Assembly (NCBI RefSeq): GCF_020906515.1 | Contig: NC_085855.1 | Location: 1,922,001-1,986,000, forward strand | Reading direction: 5' to 3' | Length of the DNA: 64,000 nucleotides | DNA from: Vanrija pseudolonga | Lineage: Eukaryota; Basidiomycota; Tremellomycetes; Trichosporonales; Trichosporonaceae | Shown here: positions 1 to 64,000 of the stretch, one piece after another | How the letters are laid out: the number at the start of each line of letters is the position of its first letter | Numbering within the stretch: the stretch's first letter is position 1 | Notes under the pieces: generated by a model | Seen by the model: the letters and a program-made list of their open reading frames with translations, nothing else | Databases searched by the model: none | What the model was told of the DNA's origin: nothing | Program-made: the position numbers and the translations under genes

Positions 1-300
1 CGGCACACGCCTGGCCCATGGTCGTCGCCAGCGCTCACAACAAACAAGGTCGCGAGCAACGCGCCAAACGGTCCCGCGCTCCAGTCCAGTCGCATCCACT
101 CCTCTCAACCAGTTCCAGTCTCCAAAAGTCAGTACGTTGACCAGTCAGTCTCCTTCGTCCCCCAGCCTCTCCAGCCGTACCCCGGCCCAGCCCAGCCCAG
201 CCTTCCCCCCTACGCTTCCGACGCTTCCGCTAGCCAATGCTCATCCTGCATGTGAATGATGGTACACCGCGTCGTACATGACCATTAATGAATGGACATC
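1..300. other. Left-edge non-coding stretch
   Basis: No gene is supported here. The last bases are the 3' flank of the minus-strand RPL29 gene. The plus strand is pyrimidine-rich between about 100 and 220, with several CCAGTC/CCCAGC words, which could be leader or promoter of a gene lying outside the window. Confidence 0.4.
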
Positions 301-947
301 TTATGCCGAGGCCTTGGCCTTGCGGGCGGCGGCGACGGCCTTCTGCGAGCCCTGGGCGGCGAACTTGGCGTTGCGGCGGAACTGCACGAGCGAGCGGAGG
401 GCGAGGCGGGCGCGTGTGTGTGCGTGCGAGATGGAAAAAGTCAAGAGGGACAGAGGGGGAGGGGAGGTGTCGATACCGGTGCGAGTGGGTAAAGACGAGC
501 AGCAGCGGCCGCAGCAGAAAAACGACACAACGACACCATGGCGAGCGCAAGGAGGAACACCCGTCAGCGCGACGTCCTCACACACACACCATCACGACCA
601 CCCACCTTGGGGTCGACACCCTTGAGCGACTTGTACTTCTGGGTCTGGACCTTGGTGATACCGTTACGGTGCGCTGTGGGGGGTTAGTATGCTGTGTCGT
701 TGTCGTGCTTGCGGCGGCGATGGCGGCGGCGTGGGCCTTCCTCCCCTCCCTCTCTCCCTTCTCCTCCCCATGCTCTCCCCCCGTCGTCCCTCCCAGCCCA
801 AGCCCACGCCATCCCAAGCCCGCAAAATCGTCGAAGCTCACCCTTCTTGGTCTGGTTGTGGCTGGGTTCATTAGCTCTGTTCCGCGCTCCTCGCTGCGCT
901 CGTCGCGCGCTTCGCACTCACGCGGTGTGGTTCTTGGACTTGGCCAT
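301..947 (-). CDS. RPL29: 60S ribosomal protein L29 (eL29)
   Basis: Small basic protein of the large cytosolic ribosomal subunit. Four exons join cleanly: 922-947, 842-861, 606-673 and 301-381 (195 nt, 64 residues plus TAA). The product starts MAKSKNHTAHNQTKK and continues with AHRNG and SLKGVDPK, which are hallmarks of eL29; the C-terminus is an Ala/Lys-rich tail (about residues 40-64). Length matches the family (about 60 residues). All introns have GTGAGT- or GTGGGT-type donors and an acceptor AG; intron 2 carries a TACTAAC branch site. The ATG at 945-947 is the only sensible start because the family N-terminus begins there. The upstream 467 bp carries two CACGTG sites. Identification is firm; exon ends are read by eye. 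Confidence 0.95.
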
Positions 948-1414
948 TTTGGATGATTTTTACGCGTTGATGGCTAAGAGGTTGGCCAGGTTGTGCGTTG
1001 GTGTTGAGATTGCAGCAGCAGCAGGCGGCGAGGGAGCGACTGGCAGCGAGCGAGCGAGGACGGACACTGCTGCCACTGGCGCTGGGCGGGCAGAGCGAGC
1101 ACCCACCGCACAACCAGCCTGGCGCACGAGCAACCACTGCACCCAGCGTTACGAGGCTCGACGGGATCAAATAGTTTGTTCGAATTACCACGTGCTGCGG
1201 CATTATGAATGAAGCGGACTTATGCTGTGTGGCGACACCACGTGGTGGGATTATCTGAACCTCCCAGATAGGGCCAACCTCGATGAGGCACCTCGTCATG
1301 CAGACAGGCGCCGCCAAGTCCTCGCGCGATCGCTACGCTCCCGCACTATCATCACATCCATGCTGCTATGCAAATACATATACCTCGCTTCTTCTCTCCA
1401 CCACGCGCGCACGC
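948..1414. promoter_or_regulatory. RPL29 upstream region with two CACGTG sites
   Basis: This gap holds the RPL29 promoter and the 3' flank of RPT1. CACGTG occurs at 1189-1194 and again inside a perfect 12-bp palindrome (CACCACGTGGTG) at 1236-1247. CACGTG is the core bound by bHLH factors such as Cbf1. Functional use here is inference. No coding signal is convincing. Confidence 0.5.
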
Positions 1415-3065
<1,651 letters not shown>

Positions 3066-3346
3066 GTTGGCTTGCTGTTCTAGTGGTTTGCTCTGTTTCG
3101 CTTGTCGTAGTCTATGTTCGTCGTTTCTGAGTGTTCTAACGTGTAGAGTGTAGAGTCAAACGAGCAAGAGTGATGATTGATGATTGATGATGATGACCAC
3201 CTCTGTCCTTCCCTTCTAGCAGCACCGACGACGATTACAAGTCGCCAGGAGTGACGCCGTATGTCGCGTCACCCACGTGGCAATTTGATTCCGTCGGGAA
3301 GTGACCAGCGACTGTCTTCCTTTTGGGCGCGTCACGGTCAGGCGCG
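3066..3346. promoter_or_regulatory. Divergent RPT1 / Rap1-like promoter
   Basis: 281 bp between the RPT1 start (3065) and the first in-frame ATG of the Rap1-like gene (3347). It contains a TGATGATTGATGATTGATGATGATGA-like tandem run near 3170-3200 and a CCACGTGG palindrome at 3273-3280. Regulatory roles are inferred. Confidence 0.45.
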
Positions 3347-6300
3347 ATGGCATTTGGGCCATTTGGGGTGGAGGTCAATCTGGAACAACGACACTGTGCT
3401 TTATCGTCTCACCATCACCTTTACAACAACGCTGCCTGGGCAATGGCCTGCAAAGTACCCGTTCAGACATCCTACCCTCGCGGTGGGGTGTCAGAGGGGT
3501 CAGCCTTTGTAGACCAAATCTCGGGGGCACCACTCAGGATATACCTAGACTCAACACTACCAGACCATCTGGACCTGTGCAAGATCTTGACCGTGAGTCG
3601 CGTCATCGACTGGCATTGACTGACGGGTCCCAGAGCCTAGGCGGGGAAATTACAGCAGCAGGGGACAATGACACGCACCTCTTCGTCCTCGATCCCTCCA
3701 GTCGACAAATGATCAACGCCTTCTGTCACCCGGCATGGTTGCCGATCCCCGCCAAAGATCGGCTTATCGCGGCTATCGAGCGCGGCGAAGGCAGCTCACG
3801 CGAGTTCTGGAAGAAGAACGTCATCCTCTCGTCAGCTTGGATTCGCAAGTGCCATGAAGCGGGGCGGTTCATTGTGAGTCTAGCTCTCGGCCTGTGCGCT
3901 AACATCAAGGGCGAGGAACAGGAATGGAGCGGCATGCGGCAAGCCGGCCCGCCGGTCGACGCGCAGCTGTTCAACCTCTGGGAGTTTGGCACAGACGAAG
4001 AGCACAACGCTTCGGCCGCTTGGACATGTGCCGACTGCAACCGCCAGTGCCTCGACCGATGGGACCTCGAGTTCCACCTGTCGAAGAGCAGCTGCGAGCC
4101 AAAAACCATGCACTCCATTGCCCAAAGACCAACGGCCCCACGCTGGCGCTTCATGCCCGACTTTCCGCCAGAGCCATCACCGCCTCCAGTTCCTTCGGCC
4201 ATCGTGCTTCAGCCGCCGACAAGTCCGGTCCAACCCGATCAAGACGAGTTAATGGACGATGACGACGTCAAACCTGGCCCAGGACAGCTTCCTTCATCCC
4301 AGCAGTCAGAAGACATGGATATCGATACCCCAACGGCGTCCCAGGTTCCGCAGCAGGCGGCCTTGCAGCCCACAAGAACCTACCAATTGGACGAAGACAT
4401 GGATATCGAAACGCCAACGCCGACACCTACGCCGCGAAGAGCCACTCCACCAGCTGTGGCATCGGGATCCACACAGGCTGTACTGGCAACCCCGGGGGCA
4501 GCTCTCCTAGAAGCCAGCATCGACCTGTCCACAATACCCAGCGTGTCAAATTTATCCAACATGTTCCCGTTCCTCCTCGACGTAAACGTCTGGTTCTACA
4601 GCGAGTTCTCGCAGCACACTCAAACGGTCGTCGGCGATGCCGTGAAGGCGGTTGGCGGCATTGTCACCACCGGCGATGACTGGGGACACGCGACCCACCT
4701 TCTCTTCCCAGAAGACACAGACGAGTTCTTAAACGAGACCTTCATGGACAGCTTGGCCGAGGCCTGCGCCATGGAAGGAAAGTGGTGCGTCGACATCGAA
4801 TGGGTCGTCCAATGCCTCAAGGCCAAGGAGCACCTTCCAGAAGGAAACTTCGCGGTCACCAGGCATAAGCCGCGGGGTGTCGGGGGCGTGCCCGAGCAGT
4901 CTCCTGCCCCCGTAGCGCCAACAGACACGCCGCGGCGTGCAGCTCGATTGAGCGAAAAGGGGAAGGAAGTTGCCTCAAGCACTCCCACAAGTTCGTTCGC
5001 CGCCGGGGCCAACACGGCACCGACTCTACAGTGGACGTCAAGTGCAACCGGGACGCCGAGTCTGCGTTGGACAAGTAGTGCGACCGGGGCGAACTCTACA
5101 CCCGTTTCACAATATCGCCGCTCAAGCGCCACGGGTTCCAATACTCTGCCGCTCTCACAAGTTGGCCCGAAAGGAGTAACATCTACGCCTACTCCACAAA
5201 CTGAAACCAGGAGAACCAGTGGGGTCACCGCTACGCCACAAACTCGAACAAAAATCACTGGTGCCAACTTGATCCCCGTTGCGCAAAATCGGCCCAATGA
5301 TGCCTCTGGCAGTAACAACCCCGGGACTGGCCATACCACGGCGGTCAACCCGCCCGCCCCGCCGCCTAAGCTCTCCAAGAAAGAGCGAAAGCGTCAAAGG
5401 AAATTGGTGAACGGGGCGCCTAATCCGCATCGGAAGTCCTATAGCGATTTTTCGCAGTATGGACCGTGGGCGCCCTGCCATCTCTCACTAATCATTGGAG
5501 CGGAGAAACGAAAACTTCTTGACTCGGGGGACCCATGCATGTATCTTGCAAGAAAGGTAGGTAAACTAGGCCCTAGGTGTCTTTGGTACGCCCACTCATC
5601 CATCACAGTACGGGCACTCATCAGTTGAGTGGAAGAATCTCCTCGGGCATTGGGAGAAGAAGACGGGTCCCTTCTCAGGATTCAAGTACAAAGTCCCCTC
5701 GGAGGAGGAGGTGGGGCAAAGGAAGACTTGTCGCATCCCACCGGTTGTCATTGCCATTATTGCGTCTCAATACCACGGCCCGAACGGCAACAGACCTGCA
5801 AAGCAGCATGCCAATGCGGTGCAGCACCTGGCCAAAATCGTAAGCTTGCTCGCAGGCGGAGGGTTACTGACTTTCTCACAGCACCCAGAGTACACGGAGA
5901 TGGAATGGAAGCGGGTTATGAAATTTTGGAGACTCAGGAAGGGCATGTTTGACCGAGCCAAGGGCTTCTGGTCGCCTGACATGACGCGAAAACAGGTAGA
6001 GCAACTCTTCTCGTGCGAGTCTAGGCAGACCGCGGAAGACGCTCCCAGCGTTATCGGTGAAGTCGAGCCTTTCCACGACTCGGACGCCGACGACGTGTCC
6101 AGCAACGGGTCATCCAACAGTGGGGACAACAGCCACGGCAGTGGGTCATCCAACAGTGGAAACAGCGATAGTGGCGGAGGGCCACCGTCGCCTGTCATAC
6201 CCGCCACTCGCAATAGTCCGCCCAACTCCGCCAATAACGTTGGCTGGGTCAAGGTTCCCGCTCGAGTGCAAGCGGCGCGCGCTGTTGTGCCGGCCAAGCG

Positions 6301-6988
6301 TCCCAGTCCGAATGTCGAGCCGAATCTGGCTGTTCCCAAAAGGACCAACCTCTACTCTCCGTTCGATGGGGAGGAGCGTCGGCTGATGGCTGTCTACATG
6401 ATGAGCCGCCTTCCAACCCCCACGGGCTGTTCCCCGAACGACTGGGCCGATTTTGCAGATATCAACCCTCACCGACCGGCACAAGTATGGGCACAGCACT
6501 TTCGAGCTACGGAAGGCGTCATTCGCAGTCTTCTCAAGAAAATGCTTGCCGCCGGTGGCAGTGCCGTACCAGCACAGGCTGCCGTACCAGCAGCACAGGC
6601 AACATCGCCTGTGCCCACCGCCACACCGGCGTCTTTTGCCGAGGGAGCACCAGTGCCTGCGAGGGTCACCCGTGCGCTGGCTGCATCAGCGACCCCGCCA
6701 GTAGTCGCTACCCCACCTGTGGTGGCAAACAGCGCACCGACCAGGCGCTCGAGTCGGTCAACGCCGCAGTCCGCTGCGTCTAGTTCGCAGCCCTCGCCAA
6801 CGCCACAGCTGGGGGTCACGCCCAAGCCTCGTGCAACGGCATCCCAGCCACCTCCTGCCTCACAGCCTACTCCACGTCGTGGTCGAAGCGCAGCCGAGGC
6901 CATTGTCATTGATGACGACGACAGTGGGACGCGTCGCCGTACTCGCCGCACCCGGGGCGACATCAACAATCCTGTCATCATCGACTAG
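3347..6988 (+). CDS. Rap1-like BRCT / zinc-finger / Myb protein
   Basis: Likely a chromatin or telomere protein; function is inferred. Exons 3347-3592, 3634-3873, 3910-5556, 5609-5839 and 5882-6988 join in phase to give about 1156 residues. Residues about 53-162 look like the Rap1-type N-terminal BRCT (start APLRIYLDS, then SLGGEI, ending SSAWIRKCHEAGRFI). A C2HC finger (CADC...H...C) follows at about 202-222. A second BRCT lies at about 381-480 with GGIVTTGDDW and WCVDIEWVVQCL. Three Myb-like modules follow at about 692-735, 755-816 and 946-1010; the last (DGEERRLMAVY ... PAQVWAQHF) best resembles the Rap1 Myb. Long Ser/Thr/Pro linkers separate these. The tail carries IVIDDDD, a SUMO-binding-like motif. 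The start could also be the ATG at 3443. A plain BRCT/Myb DNA-repair protein is the alternative. Confidence 0.75.
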
Positions 6989-7928
6989 GTGGCGTTTGGC
7001 GACGCGTCGCCCTTTCTCCTTTCCGCTTATTGCAAATACACTGTACCCATACCATCACCCAACCCGTCTAGTATCTTGTTCTGCACAGAGCATTGTGTGT
7101 GTATGCATAAGGCTGTATCCTGTGTGTGTAAGAGTGTATCGTGGCCGTAATGTCGTGATTGTGTGTAGCACATAGACGTCGGAACTGAGCGGACTTGGGT
7201 ATTTTTGCCACCCAACCCACTGTCGACTGCACGGACAGGCACGAGCCAAAGCCAAGTCTAAAAACCCTGACCCGGCGACCAATTGTGCAAGATACCCGAT
7301 GGGTAGTATGCATTTCCGTCCATTTCCCTTGGCTGCAGACTCTCTGCCCCGCGCATCGCCGCCGCCGCCTCCGCCTCCGCCGCCGCCTCTGCCGCTTTCC
7401 GTTTCTTGGCCCTTCGCCCCCTCGCTCTGTTACGTCGTCGTCGCTCGTTTGTCCGCCGCTCGTGCCGTTGCCGCAAGCCTGTTGCCGCAAATCTCTAACA
7501 AGCAGCAACCAACGAGATTCAAGCCTTGAACCCGACCCCGCGCCGCCCACACTGGCCACAACCCTGGCATTCCTCCCCACTACTCAACTGCAACTGCAAC
7601 CTTCCCTTTCCTTCATCCGCAACCACACACCATCACTTGGCCATCACCAACACCACACCCACGCCGCCCACAGTCACGACAACGCACACGCCATCGAGCA
7701 CTCCCTGCACGTCCACGCCCACTTACCCCGCAGCATCCATCCGTGAGTGCACACCCACACACAAAGAACCCAGGCCCTAGCGTCAAACACGCTGGGGCTC
7801 CGAGCACTGCAATTGGAGTCCCCTCGCGTTTCCAGCGTGCCGTTCCACAAGGCCGCCGCGCAAAACAACAACACGAACCCACCCGAAGCACAGAAAAGGA
7901 CCACTTGCTCACACACCCTCGCCACAGG
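6989..7928 (+). promoter_or_regulatory. Kinase promoter and spliced 5' leader
   Basis: This gap holds the 3' flank of the Rap1-like gene and the upstream region of the kinase. A GTGAGT at 7743 and a CACAG ending at 7927 bracket a probable 185-nt 5' UTR intron that ends directly before the ATG at 7929. The leader from about 7540 is rich in CA/CC. No other coding signal is convincing. Confidence 0.5.
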
Positions 7929-10448
7929 ATGCTGCAGGGCTCCCAGTCAAACCAGTCTCCATCGGCCAGTCCAGCGGCTGCATTCCTAAGATCCCTCGGC
8001 GGCGGCGGCAGCGTCAGCGGTCCCACCCCTCACCCACGCTCCTTTAGCGTTTCCTCTGCGCCTGATGCTGAGCACGATGCGGGCGCGCCGGCGACCGACC
8101 TGCGCCGCGCGCGCAGCATGAAGACGCCCGCCACCCGCGCGTTCGACGGCATGGCCGGCCTGTCCAGCTTCACGGCCGCCGGGTCGGGCCTCGCGTCGTC
8201 GCCGTCGTCAGAGACCGCTGACGCTGTGCCGGCGCTCCCGGCGATCGCGCGCCACCCCCTCTTTGCGCACTACGCCCAGATGCCTGCGCCGCCGTCTGCC
8301 GCGTCGCTCGAGAACCCGTTCTCGCCCATTTCGTCGGACGGCCAGGACGAGGACATGCCCCCGAGTCCCGTCGAGAGCGCGCTCTCCTCTGGCGCGTTCT
8401 CGCCCGCGTCGGCGTTCCTCTCGCACTTCTCGAGCAGGAGCAGCATGGCCGCCGTGGAGAAGATCACGCCAGACGCACAAGGTGCCCGCGTGCTCAACTA
8501 CACGCTGGGCAAGATTATCGGCCGCGGCGGGTTCTCGACCGTGCGCCAGGCGATCCACGTCGAGACGGGCGAGATCTTTGCGTGCAAGATTGTCAAGCGC
8601 GACGATCTGAGCGACGAGTCGGGGTCGGTCGAGCGCTTCGAGGACGAGATCCGCATCTGGAAGAGCATGCCCGGCCACCCTGCCCTGTTACCGCTTCTCG
8701 AAATGCACAGGACGAGCTTTGCCACCTTCCTCGTCATGCCGTACCTGTCGGGAGGGAGCCTGCTCGACGTGCTCCGGCTCGAGGGCGGTGGCGAGAACAC
8801 GGCGCGCAAGTGGTTCCCTGGAGTGGTGGCCGGCGTCGCCGCCATGCACGAGGGCTTCCAGGATTTCGAGGGCAGCATGCTGCACGGCGACCTGAAGCTC
8901 GACAACTTCATCGTCGACCAGAACGGCGCGGTCAAGCTCGGGGACTTTGGGATGGCGCAGAAGATCGTTCCCGGCGGCCAGCCTGTGGCGACTATCCCCC
9001 CCTCACTCAGCCCACAGGCACACCTCCCGGGTCACTTGCAGCCGAGGCCAAGGATGAGTTCGGCACCGACGCCAATGCCGGTACCCGGCTCCCAGGCCTA
9101 CCACGAGCAGCACAACAAGCATCACCAGCATCATCATCACCATCACCACCACCACCATCACTCCCACCACAGACACCATGACGAAGAGGAGGAGCTCGTT
9201 CCGCACCCCTCACAGCCCTTCCCGTCAGCGTCGCTCCCGTACGCGCCACCCGAGCTCCTGAGAGCACCACCATCACAGCCTACACTGGCTCAGGATATCT
9301 GGTCGACTGGAATCATCCTGCACGCGTTGCTGGTTGGCAGACTCCCCTTTGTCGACTCCTTTGACCCGCGCCTGCAGATGAAGATCCTCAGGGGACAGTT
9401 CGACGAGCCGACATTCGTCGGCCAAGAATGGCTCGAAGTCCTCCACGGCACGATGGACCGGAACCCGGCCACTCGGTGGGACATTAAGCGCGTGCGCGAG
9501 TCGGACGCAGTCGTCGGCTGGCGTGAGGTCAAGACGAGGCTCAAGAGCCGCAGCAGGTCACGAGCTCGCCACAGACTCAGCGGGCACGAGTCGGGGCTCG
9601 ACCTCGGTATCAGAGAGAGGTCAAACGAGAGGCACCAGCACCCCGACGGCATCCCCATTCCCATGGGACGGAGAGGAAGGTCACGCTCGCGCCTCGCAGC
9701 CGACAGCATGGGCCACCACCGCGGCAGCTCGTTCCCTCGTGTCGCCTCGGCAGAGTTTTACACGGCCGAGATTGAGCGCCCCAACAGTCTTCTCGAACGC
9801 CCGACAAGCCTGCACATCGTCACCCAGCCGATTGACCATGAGCGGTCTAGGTCGGCGAGCAGGAACCGGGCGCCGGGCACACCAGGGTCTGCCAGGCCGG
9901 TGCTGTCTCTCAACACTGACAACCTGTTGACTCCGCACCTGGCGACCAAGAACGGCACGTCGTCTCCCGACGACAAGCTTGTCTCGGACCTCGAAGGCGT
10001 GCAGATCACACGCGGGCGATCGACGCAGCGTGGCGGTAACGGCGCTGTCGGCCGGTCGCCGTCGGCGTCGTCACTCTTCGTCCCCGACTTAACGTTAGTC
10101 ACTGGGCGTCCGACCAACCGCTCGCCAAGCGTAGGGCGGCAGCCAGGCATGGAAGACGTGCGGCCGTCGCGCTCGCGTACGCGGTGGTCCGACGTCGCGG
10201 CAGGCAGCGGCCCACCCTCGGCGTCCCTCCCGTCGTCGAGAAGCGGATCAAACCAGCGCGGTTCGCCCGGCTGGCAAGCCAACACCAACGACTCGACCCC
10301 CACCAGCCGCCCACCGACCCTTGGCTTCGAGCTCGAGGCCGTCGACGAGGAGGAGCGCGGTCGTCGTGGCCGCTCACCGGCGACCAGGGGCCGGCAACCG
10401 CAAGTGTTTGCGCGGAGCAAGAGCCGTGGGCCTAAACAACCCGAGTAG
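7929..10448 (+). CDS. Ser/Thr protein kinase with His-rich activation segment
   Basis: Single-exon gene of 839 residues. The N-terminal 185 residues are low-complexity Ser/Pro/Ala. The kinase domain spans about 187-540: glycine loop GKIIGRGGFSTV, VAIK-type lysine in FACKIVK, catalytic loop HGDLKLDNF (about 318), DFG (about 337) and YAPPELL (about 437), then DIWSTGIILHALLVGRLPF. HRD is replaced by HGD, so it is a non-RD kinase. About 100 residues, including a run of His (about 400-417), separate DFG from APPE. The C-terminal 300 residues are Arg/Ser-rich and probably disordered, with many RSRSR-type sites. The domain resembles fungal CAMK-like kinases, but I cannot name an orthologue. The ATG at 7929 is preceded by a 5' UTR intron and is the first in frame. 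Confidence 0.88.
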   Translation: MLQGSQSNQSPSASPAAAFLRSLGGGGSVSGPTPHPRSFSVSSAPDAEHDAGAPATDLRRARSMKTPATRAFDGMAGLSSFTAAGSGLASSPSSETADAVPALPAIARHPLFAHYAQMPAPPSAASLENPFSPISSDGQDEDMPPSPVESALSSGAFSPASAFLSHFSSRSSMAAVEKITPDAQGARVLNYTLGKIIGRGGFSTVRQAIHVETGEIFACKIVKRDDLSDESGSVERFEDEIRIWKSMPGHPALLPLLEMHRTSFATFLVMPYLSGGSLLDVLRLEGGGENTARKWFPGVVAGVAAMHEGFQDFEGSMLHGDLKLDNFIVDQNGAVKLGDFGMAQKIVPGGQPVATIPPSLSPQAHLPGHLQPRPRMSSAPTPMPVPGSQAYHEQHNKHHQHHHHHHHHHHHSHHRHHDEEEELVPHPSQPFPSASLPYAPPELLRAPPSQPTLAQDIWSTGIILHALLVGRLPFVDSFDPRLQMKILRGQFDEPTFVGQEWLEVLHGTMDRNPATRWDIKRVRESDAVVGWREVKTRLKSRSRSRARHRLSGHESGLDLGIRERSNERHQHPDGIPIPMGRRGRSRSRLAADSMGHHRGSSFPRVASAEFYTAEIERPNSLLERPTSLHIVTQPIDHERSRSASRNRAPGTPGSARPVLSLNTDNLLTPHLATKNGTSSPDDKLVSDLEGVQITRGRSTQRGGNGAVGRSPSASSLFVPDLTLVTGRPTNRSPSVGRQPGMEDVRPSRSRTRWSDVAAGSGPPSASLPSSRSGSNQRGSPGWQANTNDSTPTSRPPTLGFELEAVDEEERGRRGRSPATRGRQPQVFARSKSRGPKQPE

Positions 10449-10861
10449 AGTGGCGGGCAGGCGTGCGTCGCTGAGCGAGGCTTTCGATACCCCGTGTCGT
10501 TAAGATGTCGCTTTCTCGGAATAAAATCGTAGCGTCTGATCCAGACACCAGACATCAAATGTGGCAGCATATCATGCAAATGTCTTAGCAAAGCACGCCG
10601 GGGCCAGTGTTGTAAGTTGTAACGCTGCTAAACCTTAAACTCTTCTATGAGTTGCACCCAATCGTCCTTCGTTTGAGTTGCTGCGACATCCTGCTTCTTG
10701 CTCTTCCAGATGCGTCCACATGGTGGGCAAGAATCCAGGCCAGGCTATTAGTAGCAAGTGATCAAGCAGTAGAACGTTGAGCCGGCGAGTTGACGTCAAT
10801 GTGGTGCCACCGTCATCAGATTAGATTGCATCTACAACTTGGTACCGGTCTAGCCTGCCGC
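10449..10861. other. Convergent 3' intergenic region
   Basis: Between the 3' ends of the kinase (+) and ATG18 (-). It contains AATAAAA at about 10520, usable as a polyadenylation signal for the kinase. Nothing else is recognised. Confidence 0.4.
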
Positions 10862-12415
10862 CTACTCTCCTGTTCCCGATCCGAGCGTATCCTCGTTGTT
10901 CAGAAGGCTAGGGGTCAGTCATGCCCACACGCGACAACTCACTTGAACTCCTTCATCAAGGCACACTCGCCGCCGTTCTCGAGATCAATGTTGTACGCCT
11001 GGAACACGCCATCGGCGCTGATCACCATGACCTGGGGCAGGGTGCTGCTCATGGCGACGACGGTGCGCACGCCCGTCTGCTGGGGACGCAGCTTGATGTG
11101 GGCAAAGTCACGCTGCGGCTCCCACATCTCTGTGACGCCTTTGGGGAGGTATGTGCCCACCCCACCGAGGAGGCTCTTGCCGAAATGGTATGAGCGGCGA
11201 CGGAGAGACGACGCGGCGGTATGGGTGGAAGGTAATCCCAGATGCGGGGCCGAGGAGGGTGGCGAGCTCGGCGTTTCCGACGGCGTCGGGCTGTCGAACC
11301 CTCCCGAGCTTGCGCTCGGGGGCGGCGACTCGTCGCCACCACCGCTGGCACCGTTCCCGCTCTTCCGGTTGGTCAGCTTGTAGATGTGGATTGTCGAGGT
11401 GTCGGACGACACGGCGAGGAGCGTGGACGCGAGGTTGAAGTTCATGCTGAAGATGTGTGCCGACGACGTGCCGCGACGGAACTGCCACAGTTTCTTGGCG
11501 TCGGGCACCGAGAAGACACGCACGACAGTCCCCTTGTCGCTCGCCGTGGCCAGCATCGTGCCCGTCGAGTTGAGGCTCAGCGCGGCAATTGGCGTCTTGT
11601 GCGCCTGGATCACGTTGACAGCGGACAGGTTGAGCGTGTCAAAGATGAGCACGTCACCCGTTGTCGGCGCCGGAGCAGCTGGCGGCACGCCAGATGACAC
11701 CGAGGCGGACGACGTCGACGGCGCAGGAGACGGATACGCGAGGTATGAGTGTTCGCTCGACGACGAGAGAGCGCACACGGCGTTGGGGTTCGGCCCCGTC
11801 TCGATCGTGTGTAGCAGCTTCATTGTCGAGATGTCGTAGATGTAGATCTCGTTCTCGAGCACCACAATCAGCCGCTTGCGGTTCATCTTGACGGCCAAAA
11901 CCGACGACGGGAAGATGAGCTCGCAGATGGTTGATTGGCGCTGGTATCATCAGCCATCATGGCCTTAGCCATCCCACCCACCTTGGTGTTGACAATCTGG
12001 AGCTTCTTGGGCGAGTTGCTCGCCTGCTGGTCGGGCGCGCCGACAAGCGCTACCAGCGACGTGCAGAACAGCATCTCGACGACGCCCGTCGCGCCCTGGT
12101 CATCTGTGGGAGGGTGGTAAGCTCGGCGCGTGGCCTCTCGCGGTGTCCGCACCCCACCACGCTGGCGGCGCCGCGGGCTCGCCCCAGCGGTGCTGCTGTG
12201 CGGCCGGCTCGCGGCGCGGCGGAGACCACCGACACCCACTCTTGGAATGGACCTTGCCGAATGGGTCGCAGTTGAGGATCGTGTACCCCTTCTTGTGCCC
12301 GACTGCGATGCACGAGAAGTCCTGGTTGAAGTTGCAGCACTGGGGCGTTAGCGGCGCCAGTCGCAGCGGGCAGGCTTACCAGTAGGTCGGGGTGCCGCTT
12401 GCCGCTCGGGGCCAT
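10862..12415 (-). CDS. ATG18: Autophagy PROPPIN Atg18 (WD40, PI3P-binding)
   Basis: Seven-bladed WD40 protein that binds PI3P and PI(3,5)P2 at the isolation membrane and the vacuole. Minus strand, five exons. The start [12 protein letters not shown] joins to [14 protein letters not shown] and then to [17 protein letters not shown]. The lipid-binding motif FRRG is present (WQFRRGTSS), as is the family block [15 protein letters not shown] across an exon join. The 6CD loop is a Ser/Pro/Gly-rich insert of about 60 residues before SYHFGKSLL, as in other fungal Atg18 proteins. The last short exon (10862 to about 10905) adds [15 protein letters not shown]. Hsv2 or Atg21 are alternatives, but the [12 protein letters not shown] and 6CD features favour Atg18. 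Confidence 0.93.
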
Positions 12416-12860
12416 GGCTGCAGCTGCTTGCTGGGAAGGGTGGACGAGGAGGCGAGAGGGGTGGGTTACAGACGCCGGCGGAGGAGAACGATGACGCGGT
12501 GACTCGGAGATGGTGTGGGCGCGGCTTGGCGGCGGCGTGGGGCAGAGTCGGGGTGAGTCGGTGGTGCTGAGACGGGCTGGGGCGTGCTTCTGGAGGCAAG
12601 CTCGTGAATGATGCAGTTGCTAGAGGTACGATTTGATGATTAAAGGATGATGATTGAGTGAGTGCGATGAGGAGAGTGGTCTAGTAGTGTGTGCTGCACC
12701 AGTCGTCGTTTCAGTCACGGCGTCATTGATGCCGCCCGCGCCGGAACACTCCACGGCCCACACACCCACCACCAAGTGGCAAATCCGAAACCCCCCTCCC
12801 ACTTCGACTCCACGCCTCACCACCCCGCCACACCAATGCAATGCATATGAATAACACGTC
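12416..12860. other. ATG18 upstream / BRL1 downstream region
   Basis: 445 bp holding the ATG18 promoter and leader next to its ATG and the BRL1 3' flank. No motif stands out and no gene is supported. Confidence 0.4.
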
Positions 12861-14448
12861 CTACTTCTTCCCAAACCATCCAAGGGCCTTGCCCACGCCG
12901 CTGGGCTCGGGCGCGGGTGGCGGCTGGAGGTGCGGCGGCAGCTGCTGCTGCTGGTGGGGCAGCGCGCCGCCCCCGTGTGGCGCCTGGCCGCCGTGCAGGG
13001 GCATGTAGCCTGATGGGTACATCATGCCCGGGAGGTGCGGCGGCGGGTGCACCGGTGGCGGCGGCGTTGTCTGGTGCTTTGCGCGCAGGTTGAAGAGCGC
13101 GCTGTTGGTCAAGATGATGAGGAGCGACAGCGTCGTGACGGTGAACAGCATCGTCTTCCAGCTGATCGCGTCGACAAACGAGTTGATGACCCCGGCGAAA
13201 GTCTCGGCGCCGACGCGCGCACGGCCAACAACGGCCGGATCGCGGTTCATGCACGTCTCCCATGCGTAGCATGCGTTTTCCCTGCTTCGTCAGCCTAACC
13301 CAGGCACATAGACTGGAGAACTTACATTGCTGGAACGCGGAACTCTGGCTCGCAGCGGTTCTTGAGGTACAACGCCGAGCATTCTGCAATCTCCTGCAGG
13401 ATCTCTGCGCGCGCGTTAGGTCCCTGCTCGTCACACGCGGCCGCACGTACCGACTGATACCTCGTCGATCCGCTCCTGCACGTCGCGGCGCACCGCGAGG
13501 ATGAACTGGAGCGCAATGTACAGGAAGAATGCGAGGAGCGAGAGGTTGAACCCGAGCTGCACGTAGCTGGAGGTTAGCTCGTCCTTGGAGCGACGCCACT
13601 CACCCAAGGAGGATGGCTGGGATCTCCGAGTGCCGCACAGCTGGCGCAGGAATGTTGAAGTTGTAGTGGTGCTCCTGGCGCCTGGCAACAGCGACGGGTG
13701 CGTCTGCGTCCTGCGTTCGTTCGTTAGTCGGGATCGCCACCAGCCAAGCGCGTGCCACGACGCCCCGCCACTGCCACGTAGTACGCACCTCGTCGCCGTC
13801 CGAGTCCGAGTCGTACCTCCGTCTACGCGTCCACTCCTGGCGTCTGCGGCGCACACGTGTGAGTGCGCCGGTGGCGATCTTGCGTTCTGGTGATGCGGTG
13901 GTCGCCTCCTCCTCGGCCTTGGGTGCAGGTTTAGGTGCCGCTGCCTTGGCCGGCGTGGAAGACGATGACGCCGCTGCCGCCGCCGCCGCCATCGCCGCTG
14001 GCCGCGCGGGGCTGTCCGGCACGCCGCCTAAGCTAAAGCTCATATCCACGTCTTCCTCTGCCGCGACCTCGGCCGCGCGCGGCCCGAACCCAAAGTCGGT
14101 CCGCGCCCACCGTGTAGGGTCGTACGGTTCAAACTTCTGCGCGGGGGGCAGCGGCGGTGCGTGGAACAGGAACGGCGTGTTGGGCCCGAAGCGGAACCCC
14201 GGCGTCTGGGAGGGGGTGGTGAACGGGCTGGCGCCGGGCCCGTCGGCGTGCATGCCTGTTGAAGGTTAGCTGTGAGGACAATGGGAGTTGGGTCCATCGG
14301 TCCACCAGCGGCCCACCGCCGCCAGGCGCGAGATAGCCCACTCACGCTTGCGCGCCGGCCCGTCGTCTTGCAGCGCATAGTCTGCGAGCCGCGCCATGGG
14401 GTCGCTGGCGTCGACGTCCATGGGCCCCGAGCGGTCGCGGAAGGCCAT
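12861..14448 (-). CDS. BRL1: Brl1/Brr6 nuclear-envelope protein (NPC assembly)
   Basis: Integral inner nuclear-membrane protein that helps nuclear pore complex assembly and lipid homeostasis. Minus strand, several exons. The disordered N-terminal half (MAFRDRSGPMDVD...) includes DMSFSLGGVPDSP. A membrane segment follows (GFNLSLLAFFLYIALQFILA), then the lumenal part with the two conserved Cys pairs: CALYLKNRC and CYAWETCMNRDP. A second membrane segment (MLFTVTTLSLLIILTNSALF) ends the domain. The C-terminal tail is Pro/His/Gln-rich and ends LGWFGKK. The Cys pairs and two helices define the Brr6-like domain. Brl1 and Brr6 cannot be separated by eye; many basidiomycetes have a single member. The start is divergent from BUB3. 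Confidence 0.9.
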
Positions 14449-14616
14449 GGTGGTGGCGAGGCGAGGTGTGTGTGATGGGCGGTGGTGGGTTGTTGATTGC
14501 GGAAACTAAACGACGACAGTCAGTGGTCGGTGGCCGGAAAAATCAAACACGCGGCAATGACAACAACCAACTCGTCAACTCGTCGACTTCCACCACGTAC
14601 CCAACAACAACAAGCA
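14449..14616. promoter_or_regulatory. Divergent BRL1 / BUB3 promoter
   Basis: 168 bp between two divergent ATGs (14448 minus, 14617 plus). Contains CAACAACAACAAGCA just before the BUB3 start. No TATA box is seen. Confidence 0.45.
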
Positions 14617-15985
14617 ATGTCTTCTGGTACGTTACGTCTGACCACGAAACACCACTCACACGCAGGAGACCGCTCCCTCCAGCCGCCAGCGGACGGCATC
14701 GCCGCCGTCGCGTGGTCGGCGGACAGCAGCTCGCTCCTCGTCGCGTCCTGGGACTCGGTAGGTACAACAACGGTACCCCATCGCTGACCTCAGACGATCC
14801 AACTGCACAGGGTATCAGGATCGCAAGCTCCTCCGCAGATGTAAGCTGGTTCTTGCTTACGCCAGCTGACCCCAGCTTCTCCCACCCCCGCCCCGTGCTC
14901 GCGGCCACCTTTGACGCGACCCCCAACACGGCCTACTCTGGCGGCCTCGACCGGCGCGTGCGGCAATGGGACTTTAGCACGGGCGACAACCGCGTGCTGG
15001 GCACGCACGACGACAGCGTGTCGTCGCTGGTGTGGATCCCAGAGCAGAGTGAGTGCGCGGTCGCGAGTAGTGACCTTCCCCCGCTAACCTCCTCCCTCCC
15101 AGACATCCTCGTCTCCGGCTCGTGGGACAAGACGCTCAAGATCTGGGACCCGTCCGCCGAAGAGCCGCTGCGCGCGACCGCTGCCCTCCCGGAGCGCGTG
15201 TACAACCTGTCCTATGCGCCCGCGACTGGCAGGCTGCTGGTGTCGATGGCGCACCGCCACGTGAGCGTGTACACTGCGGCCGAGCTTGGCGCCGCCGCGC
15301 GCGAGGGCCGCGAGCCCAAGCCCGAGAGCACGCGCGAGAGCGCGCTCAAGATGCTCACGCGGACGGTCGCGTGCATGGCCGATGGAAAGGGTGGGTCGAG
15401 TCGTGCTGCGCGAGCGATGGGAAATGACAGCTGACGCACCCCAGGCTGGGCATCAGGCTCGATCGAGGGCCGTATCGCCGTCGAGTACTTTGACCCCGAC
15501 CCGGCGGCCCAGGCGGCAAAGTATGCGTTCCGCGCACACCGCGCGACGGTCGACGGCGTGGAGCAGGTGTACCCCATCAACGCGCTGGCGTACCACCCTG
15601 TGTGAGTAGGCGTGGCGCCGTGGGGCCATGCCTCCTCGCCAGCACATGCTGACGCCCGCAGCCACAACACATTCGCGTCCGGCGGCTCAGACGGCGTCCT
15701 CTCCATCTGGGACCACAACGCCAAGAAGCGCATGCGCCTGTACCCCAAGTACCCCACGGCCATCTCTGCGCTCGCCTTCTCGCCCGACGGCTCAACGCTC
15801 GCCATTGGCGTCAGCTACGAGCACGACAATGCCGTCGCGAGCCCAGAAGAGCAGGCACGGGTGCTGCTCCTCCTCAAGGAGACGGTGCAGGAGGACTGCA
15901 AGGTGGGTGCCGAGCGAGCGGAGCGCGCAGCGCGGGCGAGACAGTCGAGCATACTAACGCCATCCAGCCCAAGGCCCGCGCATGA
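14617..15985 (+). CDS. BUB3: Mitotic checkpoint protein Bub3 (WD40)
   Basis: WD40 propeller that binds phosphorylated MELT motifs of the kinetochore protein Knl1 and recruits Bub1 and BubR1. The first exon is only 10 nt (MSSG with the next exon). Later exons give LQPPADGIAAVAWSADS, GGLDRRVRQWDF, LVSGSWDKTLKIWDP, SIEGRIAVEYFDPDP and YAFRAHR, then VYPINALAYHP and GGSDGVLSIWDHNAKKRM. These are signature Bub3 blocks. The reading frame ends DCKPKARA* after a last intron at about 15904-15967. A linker in the middle (AREGREPKPESTRESALKML) is longer than in yeast. The gene runs toward AIM25, leaving 70 bp between stops. Confidence 0.93.
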
Positions 15986-16055
15986 GCGGCCCAGCACCGC
16001 TGCCACATATCTATGTATAAGTGAAGATGTCGCATGCAAACTAGACTTGATCTAT

Positions 16056-17708
16056 CTACGACCAGTCGCCCCAGTCTCCCCAGCTCGAGCCGCCGTCGCC
16101 GCCTCCGGCCTCGCCACCACCAAAGAGGCCCTCGTTCTGCTCCTCAGCCCACGGGTCATCCATGGGCTGCTCGTAGTCACCGTACTCGCCAGGCTGCTGC
16201 TGGCCAGCACCAGCATCAGGTGGCGGGCCTTGCGGTGGCTGCTGGCCCGGTGCGCCCTGCTGACCCGGCTGGGCCTGCTGCGCGGTGCCGGGCCCCCGGC
16301 CGTAGATGTACTCGTCCTCGCTCATGCCGGCCGGCACATCCGACGCGGCGCCCGCCGCCGCGCCAGCAGCAGCGCCAGTCGCCGCTCCTCCATCCGCGGG
16401 CGGAGCAGCGCCGCCATCGCCGCTGCGCGCGTCCGACCCGCCGTCACCTCCACCAAAGAGAATGAACGGGAAACCGAAGCCGCCGCTGCCCGAGTGCCGG
16501 GAGAAGTAGTCAAAGTCGATACTGACGGCGGTCGCGAGCGCCATGGCGCGCTGGTCAAGCGTGAGCCCGACGTCTGAGCGCTCGGGCAGGATGAGTGTCT
16601 GGCCCTGGACCTTGATCTCTGACCCGGGGGGCATGTCGAGCTCGGTGCCCGCGGCGTCGAAGCGGATCACGTACTGCCCCGTGTCGGTGAAGAGCTCGCG
16701 GCCCAGCCCGCGGAAGTTGCGGTTAATGGTGGCCACGAGGCGGTCGTCCTTGTCCTTGAGCCAGAAGTCCCACGCGAGGAAGCCGCCGTCGATGCGCGCA
16801 AACTGGCGCAGCACCTCGCCGGGCCGCTCCTGGAACAGGTTGTACTTCCTCCGCCAGAGATGCCACGACCTGTCACGGGTGAGCTCCACAACCACAACTC
16901 CACACCCACTGCTGCGTCTCGCCCACGATCGGCGAGTTCTTCTCGTCCATCGCGTGCACGTAGATGCGCGAGTTGATGAAGGTGAATGGCCGGCGGATCC
17001 ACAGGATCGGGTTGCCGTGCACGTCGAGCACGGTGGATTTGAGCGGGCGGTGCGTGTGCAGGATGTTGCGGGTGACGGCGGATAGGATCCCCTGGTCTTC
17101 CTCCGCCATGCTGGGGTCAGCGAGTTGTCCTCCTGCTGCACCTCCTCACAATCCGACAATGTTGCCCTGCGGGTCAGCTTTCCACTCGACACATAAGCAG
17201 ACCCACATCAGGCGAGTAGATCGCATAGCGGTTGGCCTGCTCGTACCCCATGAACACGTTGAGCATCTCCAGTTGTCTACCGTCGTCAGCCACCACAAGT
17301 TCCTTCGACGACCGACGCACCGCACAATAACCAAGCTCTCGTGCGCGAGCAGCTCGTGCGCCGCATGCGACTGGGAGAGCACGCCTCCGGGATCGTCGGG
17401 CACGCTCACGCGCGCGGGCTGCACGTAGCCGCCGTACGGGTCCGCGCCGAACGGCATAGCGAAGGGGTTCTGGGGCTGCGGCTGTGGCCTGCGGCGCTGG
17501 GGGCGGACATGGCCGCGGGGGACTGCAGTGGCGGTCAGCGAGCGAGCGAAAGCGCTGGAAGGTGAGGCAACAACTCACGCCGGTCGTCGCCGCGCAGCAG
17601 CGAGGTCGACGAGCTGAAGCCGCGCTGGGCGAGGAGCGCGAGTGATGGCGATGCGGGCGGCACCATTCGTGCCGGCGCAAGGGCCGACGCCGCGGTCCGT
17701 CTCAGCAT
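16056..17708 (-). CDS. AIM25: Mitochondrial phospholipid scramblase (AIM25 type)
   Basis: Scramblase-family protein (PF03803 type), probably in mitochondria. The N-terminus MLRRTAASALAPARM is a plausible presequence. After a Pro/Gln-rich linker, the domain begins at ESLVIVRQLEMLNVFMGYEQ and runs through GNIVG, EEDQGILSAVTRNI, RPFTFINSRIYVHAMD, KYNLFQERP and FAWDFWLKDKDD-like blocks to MALATAVSIDFDYFSRH. These match fungal Aim25. The C-terminal tail of about 140 residues is Gly/Ala/Gln/Pro-rich and ends DWGDWGDWS, unlike the short tail of the yeast protein. Minus strand with several short introns; the start at 17708 is the only ATG giving the presequence. Function in yeast is not fully settled. 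Confidence 0.85.
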
Positions 17709-18846
17709 GGTCGTGTTGTGTATGAGTGTCAGTGTGATCGTGAGAGCGTGTCGCTTGGCAGTTGTCGTTTCGTTGCCGACGGCCAGCGACCAGTTGTCAA
17801 TGACGCACTCTTTCGGCAGTTTGCGCTGGCTGATCGGCACGGCGCAACGCAGGAATCAGGTCCCGCTGCGCTCTGGGTGGCTCGCTCGTGGCGGCGACTT
17901 TGACGCTCCACATCGACTTGGCCAGCAGCGCAGACGCGTACGGGCCTGTAATTAGCACGCTCGCGCGCACGGTGGCGACTGTGCGACTCGCGACTCACTC
18001 TGGCCACACTGCAGCCGCAGTCAGCCCACGCGACGCGACGCTACTTGGCGAGGCTTGCGAGTTGCGCGACGACTGTGGAGCGACGACACAAAGACAACGC
18101 ATTGCATCTGGCGACTGAAGCGTAGTGCGTTTTGGTGCTGCACTGTAGTCAGTCTACGGCTGATGAGATCTTCGAGCTGCGAGCTGCGAGCTGCGCGACT
18201 GACAGACCGAGTGGCCAACTGGCTGCATTCGCGCCACGAAAGACGAGGTGGCGCAGAGACATGTGACGGGTGTGACTGCCTCATGACTGCTGCAACACCA
18301 CCGCGGCAAGGACCCCACTTGCAGCAACAACATTATGCACGCTGACCTGACACTGACACGACAACTCTTCATGCAACGCCCAAAGCACACGACACACGAC
18401 GCGCGACGACGCTGCGACACCAGACGATGGCGTCAGCGACGACAATTTTCGGCACCATGACGGCGTCGCGGCCGCCAATCTCCGCCTGCCGACCGACAAC
18501 TCCACTGTGCCACTCAAAACCCTGCTTGGCTGACGACGAAGGCACATGACCATCACGAGACTGGTCGAGTGACACGGCTGCGAGCTCGCACGATGATGTG
18601 CACATGCGGTGGACTAACTCGAGAGTGCCTCTGCACAGCGGCGCCGACGTTAGTACTGTTAGCGTGATAATCTCTGCACCATCTCCTTTCGCCAGTCTCC
18701 CCCACGCCCTCCCCCACACCGTCACGTGCGCCGCTCGGCGTCGCGCTGCTCTGCGCAACACCCACGCTCACACTCGGCCATATGTGTCAATGAGTACATG
18801 TGGATCATGCTAGAACCAAGGGAACCGACGAGCCGCAAGAAACCAT
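17709..18846. other. AIM25-RPS27 intergenic region
   Basis: About 1.1 kb between the AIM25 start and the RPS27 stop. A short tandem repeat of GAGCTGC lies at 18174-18194. Open frames exist on both strands, but they have no recognisable product and poor codon bias. A CACGTG lies near 18723. I see no supported gene. Confidence 0.4.
18174..18194. repeat. Tandem GAGCTGC x3
   Basis: Three adjacent exact copies of the 7-mer GAGCTGC. Low-complexity expansion of a GC-rich word; no function evident. Confidence 0.6.
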
Positions 18847-19718
18847 CTAGTTCTTCCTGCGGAACGAGCAGCCTGGGGACAGTGTTAGTGGGACTGAAAA
18901 CGAGTCGGCATCTCATGCCTCGGATCCGGGGGGCGATCCTCAACCAACACTCACCCTCAGTAAGCTTGGCCTTGCCGCCCGAAGGCTGGCAGAGGACGGT
19001 AGCGCACGAGCCGCACTGGACGACGGTCGAGGCGTGCGAGAAGACGGTGGTGATCTGGAAGCAGCCGGGGCACTTGACGTCCATGAAGAACGAGTTGGGG
19101 GTGGGCACAATCTTCTTGAGCTTGTGGGTGCGGGCCTGGGCCTCGGCAGAGGGGTTGAGAAGGTCGACGGCGAGAGTCTGCGGGGGGGTCAGTTGTGCTG
19201 CTGTGTGTGGTAGGGCAAGCGGGCAGGACGGTAGACTGGACGTGGACGTGGGCTTGGACATTGGCAGCAACGCGGATCCGAGCCGAGTGAGTCGAAGTTG
19301 TGTGGGCGGTGCGGTGCTGGAAATCTCCAAGTCGTCGAAATGATGGCAAGTCGGCGAACGCGACGCAAGCAGCGGCGAGCAGCGCACGCAAGACGGCGTG
19401 GGAGGCGAGAGCGAGCGCGAGTGCGAGGACAACTTTGGCACAGAGACTGCGGTCGCACGCCGCCATCAGGCGCAATTGCACGCGACCGCAGCACGAAGTT
19501 TCCCAGCGTCTGTCTGCCCAGCATGCCCTCGCTCTCGTTTGTCCTCGCGCACAACGCCAGCGCGCGCTCCCTCGTCGTCGAAGCGCAGGTCTGTATCGTC
19601 GACATCCGTGTCGCCGACATCAAAAATTCGCTTTGCCGTCCAAAGTCGTCCAGCGGTCCATTTGTCCAGTCTTCCAGTCCAGTCTGCCGTCGTCCTGTCG
19701 CCCAACTGGGCTCACCAT
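18847..19718 (-). CDS. RPS27: 40S ribosomal protein S27 (eS27)
   Basis: Zinc-ribbon protein of the small ribosomal subunit. Exons 19716-19718 (the ATG alone), 18955-19177 and 18847-18872 total 252 nt, giving 83 residues. The product begins [15 protein letters not shown] and contains [20 protein letters not shown], then [20 protein letters not shown], and ends EGCSFRRKN. The zinc site is Cys-x2-Cys ... Cys-x2-Cys. Length and motifs match the family. Intron 1 is 538 nt, roughly ten times the local norm, and the first coding exon is the start codon only, with donor GTGAGC directly after ATG. Confidence 0.94.
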
Positions 19719-20449
19719 TTTGGCTAGGTTGTCGTGTGGTTCGCAAAAGCGCGGGCGGCGGACTCTTGCGGTTTTTAAGTGTGTGGTTGGGGGGGTGAAA
19801 GCCGGTTGAGGACGCTTCTAGAGTGCAGAGGTGCTTGGTGGTGTGCGCGAGGCAGCGAGTAGCAGCGGCTGGCAGAGGACGAGGAGGCGGGCGGGCAGGC
19901 AGGCGGCGAGCACGACTCAGCGTCCTGGGTGGTCAACGGGAGCATTTTCACACTTAGCACTGTCAAAATCCTGCACCGGGAATACTTGTGCCTGGGTGTA
20001 ATCCCGCCCGTGGCGTGCTTGTATGGGTCGGCTCAACTGTTAAATTCAGTCTCGGCGATAGGCTTGTATGGCGGGGCTTGGTATCGCCGATAGCTACGAC
20101 GTAGTGCCTGTGACTTGTCCGGACCCGGCCATCACGGAGCACTGCCACCCATCTCGAAGCATCCACACACGCCGAGTCGGCTCGAGCCACAATGCACATG
20201 CATTCTACTACTGTACAGACGGGTCCCAAAAAATGAACATTGATGCAATGGTCCGGCCGGGCGCGTTGGATGGGATGGCCGGGGCCGGGGGGATGGTGGG
20301 TTCGGGCTCGGAGCTCGGCAACGACGACGACCACAACGTCGAGTCGAGTTGAGTTTGCGAGAGGCTTCTAATCCGGTCTGATCGGTGTGATCGGTGCCGG
20401 GTAATGCGTTGGAGTCGAAGACGAGATGAGATGGCGACGGCAACACTGC
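19719..20449. promoter_or_regulatory. RPS27 upstream / LTV1 downstream region
   Basis: The first few hundred bases should hold the RPS27 promoter and leader; the rest is LTV1 3' flank. No TATA box or CACGTG is seen. A run of eight G at about 19789-19796 lies just upstream of RPS27. No gene is supported. Confidence 0.4.
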
Positions 20450-22662
20450 TCACTTGAGCGAGACAACGCCCCGGGCGCCAACAGCCACATCGGCAGCACG
20501 GCCGCCACCGACCATCTTCTGGTGGCTCGCAATCTGGCGCTTGCGCTCGGCACCAAACGTCTCAGTGTGCTTCTTCTTCTCCTGCCTCCGGTTCGCGCGC
20601 TGCTCCTTGACGGCGTTCTTGCGTGCCTTGCGCTCCTCGGCCGACTCGCCCTTCGGCCGTGTGACGGTGACCTTCGGCGCCTCGCGCTCCGTCTCGGATC
20701 CAGAGTCCTCCTCCTCCTCGGTGACGGGGAGGGCCTTGGCTGCGGCCCGGGCCGCGGCCTTCTCGGCCTCCTCAACTCGGCGAAGGAGACGGGCCTTCTG
20801 TTCCTCTGACGAACGGACGCGGATAGTGCCGGGGTGGTTCTCCGTGTTGGTGTATGTGGCTGTGGGGGTTAGTGGCGGCGGGTGGGGGATAACAATTGTG
20901 CGGGCTGTGGGATGGTGCGTGGGCCAAGCAGCCGTCGGGGAACGTAACTGTTTATGAAAGGCCAATCATAGGCAGACACGGAGTAACCCAGACATGCTAG
21001 GCATAGCAGCATTGGGCAGCAGCGCCAAACCCGTCGTCATGACGGCGCACCACTGCCACAACGCCACCTGCCACAGTGGCACCACCACTGACCACACCTA
21101 CACGCTCTCGTGACACTCACAAAGAATCGTCTCGACGTCCCACTTGGGCTCGGCCTTCTCGTCGATATCCCTCAGAGCCACCTTGTCCTTCTTCTCCTTG
21201 ACGTAGCCGCGGTTGAGCTGCTCGAGCTCGAGGATACGGCGGCGGTTCTCCTCGCGGCCGATACCGTCTCCGTCCTCGCCCTGCTCGAGCGCAGCGCGGA
21301 GCACGCTCAGCTTCTCGGCGCCGGTCATGGCCGTGCCGCCCAGACTCTCGCGCATGCGCGAGCCGACAACCTCGTAGTTGTCCAAAAAGTCGTCCATGAT
21401 CGAGTCAAAGTCCTCGCGGCTGAGCTCGACGGGGCCGTGGTCCTCGGCCGCCTTGGACGCCATGCTTGCGCGCGACATTGAGCTCATGAACGACGGCGCG
21501 ATCGACACGTCGTCGTCGTCCATGTCGAGGTACTCGTCGTCCTCGTCGTCGAGCTCGTACTCGCGCTCAATGACGTCGAAGCGGTCGTCGAGCGACCGCA
21601 GCCCAGCGTTACGGTACACGCTCGCACTGGACATAGACATGCCCGACGCGTCCGACGGGCCGCGCTTGCCGTGCCGCTTCTTGCCGCCGCGGACCACCAT
21701 GTCGCCGAACCCAGACACCAAGGAGCCGATCGTGTCGGCCATTTCTGAGCGCTCGGCCGGGTCGGCCTCCTCATCGTCCCACCCGCCGTTCGAGGTCGCC
21801 TTCTGCTCTGGATGCCGGCCACCGGCGGCCTTGAACGCGCGGAATCGGTCCTCCCACGTCTCCTCGCCCGCCTCGGTCCTGCTGTCGTCGTCATCATCGT
21901 CGTCGTATCGAGGCGCCTGCAGCTCGCGCCCGTTCTCGTCAACGCCCCACTCGGCAAAGTCAAACTCGGGAGCCTCGTCCCCGTCCTCCAGCTCGCCGCC
22001 GCCGAGCAGGTCGTCAAACAAGCTCCCGTCGCCGCCGTCGTCCACGAATGCGTCGTCGTCGAGCGCTTCCAGCACTTGCCGGAGATGCGGGTCCATGTCG
22101 GGCTGGAACCCCTGCAGCTCGGCCGGGATGGCCTCGTACGCGTCCTGCGCCTCCTGCCACGAGATCTCGTTGCGCGATGCCAGTGCGTCGGGCGGGAGGA
22201 ACATGTCGTCGTCCTGGCGTCCCTTGCCCTTTGAGCGGTTGCCCTGCCGCTTCATTCCCGTGGCGGCCGCCGAGCCCCTCGGCGCCTCGAGGAGCACCGA
22301 CTCGAAGCCCGCCTCACCGACCGGCCTCAGATGCGACATGTAGTCGTAGGTCGAGTCGTCGAACGTGATGCCGTACTGCGCGGCCTCGCCCTCGTTGGCG
22401 CGCATCTTGGACTTGTCGAGGGTGGCGTCGAGCTCGGCGAGGGTAACACCGGACTGGGAGAGTGCGTCAGTACGAGCACGAGCTTCTCCACAGCTCCGTC
22501 GACCCCGCTCACCTTCTGGGCGTCATTGTACCGCTCGACCGGCTTGAACACCTGCTGGCTCGCCTCGGGGTCGTTGATGAGCGGGTCGCGCACGGAGCGG
22601 TGCACGAGCTGGAAGTGCTGTGCCCCGGGCTGGCGGTAGATGGACTTCTTGGTGGGTGCCAT
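20450..22662 (-). CDS. LTV1: Ribosome biogenesis factor Ltv1
   Basis: Assembly and export factor for pre-40S particles that acts with Enp1 and Rps3. Three exons on the minus strand. The N-terminus MAPTKKSIYRQPGAQHFQLV with VHRSVRDPLINDPEASQQVF is the Ltv1 signature. The middle is very acidic and Ser-rich (for example FDDLLGGGELEDGDEAPEF). The conserved C-terminal blocks are DVETILSTYTNTENHP (across the intron 20860-21120) and ERKARKNAVKEQRANRRQEK, ending RGVVSLK. Intron 2 is 261 nt, long for this genome. The start at 22662 is divergent from TIM13, so ribosome and mitochondrial import genes share a 304-bp promoter. Confidence 0.93.
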
Positions 22663-22966
22663 GGTGGCGGTGTATGCGCGTGCTGTCTAGGTCCTGATCG
22701 TTGTCGCTGCGAGTGTGTCGTCGTGTGTATCGTTGCAGCGTCTAGAGTGCGATGTGAGTAGCTCGAAACGTCAGTGATCTCTAGTTGGGTTTGTGGACAG
22801 ACCTCCACCTACAAAATTCTTTGGCCATTTGCCGCCGCCGCCGCCCACCCCCGCGCCGCGCCAGCCAGCAGTCGTCGCCGAGTATTCGACGCACCGACGC
22901 CGCCACTCGGCAAGAGCGACTCACTCTTTGCTTGCCTGCACTCCACCACCACCACACGACATCAAA
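22663..22966. promoter_or_regulatory. Divergent LTV1 / TIM13 promoter
   Basis: 304 bp between divergent start codons. The TIM13 side ends CACACGACATCAAAATGG. GC-rich with CCGCCGCC runs at about 22830-22860. No TATA box is seen. Confidence 0.45.
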
Positions 22967-23571
22967 ATGGCTTCTCTCTTCGGCGGTTCCAGCAGCGGCG
23001 CGACTCCCAGTGAGTGCCCTCCGTCCGCCGTGCGCGGCGCGGTGTCCACCTGCCTCGAACACACCGGCACGTCCCGGCCGTCCCGAGTTTGACTGTGTGG
23101 TGGCACCGCGCGTCGTCGTGCTGCTGTTCAAAACATAAACTGACCTCCATAGGCCAGAAGGAGCAGGCTGAGCAGATCAAGCTCCAGGTCCAGCAGGAGG
23201 TGTGTTGGCCATGCTTCGGTGAGCCCAGCTGACGTCCCAGCTCGCTGCCGCCGGCGCCCAGCAGCTCATCAACAAGATCACCGAGAACGTGAGTGTGTGC
23301 TGGGGGGGTGTGATGCGTCGGCGCCCGCATCGTTTCCCTAGCAGTAGCAGCGCCGACGCCCACCTCCCCACCCCCGCGCACCCCCTAACCATCCCAGTGC
23401 TTCGCCAAGTGCGTGACCCGCCCCGGCCCCACCCTCGGCTCGTCCGAGGAGCGCTGCCTCTCGCAGTGCATGGTCCTGTACATGGCTGCGTTCGACCAGA
23501 CCTCGCGGTCGTACGTTGCGCGCGTGTCGCGCGAGCGCTCTGGCGCTGCTTCGAGCGGCATCTCGCTCTAA
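22967..23571 (+). CDS. TIM13: Mitochondrial import chaperone Tim13
   Basis: Small TIM of the intermembrane space that escorts hydrophobic precursors with Tim8. Four exons join to a product of about 90 residues: MASLFGGSSSGATP, then QKEQAEQIKLQVQQE, LAAAGAQQLINKITEN, CFAKC and CLSQCMVLYMAAFDQTSR. The twin CX3C motif (CFAKC and CLSQC, 14 residues apart) is intact, as needed for Mia40-driven folding. The exon breaks fall just before the first CX3C. Four short exons with introns of about 40-150 nt. The C-terminus ends ERSGAASSGISL. Tim8 or Tim10 are less likely given the LINKITENCFAKC context. Confidence 0.92.
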
Positions 23572-23712
23572 GCGGAATGCGCGAGGTTGGAAGGACACAA
23601 AAATCAAAAACAACCCATCACACCACGCACGCCTGCTGCCCCTGGCTGCCTGGCCATGTACCACCCCTCTCTCAGACCCATGCATTGCATGATAAAGTAC
23701 AAGCTCGTTCTC

Positions 23713-24829
23713 CTACTCATCGTCGTCGTCCTCGTTCTCGCGGACGACGGCGTAGATCTTGCGGCGGTTAGACTCGACCGCCGACTCCTGCGCCGCCTCC
23801 TTGAACAGTGCCTTGAGCAGTGCTGAGCGGACGGCCTTGGGCGAGGCCGCGTCGGCGCCAGCAGCGAGGGCGCTGCGCTCGGCAATGTGAGGGAATTCAG
23901 AGGTTGTAGCCGCGGCCTCCTTCTTGGCGCGCTTTGCCGGCCGCTCGTCCTCGTCCTCGTCCTCCTTGAGCGCAGCGAGCACCCGGTCAAACAGCACGCT
24001 CTGGAGGCGCTTGTGCACCGCCGGCGTGGTCGTGCGCGCCAGCAGCGCGATGTGTGGCGCGAGAATCGCCACCAGCGGCGCGGGCTCCACGTCCTCGTCC
24101 GCGAGCACCTTGTCCAGCTCCTCAAGGTACACGTCGGCCAAGTGCGTCGCGAGCGACGAGGGCACGGCGCGGTCCTGCCAGCTCATGGGGCCCGACTTGG
24201 CGCTCATGATGTCGTTGACGGCGCTGACGGCGGCTTCGCTCCACCCTGCGCGCGCGAGGAGACGGAACGTCGCGTTGACGTAGCGACGGATAAGCATGTA
24301 GTATTTGTCCATCCTGCGGCGTCAGCCCATGTGTCGGGATCGCGCGCCCACCTCAACCGGTCGATGCCGTTCCACTCGCGCACGAGCGACGTCCAGAACC
24401 CCTCGAGGAAGGCGATCGCCGCCTCGAGCTTGGCCGCCTCCTTCTCCTTCTTGCCGCCCTTGACGGCCGGGCTGATGTCGAGCAGGAGGTTGGACAGCTC
24501 GCTCGCCAGGCCCTGCTGCACGAGCGGCTTGTCCGACATCCAGAAGCAGTAGAACAAGCCCTTCCACAGCTTGGCCATCTCGGCGTCCTCGAGACGCGTG
24601 TACGTCGACGAGGCGCCGTTGTCGCCGCCGCGCGAGAGGAACGCGCGGAGGTTGGCGATGGCCGCGTCGCGGACCTTCTTGTCTGGGGTTGGAGTGAGCT
24701 GGGCTGCTCGAAGTCTACGAAGCTCGACTCACCGGTATGCGCGAGCTGCTTGCCGAATGGCACGGCGGCCTCAACCTTGGGCTCTGGTGCCGGCGCCCGT
24801 CCCTTGCCCTTTCTTGCTGCTGTCGACAT
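23713..24829 (-). CDS. RRP1: Nucleolar rRNA-processing protein Rrp1 (Nop52)
   Basis: Needed for processing of 27S pre-rRNA to 25S and 5.8S in the nucleolus. Minus strand, three exons. Begins MSTAARKGKGRAPAPEPK and PFGKQLAHT, then DKKVRDAAIANLRAFL. The family core WKGLFYCFWMSDKPLVQQ and LASELSNLLL is clear, followed by FLEGFWTSLVREWNGIDRLR joined across an intron to MDKYYMLIRRYVNATFRLL. The C-terminal part carries a basic stretch (RPAKRAKKE) and ends in an acidic tail ENEDDDDE. Length (about 340 residues) fits fungal Rrp1. The start is divergent from the Smr gene; GTCACGTGAC sits in their shared promoter. Confidence 0.92.
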
Positions 24830-25162
24830 GTTGCTGCTCGTTGTGGAGATGAGTATGCTGGCTGCTCATGTTGTGTCTGTCGTTCATCATGGCTCACGTT
24901 CAACTTTTGGAGATTGTCACGTGACTGGGGTTGTCGTTCATACGTAATCACGGCACCACACGTTTCAGGGGTTGGCGTTTGGCTGGTCTGCGCGCCGCGA
25001 CTGGGTCAACAAACAGGAGAGTTAGTACCCCCGGCCATCGACGACGACGACAACAACAACATCGACGACGGCCTTGTGGATAGCAGCTACGGCGCGATAT
25101 AGGAGTACTACGGCTACGGACGCGCACACTCCACCTAGATCACCGCCCAAGCGACAGCCACG
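24830..25162. promoter_or_regulatory. Divergent RRP1 / Smr promoter with GTCACGTGAC
   Basis: 333 bp. A 10-bp palindrome GTCACGTGAC lies at 24916-24925, about 90 bp from the RRP1 start. It is a bHLH/Cbf1-type core. Use by RRP1 is inferred. Confidence 0.5.
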
Positions 25163-26396
25163 ATGGGAAACAACCCACTGCTTGACATCTGTCAGGCCCT
25201 GCTCGGCATCTTCTGCGGCAACAACAACCAGCAGAACCAGCAGCAGGGGCAGCAGTACAACCAGCAGCAGGGCCAGGGCCAGCAGCAGTGGAACCAGTAC
25301 CCCGCGCAGCAGCAGCCTCAGTGGAACCAGGCGCCGGGGCAAGGCGCATGGCAGGGGCAGCCGGGCCAGCAGCAGCAGCAACAGCAGAACAACTACCCTC
25401 CCGGCAGCGGGGCATGGAACAACAATAACCAGCAGCATGGTGGCCAGCAGCAGCAGCAGCATGGCAAGCCGCACGGTGGCATGGTGCGTGGTGTGGCGGA
25501 GCGGGCGCTGATCTGCAGAACCAGGACCAGGCAAATGCCACCAACGCGCAGTACACCCAGTGGCGGAATGACGCGCGGCGCGAGGGCGACCAGGCGCACA
25601 AGTGAGCGCGAGCGGGGGCCGGGGCGGGGGACAATGGCCCGCATTGCCTCTCACCGTACCGACTAACACCACCGCAGGGCGTTTGCCGACTCGCAGAACG
25701 CGTACAAGTGAGCTTCGTATCGCAGAGCAAGCTGACAGCCAGGTCTGGCGACGGAGCGCGCGCAAAACAGCTCAGCGAGCAGGGAAAGCAGCACCAGGCC
25801 AACCAGCAGAGACTAGACGGCCAGGCGTCGGACTGGATCTTCAGAGGTGCGTGAGGTGTGATGGGACGTGAGGCCGCTGGGCCCCGCTTGCCTGCGGCCG
25901 GAGGCCGGAGCGTCGGCCCATGGCGCCAGCAGCCCTGCTACAGCCTCACCCGCCCCCTTTGCACCCCGCTCACACACCACCACAGAGAACAACAAGACGC
26001 AGCCCCACGGCACGATCGACCTGCACGGCCTGTATGTCAAGGAGGCGATCGAGCGGGTGGAAAGCGCGATCGCGGACGGGCAGCGCTCTGGCGCGCAGGA
26101 GCTGCGCGTGATTACCGGCAAGGGCATCCATTCGCAGAACCACCAGGCGAAGATCAAGCCTGCGGTGGAGCAGCTGATGCAGAAGTGGGTCGGCGGCGTG
26201 GCGTGGTGCGCGAGAAACGCAAAAGCTGATGCCAACGCCCAGGTACAACCTCGCGGCCGAGATCGACCCGCGCAATACCGGCGTGCTCGTCGTCTACCTC
26301 CAGGGCGGAGGCGGATCGGGCGGCGGTCGGACGCGCGACGCCGGCGGCCTGGTGGACCAGATCCAGCGGGGTAACCAGGACTGTGTGATCATGTAG
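25163..26396 (+). CDS. DUF1771-Smr domain protein
   Basis: Probable nucic-acid-acting protein (Smr domains are often RNA or DNA endonucleases in translation quality control). Six exons. The N-terminus MGNNPLLDICQALLGIFCG precedes about 90 residues rich in Gln, Asn and Gly. The DUF1771 helix pair follows (QYTQWRNDARREGDQAHKAF and GARAKQLSEQGKQHQ). The Smr domain begins TIDLHGLYVKEAIERVESAI and contains ELRVITGKGIHSQNHQAKIK; LDLHG-type and TGKGxHS motifs are both present. It ends QRGNQDCVIM. Related to yeast YPL199C and S. pombe homologues. The polyQ head is typical of basidiomycete versions. Enzymatic activity is not shown by the sequence alone. Confidence 0.9.
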
Positions 26397-28231
26397 AGAG
26401 CGTAGGCGCGATACACGCCTGGTACTGCCGGCGGCAGATGACTCACGGTTGCCGCCGCGGCGTCAGGATGCATCTTGTATAATGTTGCAGTGTGCGCTGC
26501 GAGGCACGATAAAGCCGTCTATTGCCTGGTGTGCGCGGTGCGCGGTGCGCCGATGCGGCGGCATGGTGCGTGCGGCTACGGCAGCGGCTGCGGCTGTGGC
26601 TGTGGCAATGGCAAGATGTCACGAATGTGTCGCGATACGCTCGCTGACAGTGATTTGTTGGCTCTGTGCCGCACCGCCCTGAAGCGAGTGGCAGTATCTC
26701 GCTAGCCCTGGGCAAGCTTGCCGCCAGCAGCAAGCAGTCTAGTCACCCCATGTGATCGCCCCTTCCTCGAGCAGGCTCGGATGACATCTGGCCCACACGC
26801 CCGCCGTCGAGCAAGCACAATGACAGCACGTCGCACGCACACACACGCTGCTGTGCCGAGTAGAGCAATACGTTGTCCGCTCTGCCCCCACCCGTGTCCT
26901 CGCTGCGCGATCAAGAATGCACACCACCCACCCCCTCGGCTCTGACTCGCCTCGCCTACATCGCTCAGCAGCGCTCTGCCGCCGCCTCCCTACATAATTG
27001 CGGCAACGCAATCACGTTTCCGGGGCACCAGGATTGACGGAGTTCCGCTGCTCGGGTCAACCCGCTTGCTCGCCGCTTGTCCCAATCAGACGCGGCCAAA
27101 AGTCGCCGGCGCAGCGTCAGCCGGCCATTGCCGCGGGCGATGTCGCGGCCGTGTGTGGGTGGGTGGGGGTGGTATGGGCGTGGGTACAGCGGGCGCCTGG
27201 GATGCTATCTTGGCGTGTGTTTTGGTCAGCACGAGCTCGTCGTGGCCTCCCTCCCTCGCGTGCTAGCTGGCTGCCGAGACTAGGTGTTCTTGGCGCGGCG
27301 CAGGTTTTTTCGTCGCTCGCGCCATGTACACGCCAGGTGACATCCACCGCGCGCGCGCTCGCGCGCTTTATCGGCCCGGCTGGCCAGGTGCATGCTGCAG
27401 TACAGCAGGTGGGATTTGTGGCATGGGTCGTCGGCAGCCAAGTCCGGCAAGGCGCCGGCGGAGGGTCGTGTCCGCTTGTCTTGCAGGGTGAAAATTGCGT
27501 TTTGTGGTAATGGCCCCGTTCCGTTCACGGTCCGATTTGAACACTGAGTGTGTGTGTACAGTCAAGTGTCGTCTAAGTGGCCCCCCTGGCTGGCAGGTGA
27601 GATGTCAGCCCCTGGGCCCTTCCCTCCGCTGTTGCGCCCCCCGTCTAAAACCCCTGCTGCCTGCTGCCCCCCTTGACGGCCCTCGGCTCGCCTCTTTCCC
27701 CCCCGCCGTCTGGTTCAAGCCGCTCACTCACCGTCCAGCATCCAACCCCTTCCCCTCCCCCCCCCCCCCCCCATCAGTGCAAGCACCAACCACCCATCCC
27801 ACCCACGTCTACCTACCCACCCACCCACCCACCCCCACATCCATCCCACCACAAGCAACTCTTCTGCATCAACACACAATACAACACACGACCCACTCAC
27901 AGGTCACCACTCCCTCACGCACCGCCTCCCATCCTTTGCCCCTCTCCTCCTCTCCTCACTCATCCTCTCCTCCCCCCCGCCGTCTCCCACCCCGCCCCCC
28001 TTTGTGTTTCCCCACTCTGAGCCCCCGCCGCCTTCCTCCGCCCGCAACCCACCCAGCCCAGCCAGCCAGCCTCCATTCCGCCCGCCGGCCTGATTCATAA
28101 ACCTCGAGCCCCGCACTTGCCAACTCGCCATCATCCCATCCTCACCTCCTACTGTTCATTGCAACCAAAGCTAGCTATCAGTAACCAAGTAGCCTTCAAG
28201 GCTACTGCTCTACCCGGTTTCACCTTTCAAC
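26397..28231. other. Long upstream region of the Reg1-like gene
   Basis: 1.8 kb with no supported gene. From about 27690 to the ATG the plus strand is strongly C/T-rich and contains no ATG, as expected of a long 5' leader. A run of 16 C lies at 27757-27772. The part from 26400 to 27600 holds only short open frames without recognisable content. Confidence 0.45.
27757..27772. repeat. Poly-C tract (16 C)
   Basis: Uninterrupted C run about 460 nt upstream of the Reg1-like ATG, within the pyrimidine-rich leader. The other strand is a poly-G run that could form a quadruplex. Confidence 0.85.
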
Positions 28232-30617
28232 ATGGCGCAGATCATCCCCCCGATCGTAAGTGTCCGGTGCCAAGGGGCCAAGGTCCACCAACCAACACCA
28301 CCACCACACCGCTTATTCATCCAAACTCACAATGTCACCAGACCTCGCTGCCCGTCGACTCGAATGCGGCCCCCTCGGTTGAGGACATCCAGGACAAGCT
28401 TCCATCCATCTGTGTCGACTACTTGTCGCACAACTGGACAGAAGAGGATGTGTGGGCCTCTTGGCGTAACATGACCAGGCACAAGCACGAGATTGCCAAT
28501 GGTGTCCGTCTCGAGAACGCGAGCTGGAGAACGTGGAACAAGCAGCGTAACAAGCTGAAAACCATCAGCCCAGAGACCCTCAACTGGTGAGTGTGGTTGT
28601 TGGATCGCGGTGGACGTGGTTGTTATGGCATGCGGGGGTCGCGTTTGGGGGTCGCCTGGGGTTGGTGTAGGCTCCACTCGGAAACGTGCGCGGTCTCGCG
28701 GCGCAAATGCCGCCACCCGGATGTGTTGACCACCGACCGTCCTTTCCGTCCACTCCTACCGCATTTTGCATATTGCCGTCGCTAACAATGCACACAGGCT
28801 CAAGGACTCGGACGTCACATGGCTGTATGGGCCTTTGCACACTGCCAGTGTCGAGCCAGTGCGGCCACTCAAGATTTCGTCGACAGACGACAGAATCGGC
28901 CTTGACCGCCCAACCGGAGCAAAGAGCATTCTCAAGCACCGCACGTTATCCGAGTTGCTCAGCATCCCCAACCCATCATCGCCTGTTCTCGAGGCCACGG
29001 AAGACGATGACTCTTCGGGTGACGAGGAACACCCCCGCAGACCCGGAATTCCAAAGGCAAAGTCGGAGGTTAATGTCCGCCGCTCGGTGTCCCTACGCGA
29101 TACGCGTCGCCGCTCGCCTTCCACATTGCGCAAGTCGGGCTCGCCCACCACCGAGGTCCCATACAAGGACTCTGGCAAGCGTCACATCTCGTTCAACACA
29201 TTTGTTGAGCAAGTCATTGCACTCGACGAGCCTCTTATTAGCACACGCGGCAATGTCGATTCGGATGACGACGACATGCTCGAGATGCGTTCTAGCTCGT
29301 CCAGGCACTCGGGACGCAGCCGCGCTTCGTCTATTACCTCGTCAACATCCATCACCATTGCAAAGATTGCTCCCGCAATGCTCAAGACCACTGGCACATT
29401 TACCACCAACCCCAATCTGCCAAAGATGGTCTATCAGCCCCCGCCCGAGTACCTACCCTCCCCGCAGGAGCAGCAGCCAGTGGCGTCGCCTTTCGACATC
29501 CCTTCGCCCATCGTCTTGGTGCCCGGCAACCGCTGGAACGCGACCGACGACGAAGACGAGTACAGCCACGGGAGAGACTACTTTGGCGGTCCCGACCTCT
29601 CGGGTACCAGCCCCGCTCGCGCTGGAGCGGCGGGCAGTTATGGCCGCGCACCAGCAGTTCAGCCTCCCCCTGCCCAGCCCAAGTGGCGCCTGCCGAATGC
29701 CTCGCTTGACGCTGCGTCCTCGTCCTCTTCGTCGTCGTCGCTCAACGCGAATGGCGTCCCGTCGCCCCAGCCTGGCAGGAGTATTCTCAAGGTCAGGCCA
29801 CCCACGGTCAACGCTGTCACGCCCGAGCCAGTCTCGCCTCCGGCTCACTTCAACTACAACCCCTCGGTTGCTACGGGTATTGGAGGCATGTTTGGCGGAT
29901 ACGAGGGCTTGCCAGTTGGCTCACCGTCCAACGAGGAGCGCGGCCGGTCGACCTCGACAACCGAGGGCCGTGGTCGCTCGACCTCGCGTGGTGCTGGTTC
30001 TTCCCAATATGACCGCTCGGCATCTTCGCGCGGCACGTCGACCAGCTCGTCGAGCTCGGTCTCGCGCTCACCAGTAGACAACACGCCGGTCAAGGCTGCT
30101 GCTTCGGCTGCCGCTGCCGCCCAGCCCAAGACCACTACTGCCGGTGGTGACGCCATGGACGTTGACTACTCGCCTGAGCGCTCATCTACCCCCACCCCCC
30201 ACTCTTCTCCCCAAGTGAGTAACCTACTAATCAGCGCGAGGCGAGGGATTCATCTGACTGACTCAGCAATAGATTGTCTTCCGTCCGCTGAAAGACACAT
30301 CGCCCAACTCCCTTCCCCACCCCTCGTCCAACAATCGTCTTGGCTCCGCTGGCCTCGAGCCCGAGCTTCCTGTCACCGAGTCGCCCACGTCTGATGTTGG
30401 CGCAGCGTCTGTTGCGTACACCACTGCGCAGCCAACACTGTCGCAGCCAGTCGACGACGATGACGGATCTACGCTTATTGGCCGTGCCACCAACATTGCC
30501 AACACGGCCAAGGACCTTCTCGGTGCCCTCTGGTACGGAGCTCAGGACGACAACAACCGGCCACGGGGTGGCCAGCAAACGGGCCGTCGTCATGCTCGCG
30601 GAGCGTCGCTAGGCTAA
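28232..30617 (+). CDS. REG1: Reg1-type PP1 regulatory subunit (GATA_AreA / DUF1752)
   Basis: Targets protein phosphatase 1 (Glc7) in glucose repression in yeast; the role here is inferred. Exons 28232-28255, 28342-28586, 28798 to about 30213, and a last exon to 30617. The N-terminal domain has CVDYLSHNWTEEDVWASWR, then RLENASWRTWNKQRNKLK and SPETLNWLKDSDVTWLYGPL, the diagnostic Reg1/AreA-like block. At about residue 215 lies KRHISFNTFVEQVIALDEP, whose KxHISF core is an RVxF-type PP1 docking site matching Reg1. The remainder is Ser/Pro-rich with RSTSTTEGRGRSTSR-type sites. The last exon starts IVFRPL and ends RGASLG. Reg2 is the alternative name; paralogy cannot be settled. Confidence 0.9.
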
Positions 30618-31423
30618 ACACACATGCCTCCACAATCAAAACAACCATCCATCACACCACCAGGCCTCGCTTGCAAGAACTTAATCAACTCGAACAACGC
30701 TGTCACTCTCATGCCCTCAATGCCCCTTTGTAACAACCCAACACTCACAACAACACACACACACAATCAAGCAACACGTGTAACCTGTTTCTCTGCACTC
30801 TCCAAACTTGCATCCTCGCTCTCAAGAGCCCCGCCTCCTCACCGCTGTATCTCGTCAGCGGTACCATTGGGACTCTGGTCCGCGGTCGGGCGTCCACTTT
30901 CAATCACTCGGCTAGCTACTACTGTCATGCCGCAGGCTCATGGTCGGATAGACACTAGGTCGCGCAGCATGCATTGTACGTTGACGACGACGACGCAGCA
31001 GAGGAGCAGGAGATCTAGGAACGACGGGAGTGTGAACATGACTTGTGGCGTCAAGCCACTTGTGGCGGCCGAGACGCGTGGCGGCGCAGTGTGGCACTGA
31101 CATGTGTGGTGGGGGGCCACAGGCGGCCCACGCCAGCACGCCGACGCGCCAGCACGCGCCAGCCAGCCACGTCGCGAAGAAGCGTAACATGCAAACGCGC
31201 ATGTACGCGCGTGCAGGGATGGGTACGCCATGGAAAACGCACTTACTGCTGACTGGTGCCCTCTCAATGGCGACGGCGGCCAGCGCACAGATACATGGCA
31301 TGCAGTGTGCGCGTGTTATGTACGCCGCGGCACCACCACGTGCCTGTCGTCGCCGTGCGCCGTGCGCGGCGGCGTGCATGCAAGCCAACCCAAGCCAAGC
31401 CTCTGGCGCGCAGACGAGCAGGT

Positions 31424-31458
31424 AGGTCCGAGGTCCGAGGTCCGACACCGAGGTCCGA
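31424..31458. repeat. Tandem AGGTCCG units
   Basis: Three adjacent copies of AGGTCCG followed, after a 6-bp gap, by a fourth. Possible clustered binding site or simple slippage. Confidence 0.6.
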
Positions 31459-32594
31459 CAAGACATGTCCGATGGGCGCGCAGCTGGGCAGCGTTCAAGA
31501 CGAGGCAAGGCCGAAAGTCCCCACAGTGCAAGCAACGGCCATGCAATGCATTGGGCACGAGGACGCGTCGTGGCGTGGCGCGTATGTACGTACGGCGCGC
31601 GGCGGCCGCGGCGCAAGCCAGCAGTCAGCCGCCTTCGGCGCCCGTCGCGCCCGTCGCGCGCATTCCTTCTCCTCGCGAGCGACTTTTGCTCGGTTCCAGT
31701 CAGTCCAGACGAACGAACGGACCGCCCGACACGACACGGCACGACACGACCAGTAACGACAGGCGCGGCGAGTGAGGTACAAGCGACAGCCGGGATCGGC
31801 GGTGGTGTGTGTGCTGTTGTGGGCGGGAACACATGCACGCATGCTTGTGTAAGAGGCACCACGAGCACCACCACGAATCGCCGTGCCCCCTGCGCGCTGC
31901 ACCCACACTGCTCTGTGGGACTCGCCGCGTCGTCGGCGGACAAGTATAAGGTCACGCCGCGACGCCCTCGGCCTTGGCCCGCCCTGCGCGCGCCCCACCC
32001 CGACAAAGAAAGCGACACGACGACGGCGTCTTCTGCGCCCGCCGCGAGGCGGACAGCGTGGACAGACACGCGGTGACTGCCGAGCGCTGTCTGTCGTGTA
32101 GTGCCCGCCCGCCCCCCGCCCACGCCGCGCGCGTGACGCAACACCACCCACGTCCCGGGCCGCGCCCGCCGAGCAGGAAGACATTGATTTCTCAAGGCAA
32201 TCGTGCCGTGCGCGTCGGACAAGTCAAGTCGAGTGGAGCAAGCGTGTGCGGCGCCGTCGTCGTCGCGTTGGTTGGGGCAAACCTTGTCGCCGCCTACGGC
32301 CGGGGTACGCACGAGGCGGCGCGGCGTGGTGGCGGGGGCCGCGCAGTCCACGTAACTGCGCCGTCTTGGGCCAGCAGCTCGCTGCGTTGGTGCTATGTGC
32401 TGACTGCTGCTGCGCCCCCATCGTGCCATGCAGCGTGTGCGTGTTGTCTCCCAGCCCCTGTCCGTGTCCGTGTCGTTGCCTTGTTGCGTGGTTGCCGTGC
32501 GGCGCGGCGTGCACGGGCTTGCAGCAAAAGTCAAGTCACCTGAGGAAGAAATGCAAGGCTCGAGGGGCGCCGTGGCGTGGCGTGTGGCGCGGCA

Positions 32595-32615
32595 TGTGTG
32601 TGTGTGTGTGTGTGT
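32595..32615. repeat. (TG)n microsatellite
   Basis: About ten TG units. Simple-sequence repeat in the gene-free upstream region. Confidence 0.85.
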
Positions 32616-33707
32616 CGTGACGCCAGTGACCCTTGTTGCTTGCCGTTGTTGCCTCGCGCCAGAAGCACCGACAACACACACACCGCCCAGCACACACGGG
32701 GGGCACTGCAGCTGCACGCCTGCTTACTGTTCTTCTTCTTCTTCTGCTGCTGCTTCTGCTTCGTGCCCAAGGGGGCAAAAGGGCAACAGGGCAACGACGG
32801 GGCGACGCGCAACGCACAAAAGCGTCACGACGATGCAGAAAGATATCTGCTCACAACTTTCGTCTCGCGAACAAGACCCACCCACCTACGTTACGCCCGC
32901 CCGCTTCTGATCGCCCTCAGCAGCACAAGCACCACCAGCACCACCGCCCAGCCTAGACTTGACCACAACCAACGACCAACGACGAGCATCAGCGCAGCGC
33001 CCCGGAGCGATCTCTCCCACCCACAATCCACAATCCACAATCAGAATCGACAATCGAGAATCACACCACGGCGCAACGATCGCACGCTGGCCTTGGAGCG
33101 AAGAGCAGAGCAGAGCGGCGTCGCACATCCCCCGACACGTCGCTCATCAGTGAGTTGGCGGGAAGGGAGAAGAAACACACAGCTGACGAGTCGGGAAGTT
33201 GTCGCTGCCGTCTTGGTCGTCGTCGCCCTCGTCACCATCACTGTTGTCTTCTTGCACCAGTCACCTTTTTGCGCCCTCCTCTGCTGTCACCTTGTCTTGT
33301 TGGCTCGCTCGCTCGCAACACGACAAACCTACGCCCCTCTGCATTATCCCGCCGCCGCAGCGCGCTCGCACCGCACGACTGACTGCTTTGCTCTGTCTCC
33401 TCTCTCTCCGTGGGAAGCCTGCCCCCCTGCCGCCTCGCTCTCTCGCTCGCTCGCTTGTTCCTTTCAACATTGCGCCCTCTATTACACCCCTCCCCTCTCC
33501 CCGTTCCCCCGTCCCCCCTTGTTGTCCTCGTCACTGCTTCCCCTTCCTCGCTTTTCTCCTACTGGAGCAGAGCGCACGCTTCAGGCATTGTACAGCTAGC
33601 TAGCTAGAGCTTGAGAAGGGTCCTTTCTTCCCTCAACCCACTCCCCCTTCTCTCTCCCATCCCCTTCTTATCCAGAGCATTGTTCCCTGCCGCGTTGGAG
33701 GGGGGGT

Positions 33708-33714
33708 TATAAAT
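33708..33714 (+). promoter_or_regulatory. TATA-like element
   Basis: TATAAAT 194 bp upstream of the C2H2 gene ATG, in otherwise GC/CT-rich DNA, so it stands out. Possible core promoter; unproven. Confidence 0.45.
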
Positions 33715-33907
33715 CATTAAAGACGTAGACTGCGACACCTTGACACCACACATTTCCCCCCCTTCTTGACACCTCTCTCCCTCACGGCCTGGGTGCCAGT
33801 TCTTGAACAGTCAACGACTTGCCGCAATTCGCGACATCACGGCCCCCTCCCACGACTTCTTGATCTTCCTCTTGCCTAGATCCCAGTGGCAAAAAGAGAA
33901 ACCCACA

Positions 33908-35301
33908 ATGGCGTCTCTCCCATCCCCAGTCGTACCACACGTCGACCCCGCTGGCCTCTCGATCCCCTCAGCCTACCGGGCCCAGCTACATGCCGAGTCG
34001 CACCACCGCAGTAACCCCTTCCGCGGACATCAGCAGCAGCAGCAGCAGCAGCAGCAGCCCCCACACCCCCAGCGCCTCAGTGACGACCCCCGCCCGTCTC
34101 CAAGCCCCACCACGAGCGCTAGCGACGCTGCTCTCGACTCCTCGCGGCCCATGCCTCCGCCTCCTGCTAGCACGGCGCCCACCGTCATGAGTCACTACAC
34201 CACCACGCCCAGCTTTTCGTCTGCCTCTACCTTTTCTCAGACCTTTTCTCCCCCGGCCGGCCCGGTGTTCCCCGCCTCCCCCGACAGCGCCCTCAGGACC
34301 ACGAGCCCCCGCCACTCGCCGTCGCACCACCGCGTTACCCCCCACGACCAGTACTGGCAGGCTCAGGCCCAGCAGCACCAGCAGCACCAGCACCAGCAAC
34401 AGGCTGCCCAGCAGGCGTACAACCCTTCGCCGCTTTACCGCTACGAGGTGGCGGAGGACGTAAACGACCACTACGCCCAGCAGCAGCACTACTACTACCC
34501 GGCCCAGTTCTACCAGCACTCGACGTCTCCCAGCCCCATTACACCACCAGCGCCACAGATGACGGCCCAGGAGAGACGCAGAGCCAAGGAGATTCTCAAG
34601 GCGCGGCGCCATGTTTGGTGGGTCGTGTGGCGTTTTCACTTTTTTCCGTTGAAACCGCCACAAAAATGTTACTCACACCACCAGCCCCATGTGTGACAAG
34701 CGCTTCAACCGCCCATCGTCACTCTCGACCCACATGTCGGTGCACACGGGTGCAAAGCGTATGTCTAGTGTTCTCTGCTGCGCTAACCTACCCCAGCGTA
34801 CCAGTGCAACCGCGAGGGCTGCGGACGGCGCTTCTCCGTCTCATCCAACCTTCGCCGCCACGAGCGTGTAAGTGGCCCGAGCACCGCGCATTTGTTTCGC
34901 CATGCTCACCACTCCAGACCCACGACATGCGGGGCTCGCGTAACTCCAAGACGGCCGACATCTCGTCCCCGAGAACGCCGGCGCGCCAGCCCGCCCCTCA
35001 GCTGCAGCTCCAGCAGACGCCACAGACCCCGCACCCCGCCTCGCCGGCGACAACGACGACCACGACGGCGGCGGCGGGCATGTTCGCCCCGCAGTACCAG
35101 TACGTCTACCAGTCGGCGTACCCGCAGCAAGTCGAGTACGGCATGTGGCACGGGGCGGGCGGGCTGCGCCAGTACGCCATCACGCGCCGCGACTCCGTCG
35201 CGCCCACTAGCGCCGTCGTGCAGCCCACCACTCCGCCCACGCCGCCGCAGCCCATCCTCATGCCCCAGCCTACAAAATCTAACAGCCTCATGCTGAGCTG
35301 A
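33908..35301 (+). CDS. C2H2 zinc-finger transcription factor
   Basis: Probable sequence-specific DNA-binding regulator. Four exons. The first (about 235 residues) starts MASLPSPVVPHVDPAGLSIP, has a polyQ run (nine Q from 34030) and Pro/Ser/Gln-rich sequence typical of activation regions, and ends QERRRAKEILKARRHV. The two tandem fingers are spliced together across introns: CPMCDKRFNRPSSLSTHMS-VHTGAK and YQCNREGCGRRFSVSSNLRR-HERTH. Both keep Cys2His2 spacing and a TGAKPY-type linker. The C-terminal 120 residues are Thr/Pro/Gln-rich with repeated TPP. Finger sequences resemble fungal NRPSSL-type two-finger factors, but I cannot name the orthologue. In-frame codons upstream lack an ATG, so 33908 is the start. 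Confidence 0.9.
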
Positions 35302-35930
35302 GCTGAGGTGGCTAGGCCAGGGACCGCGGCCAAGTTTCCCTTCTTGCACACATTTCCTGGAACAATTTTTTCTGCAAATACATCTTGCGCCCATGAACAT
35401 GACGACACAGCGACGACACGCCCGCCGAGCGGAGCGCCGTACCCACTCTTGTAGATTGAAAACCATCGAGGCCGGAGAGATAGAAGAGATGCAAGTGATC
35501 TGTGTGTTGTGGTGTGGCGTCGCGTTGGGCCGACCCCTGGTGTTTGTTGCCGCGAAGTGGTGGTGCGAGGCGGGCGTACGACGGAATGCACGACACGCCC
35601 CAGTAACGTCAAGTGGAGCGGGCACGCTATGCACCGGCATCGACGCCCACTCTCGGGCTCGCTCATTCGCTCTCTTCCACGTCGCGGGACACCCACTGCT
35701 ATGACGTTCTTGCATCTAATGGACTTCTCGATGCCCACTACCCCGTGCTACTGCCGGTGAGGGGCACATCGGTGCGTGGGCGAGGGCACCCGGCCTTCAC
35801 CGACCTATGCCCCCCACATATCGTCAGGCAACCGTCTATCTCACTCTATCTCACCCTGCCCAATGTCACAGCGCCACGCTTCACTACTATGCCATACATT
35901 GTGCTCTCTACGTGCTCAAGTACCACGCCT
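35302..35930. other. Convergent 3' intergenic region
   Basis: Between the C2H2 gene and PRE9 3' ends. Only short open frames with no recognisable product. Confidence 0.4.
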
Positions 35931-37209
35931 TTACGTGCTCACGGCAATGTTGCCCGAGCCGCCACCGCCAGTGCCCTCGCCCGCGCCAATCTGCTCGTCC
36001 TTTGTTCCGCCAAGCTCGAGCTTCTGCAGCAACGTGTCGAGCTCGGAGGGGCGGTAGATCTTGGCCAGGGGCTGCTTGTCGTCCGTGAGGGTCATGGTCG
36101 CGAACTCGACTGCGGGGTGTGAGTGGTGGCACGGATATGGTGGGGTCGACTGGCTAGCGGCGGCATGTCCGTCACGGCTGCGCTCCGCCGCTGCAGCCTC
36201 CCCACGACACGGCCTACGGCCGTGCCATGTTCACTCACGCTTCTCGCTGTTCAGCTTGGTCGAATCCATCGTCTTGGCCATCGTCTTGAGGCAGAGCGCG
36301 GTCGCCTCCTCGAGGGTAATCTCGTCCTTGTACTCCTGCTTGAGGAGCGACGCGGCCGACGAGTGGTTGGCGCCGATACACGTCGCCTTCCAGCCCGAAT
36401 AGTTGCCCGACGGATCAGACTGGTACAGCTGGAAGCCGTACAGCGGGTCCCAGCCGACGTACAGGAGCGCGACGCCGAAGGGGCGGAGACCACCGTACTG
36501 CGTGTAGCCCTGCTTCATGTCGCACAGGCGCTGGACGAGCATCTCGACGGGGATGTCCTCGTCGTACGTGAACAGGTGGCGCTGGGCGCTGTTGCGCGCA
36601 AAGTTGACGAGCGAGTTGGCGTCCGACGTGATGCCTGCGAGGCCGGCAAGAATGTTGCTGTGGGTTAGAGGTATCTCTAGCGAGCAACCCACTTGTTCAG
36701 GAGGAAGATCTTCTCGCCGCCGCCGCCCATCCACGCCTCGACGCCCTCGCCGCCGGCCTCGGATCCACCGGGGAGGGAGAGGTCGAGGAGCTTGCCGGTG
36801 ACTTTCTGGAGGGCGTCAGCTGAGTTCACGCAAAACGAACAAGCGTCTAGCAGACACACCTTCTCTGCGGCAATCGCGATACCCTCCTTGGAGAGGACAG
36901 CGAGGACGGTACCGGCGTGCGAGATGGCCTCCATGGCGTACTCGACTGGACAAGTTAGTGGGAGGAAGCTTCGGCAAGCGTCCTCGTCGGCAGCTACACA
37001 CCTTGGAACAACCGGCCTGGGAGCGTCAGCTGGGATTCGCCAAGAGGCTCAGCAGACTTACCCTCAGGAGAGAAGATGGTAGTGCGGCCTGTAAGCAGTC
37101 AGTCACCATCCCGCCGAACGTTCATGTCCACTCCAACGCACTGTCGTATCGCCTTGCCTGGAGTTCGTCAGCGCGAGCCCGCGTGCGCGAGGCCAAAGGA
37201 ACGCACCAT
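35931..37209 (-). CDS. PRE9: 20S proteasome alpha-3 subunit (Pre9 / PSMA4)
   Basis: Alpha-ring subunit of the 20S core. The first 30 residues are split over five exons: ATG alone (3 nt), 16, 27 and 15 nt, then the longer exon starting in VEYAMEA. The product [35 protein letters not shown] is clearly alpha-3. Later blocks [49 protein letters not shown] and [18 protein letters not shown] match PSMA4 closely. A Gly-rich insert (about residues 65-85, [19 protein letters not shown]) lengthens the loop before EKIFLLN. The C-terminus is Gly/Glu-rich and ends IAVST. The start is divergent from the OPT transporter. Confidence 0.95.
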
Positions 37210-37597
37210 TGTTGCCAAGCTCTAGGATTGGTGGTGTGAGAGTGGTCTAGAGGTACGGGCTCGTTGTCGAGCGCGCGAGTGCAATGCGGTGGTGGTGATG
37301 GTGGTGCAAGCAAGTCGAGTTGCGGTCTCCAGTCGCTGATGACACTGGCGGCTCTCGACTTGCAGTCGCATCGATGATGCAGCGAGGGTGCCAGGCCGCG
37401 CGTCCGAGAAACAATGACGTGGGAAATGTTATCAACTGGCCACATGGAAACCATGCGTGCCCAGCCACCGCGTCACCGATGCGCTCAGGTACGCGGATAC
37501 GGGAGTCATGATGCCGGCGTGCATCGACTGCCCGACGACACGTCGAGCGGGCGTGCATATCGCGCGCTGACTCGACCCCCTTGGCATCGTACACACC
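37210..37597. promoter_or_regulatory. Divergent PRE9 / OPT promoter
   Basis: 388 bp between divergent starts. No TATA box, CACGTG or PACE (GGTGGCAAA) element is seen. Contains GATGATGCAGC-type words only. Confidence 0.4.
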
Positions 37598-40500
37598 ATG
37601 CCGGTCCGACCAGAAGACGCGGAAGAGTACGAGCTCGCCGAGCGCCGCAGCGACGACGACGATGAATCGGAGAACGGGTGGGACGACGACGGGTTCGTCA
37701 CCAAGCCGACGGAAGATGAGGTGGGGACGAGCGAGCGCGACCGCCTGCTCGAGGGCGAGGACGAGCGGAAACCCACCTCGCTCGACGGGGAGGACGACGA
37801 GCTCGTGTACCGCCGCCGTTTGGACGAAGAAGAAGAAGACGAGATCGTGGGCAGGGGCACCAAGGTCGACCGTCTCATCGCTGCTGTGAGTCGCGTGCCG
37901 GCGCAACAGCTACTGACCGACTAGGCCGTGCCCGATACCGACGACGTCTCGCTGCCGACGCTCACGATCCGCGTGATTGTCATCGGGTCGTTCTTCTGTA
38001 TCCTCGGCGCGGCGGCCTCCATGGTCTTCTACTTCAAGTCGAACGCGCCCGGCTTCTCGAGCTACTTTGTCATCCTGGCGACGTACCCGCTCGGCCATAT
38101 CATGGCGAGCGAGCGCCTGATACCCCGTAACAAGATGCTGCTGGGGGTCAACTTGAACCCTGGGCGCTTCAGCGTCAAGGAGGCGATTCTCGTCAGGTGT
38201 GTCGCGGCTGTCGTGGCGAAGCTGACTCCCTCAGCGTGCTGTCGTCCTCTGGTGCCATGGCGGCGTACGCGGCGGATATCCTCGCCATCCTCGACCTGTA
38301 CTACAAGCGCCCGCTCGCGACCGTCCCGTCACTGATCTTGCTCATGACGACGCAGTGTATCGGCTTCGGCCTTGCGGGTGGGTTTGCTAATGCCCCTGCC
38401 TCGCTCACCCACCCCCCAGGCATGCTGTACAACCTCCTCGTGGCCCGGCCAGCAATGTACTGGCCCTCGACGCTCGTCGTCGTGCAGCTCTTCACGACGC
38501 TGTACGACTCGGGCTCGACGGCCCTCTCGGCCCAGGCGCGCCAGCTCACCCGGCGCAGGCTGCACGTCTTCCTCGTCATCTTCCTCTGCACCTTCATCTA
38601 CCAGTTCCTCCCCATGCTCCTCTTCCCGACGCTCACGACCGTGTCGGTGCTATGCCTGATCGACAACAGCAGCTGGTGGATGCGGACGCTCGGCGGCGCG
38701 TACACTGGCCTCGGGATGCTCAACTTCAGCTTTGACTGGAGCTCGATCGGTACCGCCGGCCCGCTGTACACGCCATACTGGGCCTTGGGGAACTGGTTCG
38801 GTGGTCTAGCAGGGATGATCTGGGTGGTGAGTTGTCAACAGCGATCAACGGACACCAGCTCACACACCAGATTGTCCCTATCCTGCTCCTCACAAACTTC
38901 TGGAACGCAAGGGACTTCCCCAGCCCGACTTCGGCGTCGCTTTACAACGCCACATATCAGAAGTATGTCTCCCCCGTGTCTATCTTGTGTGTTACTAACA
39001 CTTGTCAAGGTTTGACGTTACCACGGTGCTCAAGCCGGACCTGTCCCTCAACGAAGAGGCATGGGAGGCTGCCAAGCCGCTCGTGCTCACTCCATACTTG
39101 TGCGTTGCCAACTTGAACCACGTTAACGCCCAGCGCAATCACATACGGCCTCGCCTTTGCAGCCCTGTCCAGCATTATGGTTCATGTGTGGCTGTGGCAC
39201 CGTGAGGAGATCAAGGAGGGTGGGTTGCCGGTCGTCGGTCCGGGCTAACCCACCAGCATTGACGAACAAGGCGCCCATGAACGACGTGCACAAGTATGGA
39301 TCTGGATCTGACAACCCCTCGGCGATAAAGTTCTAACAGATAACAGTACGCTTATGCGCTCCTACAAGTCGGTGCCTCAATGGTGGTATCTTGCCCTCCT
39401 GGGCGGCAACTTTGCTGCCGCTGGTAGGTTAATTGCCACAATGAGCCACTGACTCCCGCAGTCCTCATGATCTGGACTGCCCCTCTACAATTACCCGTCT
39501 GGGCGCTGGTATTGTCCCTGGCAATTGCAGCGGTAAGCAAATGCTGTAAATGGGGCCTTGCTAACATGCGTAGGTGTTCCTTATCCCGTAAGACGGTACC
39601 ACGGAGATTTGTGGCGGTCTGACCTTTCAGAATCGGTATAGTCATGGCGGTTTCCAACACCCAGATTGGTCTCGTGAGTCACAGTCGGTGTGCGCATTGC
39701 TAACAAACAGAATGTGATGACAGAATTGTGAGGCGGTGCTTGTAGGCACGACTAACCTCGTAGCATTATCGGACTTCTCATGCCTGGGAAACCCATTGGA
39801 AAGTGCGTGATTCAACACACCGTGACGCCACTAACCTCCGCAGCGTCACCTTCAAGTGTTTTGGCTGTGAGTCACCAGATGTGCAAGTGGGCACACACTA
39901 GCTGACTCTGACAGACATGGCCATGTCACAAGCCCTGCAGCTTACCTCGGACCTCAAGCTGGGGTGGTACACGTCGATCCCGCCCCGCGAAATGTTTGCA
40001 TGCCAGATCATTGGGACTGTGATTGGGGCCCTCACGAACTGTGCGTGTGTGCGCCACGACGCCACTCTGACGCCCCAGACATCACCCTGCAGTCAGTGCT
40101 GGTGTCCAAGCGCGAGTACCTCGACGGCACGACTGTCGATCCTACGGGACAGTGGACTGGACGCCGCCCGAGCATCTTCTACTCGGCAAGCATCATCTGG
40201 GGCGCCGTCTCCCCCAAGCGGTTCTTTGCCGGCAAGTACTGGGTACTATACCTTGGCTTCCCATTCGGAGCGGCCGTGCCAGTCATCTTCTGGCTTGCAC
40301 ACAAGCGCTGGCCAAACAAGAAGCTCAACAAGGTGGGTAGCAAGTTTGGCCCGAGCAACACCCAGCTGACAGCAACAGGTCGTGTTCCCCATCATCTGCC
40401 AGGGCGCCATCCTCATCCCAGAATAGTGAGCTGATGTTCGGGCCGTCGAGCTTACACCCCAGCCCGACCAACATCATCCTCATGGGCATTGCCGCGGCCG

Positions 40501-40703
40501 TCTTTGCCAATAGCTATGTCGCCAAGCGGCATCCAAAGTTCCACTCGCAGTTTATCTACGTGATAAGCTCTGCGCTGGATGCGGGAACGTCGATTACCGC
40601 CTTGGCCATTTATCTCTTGTTCAGTGTCCTGACGACATGGACGGGACCGCGGTGGTGGGGTAATCCCGCGAGGGATTCAGAGCATTGCGTTCCGGGTAGT
40701 TAG
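37598..40703 (+). CDS. Oligopeptide transporter (OPT family)
   Basis: Proton-coupled transporter of small peptides at the plasma membrane. Nineteen exons by my count. A hydrophilic acidic N-terminal arm (MPVRPEDAEEYELAERRSDD ... DEEEEDEIVGRGTK) leads to AVPDTDDVSLPTLTIRVIVI, the usual OPT entry into the first helix. Many hydrophobic helices follow. The diagnostic OPT motifs are present: QALQLTSDLKLGWYTSIPPR and a following GALTNYITLQSVL. The C-terminus has the block PTNIILMGIAAAVF and SALDAGTSITALAIYLL. All introns are short; every join keeps the frame. It is whole. Substrate (peptides, glutathione or metal chelates) cannot be told. Confidence 0.92.
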
Positions 40704-41282
40704 TGTGGGGTATCATGTCTAGCTCGTTCCAGTGTGCACTGTTGTAGCCCCTTGGGTCGTCGCTTTGGGCCTATTGATAGAGGAGTGCTAGTGAGGTATA
40801 TGGGCACACACAAGAGTTGCGACGCGTCGGACGAGGTTGCGTGGTTGTGCCAACAAGCAAAGCACGCGTGCAGTGTTAAAGTGGGGAATGCAGTTAAAGT
40901 GTGCAATAGTCGTTTTGACGGCACGCTTTCAGGGTCTACATTCAGGGTCCGTGTCGTCCTTGTCCTGTGTTGGTCTGTGCGGTCGCCCTGGCAGCCCGCG
41001 CGAGGGCGGCGCGGCGCGTTGAAGCGTGAAGCGACGGGAGCAAAATTGGGAGCCATCGTAAGCAGCAGAAACACCTGGGAGCCAGGGCGAGTTTGAGAAA
41101 CGGGGGGGAGCACCAGCGCTGGTGGTGCTCGTCCGCCCCGCCCGCGCGCGCCATTGTCGCCGCCGCCGCTGCCGCCGCCGCAGCCAGTCAGTGCAGGCAG
41201 CCTTGGGCTTGCCTCGGGCCTCAGACTTGGGATCCAGGACACAACGCTGGGCTGGGCGCTGGGCATACTGGGCACTTCTGAG

Positions 41283-41360
41283 GCGAACGAGCGAGCGAGT
41301 GAGCGAGTGACTGAGCCTCAGCCAGCCAGGCAAGCCAGCCAGCCAGCCAGGCAGCCAGCC
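41283..41360. repeat. GAGC / CCAG tetranucleotide repeats
   Basis: A GAGC-type run (41283-41316) followed by a CCAG/CAGC-type run (41319-41360). Imperfect tandem repeat in the ZDS upstream region. Confidence 0.75.
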
Positions 41361-41803
41361 AACGATACGACTTTGCCGCAGTCTGCGACTACCATCAATC
41401 AGTCGCTACAGTCCGACACAACTGTGCGCTGGTCACTTGTCTCGCTCGACACACTCGACACGGGCGACAACTACGCGTGGAGGGGCGCGACCAACAACAA
41501 CGACCACACCTCTTGCTGCTGGGCAATAAGGAAAACGGGCGAACGGGCCTAATTCCTTGCACCGTCACCCACCCGCCCGCCTAGGACGGACGCCTCGTCG
41601 TTCCAGCTACCCATCGCTTGGTTCACTGGGGGCCACCTGTTGCTGCTACTACTGCACGCTGCACCCCCGCTCGCCGCACGCTGCACTACTCGTCTCTCTC
41701 TCGCCTTCCCTCCCTCCCACACCCACACACCACACCACATCGCACTCGACATTGTCATCGTCATTGCCCTCTCTCGCCCCTCTTCTCCGCCCCCCCATCC
41801 CCT

Positions 41804-41822
41804 CCCCCCCCCCCCCCCCCCC
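41804..41822. repeat. Poly-C tract (19 C)
   Basis: Uninterrupted C run about 330 nt upstream of the ZDS ATG, in a C/T-rich leader, like the one upstream of the Reg1-like gene. Confidence 0.85.
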
Positions 41823-42149
41823 TTCCTCCCCTCCCCCCATCTCTCATTACAACAATTTCCATCACTTTGACACGCATCGACCCTTTGGTCTTGTGACGAC
41901 AAGGTCGACAACGACGACGACGACGCCATAACGAAAGCTGCTGCGCGCTTTGGCCCTGCCCCCCGCCCGCCCTTTGCTCTTGCTGCGATCCGACAAAGAC
42001 ACTAGGACGTACGACGGCGCGCGACTTGCCGCCCCACTACGACGTACGCCTTGTCCACCCGCCGACACGGCTGCCAAGCGGCGACAAGCCGACTGCTGTG
42101 ACCTTTAAGCAATCAGCAGCGGCCCATCGCAGCAGCCTGATCATCCACC

Positions 42150-45100
42150 ATGGCGTCGTCCATCTCGGAAGAGGAGATTGAGAGAGAGGTCCGCACGCTC
42201 AAGTGAGTTTGACTCTGGCCACATCGCACCACCACCACACTCGACTGACCCCCGCACAGGAATCTCCGAAGAAGGTCAGCATCGGCCCCAGGACCAGGCG
42301 ACCTCGCGCTCGACCCCGACCTCCCCCCACCAGACGCGTTCTCCACTGGACCATCCTACTCGTCTAATGATGACGTGACGCTCGCAACTCCCGACGGGCT
42401 CGACGGCGACGCGGGCCTGTTCTGGGTGCCAGCCCACCTTCATCCCGAGCTCGCACCCGGCGAGTTTCGCGCCTTTCTCAAACAACACACCCAGGTTGAC
42501 CCCGGCGCCGTCGAGACGGGCGAGACGGGCGAGGCAGCACTAGCTCGCAGTCCATCATGGCTCGCACGCAACAACTCTCTCTCAGGCGGCCTGGGGCGCA
42601 AAAAGTCGATGCTGTCCAGGCAATACACGCCTCGGGCGGGCGACAAGGTCGAAGACGAAGCACCGCCTGTCCCCGTCCGGCGCCCATCCATGTACGCGGG
42701 GCGGAATGCCGACAAGGGCCTCACACTTCACGACCTCCAGAAACTGGAGGAGCTCGTCGAGGACGCTGACCTGAGCGATGACCCCGAGAAAATGCGCAAG
42801 ATGCTTCGCCGCAGCTTGAGTATGAACGTTGCCCCCGGATGTAAGTGACCGTGGCATACTGGCGCTGACCTGCAAGTCCTCGAGGAGACGCCCCAGGGTG
42901 AACGGAGCGAAGCAGACGCACCAATAGTAGTCCCTCGACCTGGATCGATTATCCGCCGTACAGCTCGAACCAAGATCCGCAAGGGCGGCCCCGGCGAGGG
43001 CGGGAGTCGAAGATTCTCATCCACAAGGAGGGGACGCCTCACATCGCCGAGCAGTGGAGCCGTTGATCAGGTTGAGGAAGGAGACAGCCTGCGGAGCGAG
43101 GACCGACGTAGCGACGAAACCGAGAGCGAGGAGCACAGCTCCGAGTCGCCTCACGCTTCCCTCACCAGCAGTGATTCGGCCGTGGTGGACAGTGCAAGGT
43201 CACCGGCCCCTGCATTGGCCCCGACCAAGCTTCCGGTGCCCCATCCGCAGGTCGTGCAGCAGCCCCCATCACCCGACCTCGGCAGAGCTTCAGAGGACGA
43301 GGCCCTTATCTACGACGCATACGCCGGCGACAGGACGTCGACTTCGACTTCGAGCTCGTTATCTATCGATAATCCCAGTCGGTCACCGAGCCCGGACAGC
43401 AGAGGCACGGCATCGGCGTCAGAAAGAGTCCACCACCCACCAAACCTTCCTCCGATTGTCACGCCAAAGCCTGGCGAGGGAGCGTGGTTTGAGGATGACC
43501 AGCTCACGCCGACTCAGGAGTCGTCGATGAGTGCGGCATTACACGCCATGAGCTTGTTACCGTCGTCTGGTCCATCCGAGGACATTTTCCAGCAGCAGCA
43601 GCACCAGCAGCACCAGCAGCCTCACCACTTGCCCACTGCCCCTGCCCGCCATGCAGAGCCCGAGCCCAAGACGCCAACGGCGGCACGACCCTATTCGGAA
43701 CTCCCTCCCGGCATGGCGCCGCCATCGCAGCGTGTTGCCCCGCCACCGTCGATTGTTGTTCCCCAGCGCAACGGCCAACTGCAGGTGCCCACCCTGGAAC
43801 GCCCGTCGTTAAGTCGTACCGACTCTGCCGCCTCCTCCAGCTCCAACGCTTCATCTGTGGCCTCGGCCGGCAAGGAGAAGATCAAGGAGAAGGAAAAGAA
43901 GGGCGGATTGTTCTCGAAGAAGAGTCATTCCCACGACAAGGACAAGGACAAGGGAGAGAAGAAGAAGAAGGAGAAGGACCGCTTCCTAGGCTCCCTCTTC
44001 GGCACCAAGAAGAAGCACGAGGAAGCGTCATCGGTTTCCAACTTTGCCACAGCTGGACCAGCCGCAGCTGCCGCTCTCCTCGGCACATCCAAGTCGGCCA
44101 AGTCGTTACATGCCGCCGGCTCTGGCACGTTGTCGCCGACATCCCCAGGCTTCTCCAACTTTGCCCGTTACCCCATCCACGTCGAGCGTGCCGTGTACCG
44201 TCTCAGTCACATCAAGCTCGCAAATGCCCGCCGTCCGCTCATCGAGCAGGTCCTCATCTCCAACCTCATGTTCTGGTACCTCGGTGTCATCGGCCGCACG
44301 GCCGGTCCCGCCGAGGACAAGAAGCCCGGGTCGGTCAATGGAATCGACAGAGAGCGGGACGAGCAGCTTCGCACGCCGCCCCTCAAGGGCACGCCGTCCA
44401 AGCCGGCCGACTCGGGCTCGGCTGGCGTCAAGCAGCCCGACCAGCCTCTCCCGCCGTCGCCAGCGTCGCCCGTGTCTCCCAGGAAGGCAGGCTTAACCAA
44501 GCCCGAACGCAGCCGTGGCAACAACAGCGAAGCAGCTTATCGTGCTCCACAGTACGGCATGCAGACGGTCCAGATGGACAAGGACATGCGGGGGCAACCT
44601 CACAGCAAGCAGCCATCGCAACATTCACAACAACAGCATTCACCCATTCACCACAACCAGCAACCTTCCCAGCAGTACCAGCCCCAGTCTGCTGCCCCTC
44701 CCCCTCGCACCGCTTCAATGCCCGCATCTCCCAACCGCGTTCGCTCTCCTCCGCCCAACGGCCAGCCTCAGCAGTACCCCCCAGGGGTTGCTCCGCCCGC
44801 CCGCCCTGCGATGCCACAGTCATCGGGCGGTGGCTATGGCATGCAAGGCGGTGGTGGTGGTGGTGGAGGCCACCAGCGACCCGTTGCTGTTCCCGAAGGC
44901 CGCGACCCACGTCGTCCTCAGCCCCCGCCTGGAGGACAGCATGGCCCTCATGCTGCGCAGCCCGGCGTCCGACCCGGCCAGCAGTACCCGCCCAACGGGG
45001 CTGACCCACGTCGCTCAGGAGAAGGCCATCGGCCATACCCGCAGCAGCACTCGAGCAGCGGCAGTGGCGGCGGTAGTGCTGGAAGCCCCCAGCCCGGCCA

Positions 45101-45560
45101 GCTCTTCCAGTACCCAGGCGGCGCTGGCAATCAGTATGGCCGACCGGGAGGCCCTACTCCCGGCCAGCACTACTCTGCTCAGCCCGGCCAAATCTTCCAC
45201 CACCCGCAGTTCCAGCAGCGACCGGCAGGCAGTGGTATGCCTCAAAACTGGGAGCCGCCCCAGCGATTGCCGCCGGGACAGCAGCAGCAGCGTGTACCTG
45301 GCCCCGCTCTGGCGCAGGGCCCTCCTCGGCGTACGTCGTCCAACACGCAGGACCCGTATGGCCGACCGGGAGGCCCGGCGTACGGCAACGGCGGCGGCGG
45401 TGGTGGCGGCGGTTCGCGTGATGGCCAAACGTCGCCAACCAACCAGGGCTTCTACTCTCAGCGCAACCCGGGCCAGCCTGCGTACCCGTACCCACCTTCG
45501 GGCGGCGGCCAGGCGCGCCCTCAACCTGTACCATCTGGACAGTACCCCCACCATCGTTAA
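42150..45560 (+). CDS. ZDS1: Zds1/Zds2-type cell-polarity protein
   Basis: Yeast Zds proteins bind PP2A-Cdc55 and control mitotic entry, polarity and Bck-type signalling. Three exons: a short first exon (MASSISEEEIEREVRTLK), a second ending NVAPG, and a long third exon. Early blocks fit the family: DGDAGLFWVPAHLHPELAPGEF near residue 70, then LTLHDLQKLEELVED and KMRKMLRRSLSM. A Ser/Pro and Lys-rich middle includes KEKIKEKEKKGGLFSKKSH. The Zds_C domain is clear: YPIHVERAVYRLSHIKLANA, RRPLIEQVLISNLMFWYLGVI. The last 400 residues are Gln/Pro/Gly-rich, with many QQY and PGG runs, and disordered. A different PP2A regulator is unlikely given the C-terminal block. Confidence 0.9.
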
Positions 45561-46412
45561 GCAACCTTAGTCTGGTACGCACCTCATTCCTAAGTCGACA
45601 GTACAGCAGTGTATACAGTGTACGACTCTTGCACACGCATAGCCTAGACCCACGGCCACGACTTGAACATTCTGGTAGTTTAGAAGAGTCACTGTCTGTA
45701 CGTTTTGCAGCCGCAGGGTGGAGGCTGCGGTTGTTCCCCCTCTCTCGAGTCTCTCCTCCGTCTCTCCTCCGTCCTCCTCAGTACTCCTCCGTCTCTCTCT
45801 CTCTCTCTCTCTCTCTGTATTGCACTATCACCTCAAGATGCAGCATCTGTTCATCAGAGGGCGGGGCATGAAGCGGGGGTGGCGTCGCGCGACGCACTCG
45901 GTCGCATGGGCAGGGTGATCTGTCCCCCTTGCTCGTCGACAGTTGCAATTGCGATTGCGCCGACGCAGGCAATGGCAATGGCACGCCATTAGTGGGACAT
46001 GTCAGTCATGGTGGCGGTGCTCCCGTCGATGACGCCGGTGGCGGCGCCGTCGTCGGTCAGCCTCGGAGAGGCGTCACGGCGCACGGAGTTGTGATCGGTT
46101 GCAAGTGCCAGTGAGCTCGCACGTCAGTCAGCTGAGGCTGATTGTGGCGCGCGGTACGACGAATGCAGCAGCACGCCATGAAGATCGGCGGCGACGAGTT
46201 GGAATGATCGACACAATTTGTTCATGCAATAATAAGAGTATTACGAAGTTGGGAGATGTCGACCGGGCCCAGTCGGCGAGCCAACCGGCGAGCGGGCGTC
46301 ACGAGGCCACTCTTGCGAGAAGGACTCGGACACGCGCCGCCGGGGCAATAGAGCGCAGCTGTCCGACACAAGGACCCGGCCGCGACGACAAGCGCTGTCA
46401 CTGTCGGCGCCT
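45561..46412. other. ZDS downstream region
   Basis: Holds the ZDS 3' flank and a CT microsatellite (45791-45816). No gene is supported. Confidence 0.4.
45791..45816. repeat. (CT)n microsatellite
   Basis: About twelve CT units just downstream of the ZDS gene. Confidence 0.85.
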
Positions 46413-47026
46413 TCAGTTGACCTTCTCGCGTGTTAACCCGTAATGGGGAGCAAGAGGGGCTTGAGTGGCGCCTGGGCTGCTGGAGATAACGGGGATAGAG
46501 GGGATGGGGAGGGGATCTGGCCAGCCAGGGTGTTCCGGAGGTGGTGGCGGAGCTGGCACGGATCTGGAGGCGAGGTGGAGGTGGTTGCAAGTTTTGTTGC
46601 GGGTGAGCTGTCTTGGCGAGAGAGACCGATCACGATCACGACGACGCCGCGACTGGAAGCGAGACTTGGGCACGATACGAGCCATGCCACACCCCACGCC
46701 GCCAGGCTGAGAAACGTAAATGCATAGCATAATGTACTGACCTTGCTTTCACAATGTAAGCACCAGATGAGACCCCGCTCCAGAGTGAGAAGGACCCGGA
46801 GCGGGTCAATTTGTAGCGCATAGCCTGCGTCGATGAGGGCTCTTGCGAGCCAACACCTCGGCAGGCGGTTCTTCTGGGCCCATTCAGGAATCTGCGTACG
46901 CACGGAGCAGCGAGACAGAGCAGATGGAGCCGGTGTGTGAGGGAGAGTCCCGCTGCCGTGTGTCGGTCGCGCTGGCCGGCAGTGAGCACGGCAGACACAG
47001 AGCAGCGGGCTGCGGGAGGAGAACAT
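46413..47026 (-). CDS. Probable small spliced hypothetical gene
   Basis: Not recognised by name. On the minus strand the block IPEWAQKNRLPRCWLARALI-DAGYALQIDPLRVLLTLERG (about 46760-46892) has coding-like codons and no low complexity. It ends CESK at a GTCAGT donor, and a 35-nt intron ending TTTCTCAG joins it in phase to PGGVGCGMARIVPKSRFQSR and a Pro-rich tail ending LTREKVN* at 46413. An acceptor-like TACGCAG precedes IPEW, so the true first exon may lie further upstream; otherwise the frame opens MFSSRSPLLCVC at 47026. The basic RRRRDRDRSLSPRQ patch suggests nucleic-acid binding, but nothing firm. Could be conserved in related yeasts. Confidence 0.45.
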
Positions 47027-48603
47027 CACGCCATCATGGGCTGCCTTACGGCCGGCCGCGTGATCGAACGTTTGTTATCGAGGGATATGGGAGGGATGGA
47101 AGGAGTGCGTAAAGAGTAGTTCGAGAAAGATATCAGGCGCCAAAGCCATCGCGTGCTTTAGAATTTTGTGCTGACCGCGACTTGGTGCGAGACTCGGTGT
47201 TTGGCGGCGGCGGCGGTTGGGCTTGGATTTCGCCGGGCGGCTACGTCGCATACGTCGTTGGCAGAGCCACGCGACCCGGCGCCGGAACCGGCACTGATTC
47301 CAGCTCCGAGGCGCAGGTCCGATGACGCACGGTGCATGTGTCGGGGCAGGGTGGCAGGGTGTTGTGTATGTATGGGGTGATTGCATGTCTCTGTCTCTGG
47401 TATGGGGTGATTGCCTGGGTGCATGGGCTGTGGTTGGCTGCACGGGCTGCTCGGTGCCATGGGCAATGCCGTCGCTTGTATCCGTTTACATCCCGAGCGA
47501 GGGGGCTTCGTCGCGACGGGGGCAAATTTGCACCCAGGGAGAATCCCGAATTTGGGGTGAGAAAACGAGTTACAGCGACCATGTGCTGGCGCGATTGGCT
47601 CTCGGTGACTTCGGCTGTCTAGTAGGCCGTCGATGCGCGCTGCGTAGCTCGCCTCGATGGCGAGATTGCTTGCGTGCTGGCCACAAGGTCAGATGCATCG
47701 TGCAATCGGAGCTGAGCTGGGGGGCAAGCACGAGCACGAGCCTGGCCTTGCTGGAAGGAGGAAGGAACGAGGTGGAGTCGTGCGTCACGGTATGGTACCG
47801 TGGCCGGCCGTGTCAGTCGCCACTGTCGACCCGTCGGTGCTGGCCGTGTTGGCCGTATGGCGCCATCATTTCGCCATCCCGGAGGTGCATCGCCCAGTCG
47901 TCATTCCATCACGCAACAGCGCAGGGTGCTTTGCTGTATGCACCTTGCCCCGTCTGGGATCGCGGCATGCATCCCAAGGGGTATAGCTTGACTCAGGACC
48001 TCGCGTACCATGCCCAATACTGCTTGGTACTGACTCTTTTGCTTGGCGCGTCGCCTGCCTAGGATTTGCAGCTAACGCAATCCAAACCAACACCACTCTG
48101 GTCTTTTCTAATCCCCCTCATTCTGAATTCCACTTTCGACATCCTCTCATCTTCCACTCCTCCCACTCTACTCCTCCTCCTTTCCGCTGGCGTGATTCAA
48201 CAAACACCGCTGCGCGCTCCACACCCACACCACGACTGCCTACGTGCACTCCCAAAAATAAAGAGAGAGACTTCCAACAAGTCCTCTTGACCCCCCTTTC
48301 TTTTTCTTCTCGCTGTCCAACACCAGCGAGAAACGGAGAGATCTTGGCCGACGATCCAACTCTCGGAAATCCAAGTCTCACCTTCCTCCCCCCCTTCCCC
48401 CCTCTTCCCAATTCACTCAACGGCGTACCCGCGACACGACACATTCCCGCCCACACCACGGCAGTGTAACCTTTAAACCCAACACCCACATCCACAGTCT
48501 TGTGACCCCATCGCCCACCGCCGACGCACTGGCACCCACTACAACAACGGCTCTCGCCGCTTACTCCACCAACTACTCCCACCCCCCTCCCACTCCAACA
48601 ACA
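47027..48603. promoter_or_regulatory. sconB upstream region
   Basis: 1.6 kb upstream of sconB. From about 48100 the plus strand is C/T-rich with no ATG, a likely long 5' leader. A pair of identical 14-bp words lies at 47371-47384 and 47401-47414. No other gene is supported. Confidence 0.45.
47371..47414 (+). repeat. 14-bp direct repeat, 30-bp period
   Basis: TATGGGGTGATTGC occurs twice, at 47371-47384 and 47401-47414, exactly 30 bp apart. Possible paired regulatory sites, or a small duplication. Confidence 0.65.
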
Positions 48604-50964
48604 ATGGCCCACATCGAGTCCCACGCCAGCAACATCCTCTCCGAGGACCACTCGCACGCGCCAGAGTCCATCACCGCCGCCAAGGATGGTCGTAAACTCT
48701 GCGTGAGGCATCAGCAGACGGCAAACCAGAATGTCAACGCAAAGCTGCAAAAGGTAAGCAGAGGTGGCAAGGCACCAGACCCGACGACAAACCATGCTGA
48801 CTGACGCTAGTCACTCGACTCGCTCCCTGTTCCCGAGCGCGCCGCCATTACAAACCTCTGGTCGACATTCTCTGCTGCGCCCCACAACAAGAGGAAACTC
48901 ATCCTCGAGGGCATCTTGACAATGTGCTGCTTGTAAGTGTGGTGTCGCCACGAGCGCGAATTGGTGGCTTTTCCTTGGCAACGGGTGGATCGCTTACAAT
49001 CTCGCAGCTCTCAACTGTCCCACCTCTCCGATACCCTCAACCAGATCATCCGCATCGACCCCTTTTCGCTTCTTCCTCGCGAGGTCTCGCTCAGAATCCT
49101 GGGCTACCTTGACGCCATCAGTCTTGGACGCGCCGCTCAGGTCTCTGCCTCTTGGAAGGCCCTCGCCGATGACGATCTTCTTTGGCGTCGAATGTGTGGT
49201 CAGCACATTGACCGCAAGTGTGAAAAGTGCGGATGGGGCCTCCCCCTCCTCGAGCGCCGCCGTCTCAAGGTCGAGCTCAAGGACCGCAGCCCCGCCACCG
49301 CCCTGGGCATTGGTGGCCACGGACCTCACGACGACCACGACCACCACCACTATGGCGTCAAGCCGGTGCTCACACGCTCAGAGGTTCTCGGCGTTGACCG
49401 GGCGGAGCATGCCGCGCACCAGACGGCAATTACCTGCGACGCACCGACACTTTTGACCTCGCTTAAGCGCTCGGCGCCCAGCTCGCCCATGAGCTGGCCC
49501 AGGGAGAAGAAGCAGCGTGTCGAGAGCGACTCGGAGGCAGAGCCTGATGAGATCGAGGTTGGTTCATCATCGAGGGCCACGGTCCCAGCTGGTAGCCTCT
49601 CGCGCGAGGTCCGCCTCACTCGTCCCTGGAAGTCGGTCTACTGCGAACGTCTTGTCGTCGAGCGTAACTGGCGCAAGGGCCGGTGCGTCACCAAGACCCT
49701 CAAGGGCCACACCGACGGTGTCATGTGCCTCCAGTACCACACGACTCTTACGTCGCCTTCGTACCCCGTGCTCATCACCGGTGGCTACGACCGCACCGTC
49801 CGCGTTTGGAACCTCGACTCGGGTGAGCAGGTCAATGTCCTCCGTGGCCACACTCGCGCTGTCCGTGCGCTCTGGTTTGACCAGATGCTGCTGTTCACTG
49901 GCTCCATGGATGGCACCGTTCGCATGTGGAACTGGCGCAAGGGTGAATGCCTGCGCGTGTTCGAGGGTCACTCGGACGGCGTCGTCTCGCTCCACTACAA
50001 CGGCTACCTTCTCGCTACCGGCAGCGCCGACAGCACCATCCTCGTCCGCAACTTCCGTACTGGTAACAAGTTCTTCCTTCGTGGCCACGAGGAGTGGGTC
50101 AACACTGTCCTTCTCTGGGACGGCAAGACGTCGCCTCACGACTACGACCCGACCCTCCCTCCTCAGTTCTCGGCTGCCGGCCGTGCCCGCTCGCCCGGCC
50201 CGGCGCACAACTCTCACGACGGCGACCGCCCGGACATTGACGCCGGCACCATGCTCTTCTCGGGTTCCGACGACGGCACTGTCAAGCTCTGGGACCTCAA
50301 CACCCAGACGTGCATTCGCACGTTCAACGGCCACAAGGGTCAGATCCAGAGCCTCCGCATCCTCATGGTCGACAAGCCCGACCAGGAAGACGAGGAGGAG
50401 GACCGCGAAGAGCGCGAGGCGACGCCTACTGCCTCTGCCTCGGGCTTTGTTCCTGCCACTGTCACTTCGCCTCACGCTACCATCAACCCTGCCCTTTCTG
50501 CCGCGTCTCCTCCCTCGGGCTTTGACCCCCTTGCGCACAGCACTGGTTCGCGCGACGAGCCGATCCAGCCTCGCGTGTACGTTCACGACGAGCCCGAACA
50601 GCGCCGCCGCAAGACGCGCGAGAAGACAAGTGAGGGCGACGGCACCAAGGTGGCCATCCTCGCCACTGGCTCGCTTGACGGCACTGTCAAGCTCTGGAAC
50701 GTCGACACTGGCCGTGAGCTCAACACGCTCTTTGGCCACATTGAGGGCGTGTGGGGCGTCGACTTTGACGCCCTTCGCCTTGCTTCTGCCTCGCACGACC
50801 GCACTATCAAGGTGTGGGACCGCGAGTCGGGTAACTGTGTCCAGACTCTGGTCGGCCACCGCGGCGCGGTGACTAGCCTCCAGCTCTCGGACGACATGAT
50901 TGTCTCTGGTTCAGACGACGGCGACGTGATGTGCTGGAGCTTTGCGCCTTCGACTTCGACATGA
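48604..50964 (+). CDS. sconB: Sulfur controller SconB / Met30 (F-box, WD40)
   Basis: Substrate receptor of an SCF ubiquitin ligase that represses the Met4/Cys3-type activator when sulfur is plentiful. Exons 48604-48753, 48811-48932 and 49008-50964 give 742 residues. The N-terminus has the ITNLWSTFSAAPHNKRKLIL block and TMCCFSQLS. The F-box lies at about 105-150 (DPFSLLPREVSLRILGYLDA, SASWKALADDDLLWRRMC), followed by QHIDRKCEKCGWGLPLLERR, which is typical of SconB/Met30. WD repeats fill about 315-740 (e.g. LITGGYDRTVRVWNL, LFTGSMDGTVRMWNW, LASASHDRTIKVWDR). A Glu-rich insert splits repeats near 590. Its neighbour is a sulfur-assimilation enzyme gene. Confidence 0.95.
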
Positions 50965-52301
50965 TCTCAACCACCTTCTTCACCACCGCCACCACCACCA
51001 CCACTACCACCACATCATAACCATTATTCCCGCGATTAGCCTCGCTCTTGGGTCCTCTGCACTATCCCGTTGTACTGCATTCTAGTTGTCTCTCTCACAC
51101 TGGACCCCCGCAACCCGCGCGCCCGCCATTCACTGTGTACTTTCACCATAATCCATCCATCTGTACATGACAGGGACGCCTTTGGGGCTCTTTCGTAAAC
51201 CAATGCATTGTTCGAAACAACAGCCCCGTGTCAGTGTGTGTGCCAACGTGTGCGTGTTTGTCGTATTCCTCGTTGGATGCCAATATGGCGTTTGATTGGC
51301 AAGGAGGTGTGGTAGTTGTGGTGTTTTGCTCGATTCTGACGTTTTTGCCACCTGCCTATTCAGTCGTAGTGGCATGAGGGCCCCGGGGCCGTTGAGCGGG
51401 CGTCAGACGTCAGGCGTCAGGCATCAGGCGTCAGGTGGCACTCTCTCTCGCGATCGCGGCAGTTCGTCACTTGCATGCATGCAATGCCGCGATAACGCAG
51501 CGTGGAGATTAACGTTACCAGACCGCTGGTGAGGCAAGGCGTCATCGCGAGAGCGTTCCGAAGGACTGGGACGTGTTGTCGTAGCTGTTGGCGTGCTGTG
51601 TGAATCTGGAAGAGGAGGAGGGGTGGGATCCCGAAGCGAGCGACGCCGATGGCGACATGTAGCTTATCTGAGCACAGACGGGCATCACGGGGCAGTCTAG
51701 GCGCCCTTAGTGTGCGTGTTATCGTCGTGTGCTTGGTGCTGGTGCTGCTGCTGCTGCTGCCGCTGCCGCCGCTGCCGTCGCATGCAGCCGTCGTGTGCCG
51801 AGTGTTCCGCACATGTCTTCGTAAAACCACCACCCAACACCTGCCGATGGCGACATGTTCGGAATGCTGCGAGTCAGTGTGGCACCTGGGCCGGCTGCTG
51901 TGGTGCAGCGGGACCAAATTTGGCTCATGGCCACCACGAATCGTCAGCGGGGTCCCCGGGGCGTGCCTGAAGATATTGCGTGCTCATCGTATTTCTGAAG
52001 TAAGCGGGGGGTGGTGCAGATGCAGATGCGAGATGGCAACGGCGACGACGAGCAGCAACTCTCACACAGACTCCACCACCATCATCAGCTGGACAACGAG
52101 GTCATTGTCAGCAGACCCAAACAGCAGCTTCTTCCTCCCAGTACCACGGTAACACGACACCTTTGACTCACGCCGGCGTCACTTGACCTCGTCGGTGTCG
52201 GCGCTTCTCTGCTCGCTTTACGGCAAGTGACTGTTTCGTCAAACTCTCGCTCCCCCTCCTCTCTCCTCCTTGACGACCCCCTCCCGACCGACCCCCGCGC
52301 A
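50965..52301. promoter_or_regulatory. cysA upstream / sconB downstream region
   Basis: 1.3 kb. Early part is sconB 3' flank with CCACCA-type repeats. Five 7-bp units lie at 51400-51434. From about 52200 a C/T-rich leader runs to the cysA ATG. A hydrophobic frame near 51650-52150 arises from CTG repeats. No Cys3-type palindrome was found by eye. Confidence 0.4.
51400..51434 (+). repeat. Five tandem 7-bp units (GCGTCAG-type)
   Basis: GCGTCAG, ACGTCAG, GCGTCAG, GCATCAG, GCGTCAG lie head to tail. The GTCAG part is constant except one unit. Upstream of cysA by about 870 bp. Confidence 0.7.
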
Positions 52302-54122
52302 ATGCCACCCCGAGCCCCCCTCCCGCGTAGCCTGCACCTCCCTACGGGCCCAAAGCCCAAGGTGACACCGCGCAAGCCGCACCTGTCAAAGCTGCACCTC
52401 GACAGCGCGCTGCTCGCCCCCGCGGCCGAGAGCCTCCCGTTCAGCAGCGCGCCGCCGTTCGTGCCCCCCGCCGCGCCGCAGATCCCCCCGCGCCGCCGGC
52501 CAGCATTCAGCCCCGGAGGCTTCGGCCTGACGTCCCGCGAGGCGCCGAAGGCCACAGATATCCTCGGCCTCGGGCGACGACGAAAGCCCGTCGAGGCCGC
52601 CACGGGCGACTCGAAGACCGAGGCTGAGATTGAGCGCCGGAGGGCCGAGATCGCAAAGGACGAGGCGGCGCAGGAGGGGTCCAAGCCTGAGGGCGAGGCC
52701 GAGGCTTGCTATGTTGTGAGTTGCGCGCGAGGTGTCGCGAGCCCGAGTGTGGCGGACGAGGCAGCTGCCGTCCACTCGTACATGTGCTAACCCTCGCAGC
52801 CCCCACCCACCACTCTTCACTACCACTCACCTGGGCCCCTGCCGCTCGTCTACTCGGACACGCCTCTGCCCCCGCACCAGCTCGCATACGAAACCTGGGG
52901 CACGCTCAACGAGGCGCGCGACAACGCCATCATCCTGCACACTGGCCTGTCGGCCTCGTCGCACGTCGCAAGCGGCGGCAACGACGTCGCGCACGCGACC
53001 TCGTCCAAGCCCGGCTGGTGGGAGGACTTTGTGGGGCCTGACAAGCCGATTGACACGAACCGCTTCTTTGTCATCTGCACCAACGTCCTCGGCGGGTGCT
53101 TTGGCTCGACGGGCCCGTCGAGCCCGTACCCGCCCGGAGACGGGCAGGTGCGCTGGGCGACGCGCTTCCCCATGCTCTCGATCCACGACATGACGCGCGC
53201 GCAGCTCGGCCTGCTCGACTACCTCGGCATCGACAAGCTGTACGCCTGTATCGGCAGCAGCATGGGCGGCATGTCGAGCCTGTCCATGACGTACCTCGCG
53301 CCCGAGCGCGTCGGCCGCGTCGCGTCCATCTCGGCCACGGGCCGCTCGGGCCTCAACGGCGTAGGCATGCGATACGCCCAGCGCTCAGTGCTCATGGCCG
53401 ACCCGAACTGGAACCGCGGTTTCTACTACGACGGCATCCCGCCGCACGAGGGCATGAAGCTGGCAAGGCAGATTGCCACGATCACGTACAGGTCTGGACC
53501 GGAATGGGAGCAGCGGTTCGGCCGCCGCATGCTCAGCGAGGAGCAGGACGGCGGGCCGGGCACGCCGCGCCTGTCGCCCGACTTCCTCATCGAGACGTAC
53601 CTCGACCACCAGGGCGAGCGCTTCTGCCTGACATATGACGCCAACTCGCTCATCTACCTGTCGAAAGCGATGGACCTGTTTGATATGACGGCGCCGGCGC
53701 TCGAGCAGCTCGCAAAGCAGTACAACGAGCGGTATCCCGACGCGGCGCCGTTCCCGCTGCCGTCTGACCCGCCGGCGGTGAGCGCGGCCGACAACTCGCC
53801 GCGACCAGGCAGCGTGCCGATCCCCGAGGAGTCGAGCGCGACGAAGAAGGCAAAGGAGCGCTTCATCCCCACGTCCAAGTCGGTACACCTCCCCGAGCTG
53901 GCGGCGGGCCTCAAGCGCCTCAAGGACATCCCGGCGCTCATCCTCGGCGTGCAGAGCGACGTGCTCTTCAACGTCGAGCAGCAGCGCGAGCTGGCCGACG
54001 CGCTCAAGCTCGCGGGTAACCGCAAGGTGGCGTACTATGAGCTCGGCGGCGTGTGGGGCCACGACACGTTCTTGCTGGACGTGCAGTCTGTCGGCGGCGC
54101 GATCAGGGGCTTCTTGATGTAA
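52302..54122 (+). CDS. cysA: Serine O-acyltransferase of the MetX family (CysA/Cys2 type)
   Basis: Alpha/beta hydrolase that O-acylates serine on the way to cysteine. Two exons, 52302-52715 and 52800-54122, give 578 residues. Residues 1-138 are a basic, Pro-rich leader (MPPRAPLPRSLHL) that may be a mitochondrial presequence. The catalytic core has LAYETWGTLNEARDNAI, SASSHVA, VICTNVLGGCFGSTGPSS, LYACIGSSMGGMSSLS (the nucleophile elbow GSSMGG), GFYYDGIPPHEGMKLARQIA and DFLIETYLDHQGERF. A His near the C-terminus (VWGHDTF) fits the triad. These blocks match fungal CysA/Cys2 better than Met2. Plain homoserine acetyltransferase is the alternative. It lies next to sconB. Confidence 0.85.
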
Positions 54123-54189
54123 ACACGGGTGGAAGTGAAGACAAAACGCCCAAGGGCGACAATAGTTGTATACTACTAGGCTCAGAGCC

Positions 54190-55359
54190 ATGCATGTATG
54201 AGCGTGTGCACATGTGTGGAGGTGGGGAGAGCGCAGCGCGGTGCCACCTGCCACTGGGCGTTAGTCACATGACACGACCCGCACCACCCCCGCCCCAGCG
54301 CCGAACCCCCCACCCCCCGTCACCGCAGCCGAGACCCTCCCGCCGGCCCTCGCGACCGAGTTCTCGCGCTTCACCCTCGAGCAATGGTACCCGCTCGTGG
54401 AAGCGCACACGCCGCGGACCACACTCCTCCCTCTGTCCCGCGACACTGCCGCGCAGGTGCTGTCGGCGCACGGGGCCGCGCGTGCGCTGCCTGACGAGCG
54501 CGTCGCGGACTTATCGCCGCTCAGCGACGCCGAGGCGGTCTTGCGCTCTACCCTGCTCCCCGAGCTGCAGGCCCACCTCGCCCCCTTCGCCTCCGCGTTC
54601 GTCAAGTCCGCCGGCCGGAGCCCAAAGGACGCCGTACTCCGCTCTGGCCGCCTCCGCGCGTCGTACGAAGCGGCGATGCTTGCGCATGTCGCCGACGCGC
54701 CCGCGCTGGCGGCGCTGACGCCGAACGACCGCCTCGGGCTCTTCCTCGCTGCTGGGGGGGACGCGTTGCGCCACGTCCCCGGCGACGGCGCGCGCCTCCT
54801 CCGCCTGCTCGTGCTCTCGGAGCGCGTGGCGGACGACCTGAGGATCGCGCTGCGTATGCGCGTGATGCCTGCCCTCGTGTTCCGTGAATGGAAGCCGACG
54901 CGCGTCGACGCCGAGTTCCGCTTGTTTGTTGTGCACGGCACGCTGACAGGGATCACGCAGTACCTGCACACGTACTTCTCCCCACTGCTTGTAGCCAAGC
55001 AGGCCGCCGTGCGTACCCTGCTCAGCGCGTACTTTGCCCAGCTTGGCCCCTTGCTGGCCCAGTACGACACGTACGCGCTCGACGTCGCGATCGGCGGCTT
55101 TGGGCCCGACGAGGCTGCCTGGCAGCCCTACGTGCTCGAGGTCAACCCCTTCTTCGAGGCCACGGGCGACGGGCTCTTCACCGACCCGTCGGGGCAGGAC
55201 ATCATCCACGGGCGCTGTGTGGGGGCGCAGTATCCCGTCATGAGGGTACAAGAGAGGCCGCAGGGCCTGACGGTGATGGACCGTAAGTGGCGGGATATGA
55301 TGAGCGCTGCCGAGGCCGCCGTGCGCGCACGCCTCGAGGCGGGCTCTGCGGGTCAGTAG
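54190..55359 (+). CDS. Cdc123-like ATP-grasp protein (D123 family)
   Basis: Family members assist assembly of translation factor eIF2. The main exon runs from about 54265 to 55359. It starts EFSRFTLEQWYPLVEAHTPRT-like (matching the FSxWYPxF entry), then VKSAGRSPKDAVL (SPKDA is conserved), PALVFREWKPTRVDAEFRLF, GITQYLHTYFSPL and YVLEVNPFFEATGDGLF (E-x-NPF replaces the usual D-x-NPFG). No in-frame ATG opens this frame before a stop at 54262. A tiny first exon (ATGCAT or ATGAGC at 54190-54203) joined at TTAG|TCA would restore a start, but the branch site is weak. Only about 150 bp separates it from cysA. Sequence is divergent from yeast Cdc123, so a paralogue is possible. Confidence 0.7.
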
Positions 55360-55417
55360 TAGGCGCTGTCAAGCCGATAAGTAATGCAATACATGCTCAA
55401 TGCCAGCGACGAAACAA

Positions 55418-56088
55418 CTAGATGATCTGAGCAGGGTCAGCGCTGCGCCGAGGAACTGCTCACCTTTGGTGCCAAGGACAGAACCTTGCTCCAGCGGCCG
55501 TTGGGGTCGGCACCGCCGTCAATCTTGCGCAGCTCGGCCGACACGACGCCCGTGATGCGTGTGCCGAGGACCTCGCCCTTGTTGTTGAGGAGGACGCAGG
55601 CGTTGTCGTCGAAGCTGGGCCGGGTGTCAGGAGAGTTTGGACGCTGGGCACGACGGGTCGGGGCCCGCAGCAAGCTGCACCTTGCGCGCCCGCACCCCCA
55701 CCCCCTACTCACCGGACCACACGCCCGTCGTCGCGCTGCAGTGGCTTCTTGGTGCGCACGATCACCGCGCGGCGCACGTCGCCGCGGCGCACCTTCTGGA
55801 CGTTGGTCGTGGCCGCGCCGAGCGAGATGGGACGGGCCTTGTTGATGACGCAGGTGACCTCGTCGCCTGGGGGATGTTAGCACTGTCCCCCTTCTACTGT
55901 CCTCTCCCCCCAACGCAACCCCCACGCACCAACGCTCGCATGTCCGGTCGACTTGGCACGCGTCTTGACCTTGATCACATTGATCACCTCGGCGATGACG
56001 GCGCCCGAGTTGTCGATGACCTGCGGAGGGTTAGTATGTGTCGCGGTGCATAGCTACGCACGTTCAAGCGTCCCTTGAGGCCGATCAT
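55418..56088 (-). CDS. MRPL38: Mitochondrial ribosomal protein uL14m (Mrpl38)
   Basis: Large-subunit mitoribosome protein. Five exons on the minus strand. MIGLKGRLN joins to [20 protein letters not shown], then [55 protein letters not shown] and [14 protein letters not shown]. The last exon adds only II before TAG, so the product ends SLAPKII, like the yeast SLASRVI end. The uL14 core (NSGA, GD.V.C.I, VRR.GD, R.DG....F..NACVL) is complete. The cytosolic uL14 (Rpl23) would be longer with a different N-terminus; this form fits the mitochondrial one. Confidence 0.9.
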
Positions 56089-57140
56089 GGTGTGTTTTGT
56101 GTGTGATGTGAGCGTTGTTGTCGTCTTTGATGCTGTTCGGGTCAAGTTGCTCGACTTTCTTTTCGGAGACTTGCGAGGTGTGGACGGAAGCAAATTGGGG
56201 GGCCTCCACCGGTGATGCGGTCGTACAGTGGGATGGGAGATGCCACGGGCTGATTGTACCGCCCTGCTTGTCATGACACAAGACGTATGCATGCAGAACG
56301 GCGTCTTCCCGGTCAATGTGAGGCCTCGGAGTGGTAGAGGGAAGCAGTGCAAGTGCAATACACGCCCGGGTCTCTTGCAATTTCCTTAACGCCTGTGACG
56401 ACCTCATGGCCCAGTTGAGAGCGGTGTGTGCCACCGCTCCCTCTATCACATTGCAACCTGCTCCATACAGACAATGGATCGATGCCACCCATATACTGCC
56501 CATCTATGGTTGAGGTGACCCAGCCGCACCTCGAGTTTTCACATATGCTGATAGTGTGCTCACAAACTCGTTTGGCCTCAACGTTCCTTGGCCTGGGAAC
56601 CTCGAAGTGTCTTCGCTCACACGACAGTGTGCACCCACTTCAAATATCCTCCTCTGAGACCTAATACATGACTCTATCTTCTCTGCTCCCTCCATGATCG
56701 ACAATGCCCCAAGTAGGCAACTGCTGGCCTCGCTGCCCGTCAAGGAGGCCATCGACGGCGGCTCTTAACGAAGGAATCGTATGTGTACCACTGCCTGCTC
56801 AATCCTCTCTCTGCTCCCCTTTGAGTGGATCGGCCTCAGTGGCCGTACAACAGTGAGAATGGAAAGCTTCTACAATGCTGGAGAGACCCAATCATGGTTC
56901 AACTGTAGTTGCACAAGACGTCCCAACCTTGCATCCATCGTGCCGCCCGCCACACTGCCTGCCTGCCTGCGTGCCACGCGCCAGCCGCCACCCGGCCATT
57001 AGACTTGGCGTCATAGCCGGCCATCCATGTCGTCGCTCGCTCTCTTTCGATTCGGCCCAACACATCACGCACCACACTCTTTCCACATCACACTCTCCTA
57101 CACTCCTTCAACACAACACACGGCCACATCCATCACCACC
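56089..57140. promoter_or_regulatory. Divergent MRPL38 / ABCD intergenic region
   Basis: 1.05 kb between divergent starts. The half nearest 57140 is a leader with CA/CACA-rich sequence. A short open frame (ATG at 56695, MIDNAPSRQLLASLPVKEAI) is too small to support as a gene. Nothing else is recognised. Confidence 0.4.
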
Positions 57141-59771
57141 ATGACGTCCGCCGCGGTCGGCAAGCGCACAGCGGCGACGACGGCCGCGCTACGCGAAAAG
57201 CTCCACGCCGCCCTCAACGTCTACCTGCAGCACCGGTCGGGCGTGCAGCGTTTCCTCACAGCTGGCTTTGTGCTCTACTGCGTCGGCAGCGCAGTCGTCA
57301 ACCTCAGCGGCAAGGGAAGTGTCAACCCCGACAAGCTCGGCAGCGGGAGCGGCAAGAGCAAGGGCGGAAAGAGCAAGCGTAGTAACAAGAAGAAGATGTC
57401 CGTCTCGGACCCGCTCTTCCACGCGCGCCTGAAGAAGCTCCTCCGTATCGTCATCCCCGGCATTCGGAGCCGCGAGGCTGCCATGCTTGCGCTCCACTCG
57501 GTCTTCCTGGTCGGTCGTACCGGATTGTCGCTCTACGTCGCGGACCTGGACGGAAGGTGAGTGCGATGGGTCGAGTGCGATGGCGACGAGCCCGATGGCT
57601 TGTAATCGGGCAACGCCCGCTGACATCAACAGAATCGTCTCTTCCCTTGTGACCGCGCAGCCGCGCCTCTTCCTCACTAATCTCGCGCGCTGGCTCATCG
57701 TCGCCGTGCCAGCGACGTACACCAACTCGATGCTCGAGTTCCTGCTGAGCGAACTGGCCCTCGCGTACCGAACACGGTAGGTGGCGACGTGACGGCGCGT
57801 GCTGACAGCCAGGTTGACGCGCTACGCATTGACAAACTATCTCGACCCCGAGGCCGCTGGGCCAGAGCCTGGCGTAGACGAGCACGACGAGGAGAAGCTC
57901 TACTACAAGCTCGCGAACCTAGACGATCGCATCAAGAATGCTGATCAGGTGGGTTACAGCTCCCTCCATAAGCTGACCCGCCCAGTACATGACTGTCGAT
58001 ATCCAGCAGTTCAGTAACAAGCTGGCCGAGATCTACTCGAACATTGCAAAGCCGATCCTTGATGTCATGTGAGTGGGAGCTGGTGGACGCCGCTGACCCC
58101 AGCCTGTACAACTACCAGCTGTCGCGGAACGTCGGTGCCGAGGGTCTCGTCCTCCTCACCATCCTCGTGCAGGCAAGCGCCAAGTTGTGTAAGTCACAGT
58201 CGACGAACGCTGCGAGGCCTCTGCTTACCACTCAGTGCGTGCCATCACACCGCCATTCGGCGAGTACGCCGCGCACGAAGCGACACTCGAAGGCGAACTG
58301 CGTTTCACCCACTCGCGTCTGCTCGAGAATGCCGAGGAGATTGCCTTCTATCACGGCGAAGACTACGAAAAGAACGTCATCGAGCGTGGATACTTCGCGC
58401 TCGTCAAGCACGCCAACCGCGTCCTCCAGACGCGCGTCTGGCACGGCATCTTCGAGGAGGGCATCATCAAATGGGCGTGGGGAAGCTTCGGTCTCGTCAT
58501 CTGCGCCATCCCTACCTTCTTTGGCGAGGCTCTCGGCATGGGAAGCGGCGATCTCGGAAGCCGCACAGAAGGCTTCGTCACCAACCGACGCCTTCTTCTT
58601 TCCTCGAGCGATGCCTTTGGACGAGTTATGTACAGCTACAAGGTAGGTTAAGATATCGGGGCAATCTAACCTCGCAGGAACTCGCCGAACTCGCTGGCTA
58701 CACTGCCCGTGTCTCCGACCTGTTTGACACCATGGACGATGTCAAGCACGGCAAGTACCAGAAGAAGCTTGTCAGCAGCGCCAATGTCGAGGACAACAAG
58801 AAGAGTGAGTGGCACACAGTATAAATCGGCTGACATGGCAGTGCTGCAGAGCCGCGGAAAGATCATCGAGTCGGAGGACATCCGATTCGACGAGGTCCCG
58901 CTCATTTCCCCCAACGGCGACGTGCTCATCAAGTCCATGTCGTTCCACGTCGAGCCCGGACAGCACCTGCTCGTCATCGGCCCGAACGGATGTGGAAAGA
59001 GCTCCATGTTCCGTATCCTCGGTGGCCTCTGGCCCGTCTACGGAGGAACAGTCTACAAGCCCCCTGAGCAGGATTTCTGTTACATTCCTCAGAGGCCTTA
59101 CCTCTGCACTGGCACATTGCGCGACCAGATCATCTACCCAGACGACCACAAGGCCATGAAAGCCAAGGGCGTGACCGACGACGAGCTCAAGGCAATGCTC
59201 GACATTGTCGAGATGGGCCACATTGTCGAGCGGGAAGGCGGTTGGGACAGCGTTCGCGAGTGGCGCGATGCCCTTTCTGGTGGCGACAAGCAGCGTATCG
59301 CCATGGCTCGTCTCTTCTACCACAAGCCAAAGTACGCCATTCTGGACGAGTGCACTAGCGCTGTTGGCCTCGACGTCGAAAGAGCAATGTACACGCATGC
59401 CATGGGTAAGCTGTTTTGGCGTTGGAGAATCAGCTAACGTCTTCAGACCTCGGTATCACCGTCATGACCGTCTCGCATCGCCCATCGCTGTGGAAGTACC
59501 ACAAAATGGTCTTGCAGTACGATGGACAAGGTGGCTACGTCTTGTGAGTAACCTCGGGAGTTGAGTTGCGGGCATTTCTGACCCTCACAGCACCACCCTT
59601 GACGCTGAGAAGCGCCTCGCCCTTCAGGACGAGAAGCAGGAGCTCGAGCACCGTTTGCTCGAGGTGCCACGCCTCAAGGCCCGCCTCGAGGAGCTTCGCA
59701 GCATCAAGGCTCACCGAGAGGCGGCACTCATTGCGGGGAACGTTGGGCCAATCGTTATTGCTCAGGCATGA
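57141..59771 (+). CDS. Peroxisomal ABC half-transporter (ABCD / Pxa)
   Basis: Imports long-chain acyl-CoA into peroxisomes as a dimer of half-transporters. Several short introns. The N-terminal region ([17 protein letters not shown]...) has a Lys/Gly-rich stretch and then membrane helices ([39 protein letters not shown]). The EAA-like region [18 protein letters not shown] and [13 protein letters not shown] (family: NPDQ-like) are present. The nucleotide-binding domain has Walker [11 protein letters not shown]-loop YIPQRPYL, signature [15 protein letters not shown], Walker [12 protein letters not shown] and H-loop [10 protein letters not shown]. The C-terminus ends in a helical [13 protein letters not shown] tail. 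Pxa1 and Pxa2 cannot be separated by eye. Confidence 0.92.
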
Positions 59772-60105
59772 TCTGCCTCCCTCTTCATACCTTGTCTATT
59801 ACTTGTAGCTTAGATATGTACAGGAACGGAACAGTGTACGAGGTCGAGGAGCGAGGGTGGGATGAATGTCCTTTGGACGATTTGCGGAAGCATTTTTTGT
59901 AATGTCTTGGATTAGGTCGACGCGTGACTGAAGCCAAGCAAGTTCCTGGAATCCCGTCCATCCCACAATCACAATCCGCGTCCGTCATCTTTGAGCAGCG
60001 ACATTGTCAAAACAGACTTTGTTTTCCATTCTCACTCTAGTTTCCAGCAACAAATCATACTCATTCTCATCACTGCATTGGACACCGTCACCCCACCAGT
60101 GCATC
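59772..60105. promoter_or_regulatory. CLR2 upstream region
   Basis: 334 bp between the ABCD stop and the CLR2 ATG. It holds the ABCD 3' UTR and CLR2 promoter and leader. No distinct motif is seen. Confidence 0.4.
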
Positions 60106-62435
60106 ATGCCCTCGCCAGTTCATCCCAAGCTGGTTTGGGCGCGCTCCGACGGTAGCAAGAGCACTTGGCCGGACCAGCGTCCTGCGGGTCATCCGGACGG
60201 CTGGGATGAGAAAGTTGGCCCGTGAGTCGAGTCGGCGCGACGCAGAGCAGACCATACAAACTTGCTAACGCCTCACTAGCGAGAACATGCGCTACAAGTC
60301 GTTCATGGAAAAGGTGGGCCAACACCTAGCCAAGAAGCTCGACCTCCATGGCCTGAGTGAGTGGGATTGTTGTGACCGCCGTCCTGACATCATGCAGAGG
60401 ACCCACGAATGGTCGAGTTTCCAGACGGCTACGCGTTATTCGTCCATCACAAGATCCAAAAGGACACCACCATCCGCGACGACTACTACCTGTACGGCTC
60501 GACGCGCATCGGTGGCTCCAAGTTCCGCTCGGTCAACGAGTTTATTCCCCACGTCGAATGGCTTCAGAACACCAACTTGCCTTTTGATTCTCACGCAGAG
60601 ACGTGTAGCTGCAAGTATGGTAACGGCAAGGAAGCCCCAAGCCAGCAGCCATCGTCAACGCAGAAGCGCCCGGCGGGCAGCAAACAGCAGGACTCGAACA
60701 AGAAGTCCAAGCCAGAAGAGCCAGACGAGATGTACGACACTGTGACTGTAGAGCGTGCCATCGACTATCGCTCTCAAAGGCGTTATCGTGAGTGGACATG
60801 TGTGTTGCGTCATCAGCGATACTGAGACCACAGGCCGGGGCGAGCTCGTGTTCTTCAAGCTGGAAAACCCTGTCCAGCCACCACCGAACAGCGGCAACTC
60901 TGCCATCACTCACTGGCCCGGTCTGATCGCTTCGGTCAAGGAGACGACCGTCAACAACGCCAGTGCTGATCAGACCAGCGCCCCTGCGTCTTCGGCAACT
61001 GCTTGGTCAATGTTTGGCGGGAAAGTTCCAGAGTCATTGCAGCAGCCCCAGAAGAAGAAGCAATTCATCCACACCATCCGCCCACTGGGCTGGTTCAAGA
61101 AGGGGTCGGAAGTGAAGCGTCCGACACGGGCCCTGCTACCATGGGCAGCTGGTGCGGAGCTATTTGGCGGCGTTGAGGGACAAAAGGCTCGGGAGAAAGA
61201 GTACGAGCGTGTGCTTGCCGAGGCCATCAACACCGAGGCGACCTCCGACCCTCCCAAGGCCCAGGACCTCCAGGGTAACGCTCTGACGGCGCGATGGCAG
61301 AGCCGCTTTGGAGAGCGGATCCCGTTCAGCGACATGCCCAAGACGTGGGATGGGGTGGTGATTCGTGCGGTACCGGCCCTCGAGATGGGAGAGGTGAGTG
61401 TTATCGGGAGGGGGACCGCTGGTTGGATGTTGGGCTCAGTCTGGTCGTGTGTCCACTTCGGTCGCTCGGACAACCCCATCACCTTCTTATTTCACCCCAG
61501 TACTGCGTTGGCTGACGACAACAGACTACCGCGAGCTATTGGGCCCAGACGGACAAGATCGAAGTCGTCCCGGGCGACGGAAGACTAAGCGCTGAGGACC
61601 ACACTGCCATCGCCAGCGGGCATAAGACATTGTTCCAGGGCGTTTGGTACCAGGGCGAGCGAATCTGGCTCGAGGATATGGTCAGGCTCCGCTTGCATCG
61701 AACCGAGATTCCCACCGACAACTTGACGCCACCAAAGGCGGGTGCGATGGAGAATGCTGTGTTCATGCAGATTCGGTGAGTGGAGCGGCTTCGCGGGGCG
61801 TGGCGATGATCGGCTGGACAGCCCACTGGGATCCATACTCATACTACCCAGCTTAATCACATTGGAGCCCTGGGACGACCCGAACAACGAGGAAGGCTCG
61901 GGTCACGACAGATGGCGTTGTCTTGTCTACGGTGACCTGTTCGAGTTGATCCCGAAGACCTCGCTGAGCGAGGGAGAAGTGGCCGACGCTCCTCAGGTCC
62001 ACGCACCAGCTGGACACTGCTACAAGAGAATCAACGGCCCCGAGTTTGAGATCAACATCGACCTCTTCGACGTCGCAGGACGATGCTACCCAGACCTGTT
62101 CGAGAACGAGGTCGGCTGGTTCTGCTCTCCCAAGATGCCTGCCAGTCAGCGCGGCAGTCTTATCCCAGCTGGGGACGCGGTGCAGGCCATTGCCGGCGTG
62201 CACCCCAATGTGAAGCAGATGCCTCTCTGCGAATGGAAGGGTGGGTGACATGGTTGCACTTCAGTGGCTGACGTTTGCAGAGGATCTGTACACCATTGTC
62301 AAGACCGCCACCATCTCAGTGGAGAAGAAGGTGCAACAGAACTATGCCAGTCTTCTCCGCGACAAACTAGGCTTCCCGCAGCCTGTCGAGGCCCCGTCCA
62401 CACCACGCAACGGAGCTGGCAACGGCAGCGCTTAG
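60106..62435 (+). CDS. CLR2: Silencing factor Clr2 (SHREC subunit)
   Basis: Component of the SHREC histone-deacetylase and remodelling complex that silences heterochromatin in fission yeast. Seven exons. Begins MPSPVHPKLVWARSDGSKST with WPDQRPAGHPDGWDEK, then the N-terminal Clr2 domain: KSFMEKVGQHLAKKLDL, MVEFPDGYALFVHHKIQ, DDYYLYGSTRIGGSKFRSVN and EFIPHVEWLQ, then CSCKYG. A Lys/Gln-rich linker leads to RRGELVFFKLENPVQPP and HWPGLIASVKE. The C-terminal Clr2 part has GVWYQGERIWLEDMVRLRL, LITLEPWDDP, DRWRCLVYGDLFELIP and FCSPKMPASQRGS, ending in a Ser/Ala-rich tail. The YLYG, FIPHxxWL and W-x-P signatures identify Clr2. It ends at 62435 with no partner nearby. Confidence 0.9.
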
Positions 62436-62831
62436 GCTGGGTAGCAGTGGGGCGTCCTTCGAAGGCGACAGTTCCGCAGGTCGAACCGCCCCAGAGATCT
62501 ATGAGACACCATGACGAGAGGCGACTAGCATAGGCACGAGTAGGTATTGTGCGCGAGAGAGTAGCAGAGCGGCCCATCGCCCCGCACTATGTAGATATGT
62601 GGCATGTGAGATATCAGACGTTCGACAGCGCAGTATTTGGAGTTGTGGCGGTCGCGCACCGTGTCGTGTGGCAATCCACGGCCAGATAAACAGCTCCGAC
62701 ACCACGGTCTGCACTTGACAATGTGCCGCAGCCGTCCATCAGCTGTCACCCAAGAGCCCGGGATCCTTGGGAGGTGGAGAAGTGAAGGCGCGTACCCGAC
62801 GCGAGCGGACCAGAGGGAGCTGTGGCCCCGC

Positions 62832-62898
62832 ACCACGCCCACACACAGCCCCACCCAAAACACACACTGTCGCACCCACACCCACCCACACCCACACG
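62832..62898. repeat. CCCACA-type repeats
   Basis: Imperfect CA/CCCACA tandem repeat in the right-edge region, downstream of CLR2. Confidence 0.7.
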
Positions 62899-63306
62899 GC
62901 ACAAAAGAGACTCTCCCCCGCTCCCAGACCCCGGCCGCCAATCCCCTTCCTCCTGGGACAGGTCCGGATTCAGCGAACGGACTCGAACTCCCGCCGCCGC
63001 GACCAGAGGGAGTAGCAGTACTACTGCTGTTCCGTGATCGCCACGACTGCGCTGATGCGATGGTGGTGGGAGGAGCACTGGCCCTAGAGGCGGGAAAGAC
63101 GAGGCCGTGCAGTTGACCATCGTTTCAACACGCTGGGGCTTCTGGGTTCGAAATTTGGCTCTGTCAGTTAGAGTAGGAGTGCGCATGAGTGCTCAGACAC
63201 CAGGTGTCCCCTCGTCTCGACTGCGTCAGCAAGCGAGCAATCAGTCACGCCGCCGATCCTGTCCCCCTTCCTGCCTGTCGTTACCTCCACAGCGTACGTG
63301 AGCGAC

Positions 63307-63682
63307 GTGATGTCAGTAGATAAGGCGAGCGGCGCCACCGGTCAGTCTGTGCGGCTCCGTATCTGGCCCCACGGAGCCAGCGACACTCCCAGCGACGACG
63401 CCGCGCCGCAGCTGGGCTGCCTCGATACCGCAGAACCACGGCAGCCCCCCAAAGCCTCGGACGAGCGTCTTGCCGTCTGCCCCGCGCACGTGCCGCCGCC
63501 TGATAACTCCCCGCCCCCGTGGGTGTATCAGCCATCCAAGTCGGAGGTGCGCCGATCCGCTGCGGCTGATAGTAGAGATACACGATATCGACGGCGCCAA
63601 GACGCCCTCCCCGCGACGCCAGATCTGCGCGACACCGCCGTACTTCCTGATGAATAGCGATACCGTGTTCAAGGCGCCGTGA
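63307..63682 (+). CDS. Possible partial hypothetical gene
   Basis: Unrecognised and weak. A plus-strand frame from the ATG at 63310 has C/G-ending codons through SVRLRIWPHGASDTPSDDAAP and PPPDNSPPPWVYQPSKSE. Coding bias then shifts frame at GAG|GTGCGC near 63546, with a possible very short intron ending AGTAG. The second frame reads IHDIDGAKTPSPRRQICATPP and YFLMNSDTVFKAP* to 63682. No domain is recognised. It could be chance open sequence in GC-rich DNA. Confidence 0.2.
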
Positions 63683-64000
63683 CACCGCGTTCGGGGGACG
63701 CGGTGGCGACGATACTGCGTGCCAAGGCTCGGCTGCGGGGTGATCAGACGAACTTCCTCGGTGGCGGATATCGACGTTGGCAGACTTGGCTAGACGATGG
63801 GCGTGGGGACTTGCTCACTTGCTCTCTTTCTCTCTTGCTCACTTGCTTGGAGGTTGTCGGAGCATCAGACTGGAAAAAAAGGTGTACAGTCACCCCCCGA
63901 CGCTCGCACGACTTTGGCCAACCACTCGCCAACGAACCCAACCTCCCCCTCGCGAGTGTGGCGGCCCCATCCGACCAAACCCCCCCACGCGCCCTCGCCT

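Follow-up and report, generated by a model that had tools for sequence, protein, structure and literature searches.

We identified, in a window of 64,000 nucleotides from the basidiomycete Vanrija pseudolonga, a five-exon gene for a 1152-aa protein in which two divergent single BRCT domains appear to surround a C2HC finger and to be followed, with long linkers between them, by three helical modules, the first two of them related and Trp-bearing, and by a conserved acidic tail (Table 1). Judged from its sequence, the protein is not the standard Rap1 of its host. We favour, with about even confidence, a reading as a nuclear DNA-associated scaffold for genome maintenance or chromatin, present in Vanrija and a near relative, in which the BRCT domains would serve as docking sites for partners, contact with DNA or chromatin would fall to the finger and the helical modules, and the tail would bring in another partner, perhaps SUMO-modified. 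Nuclear location, DNA contact and partner binding are what we infer from the domains alone, since a single relative was compared. The gene had been called Rap1-like in the initial annotation; the anatomy behind this label (two BRCTs, a C2HC pattern and C-terminal repeats) was retained, but the Rap1 part of it was not, with the Myb_Rap1 family (PF08914) unmatched in the protein and in its modules.

Table 1. Features of the window gene and of the Rap1 candidate on contig C3 (positions are those of the window unless a locus is given).
Feature	Residues	Position	Strand	Basis
BRCT1, interrupted by intron 1	~55-162	3509..3873	+	PF16589, E 0.0035 alone
C2HC pattern, C-x2-C-x12-H-x5-C	198-220	4027..4095	+	by inspection
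BRCT2	~376-476	4561..4863	+	PF16589 at 393-471, E 0.013 alone
Module 1, interrupted by intron 3	667-737	5434..5698	+	EW-x6-W-x4-G-x-F
Module 2, interrupted by intron 4	745-820	5720..5989	+	EW-x6-W-x4-G-x-F
Module 3, weakly Rap1-Myb-like	940-1006	6347..6547	+	profile and pairwise scores
C-terminal tail, with AIVIDDDD	1121-1152	6890..6985	+	32/32 identical to P0002
Exons of the BRCT-finger gene		3347-3592, 3634-3873, 3922-5556, 5609-5839, 5882-6988	+	spliced translation
C3 Rap1 candidate (L030, G000:C3:4170500-4180000)		exons 5675-5586, 5538-4922, 4859-3062	-	PF08914

The spliced translation (3347-6988) is open from end to end, and the four introns, of 41, 48, 52 and 42 nt, are all GT-AG. In a relative, the counterpart appears to be split over two proteins, P0001 (786 aa) and P0002 (369 aa), taken from 27,661-base contigs of a public assembly that are presumably one and the same. 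Neither covers exon 4 or the beginning of exon 5, and P0001 reads exon 1 in another frame. The gene is real, with an intact five-exon reading and this counterpart, and the earlier coordinates, 3347..6988, contain one gene. The start codon may be the ATG at 3347 or that at 3443, and the codon-usage support for exon 1 is weak: another frame is slightly ahead over 3347-3442, and the chosen frame leads by a narrow margin over 3443-3592, while in exons 2-5 it is the preferred one. Third-position GC is 0.50 upstream of 3443 and 0.60-0.69 from there onward, compared with 0.80 in the adjacent kinase gene. Intron 2 (3874-3921) is absent from P0001, whose coding sequence includes the residues GEEQ; in the window gene these fall within the predicted intron, at its 3′ end. 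Thus, either its acceptor is uncertain or the intron was gained or lost. The public model of this gene, LOC62_07G009624, is a 411-aa middle piece of the protein which starts at an internal Met, omits EWSGMRQAGPPVDAQ, ends in a frame-shifted tail after BRCT2, and misses the beginning of BRCT1 as well as the modules towards the C-terminus. A divergent neighbour on the minus strand (~1415-3070), which we take by eye to be a 26S proteasome AAA ATPase subunit, lies ~280 bases from the start of the window gene.

Conservation, counted as identity to P0001 or P0002 per block of 20 residues and so describing one relative, was concentrated in islands. The BRCT1 blocks within 81-160 had 18, 17, 18 and 19 of 20 residues identical, and those of BRCT2 (381-480) had 18-20, giving a range of 17-20 for the two domains from residue 81. 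The finger block 201-220 had 19 of 20, next to 14 of 20 in 181-200, and the blocks of module 3 (941-1000) had 19, 18 and 19; the tail was unchanged. Identity was lower in the half of module 1 that has a counterpart (11/20, 13/20 and 5/7), in the covered residues 791-820 of module 2 (13/30) and in the linkers, where it fell to 6 of 20 per block. We read the protein as fast-evolving and perhaps lineage-restricted, with conserved islands among faster stretches. Protein searches, which need shared 5-residue words, returned at least 1, 1 and at least 2 matches among the candidates compared. An open-access literature search retrieved no title on the BRCT-finger protein, and a scan of viral contigs with BRCT2 gave 27 pattern matches, none of which was confirmed.

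Two divergent BRCT domains, each with weak profile matches, are supported in the window protein. The whole protein matched the Pfam family PF16589 (BRCT_2) in two stretches with E 3.2e-4 and 21.4 bits, which, like all its other BRCT matches, is below the curated cut-off of 27.3 bits, and both domains proposed in the initial annotation matched it weakly on their own, likewise below the cut-off. The BRCT_2 match was weaker in P0001 and P0003 (E 0.028 and 0.01), with PF00533 reaching E 0.014 in P0001. An exon-by-exon search of the 24.87 Mb host genome (nine contigs; Basidiomycota, Tremellomycetes, Trichosporonales) with PF16589 at E<=0.001 left the window gene without a match and found two other loci, which we take from their ORFs to be Rev1 and Pescadillo.

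When solved structures were searched by sequence, the whole protein had no match and BRCT1 gave a single unrelated row. BRCT2, on the other hand, gave 23 rows at E<=10 (best E 0.035), 21 of them BRCT proteins, namely 17 variants of one protein, BRCA1, and 4 of BARD1, with 2 rows unrelated; a two-sequence profile of it gave 18 rows, 17 of them BRCA1, at non-significant E-values of 0.021-0.35. The BRCT of RAP1 (7oz0) was in neither BRCT2 list. In pairwise comparisons, BRCT1 scored 54 against what appears to be a Rev1-like BRCT of the host (reached by 1 of 1000 shuffles) and 37, out of register, against the human RAP1 BRCT (10 of 1000, P 0.010), while BRCT2 had P 0.042 against human RAP1 and P 0.017 against a Pescadillo-like BRCT. 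As two N-terminal segments of the Rap1 candidate on contig C3 also fail against the human RAP1 BRCT (P 0.54 and 0.77), these pairwise tests are indecisive for or against Rap1. An N-terminal BRCT is indicated by a weak, sub-cut-off BRCT_2 match, as the earlier comparison with telomere Rap1 had it, but neither domain appears specifically RAP1-like.

The four ligands of the C2HC pattern are all kept in P0001, but no zinc-finger family of Pfam matched the protein, with Cys_box alone appearing below its cut-off; the finger proposed earlier is a pattern with conserved ligands. As for the three Myb-like modules of that proposal, modules 1 and 2 are alike (score 46, shuffle mean 24.1, reached by 0 of 2000 shuffles), and their shared motif is kept in the part of module 2 covered by P0002. 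Module 3, however, was similar to neither (P 0.15 against module 1 and 0.23 against module 2), and the Myb folds of the proposal were not confirmed, as none of the three modules matched any Pfam family at E<=10.

The initial annotation had likened the last module to telomere Rap1 and had pointed to a Myb_Rap1 profile search as a check. At E<=10, PF08914 matched neither the whole protein nor any of the three modules. Against our own profile of four Rap1 Mybs, module 3 scored 2.3 bits, and 27 of 1000 shuffles of its sequence did as well or better; for module 2 the score was 0.3 bits (209 of 1000), and module 1 was unlisted. The profile was checked by withholding the Rap1 Mybs one at a time and scoring each with the three-member profile of the others; all four were recovered, with 11.3-17.4 bits and 0 of 300 shuffles each, whereas the modules scored -2.1 to 4.2 bits or were unlisted in the same four runs. 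The Rap1 label thus failed this profile check. With hhalign against the four Rap1 Mybs, modules 2, 3 and 1 scored 14.9, 14.5 and 7.4, respectively; for modules 2 and 3 the 95% levels of 60 shuffles were 13.5 and 12.0, the best shuffles 14.8 and 17.8, and the scores against five generic Mybs 7.8 and 9.4. These values suggest a mild preference for a Rap1-type Myb in modules 2 and 3, and not in module 1. By Smith-Waterman alignment to the Rap1 Myb of the C3 protein, module 3 had P 0.0045 (2000 shuffles, uncorrected, one of six pairs), which we regard as a lead only, next to P 0.70 for module 1 and 0.27 for module 2. Module 3 had no match among solved structures; since the same search with the C3 Rap1 Myb gave no row at E<=10 either, it is a poor test of Rap1 identity.

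The sole PF08914 match of the host genome is on contig C3, with 33.7 bits and above the cut-off, and so the window protein fails as the Rap1 orthologue of this genome. The C3 candidate as spliced has three exons and 834 aa, with Myb_Rap1 at 241-296 (E 1.4e-6); its N-terminal BRCT-like and C-terminal RCT-like helical segments, noted by eye, were unmatched in Pfam. On present evidence, that of its Myb domain, we take the C3 protein to be the Rap1 of the host. It resembles the window protein by eye in having an N-terminal BRCT-like segment and later Myb-like segments, one of which aligns with module 3 as given above, but differs in its above-cut-off Myb_Rap1 and in having no Pfam BRCT match; the best full-length BLASTP match between the two (E 0.22) lies outside the BRCT and Myb regions of both. 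PF11626 (Rap1_C) was unmatched in the window protein; the profile may be insensitive here, as the C3 candidate is unmatched as well and the controls of the genome search matched nowhere. Rap1 identity is accordingly not supported for the window protein, with PF08914 and PF11626 unmatched, its modules far below real Rap1 Mybs and Myb_Rap1 located elsewhere.

A diverged second member of the Rap1 family is a possible, if doubtful, alternative; such a paralogue would have retained a BRCT and Myb arrangement while acquiring another BRCT, the finger and extra modules, would have lost the RCT, and could possibly act at TTAGGGGG telomeres beside the standard Rap1. The alignment of module 3 with the C3 Myb, its 2.3 bits, the hhalign scores of modules 2 and 3 above the 95% shuffle level and above generic Mybs, the helices of these two modules in a low-confidence model, and the RAP1-like FV...G..L..Y seen by eye at the start of BRCT1 would all suit it. 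Rap1/TERF2IP (human RAP1 and S. cerevisiae Rap1) shares with the window protein a BRCT near the N-terminus and possible Myb-like helical module(s) downstream, and differs from it by the second BRCT and the C2HC pattern of the latter. Against the paralogue, PF08914 and Rap1_C are unrecognised in the window protein, its modules stay at or below 4.2 bits in runs that recovered every left-out Rap1 Myb, modules 1 and 2 are unlike the C3 Myb, the best of 60 shuffles beats the hhalign score of module 3, and BRCT1 scores higher with the Rev1-like BRCT than, out of register, with that of human RAP1. The BRCA1 rows of BRCT2 raise instead the reading of a mediator of DNA repair akin to BRCA1, BARD1 and Crb2, whose BRCTs would read phosphorylated partners at breaks; the C-terminal half of BRCT2 aligns with the GKW-V---WV-Q--K pattern of BRCA1. 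We consider this rather unlikely, as those rows come from one and the same protein at non-significant E-values, the two BRCTs are single and ~210 residues apart rather than a phospho-reading tandem pair, and BRCT2 has a Met opposite BRCA1 K1702, presumably the phosphate-binding lysine, in the four alignments shown.

It is also conceivable that two adjacent genes were wrongly joined, one encoding BRCT-finger-BRCT, close to the public 411-aa model, and the other encoding the helical modules, as that model stops after BRCT2 and the relative has P0001 and P0002 as distinct ORFs. This is very improbable: exon 3 has no stop between a point upstream of the finger and the first half of module 1, P0001 has none across the same span, introns 3 and 4 interrupt modules 1 and 2, and the end of the public model is its frame-shifted tail. 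The scaffold reading has in its favour the two BRCT_2 stretches, each also seen alone, the finger ligands kept in the relative, the conserved islands, the location of the Myb_Rap1 match in another gene, and the unmatched Rap1_C. Against it stand the sub-cut-off BRCT matches, weaker still in P0001 and P0003, and the missed window gene at E<=0.001 genome-wide, to which the predicted structures add low pLDDT values and a fold search with no BRCT among the best 50 of 1301 rows. We know of no named protein with a BRCT-C2HC-BRCT-repeat plan, and there was none among the matches listed; if confirmed, this would be an unusual plan and an unstudied genome-maintenance factor of Trichosporonales.

Structure prediction, also proposed in the initial annotation, left the fold of the BRCTs and modules undecided, as the models of the two protein halves, made from two and three sequences, had a mean pLDDT of 34.1 and 33.3, but it gave BRCT2 a strand-helix-strand-strand-helix-strand order. 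In these low-confidence models BRCT1, with its exon 1 part left out, had helices only, modules 2 and 3 were helical, and there was no helix after module 3. The fold search with the model of the BRCT half had none of its 1301 rows at E<=0.001; its best row (E 0.026) was an engineered protein and many rows were ferredoxin-like.

Seven of the nine host contigs (C1-C7) start with CCCCCTAA, i.e. the 8-base unit TTAGGGGG, which also serves as the telomere seed in Cryptococcus constructs (PMC3990503). The starts of C8 and C9 lack the repeat, and among the other ends that of C4, the one read, is also without repeats. The TRF, POT1 and Rap1_C families had no match in the host genome, where the controls matched nowhere either. 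The duplex telomere binders described in Ustilago maydis are Tay1 and a TRF-like protein, and the available parts of the same papers describe no basidiomycete Rap1 (PMC7952879, PMC7744550, PMC4839565). UmTay1 and UmTrf2 are basidiomycete Myb-domain telomere binders, for which the accessible portion of PMC7744550 does not mention a BRCT. Perhaps the standard Rap1 of Vanrija is accompanied by a second BRCT-Myb protein, the fast-evolving one described here, which might be a dedicated duplex binder of the 8-base TTAGGGGG repeat; we consider this arrangement quite improbable. A strict telobox-like DNA pattern had no match in the host genome. A Rap1 candidate on C3 with an above-cut-off Myb_Rap1 domain in a basidiomycete with TTAGGGGG telomeres makes the telomere-protein make-up of the group directly testable.

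The AIVIDDDD of the tail, which ends in NPVIID, resembles what we take to be a SUMO-interaction motif. An acidic near-duplicate, EDMDIDTPT and EDMDIETPT, was also observed at 4309-4335 and 4393-4419, in the linker between the finger and BRCT2.
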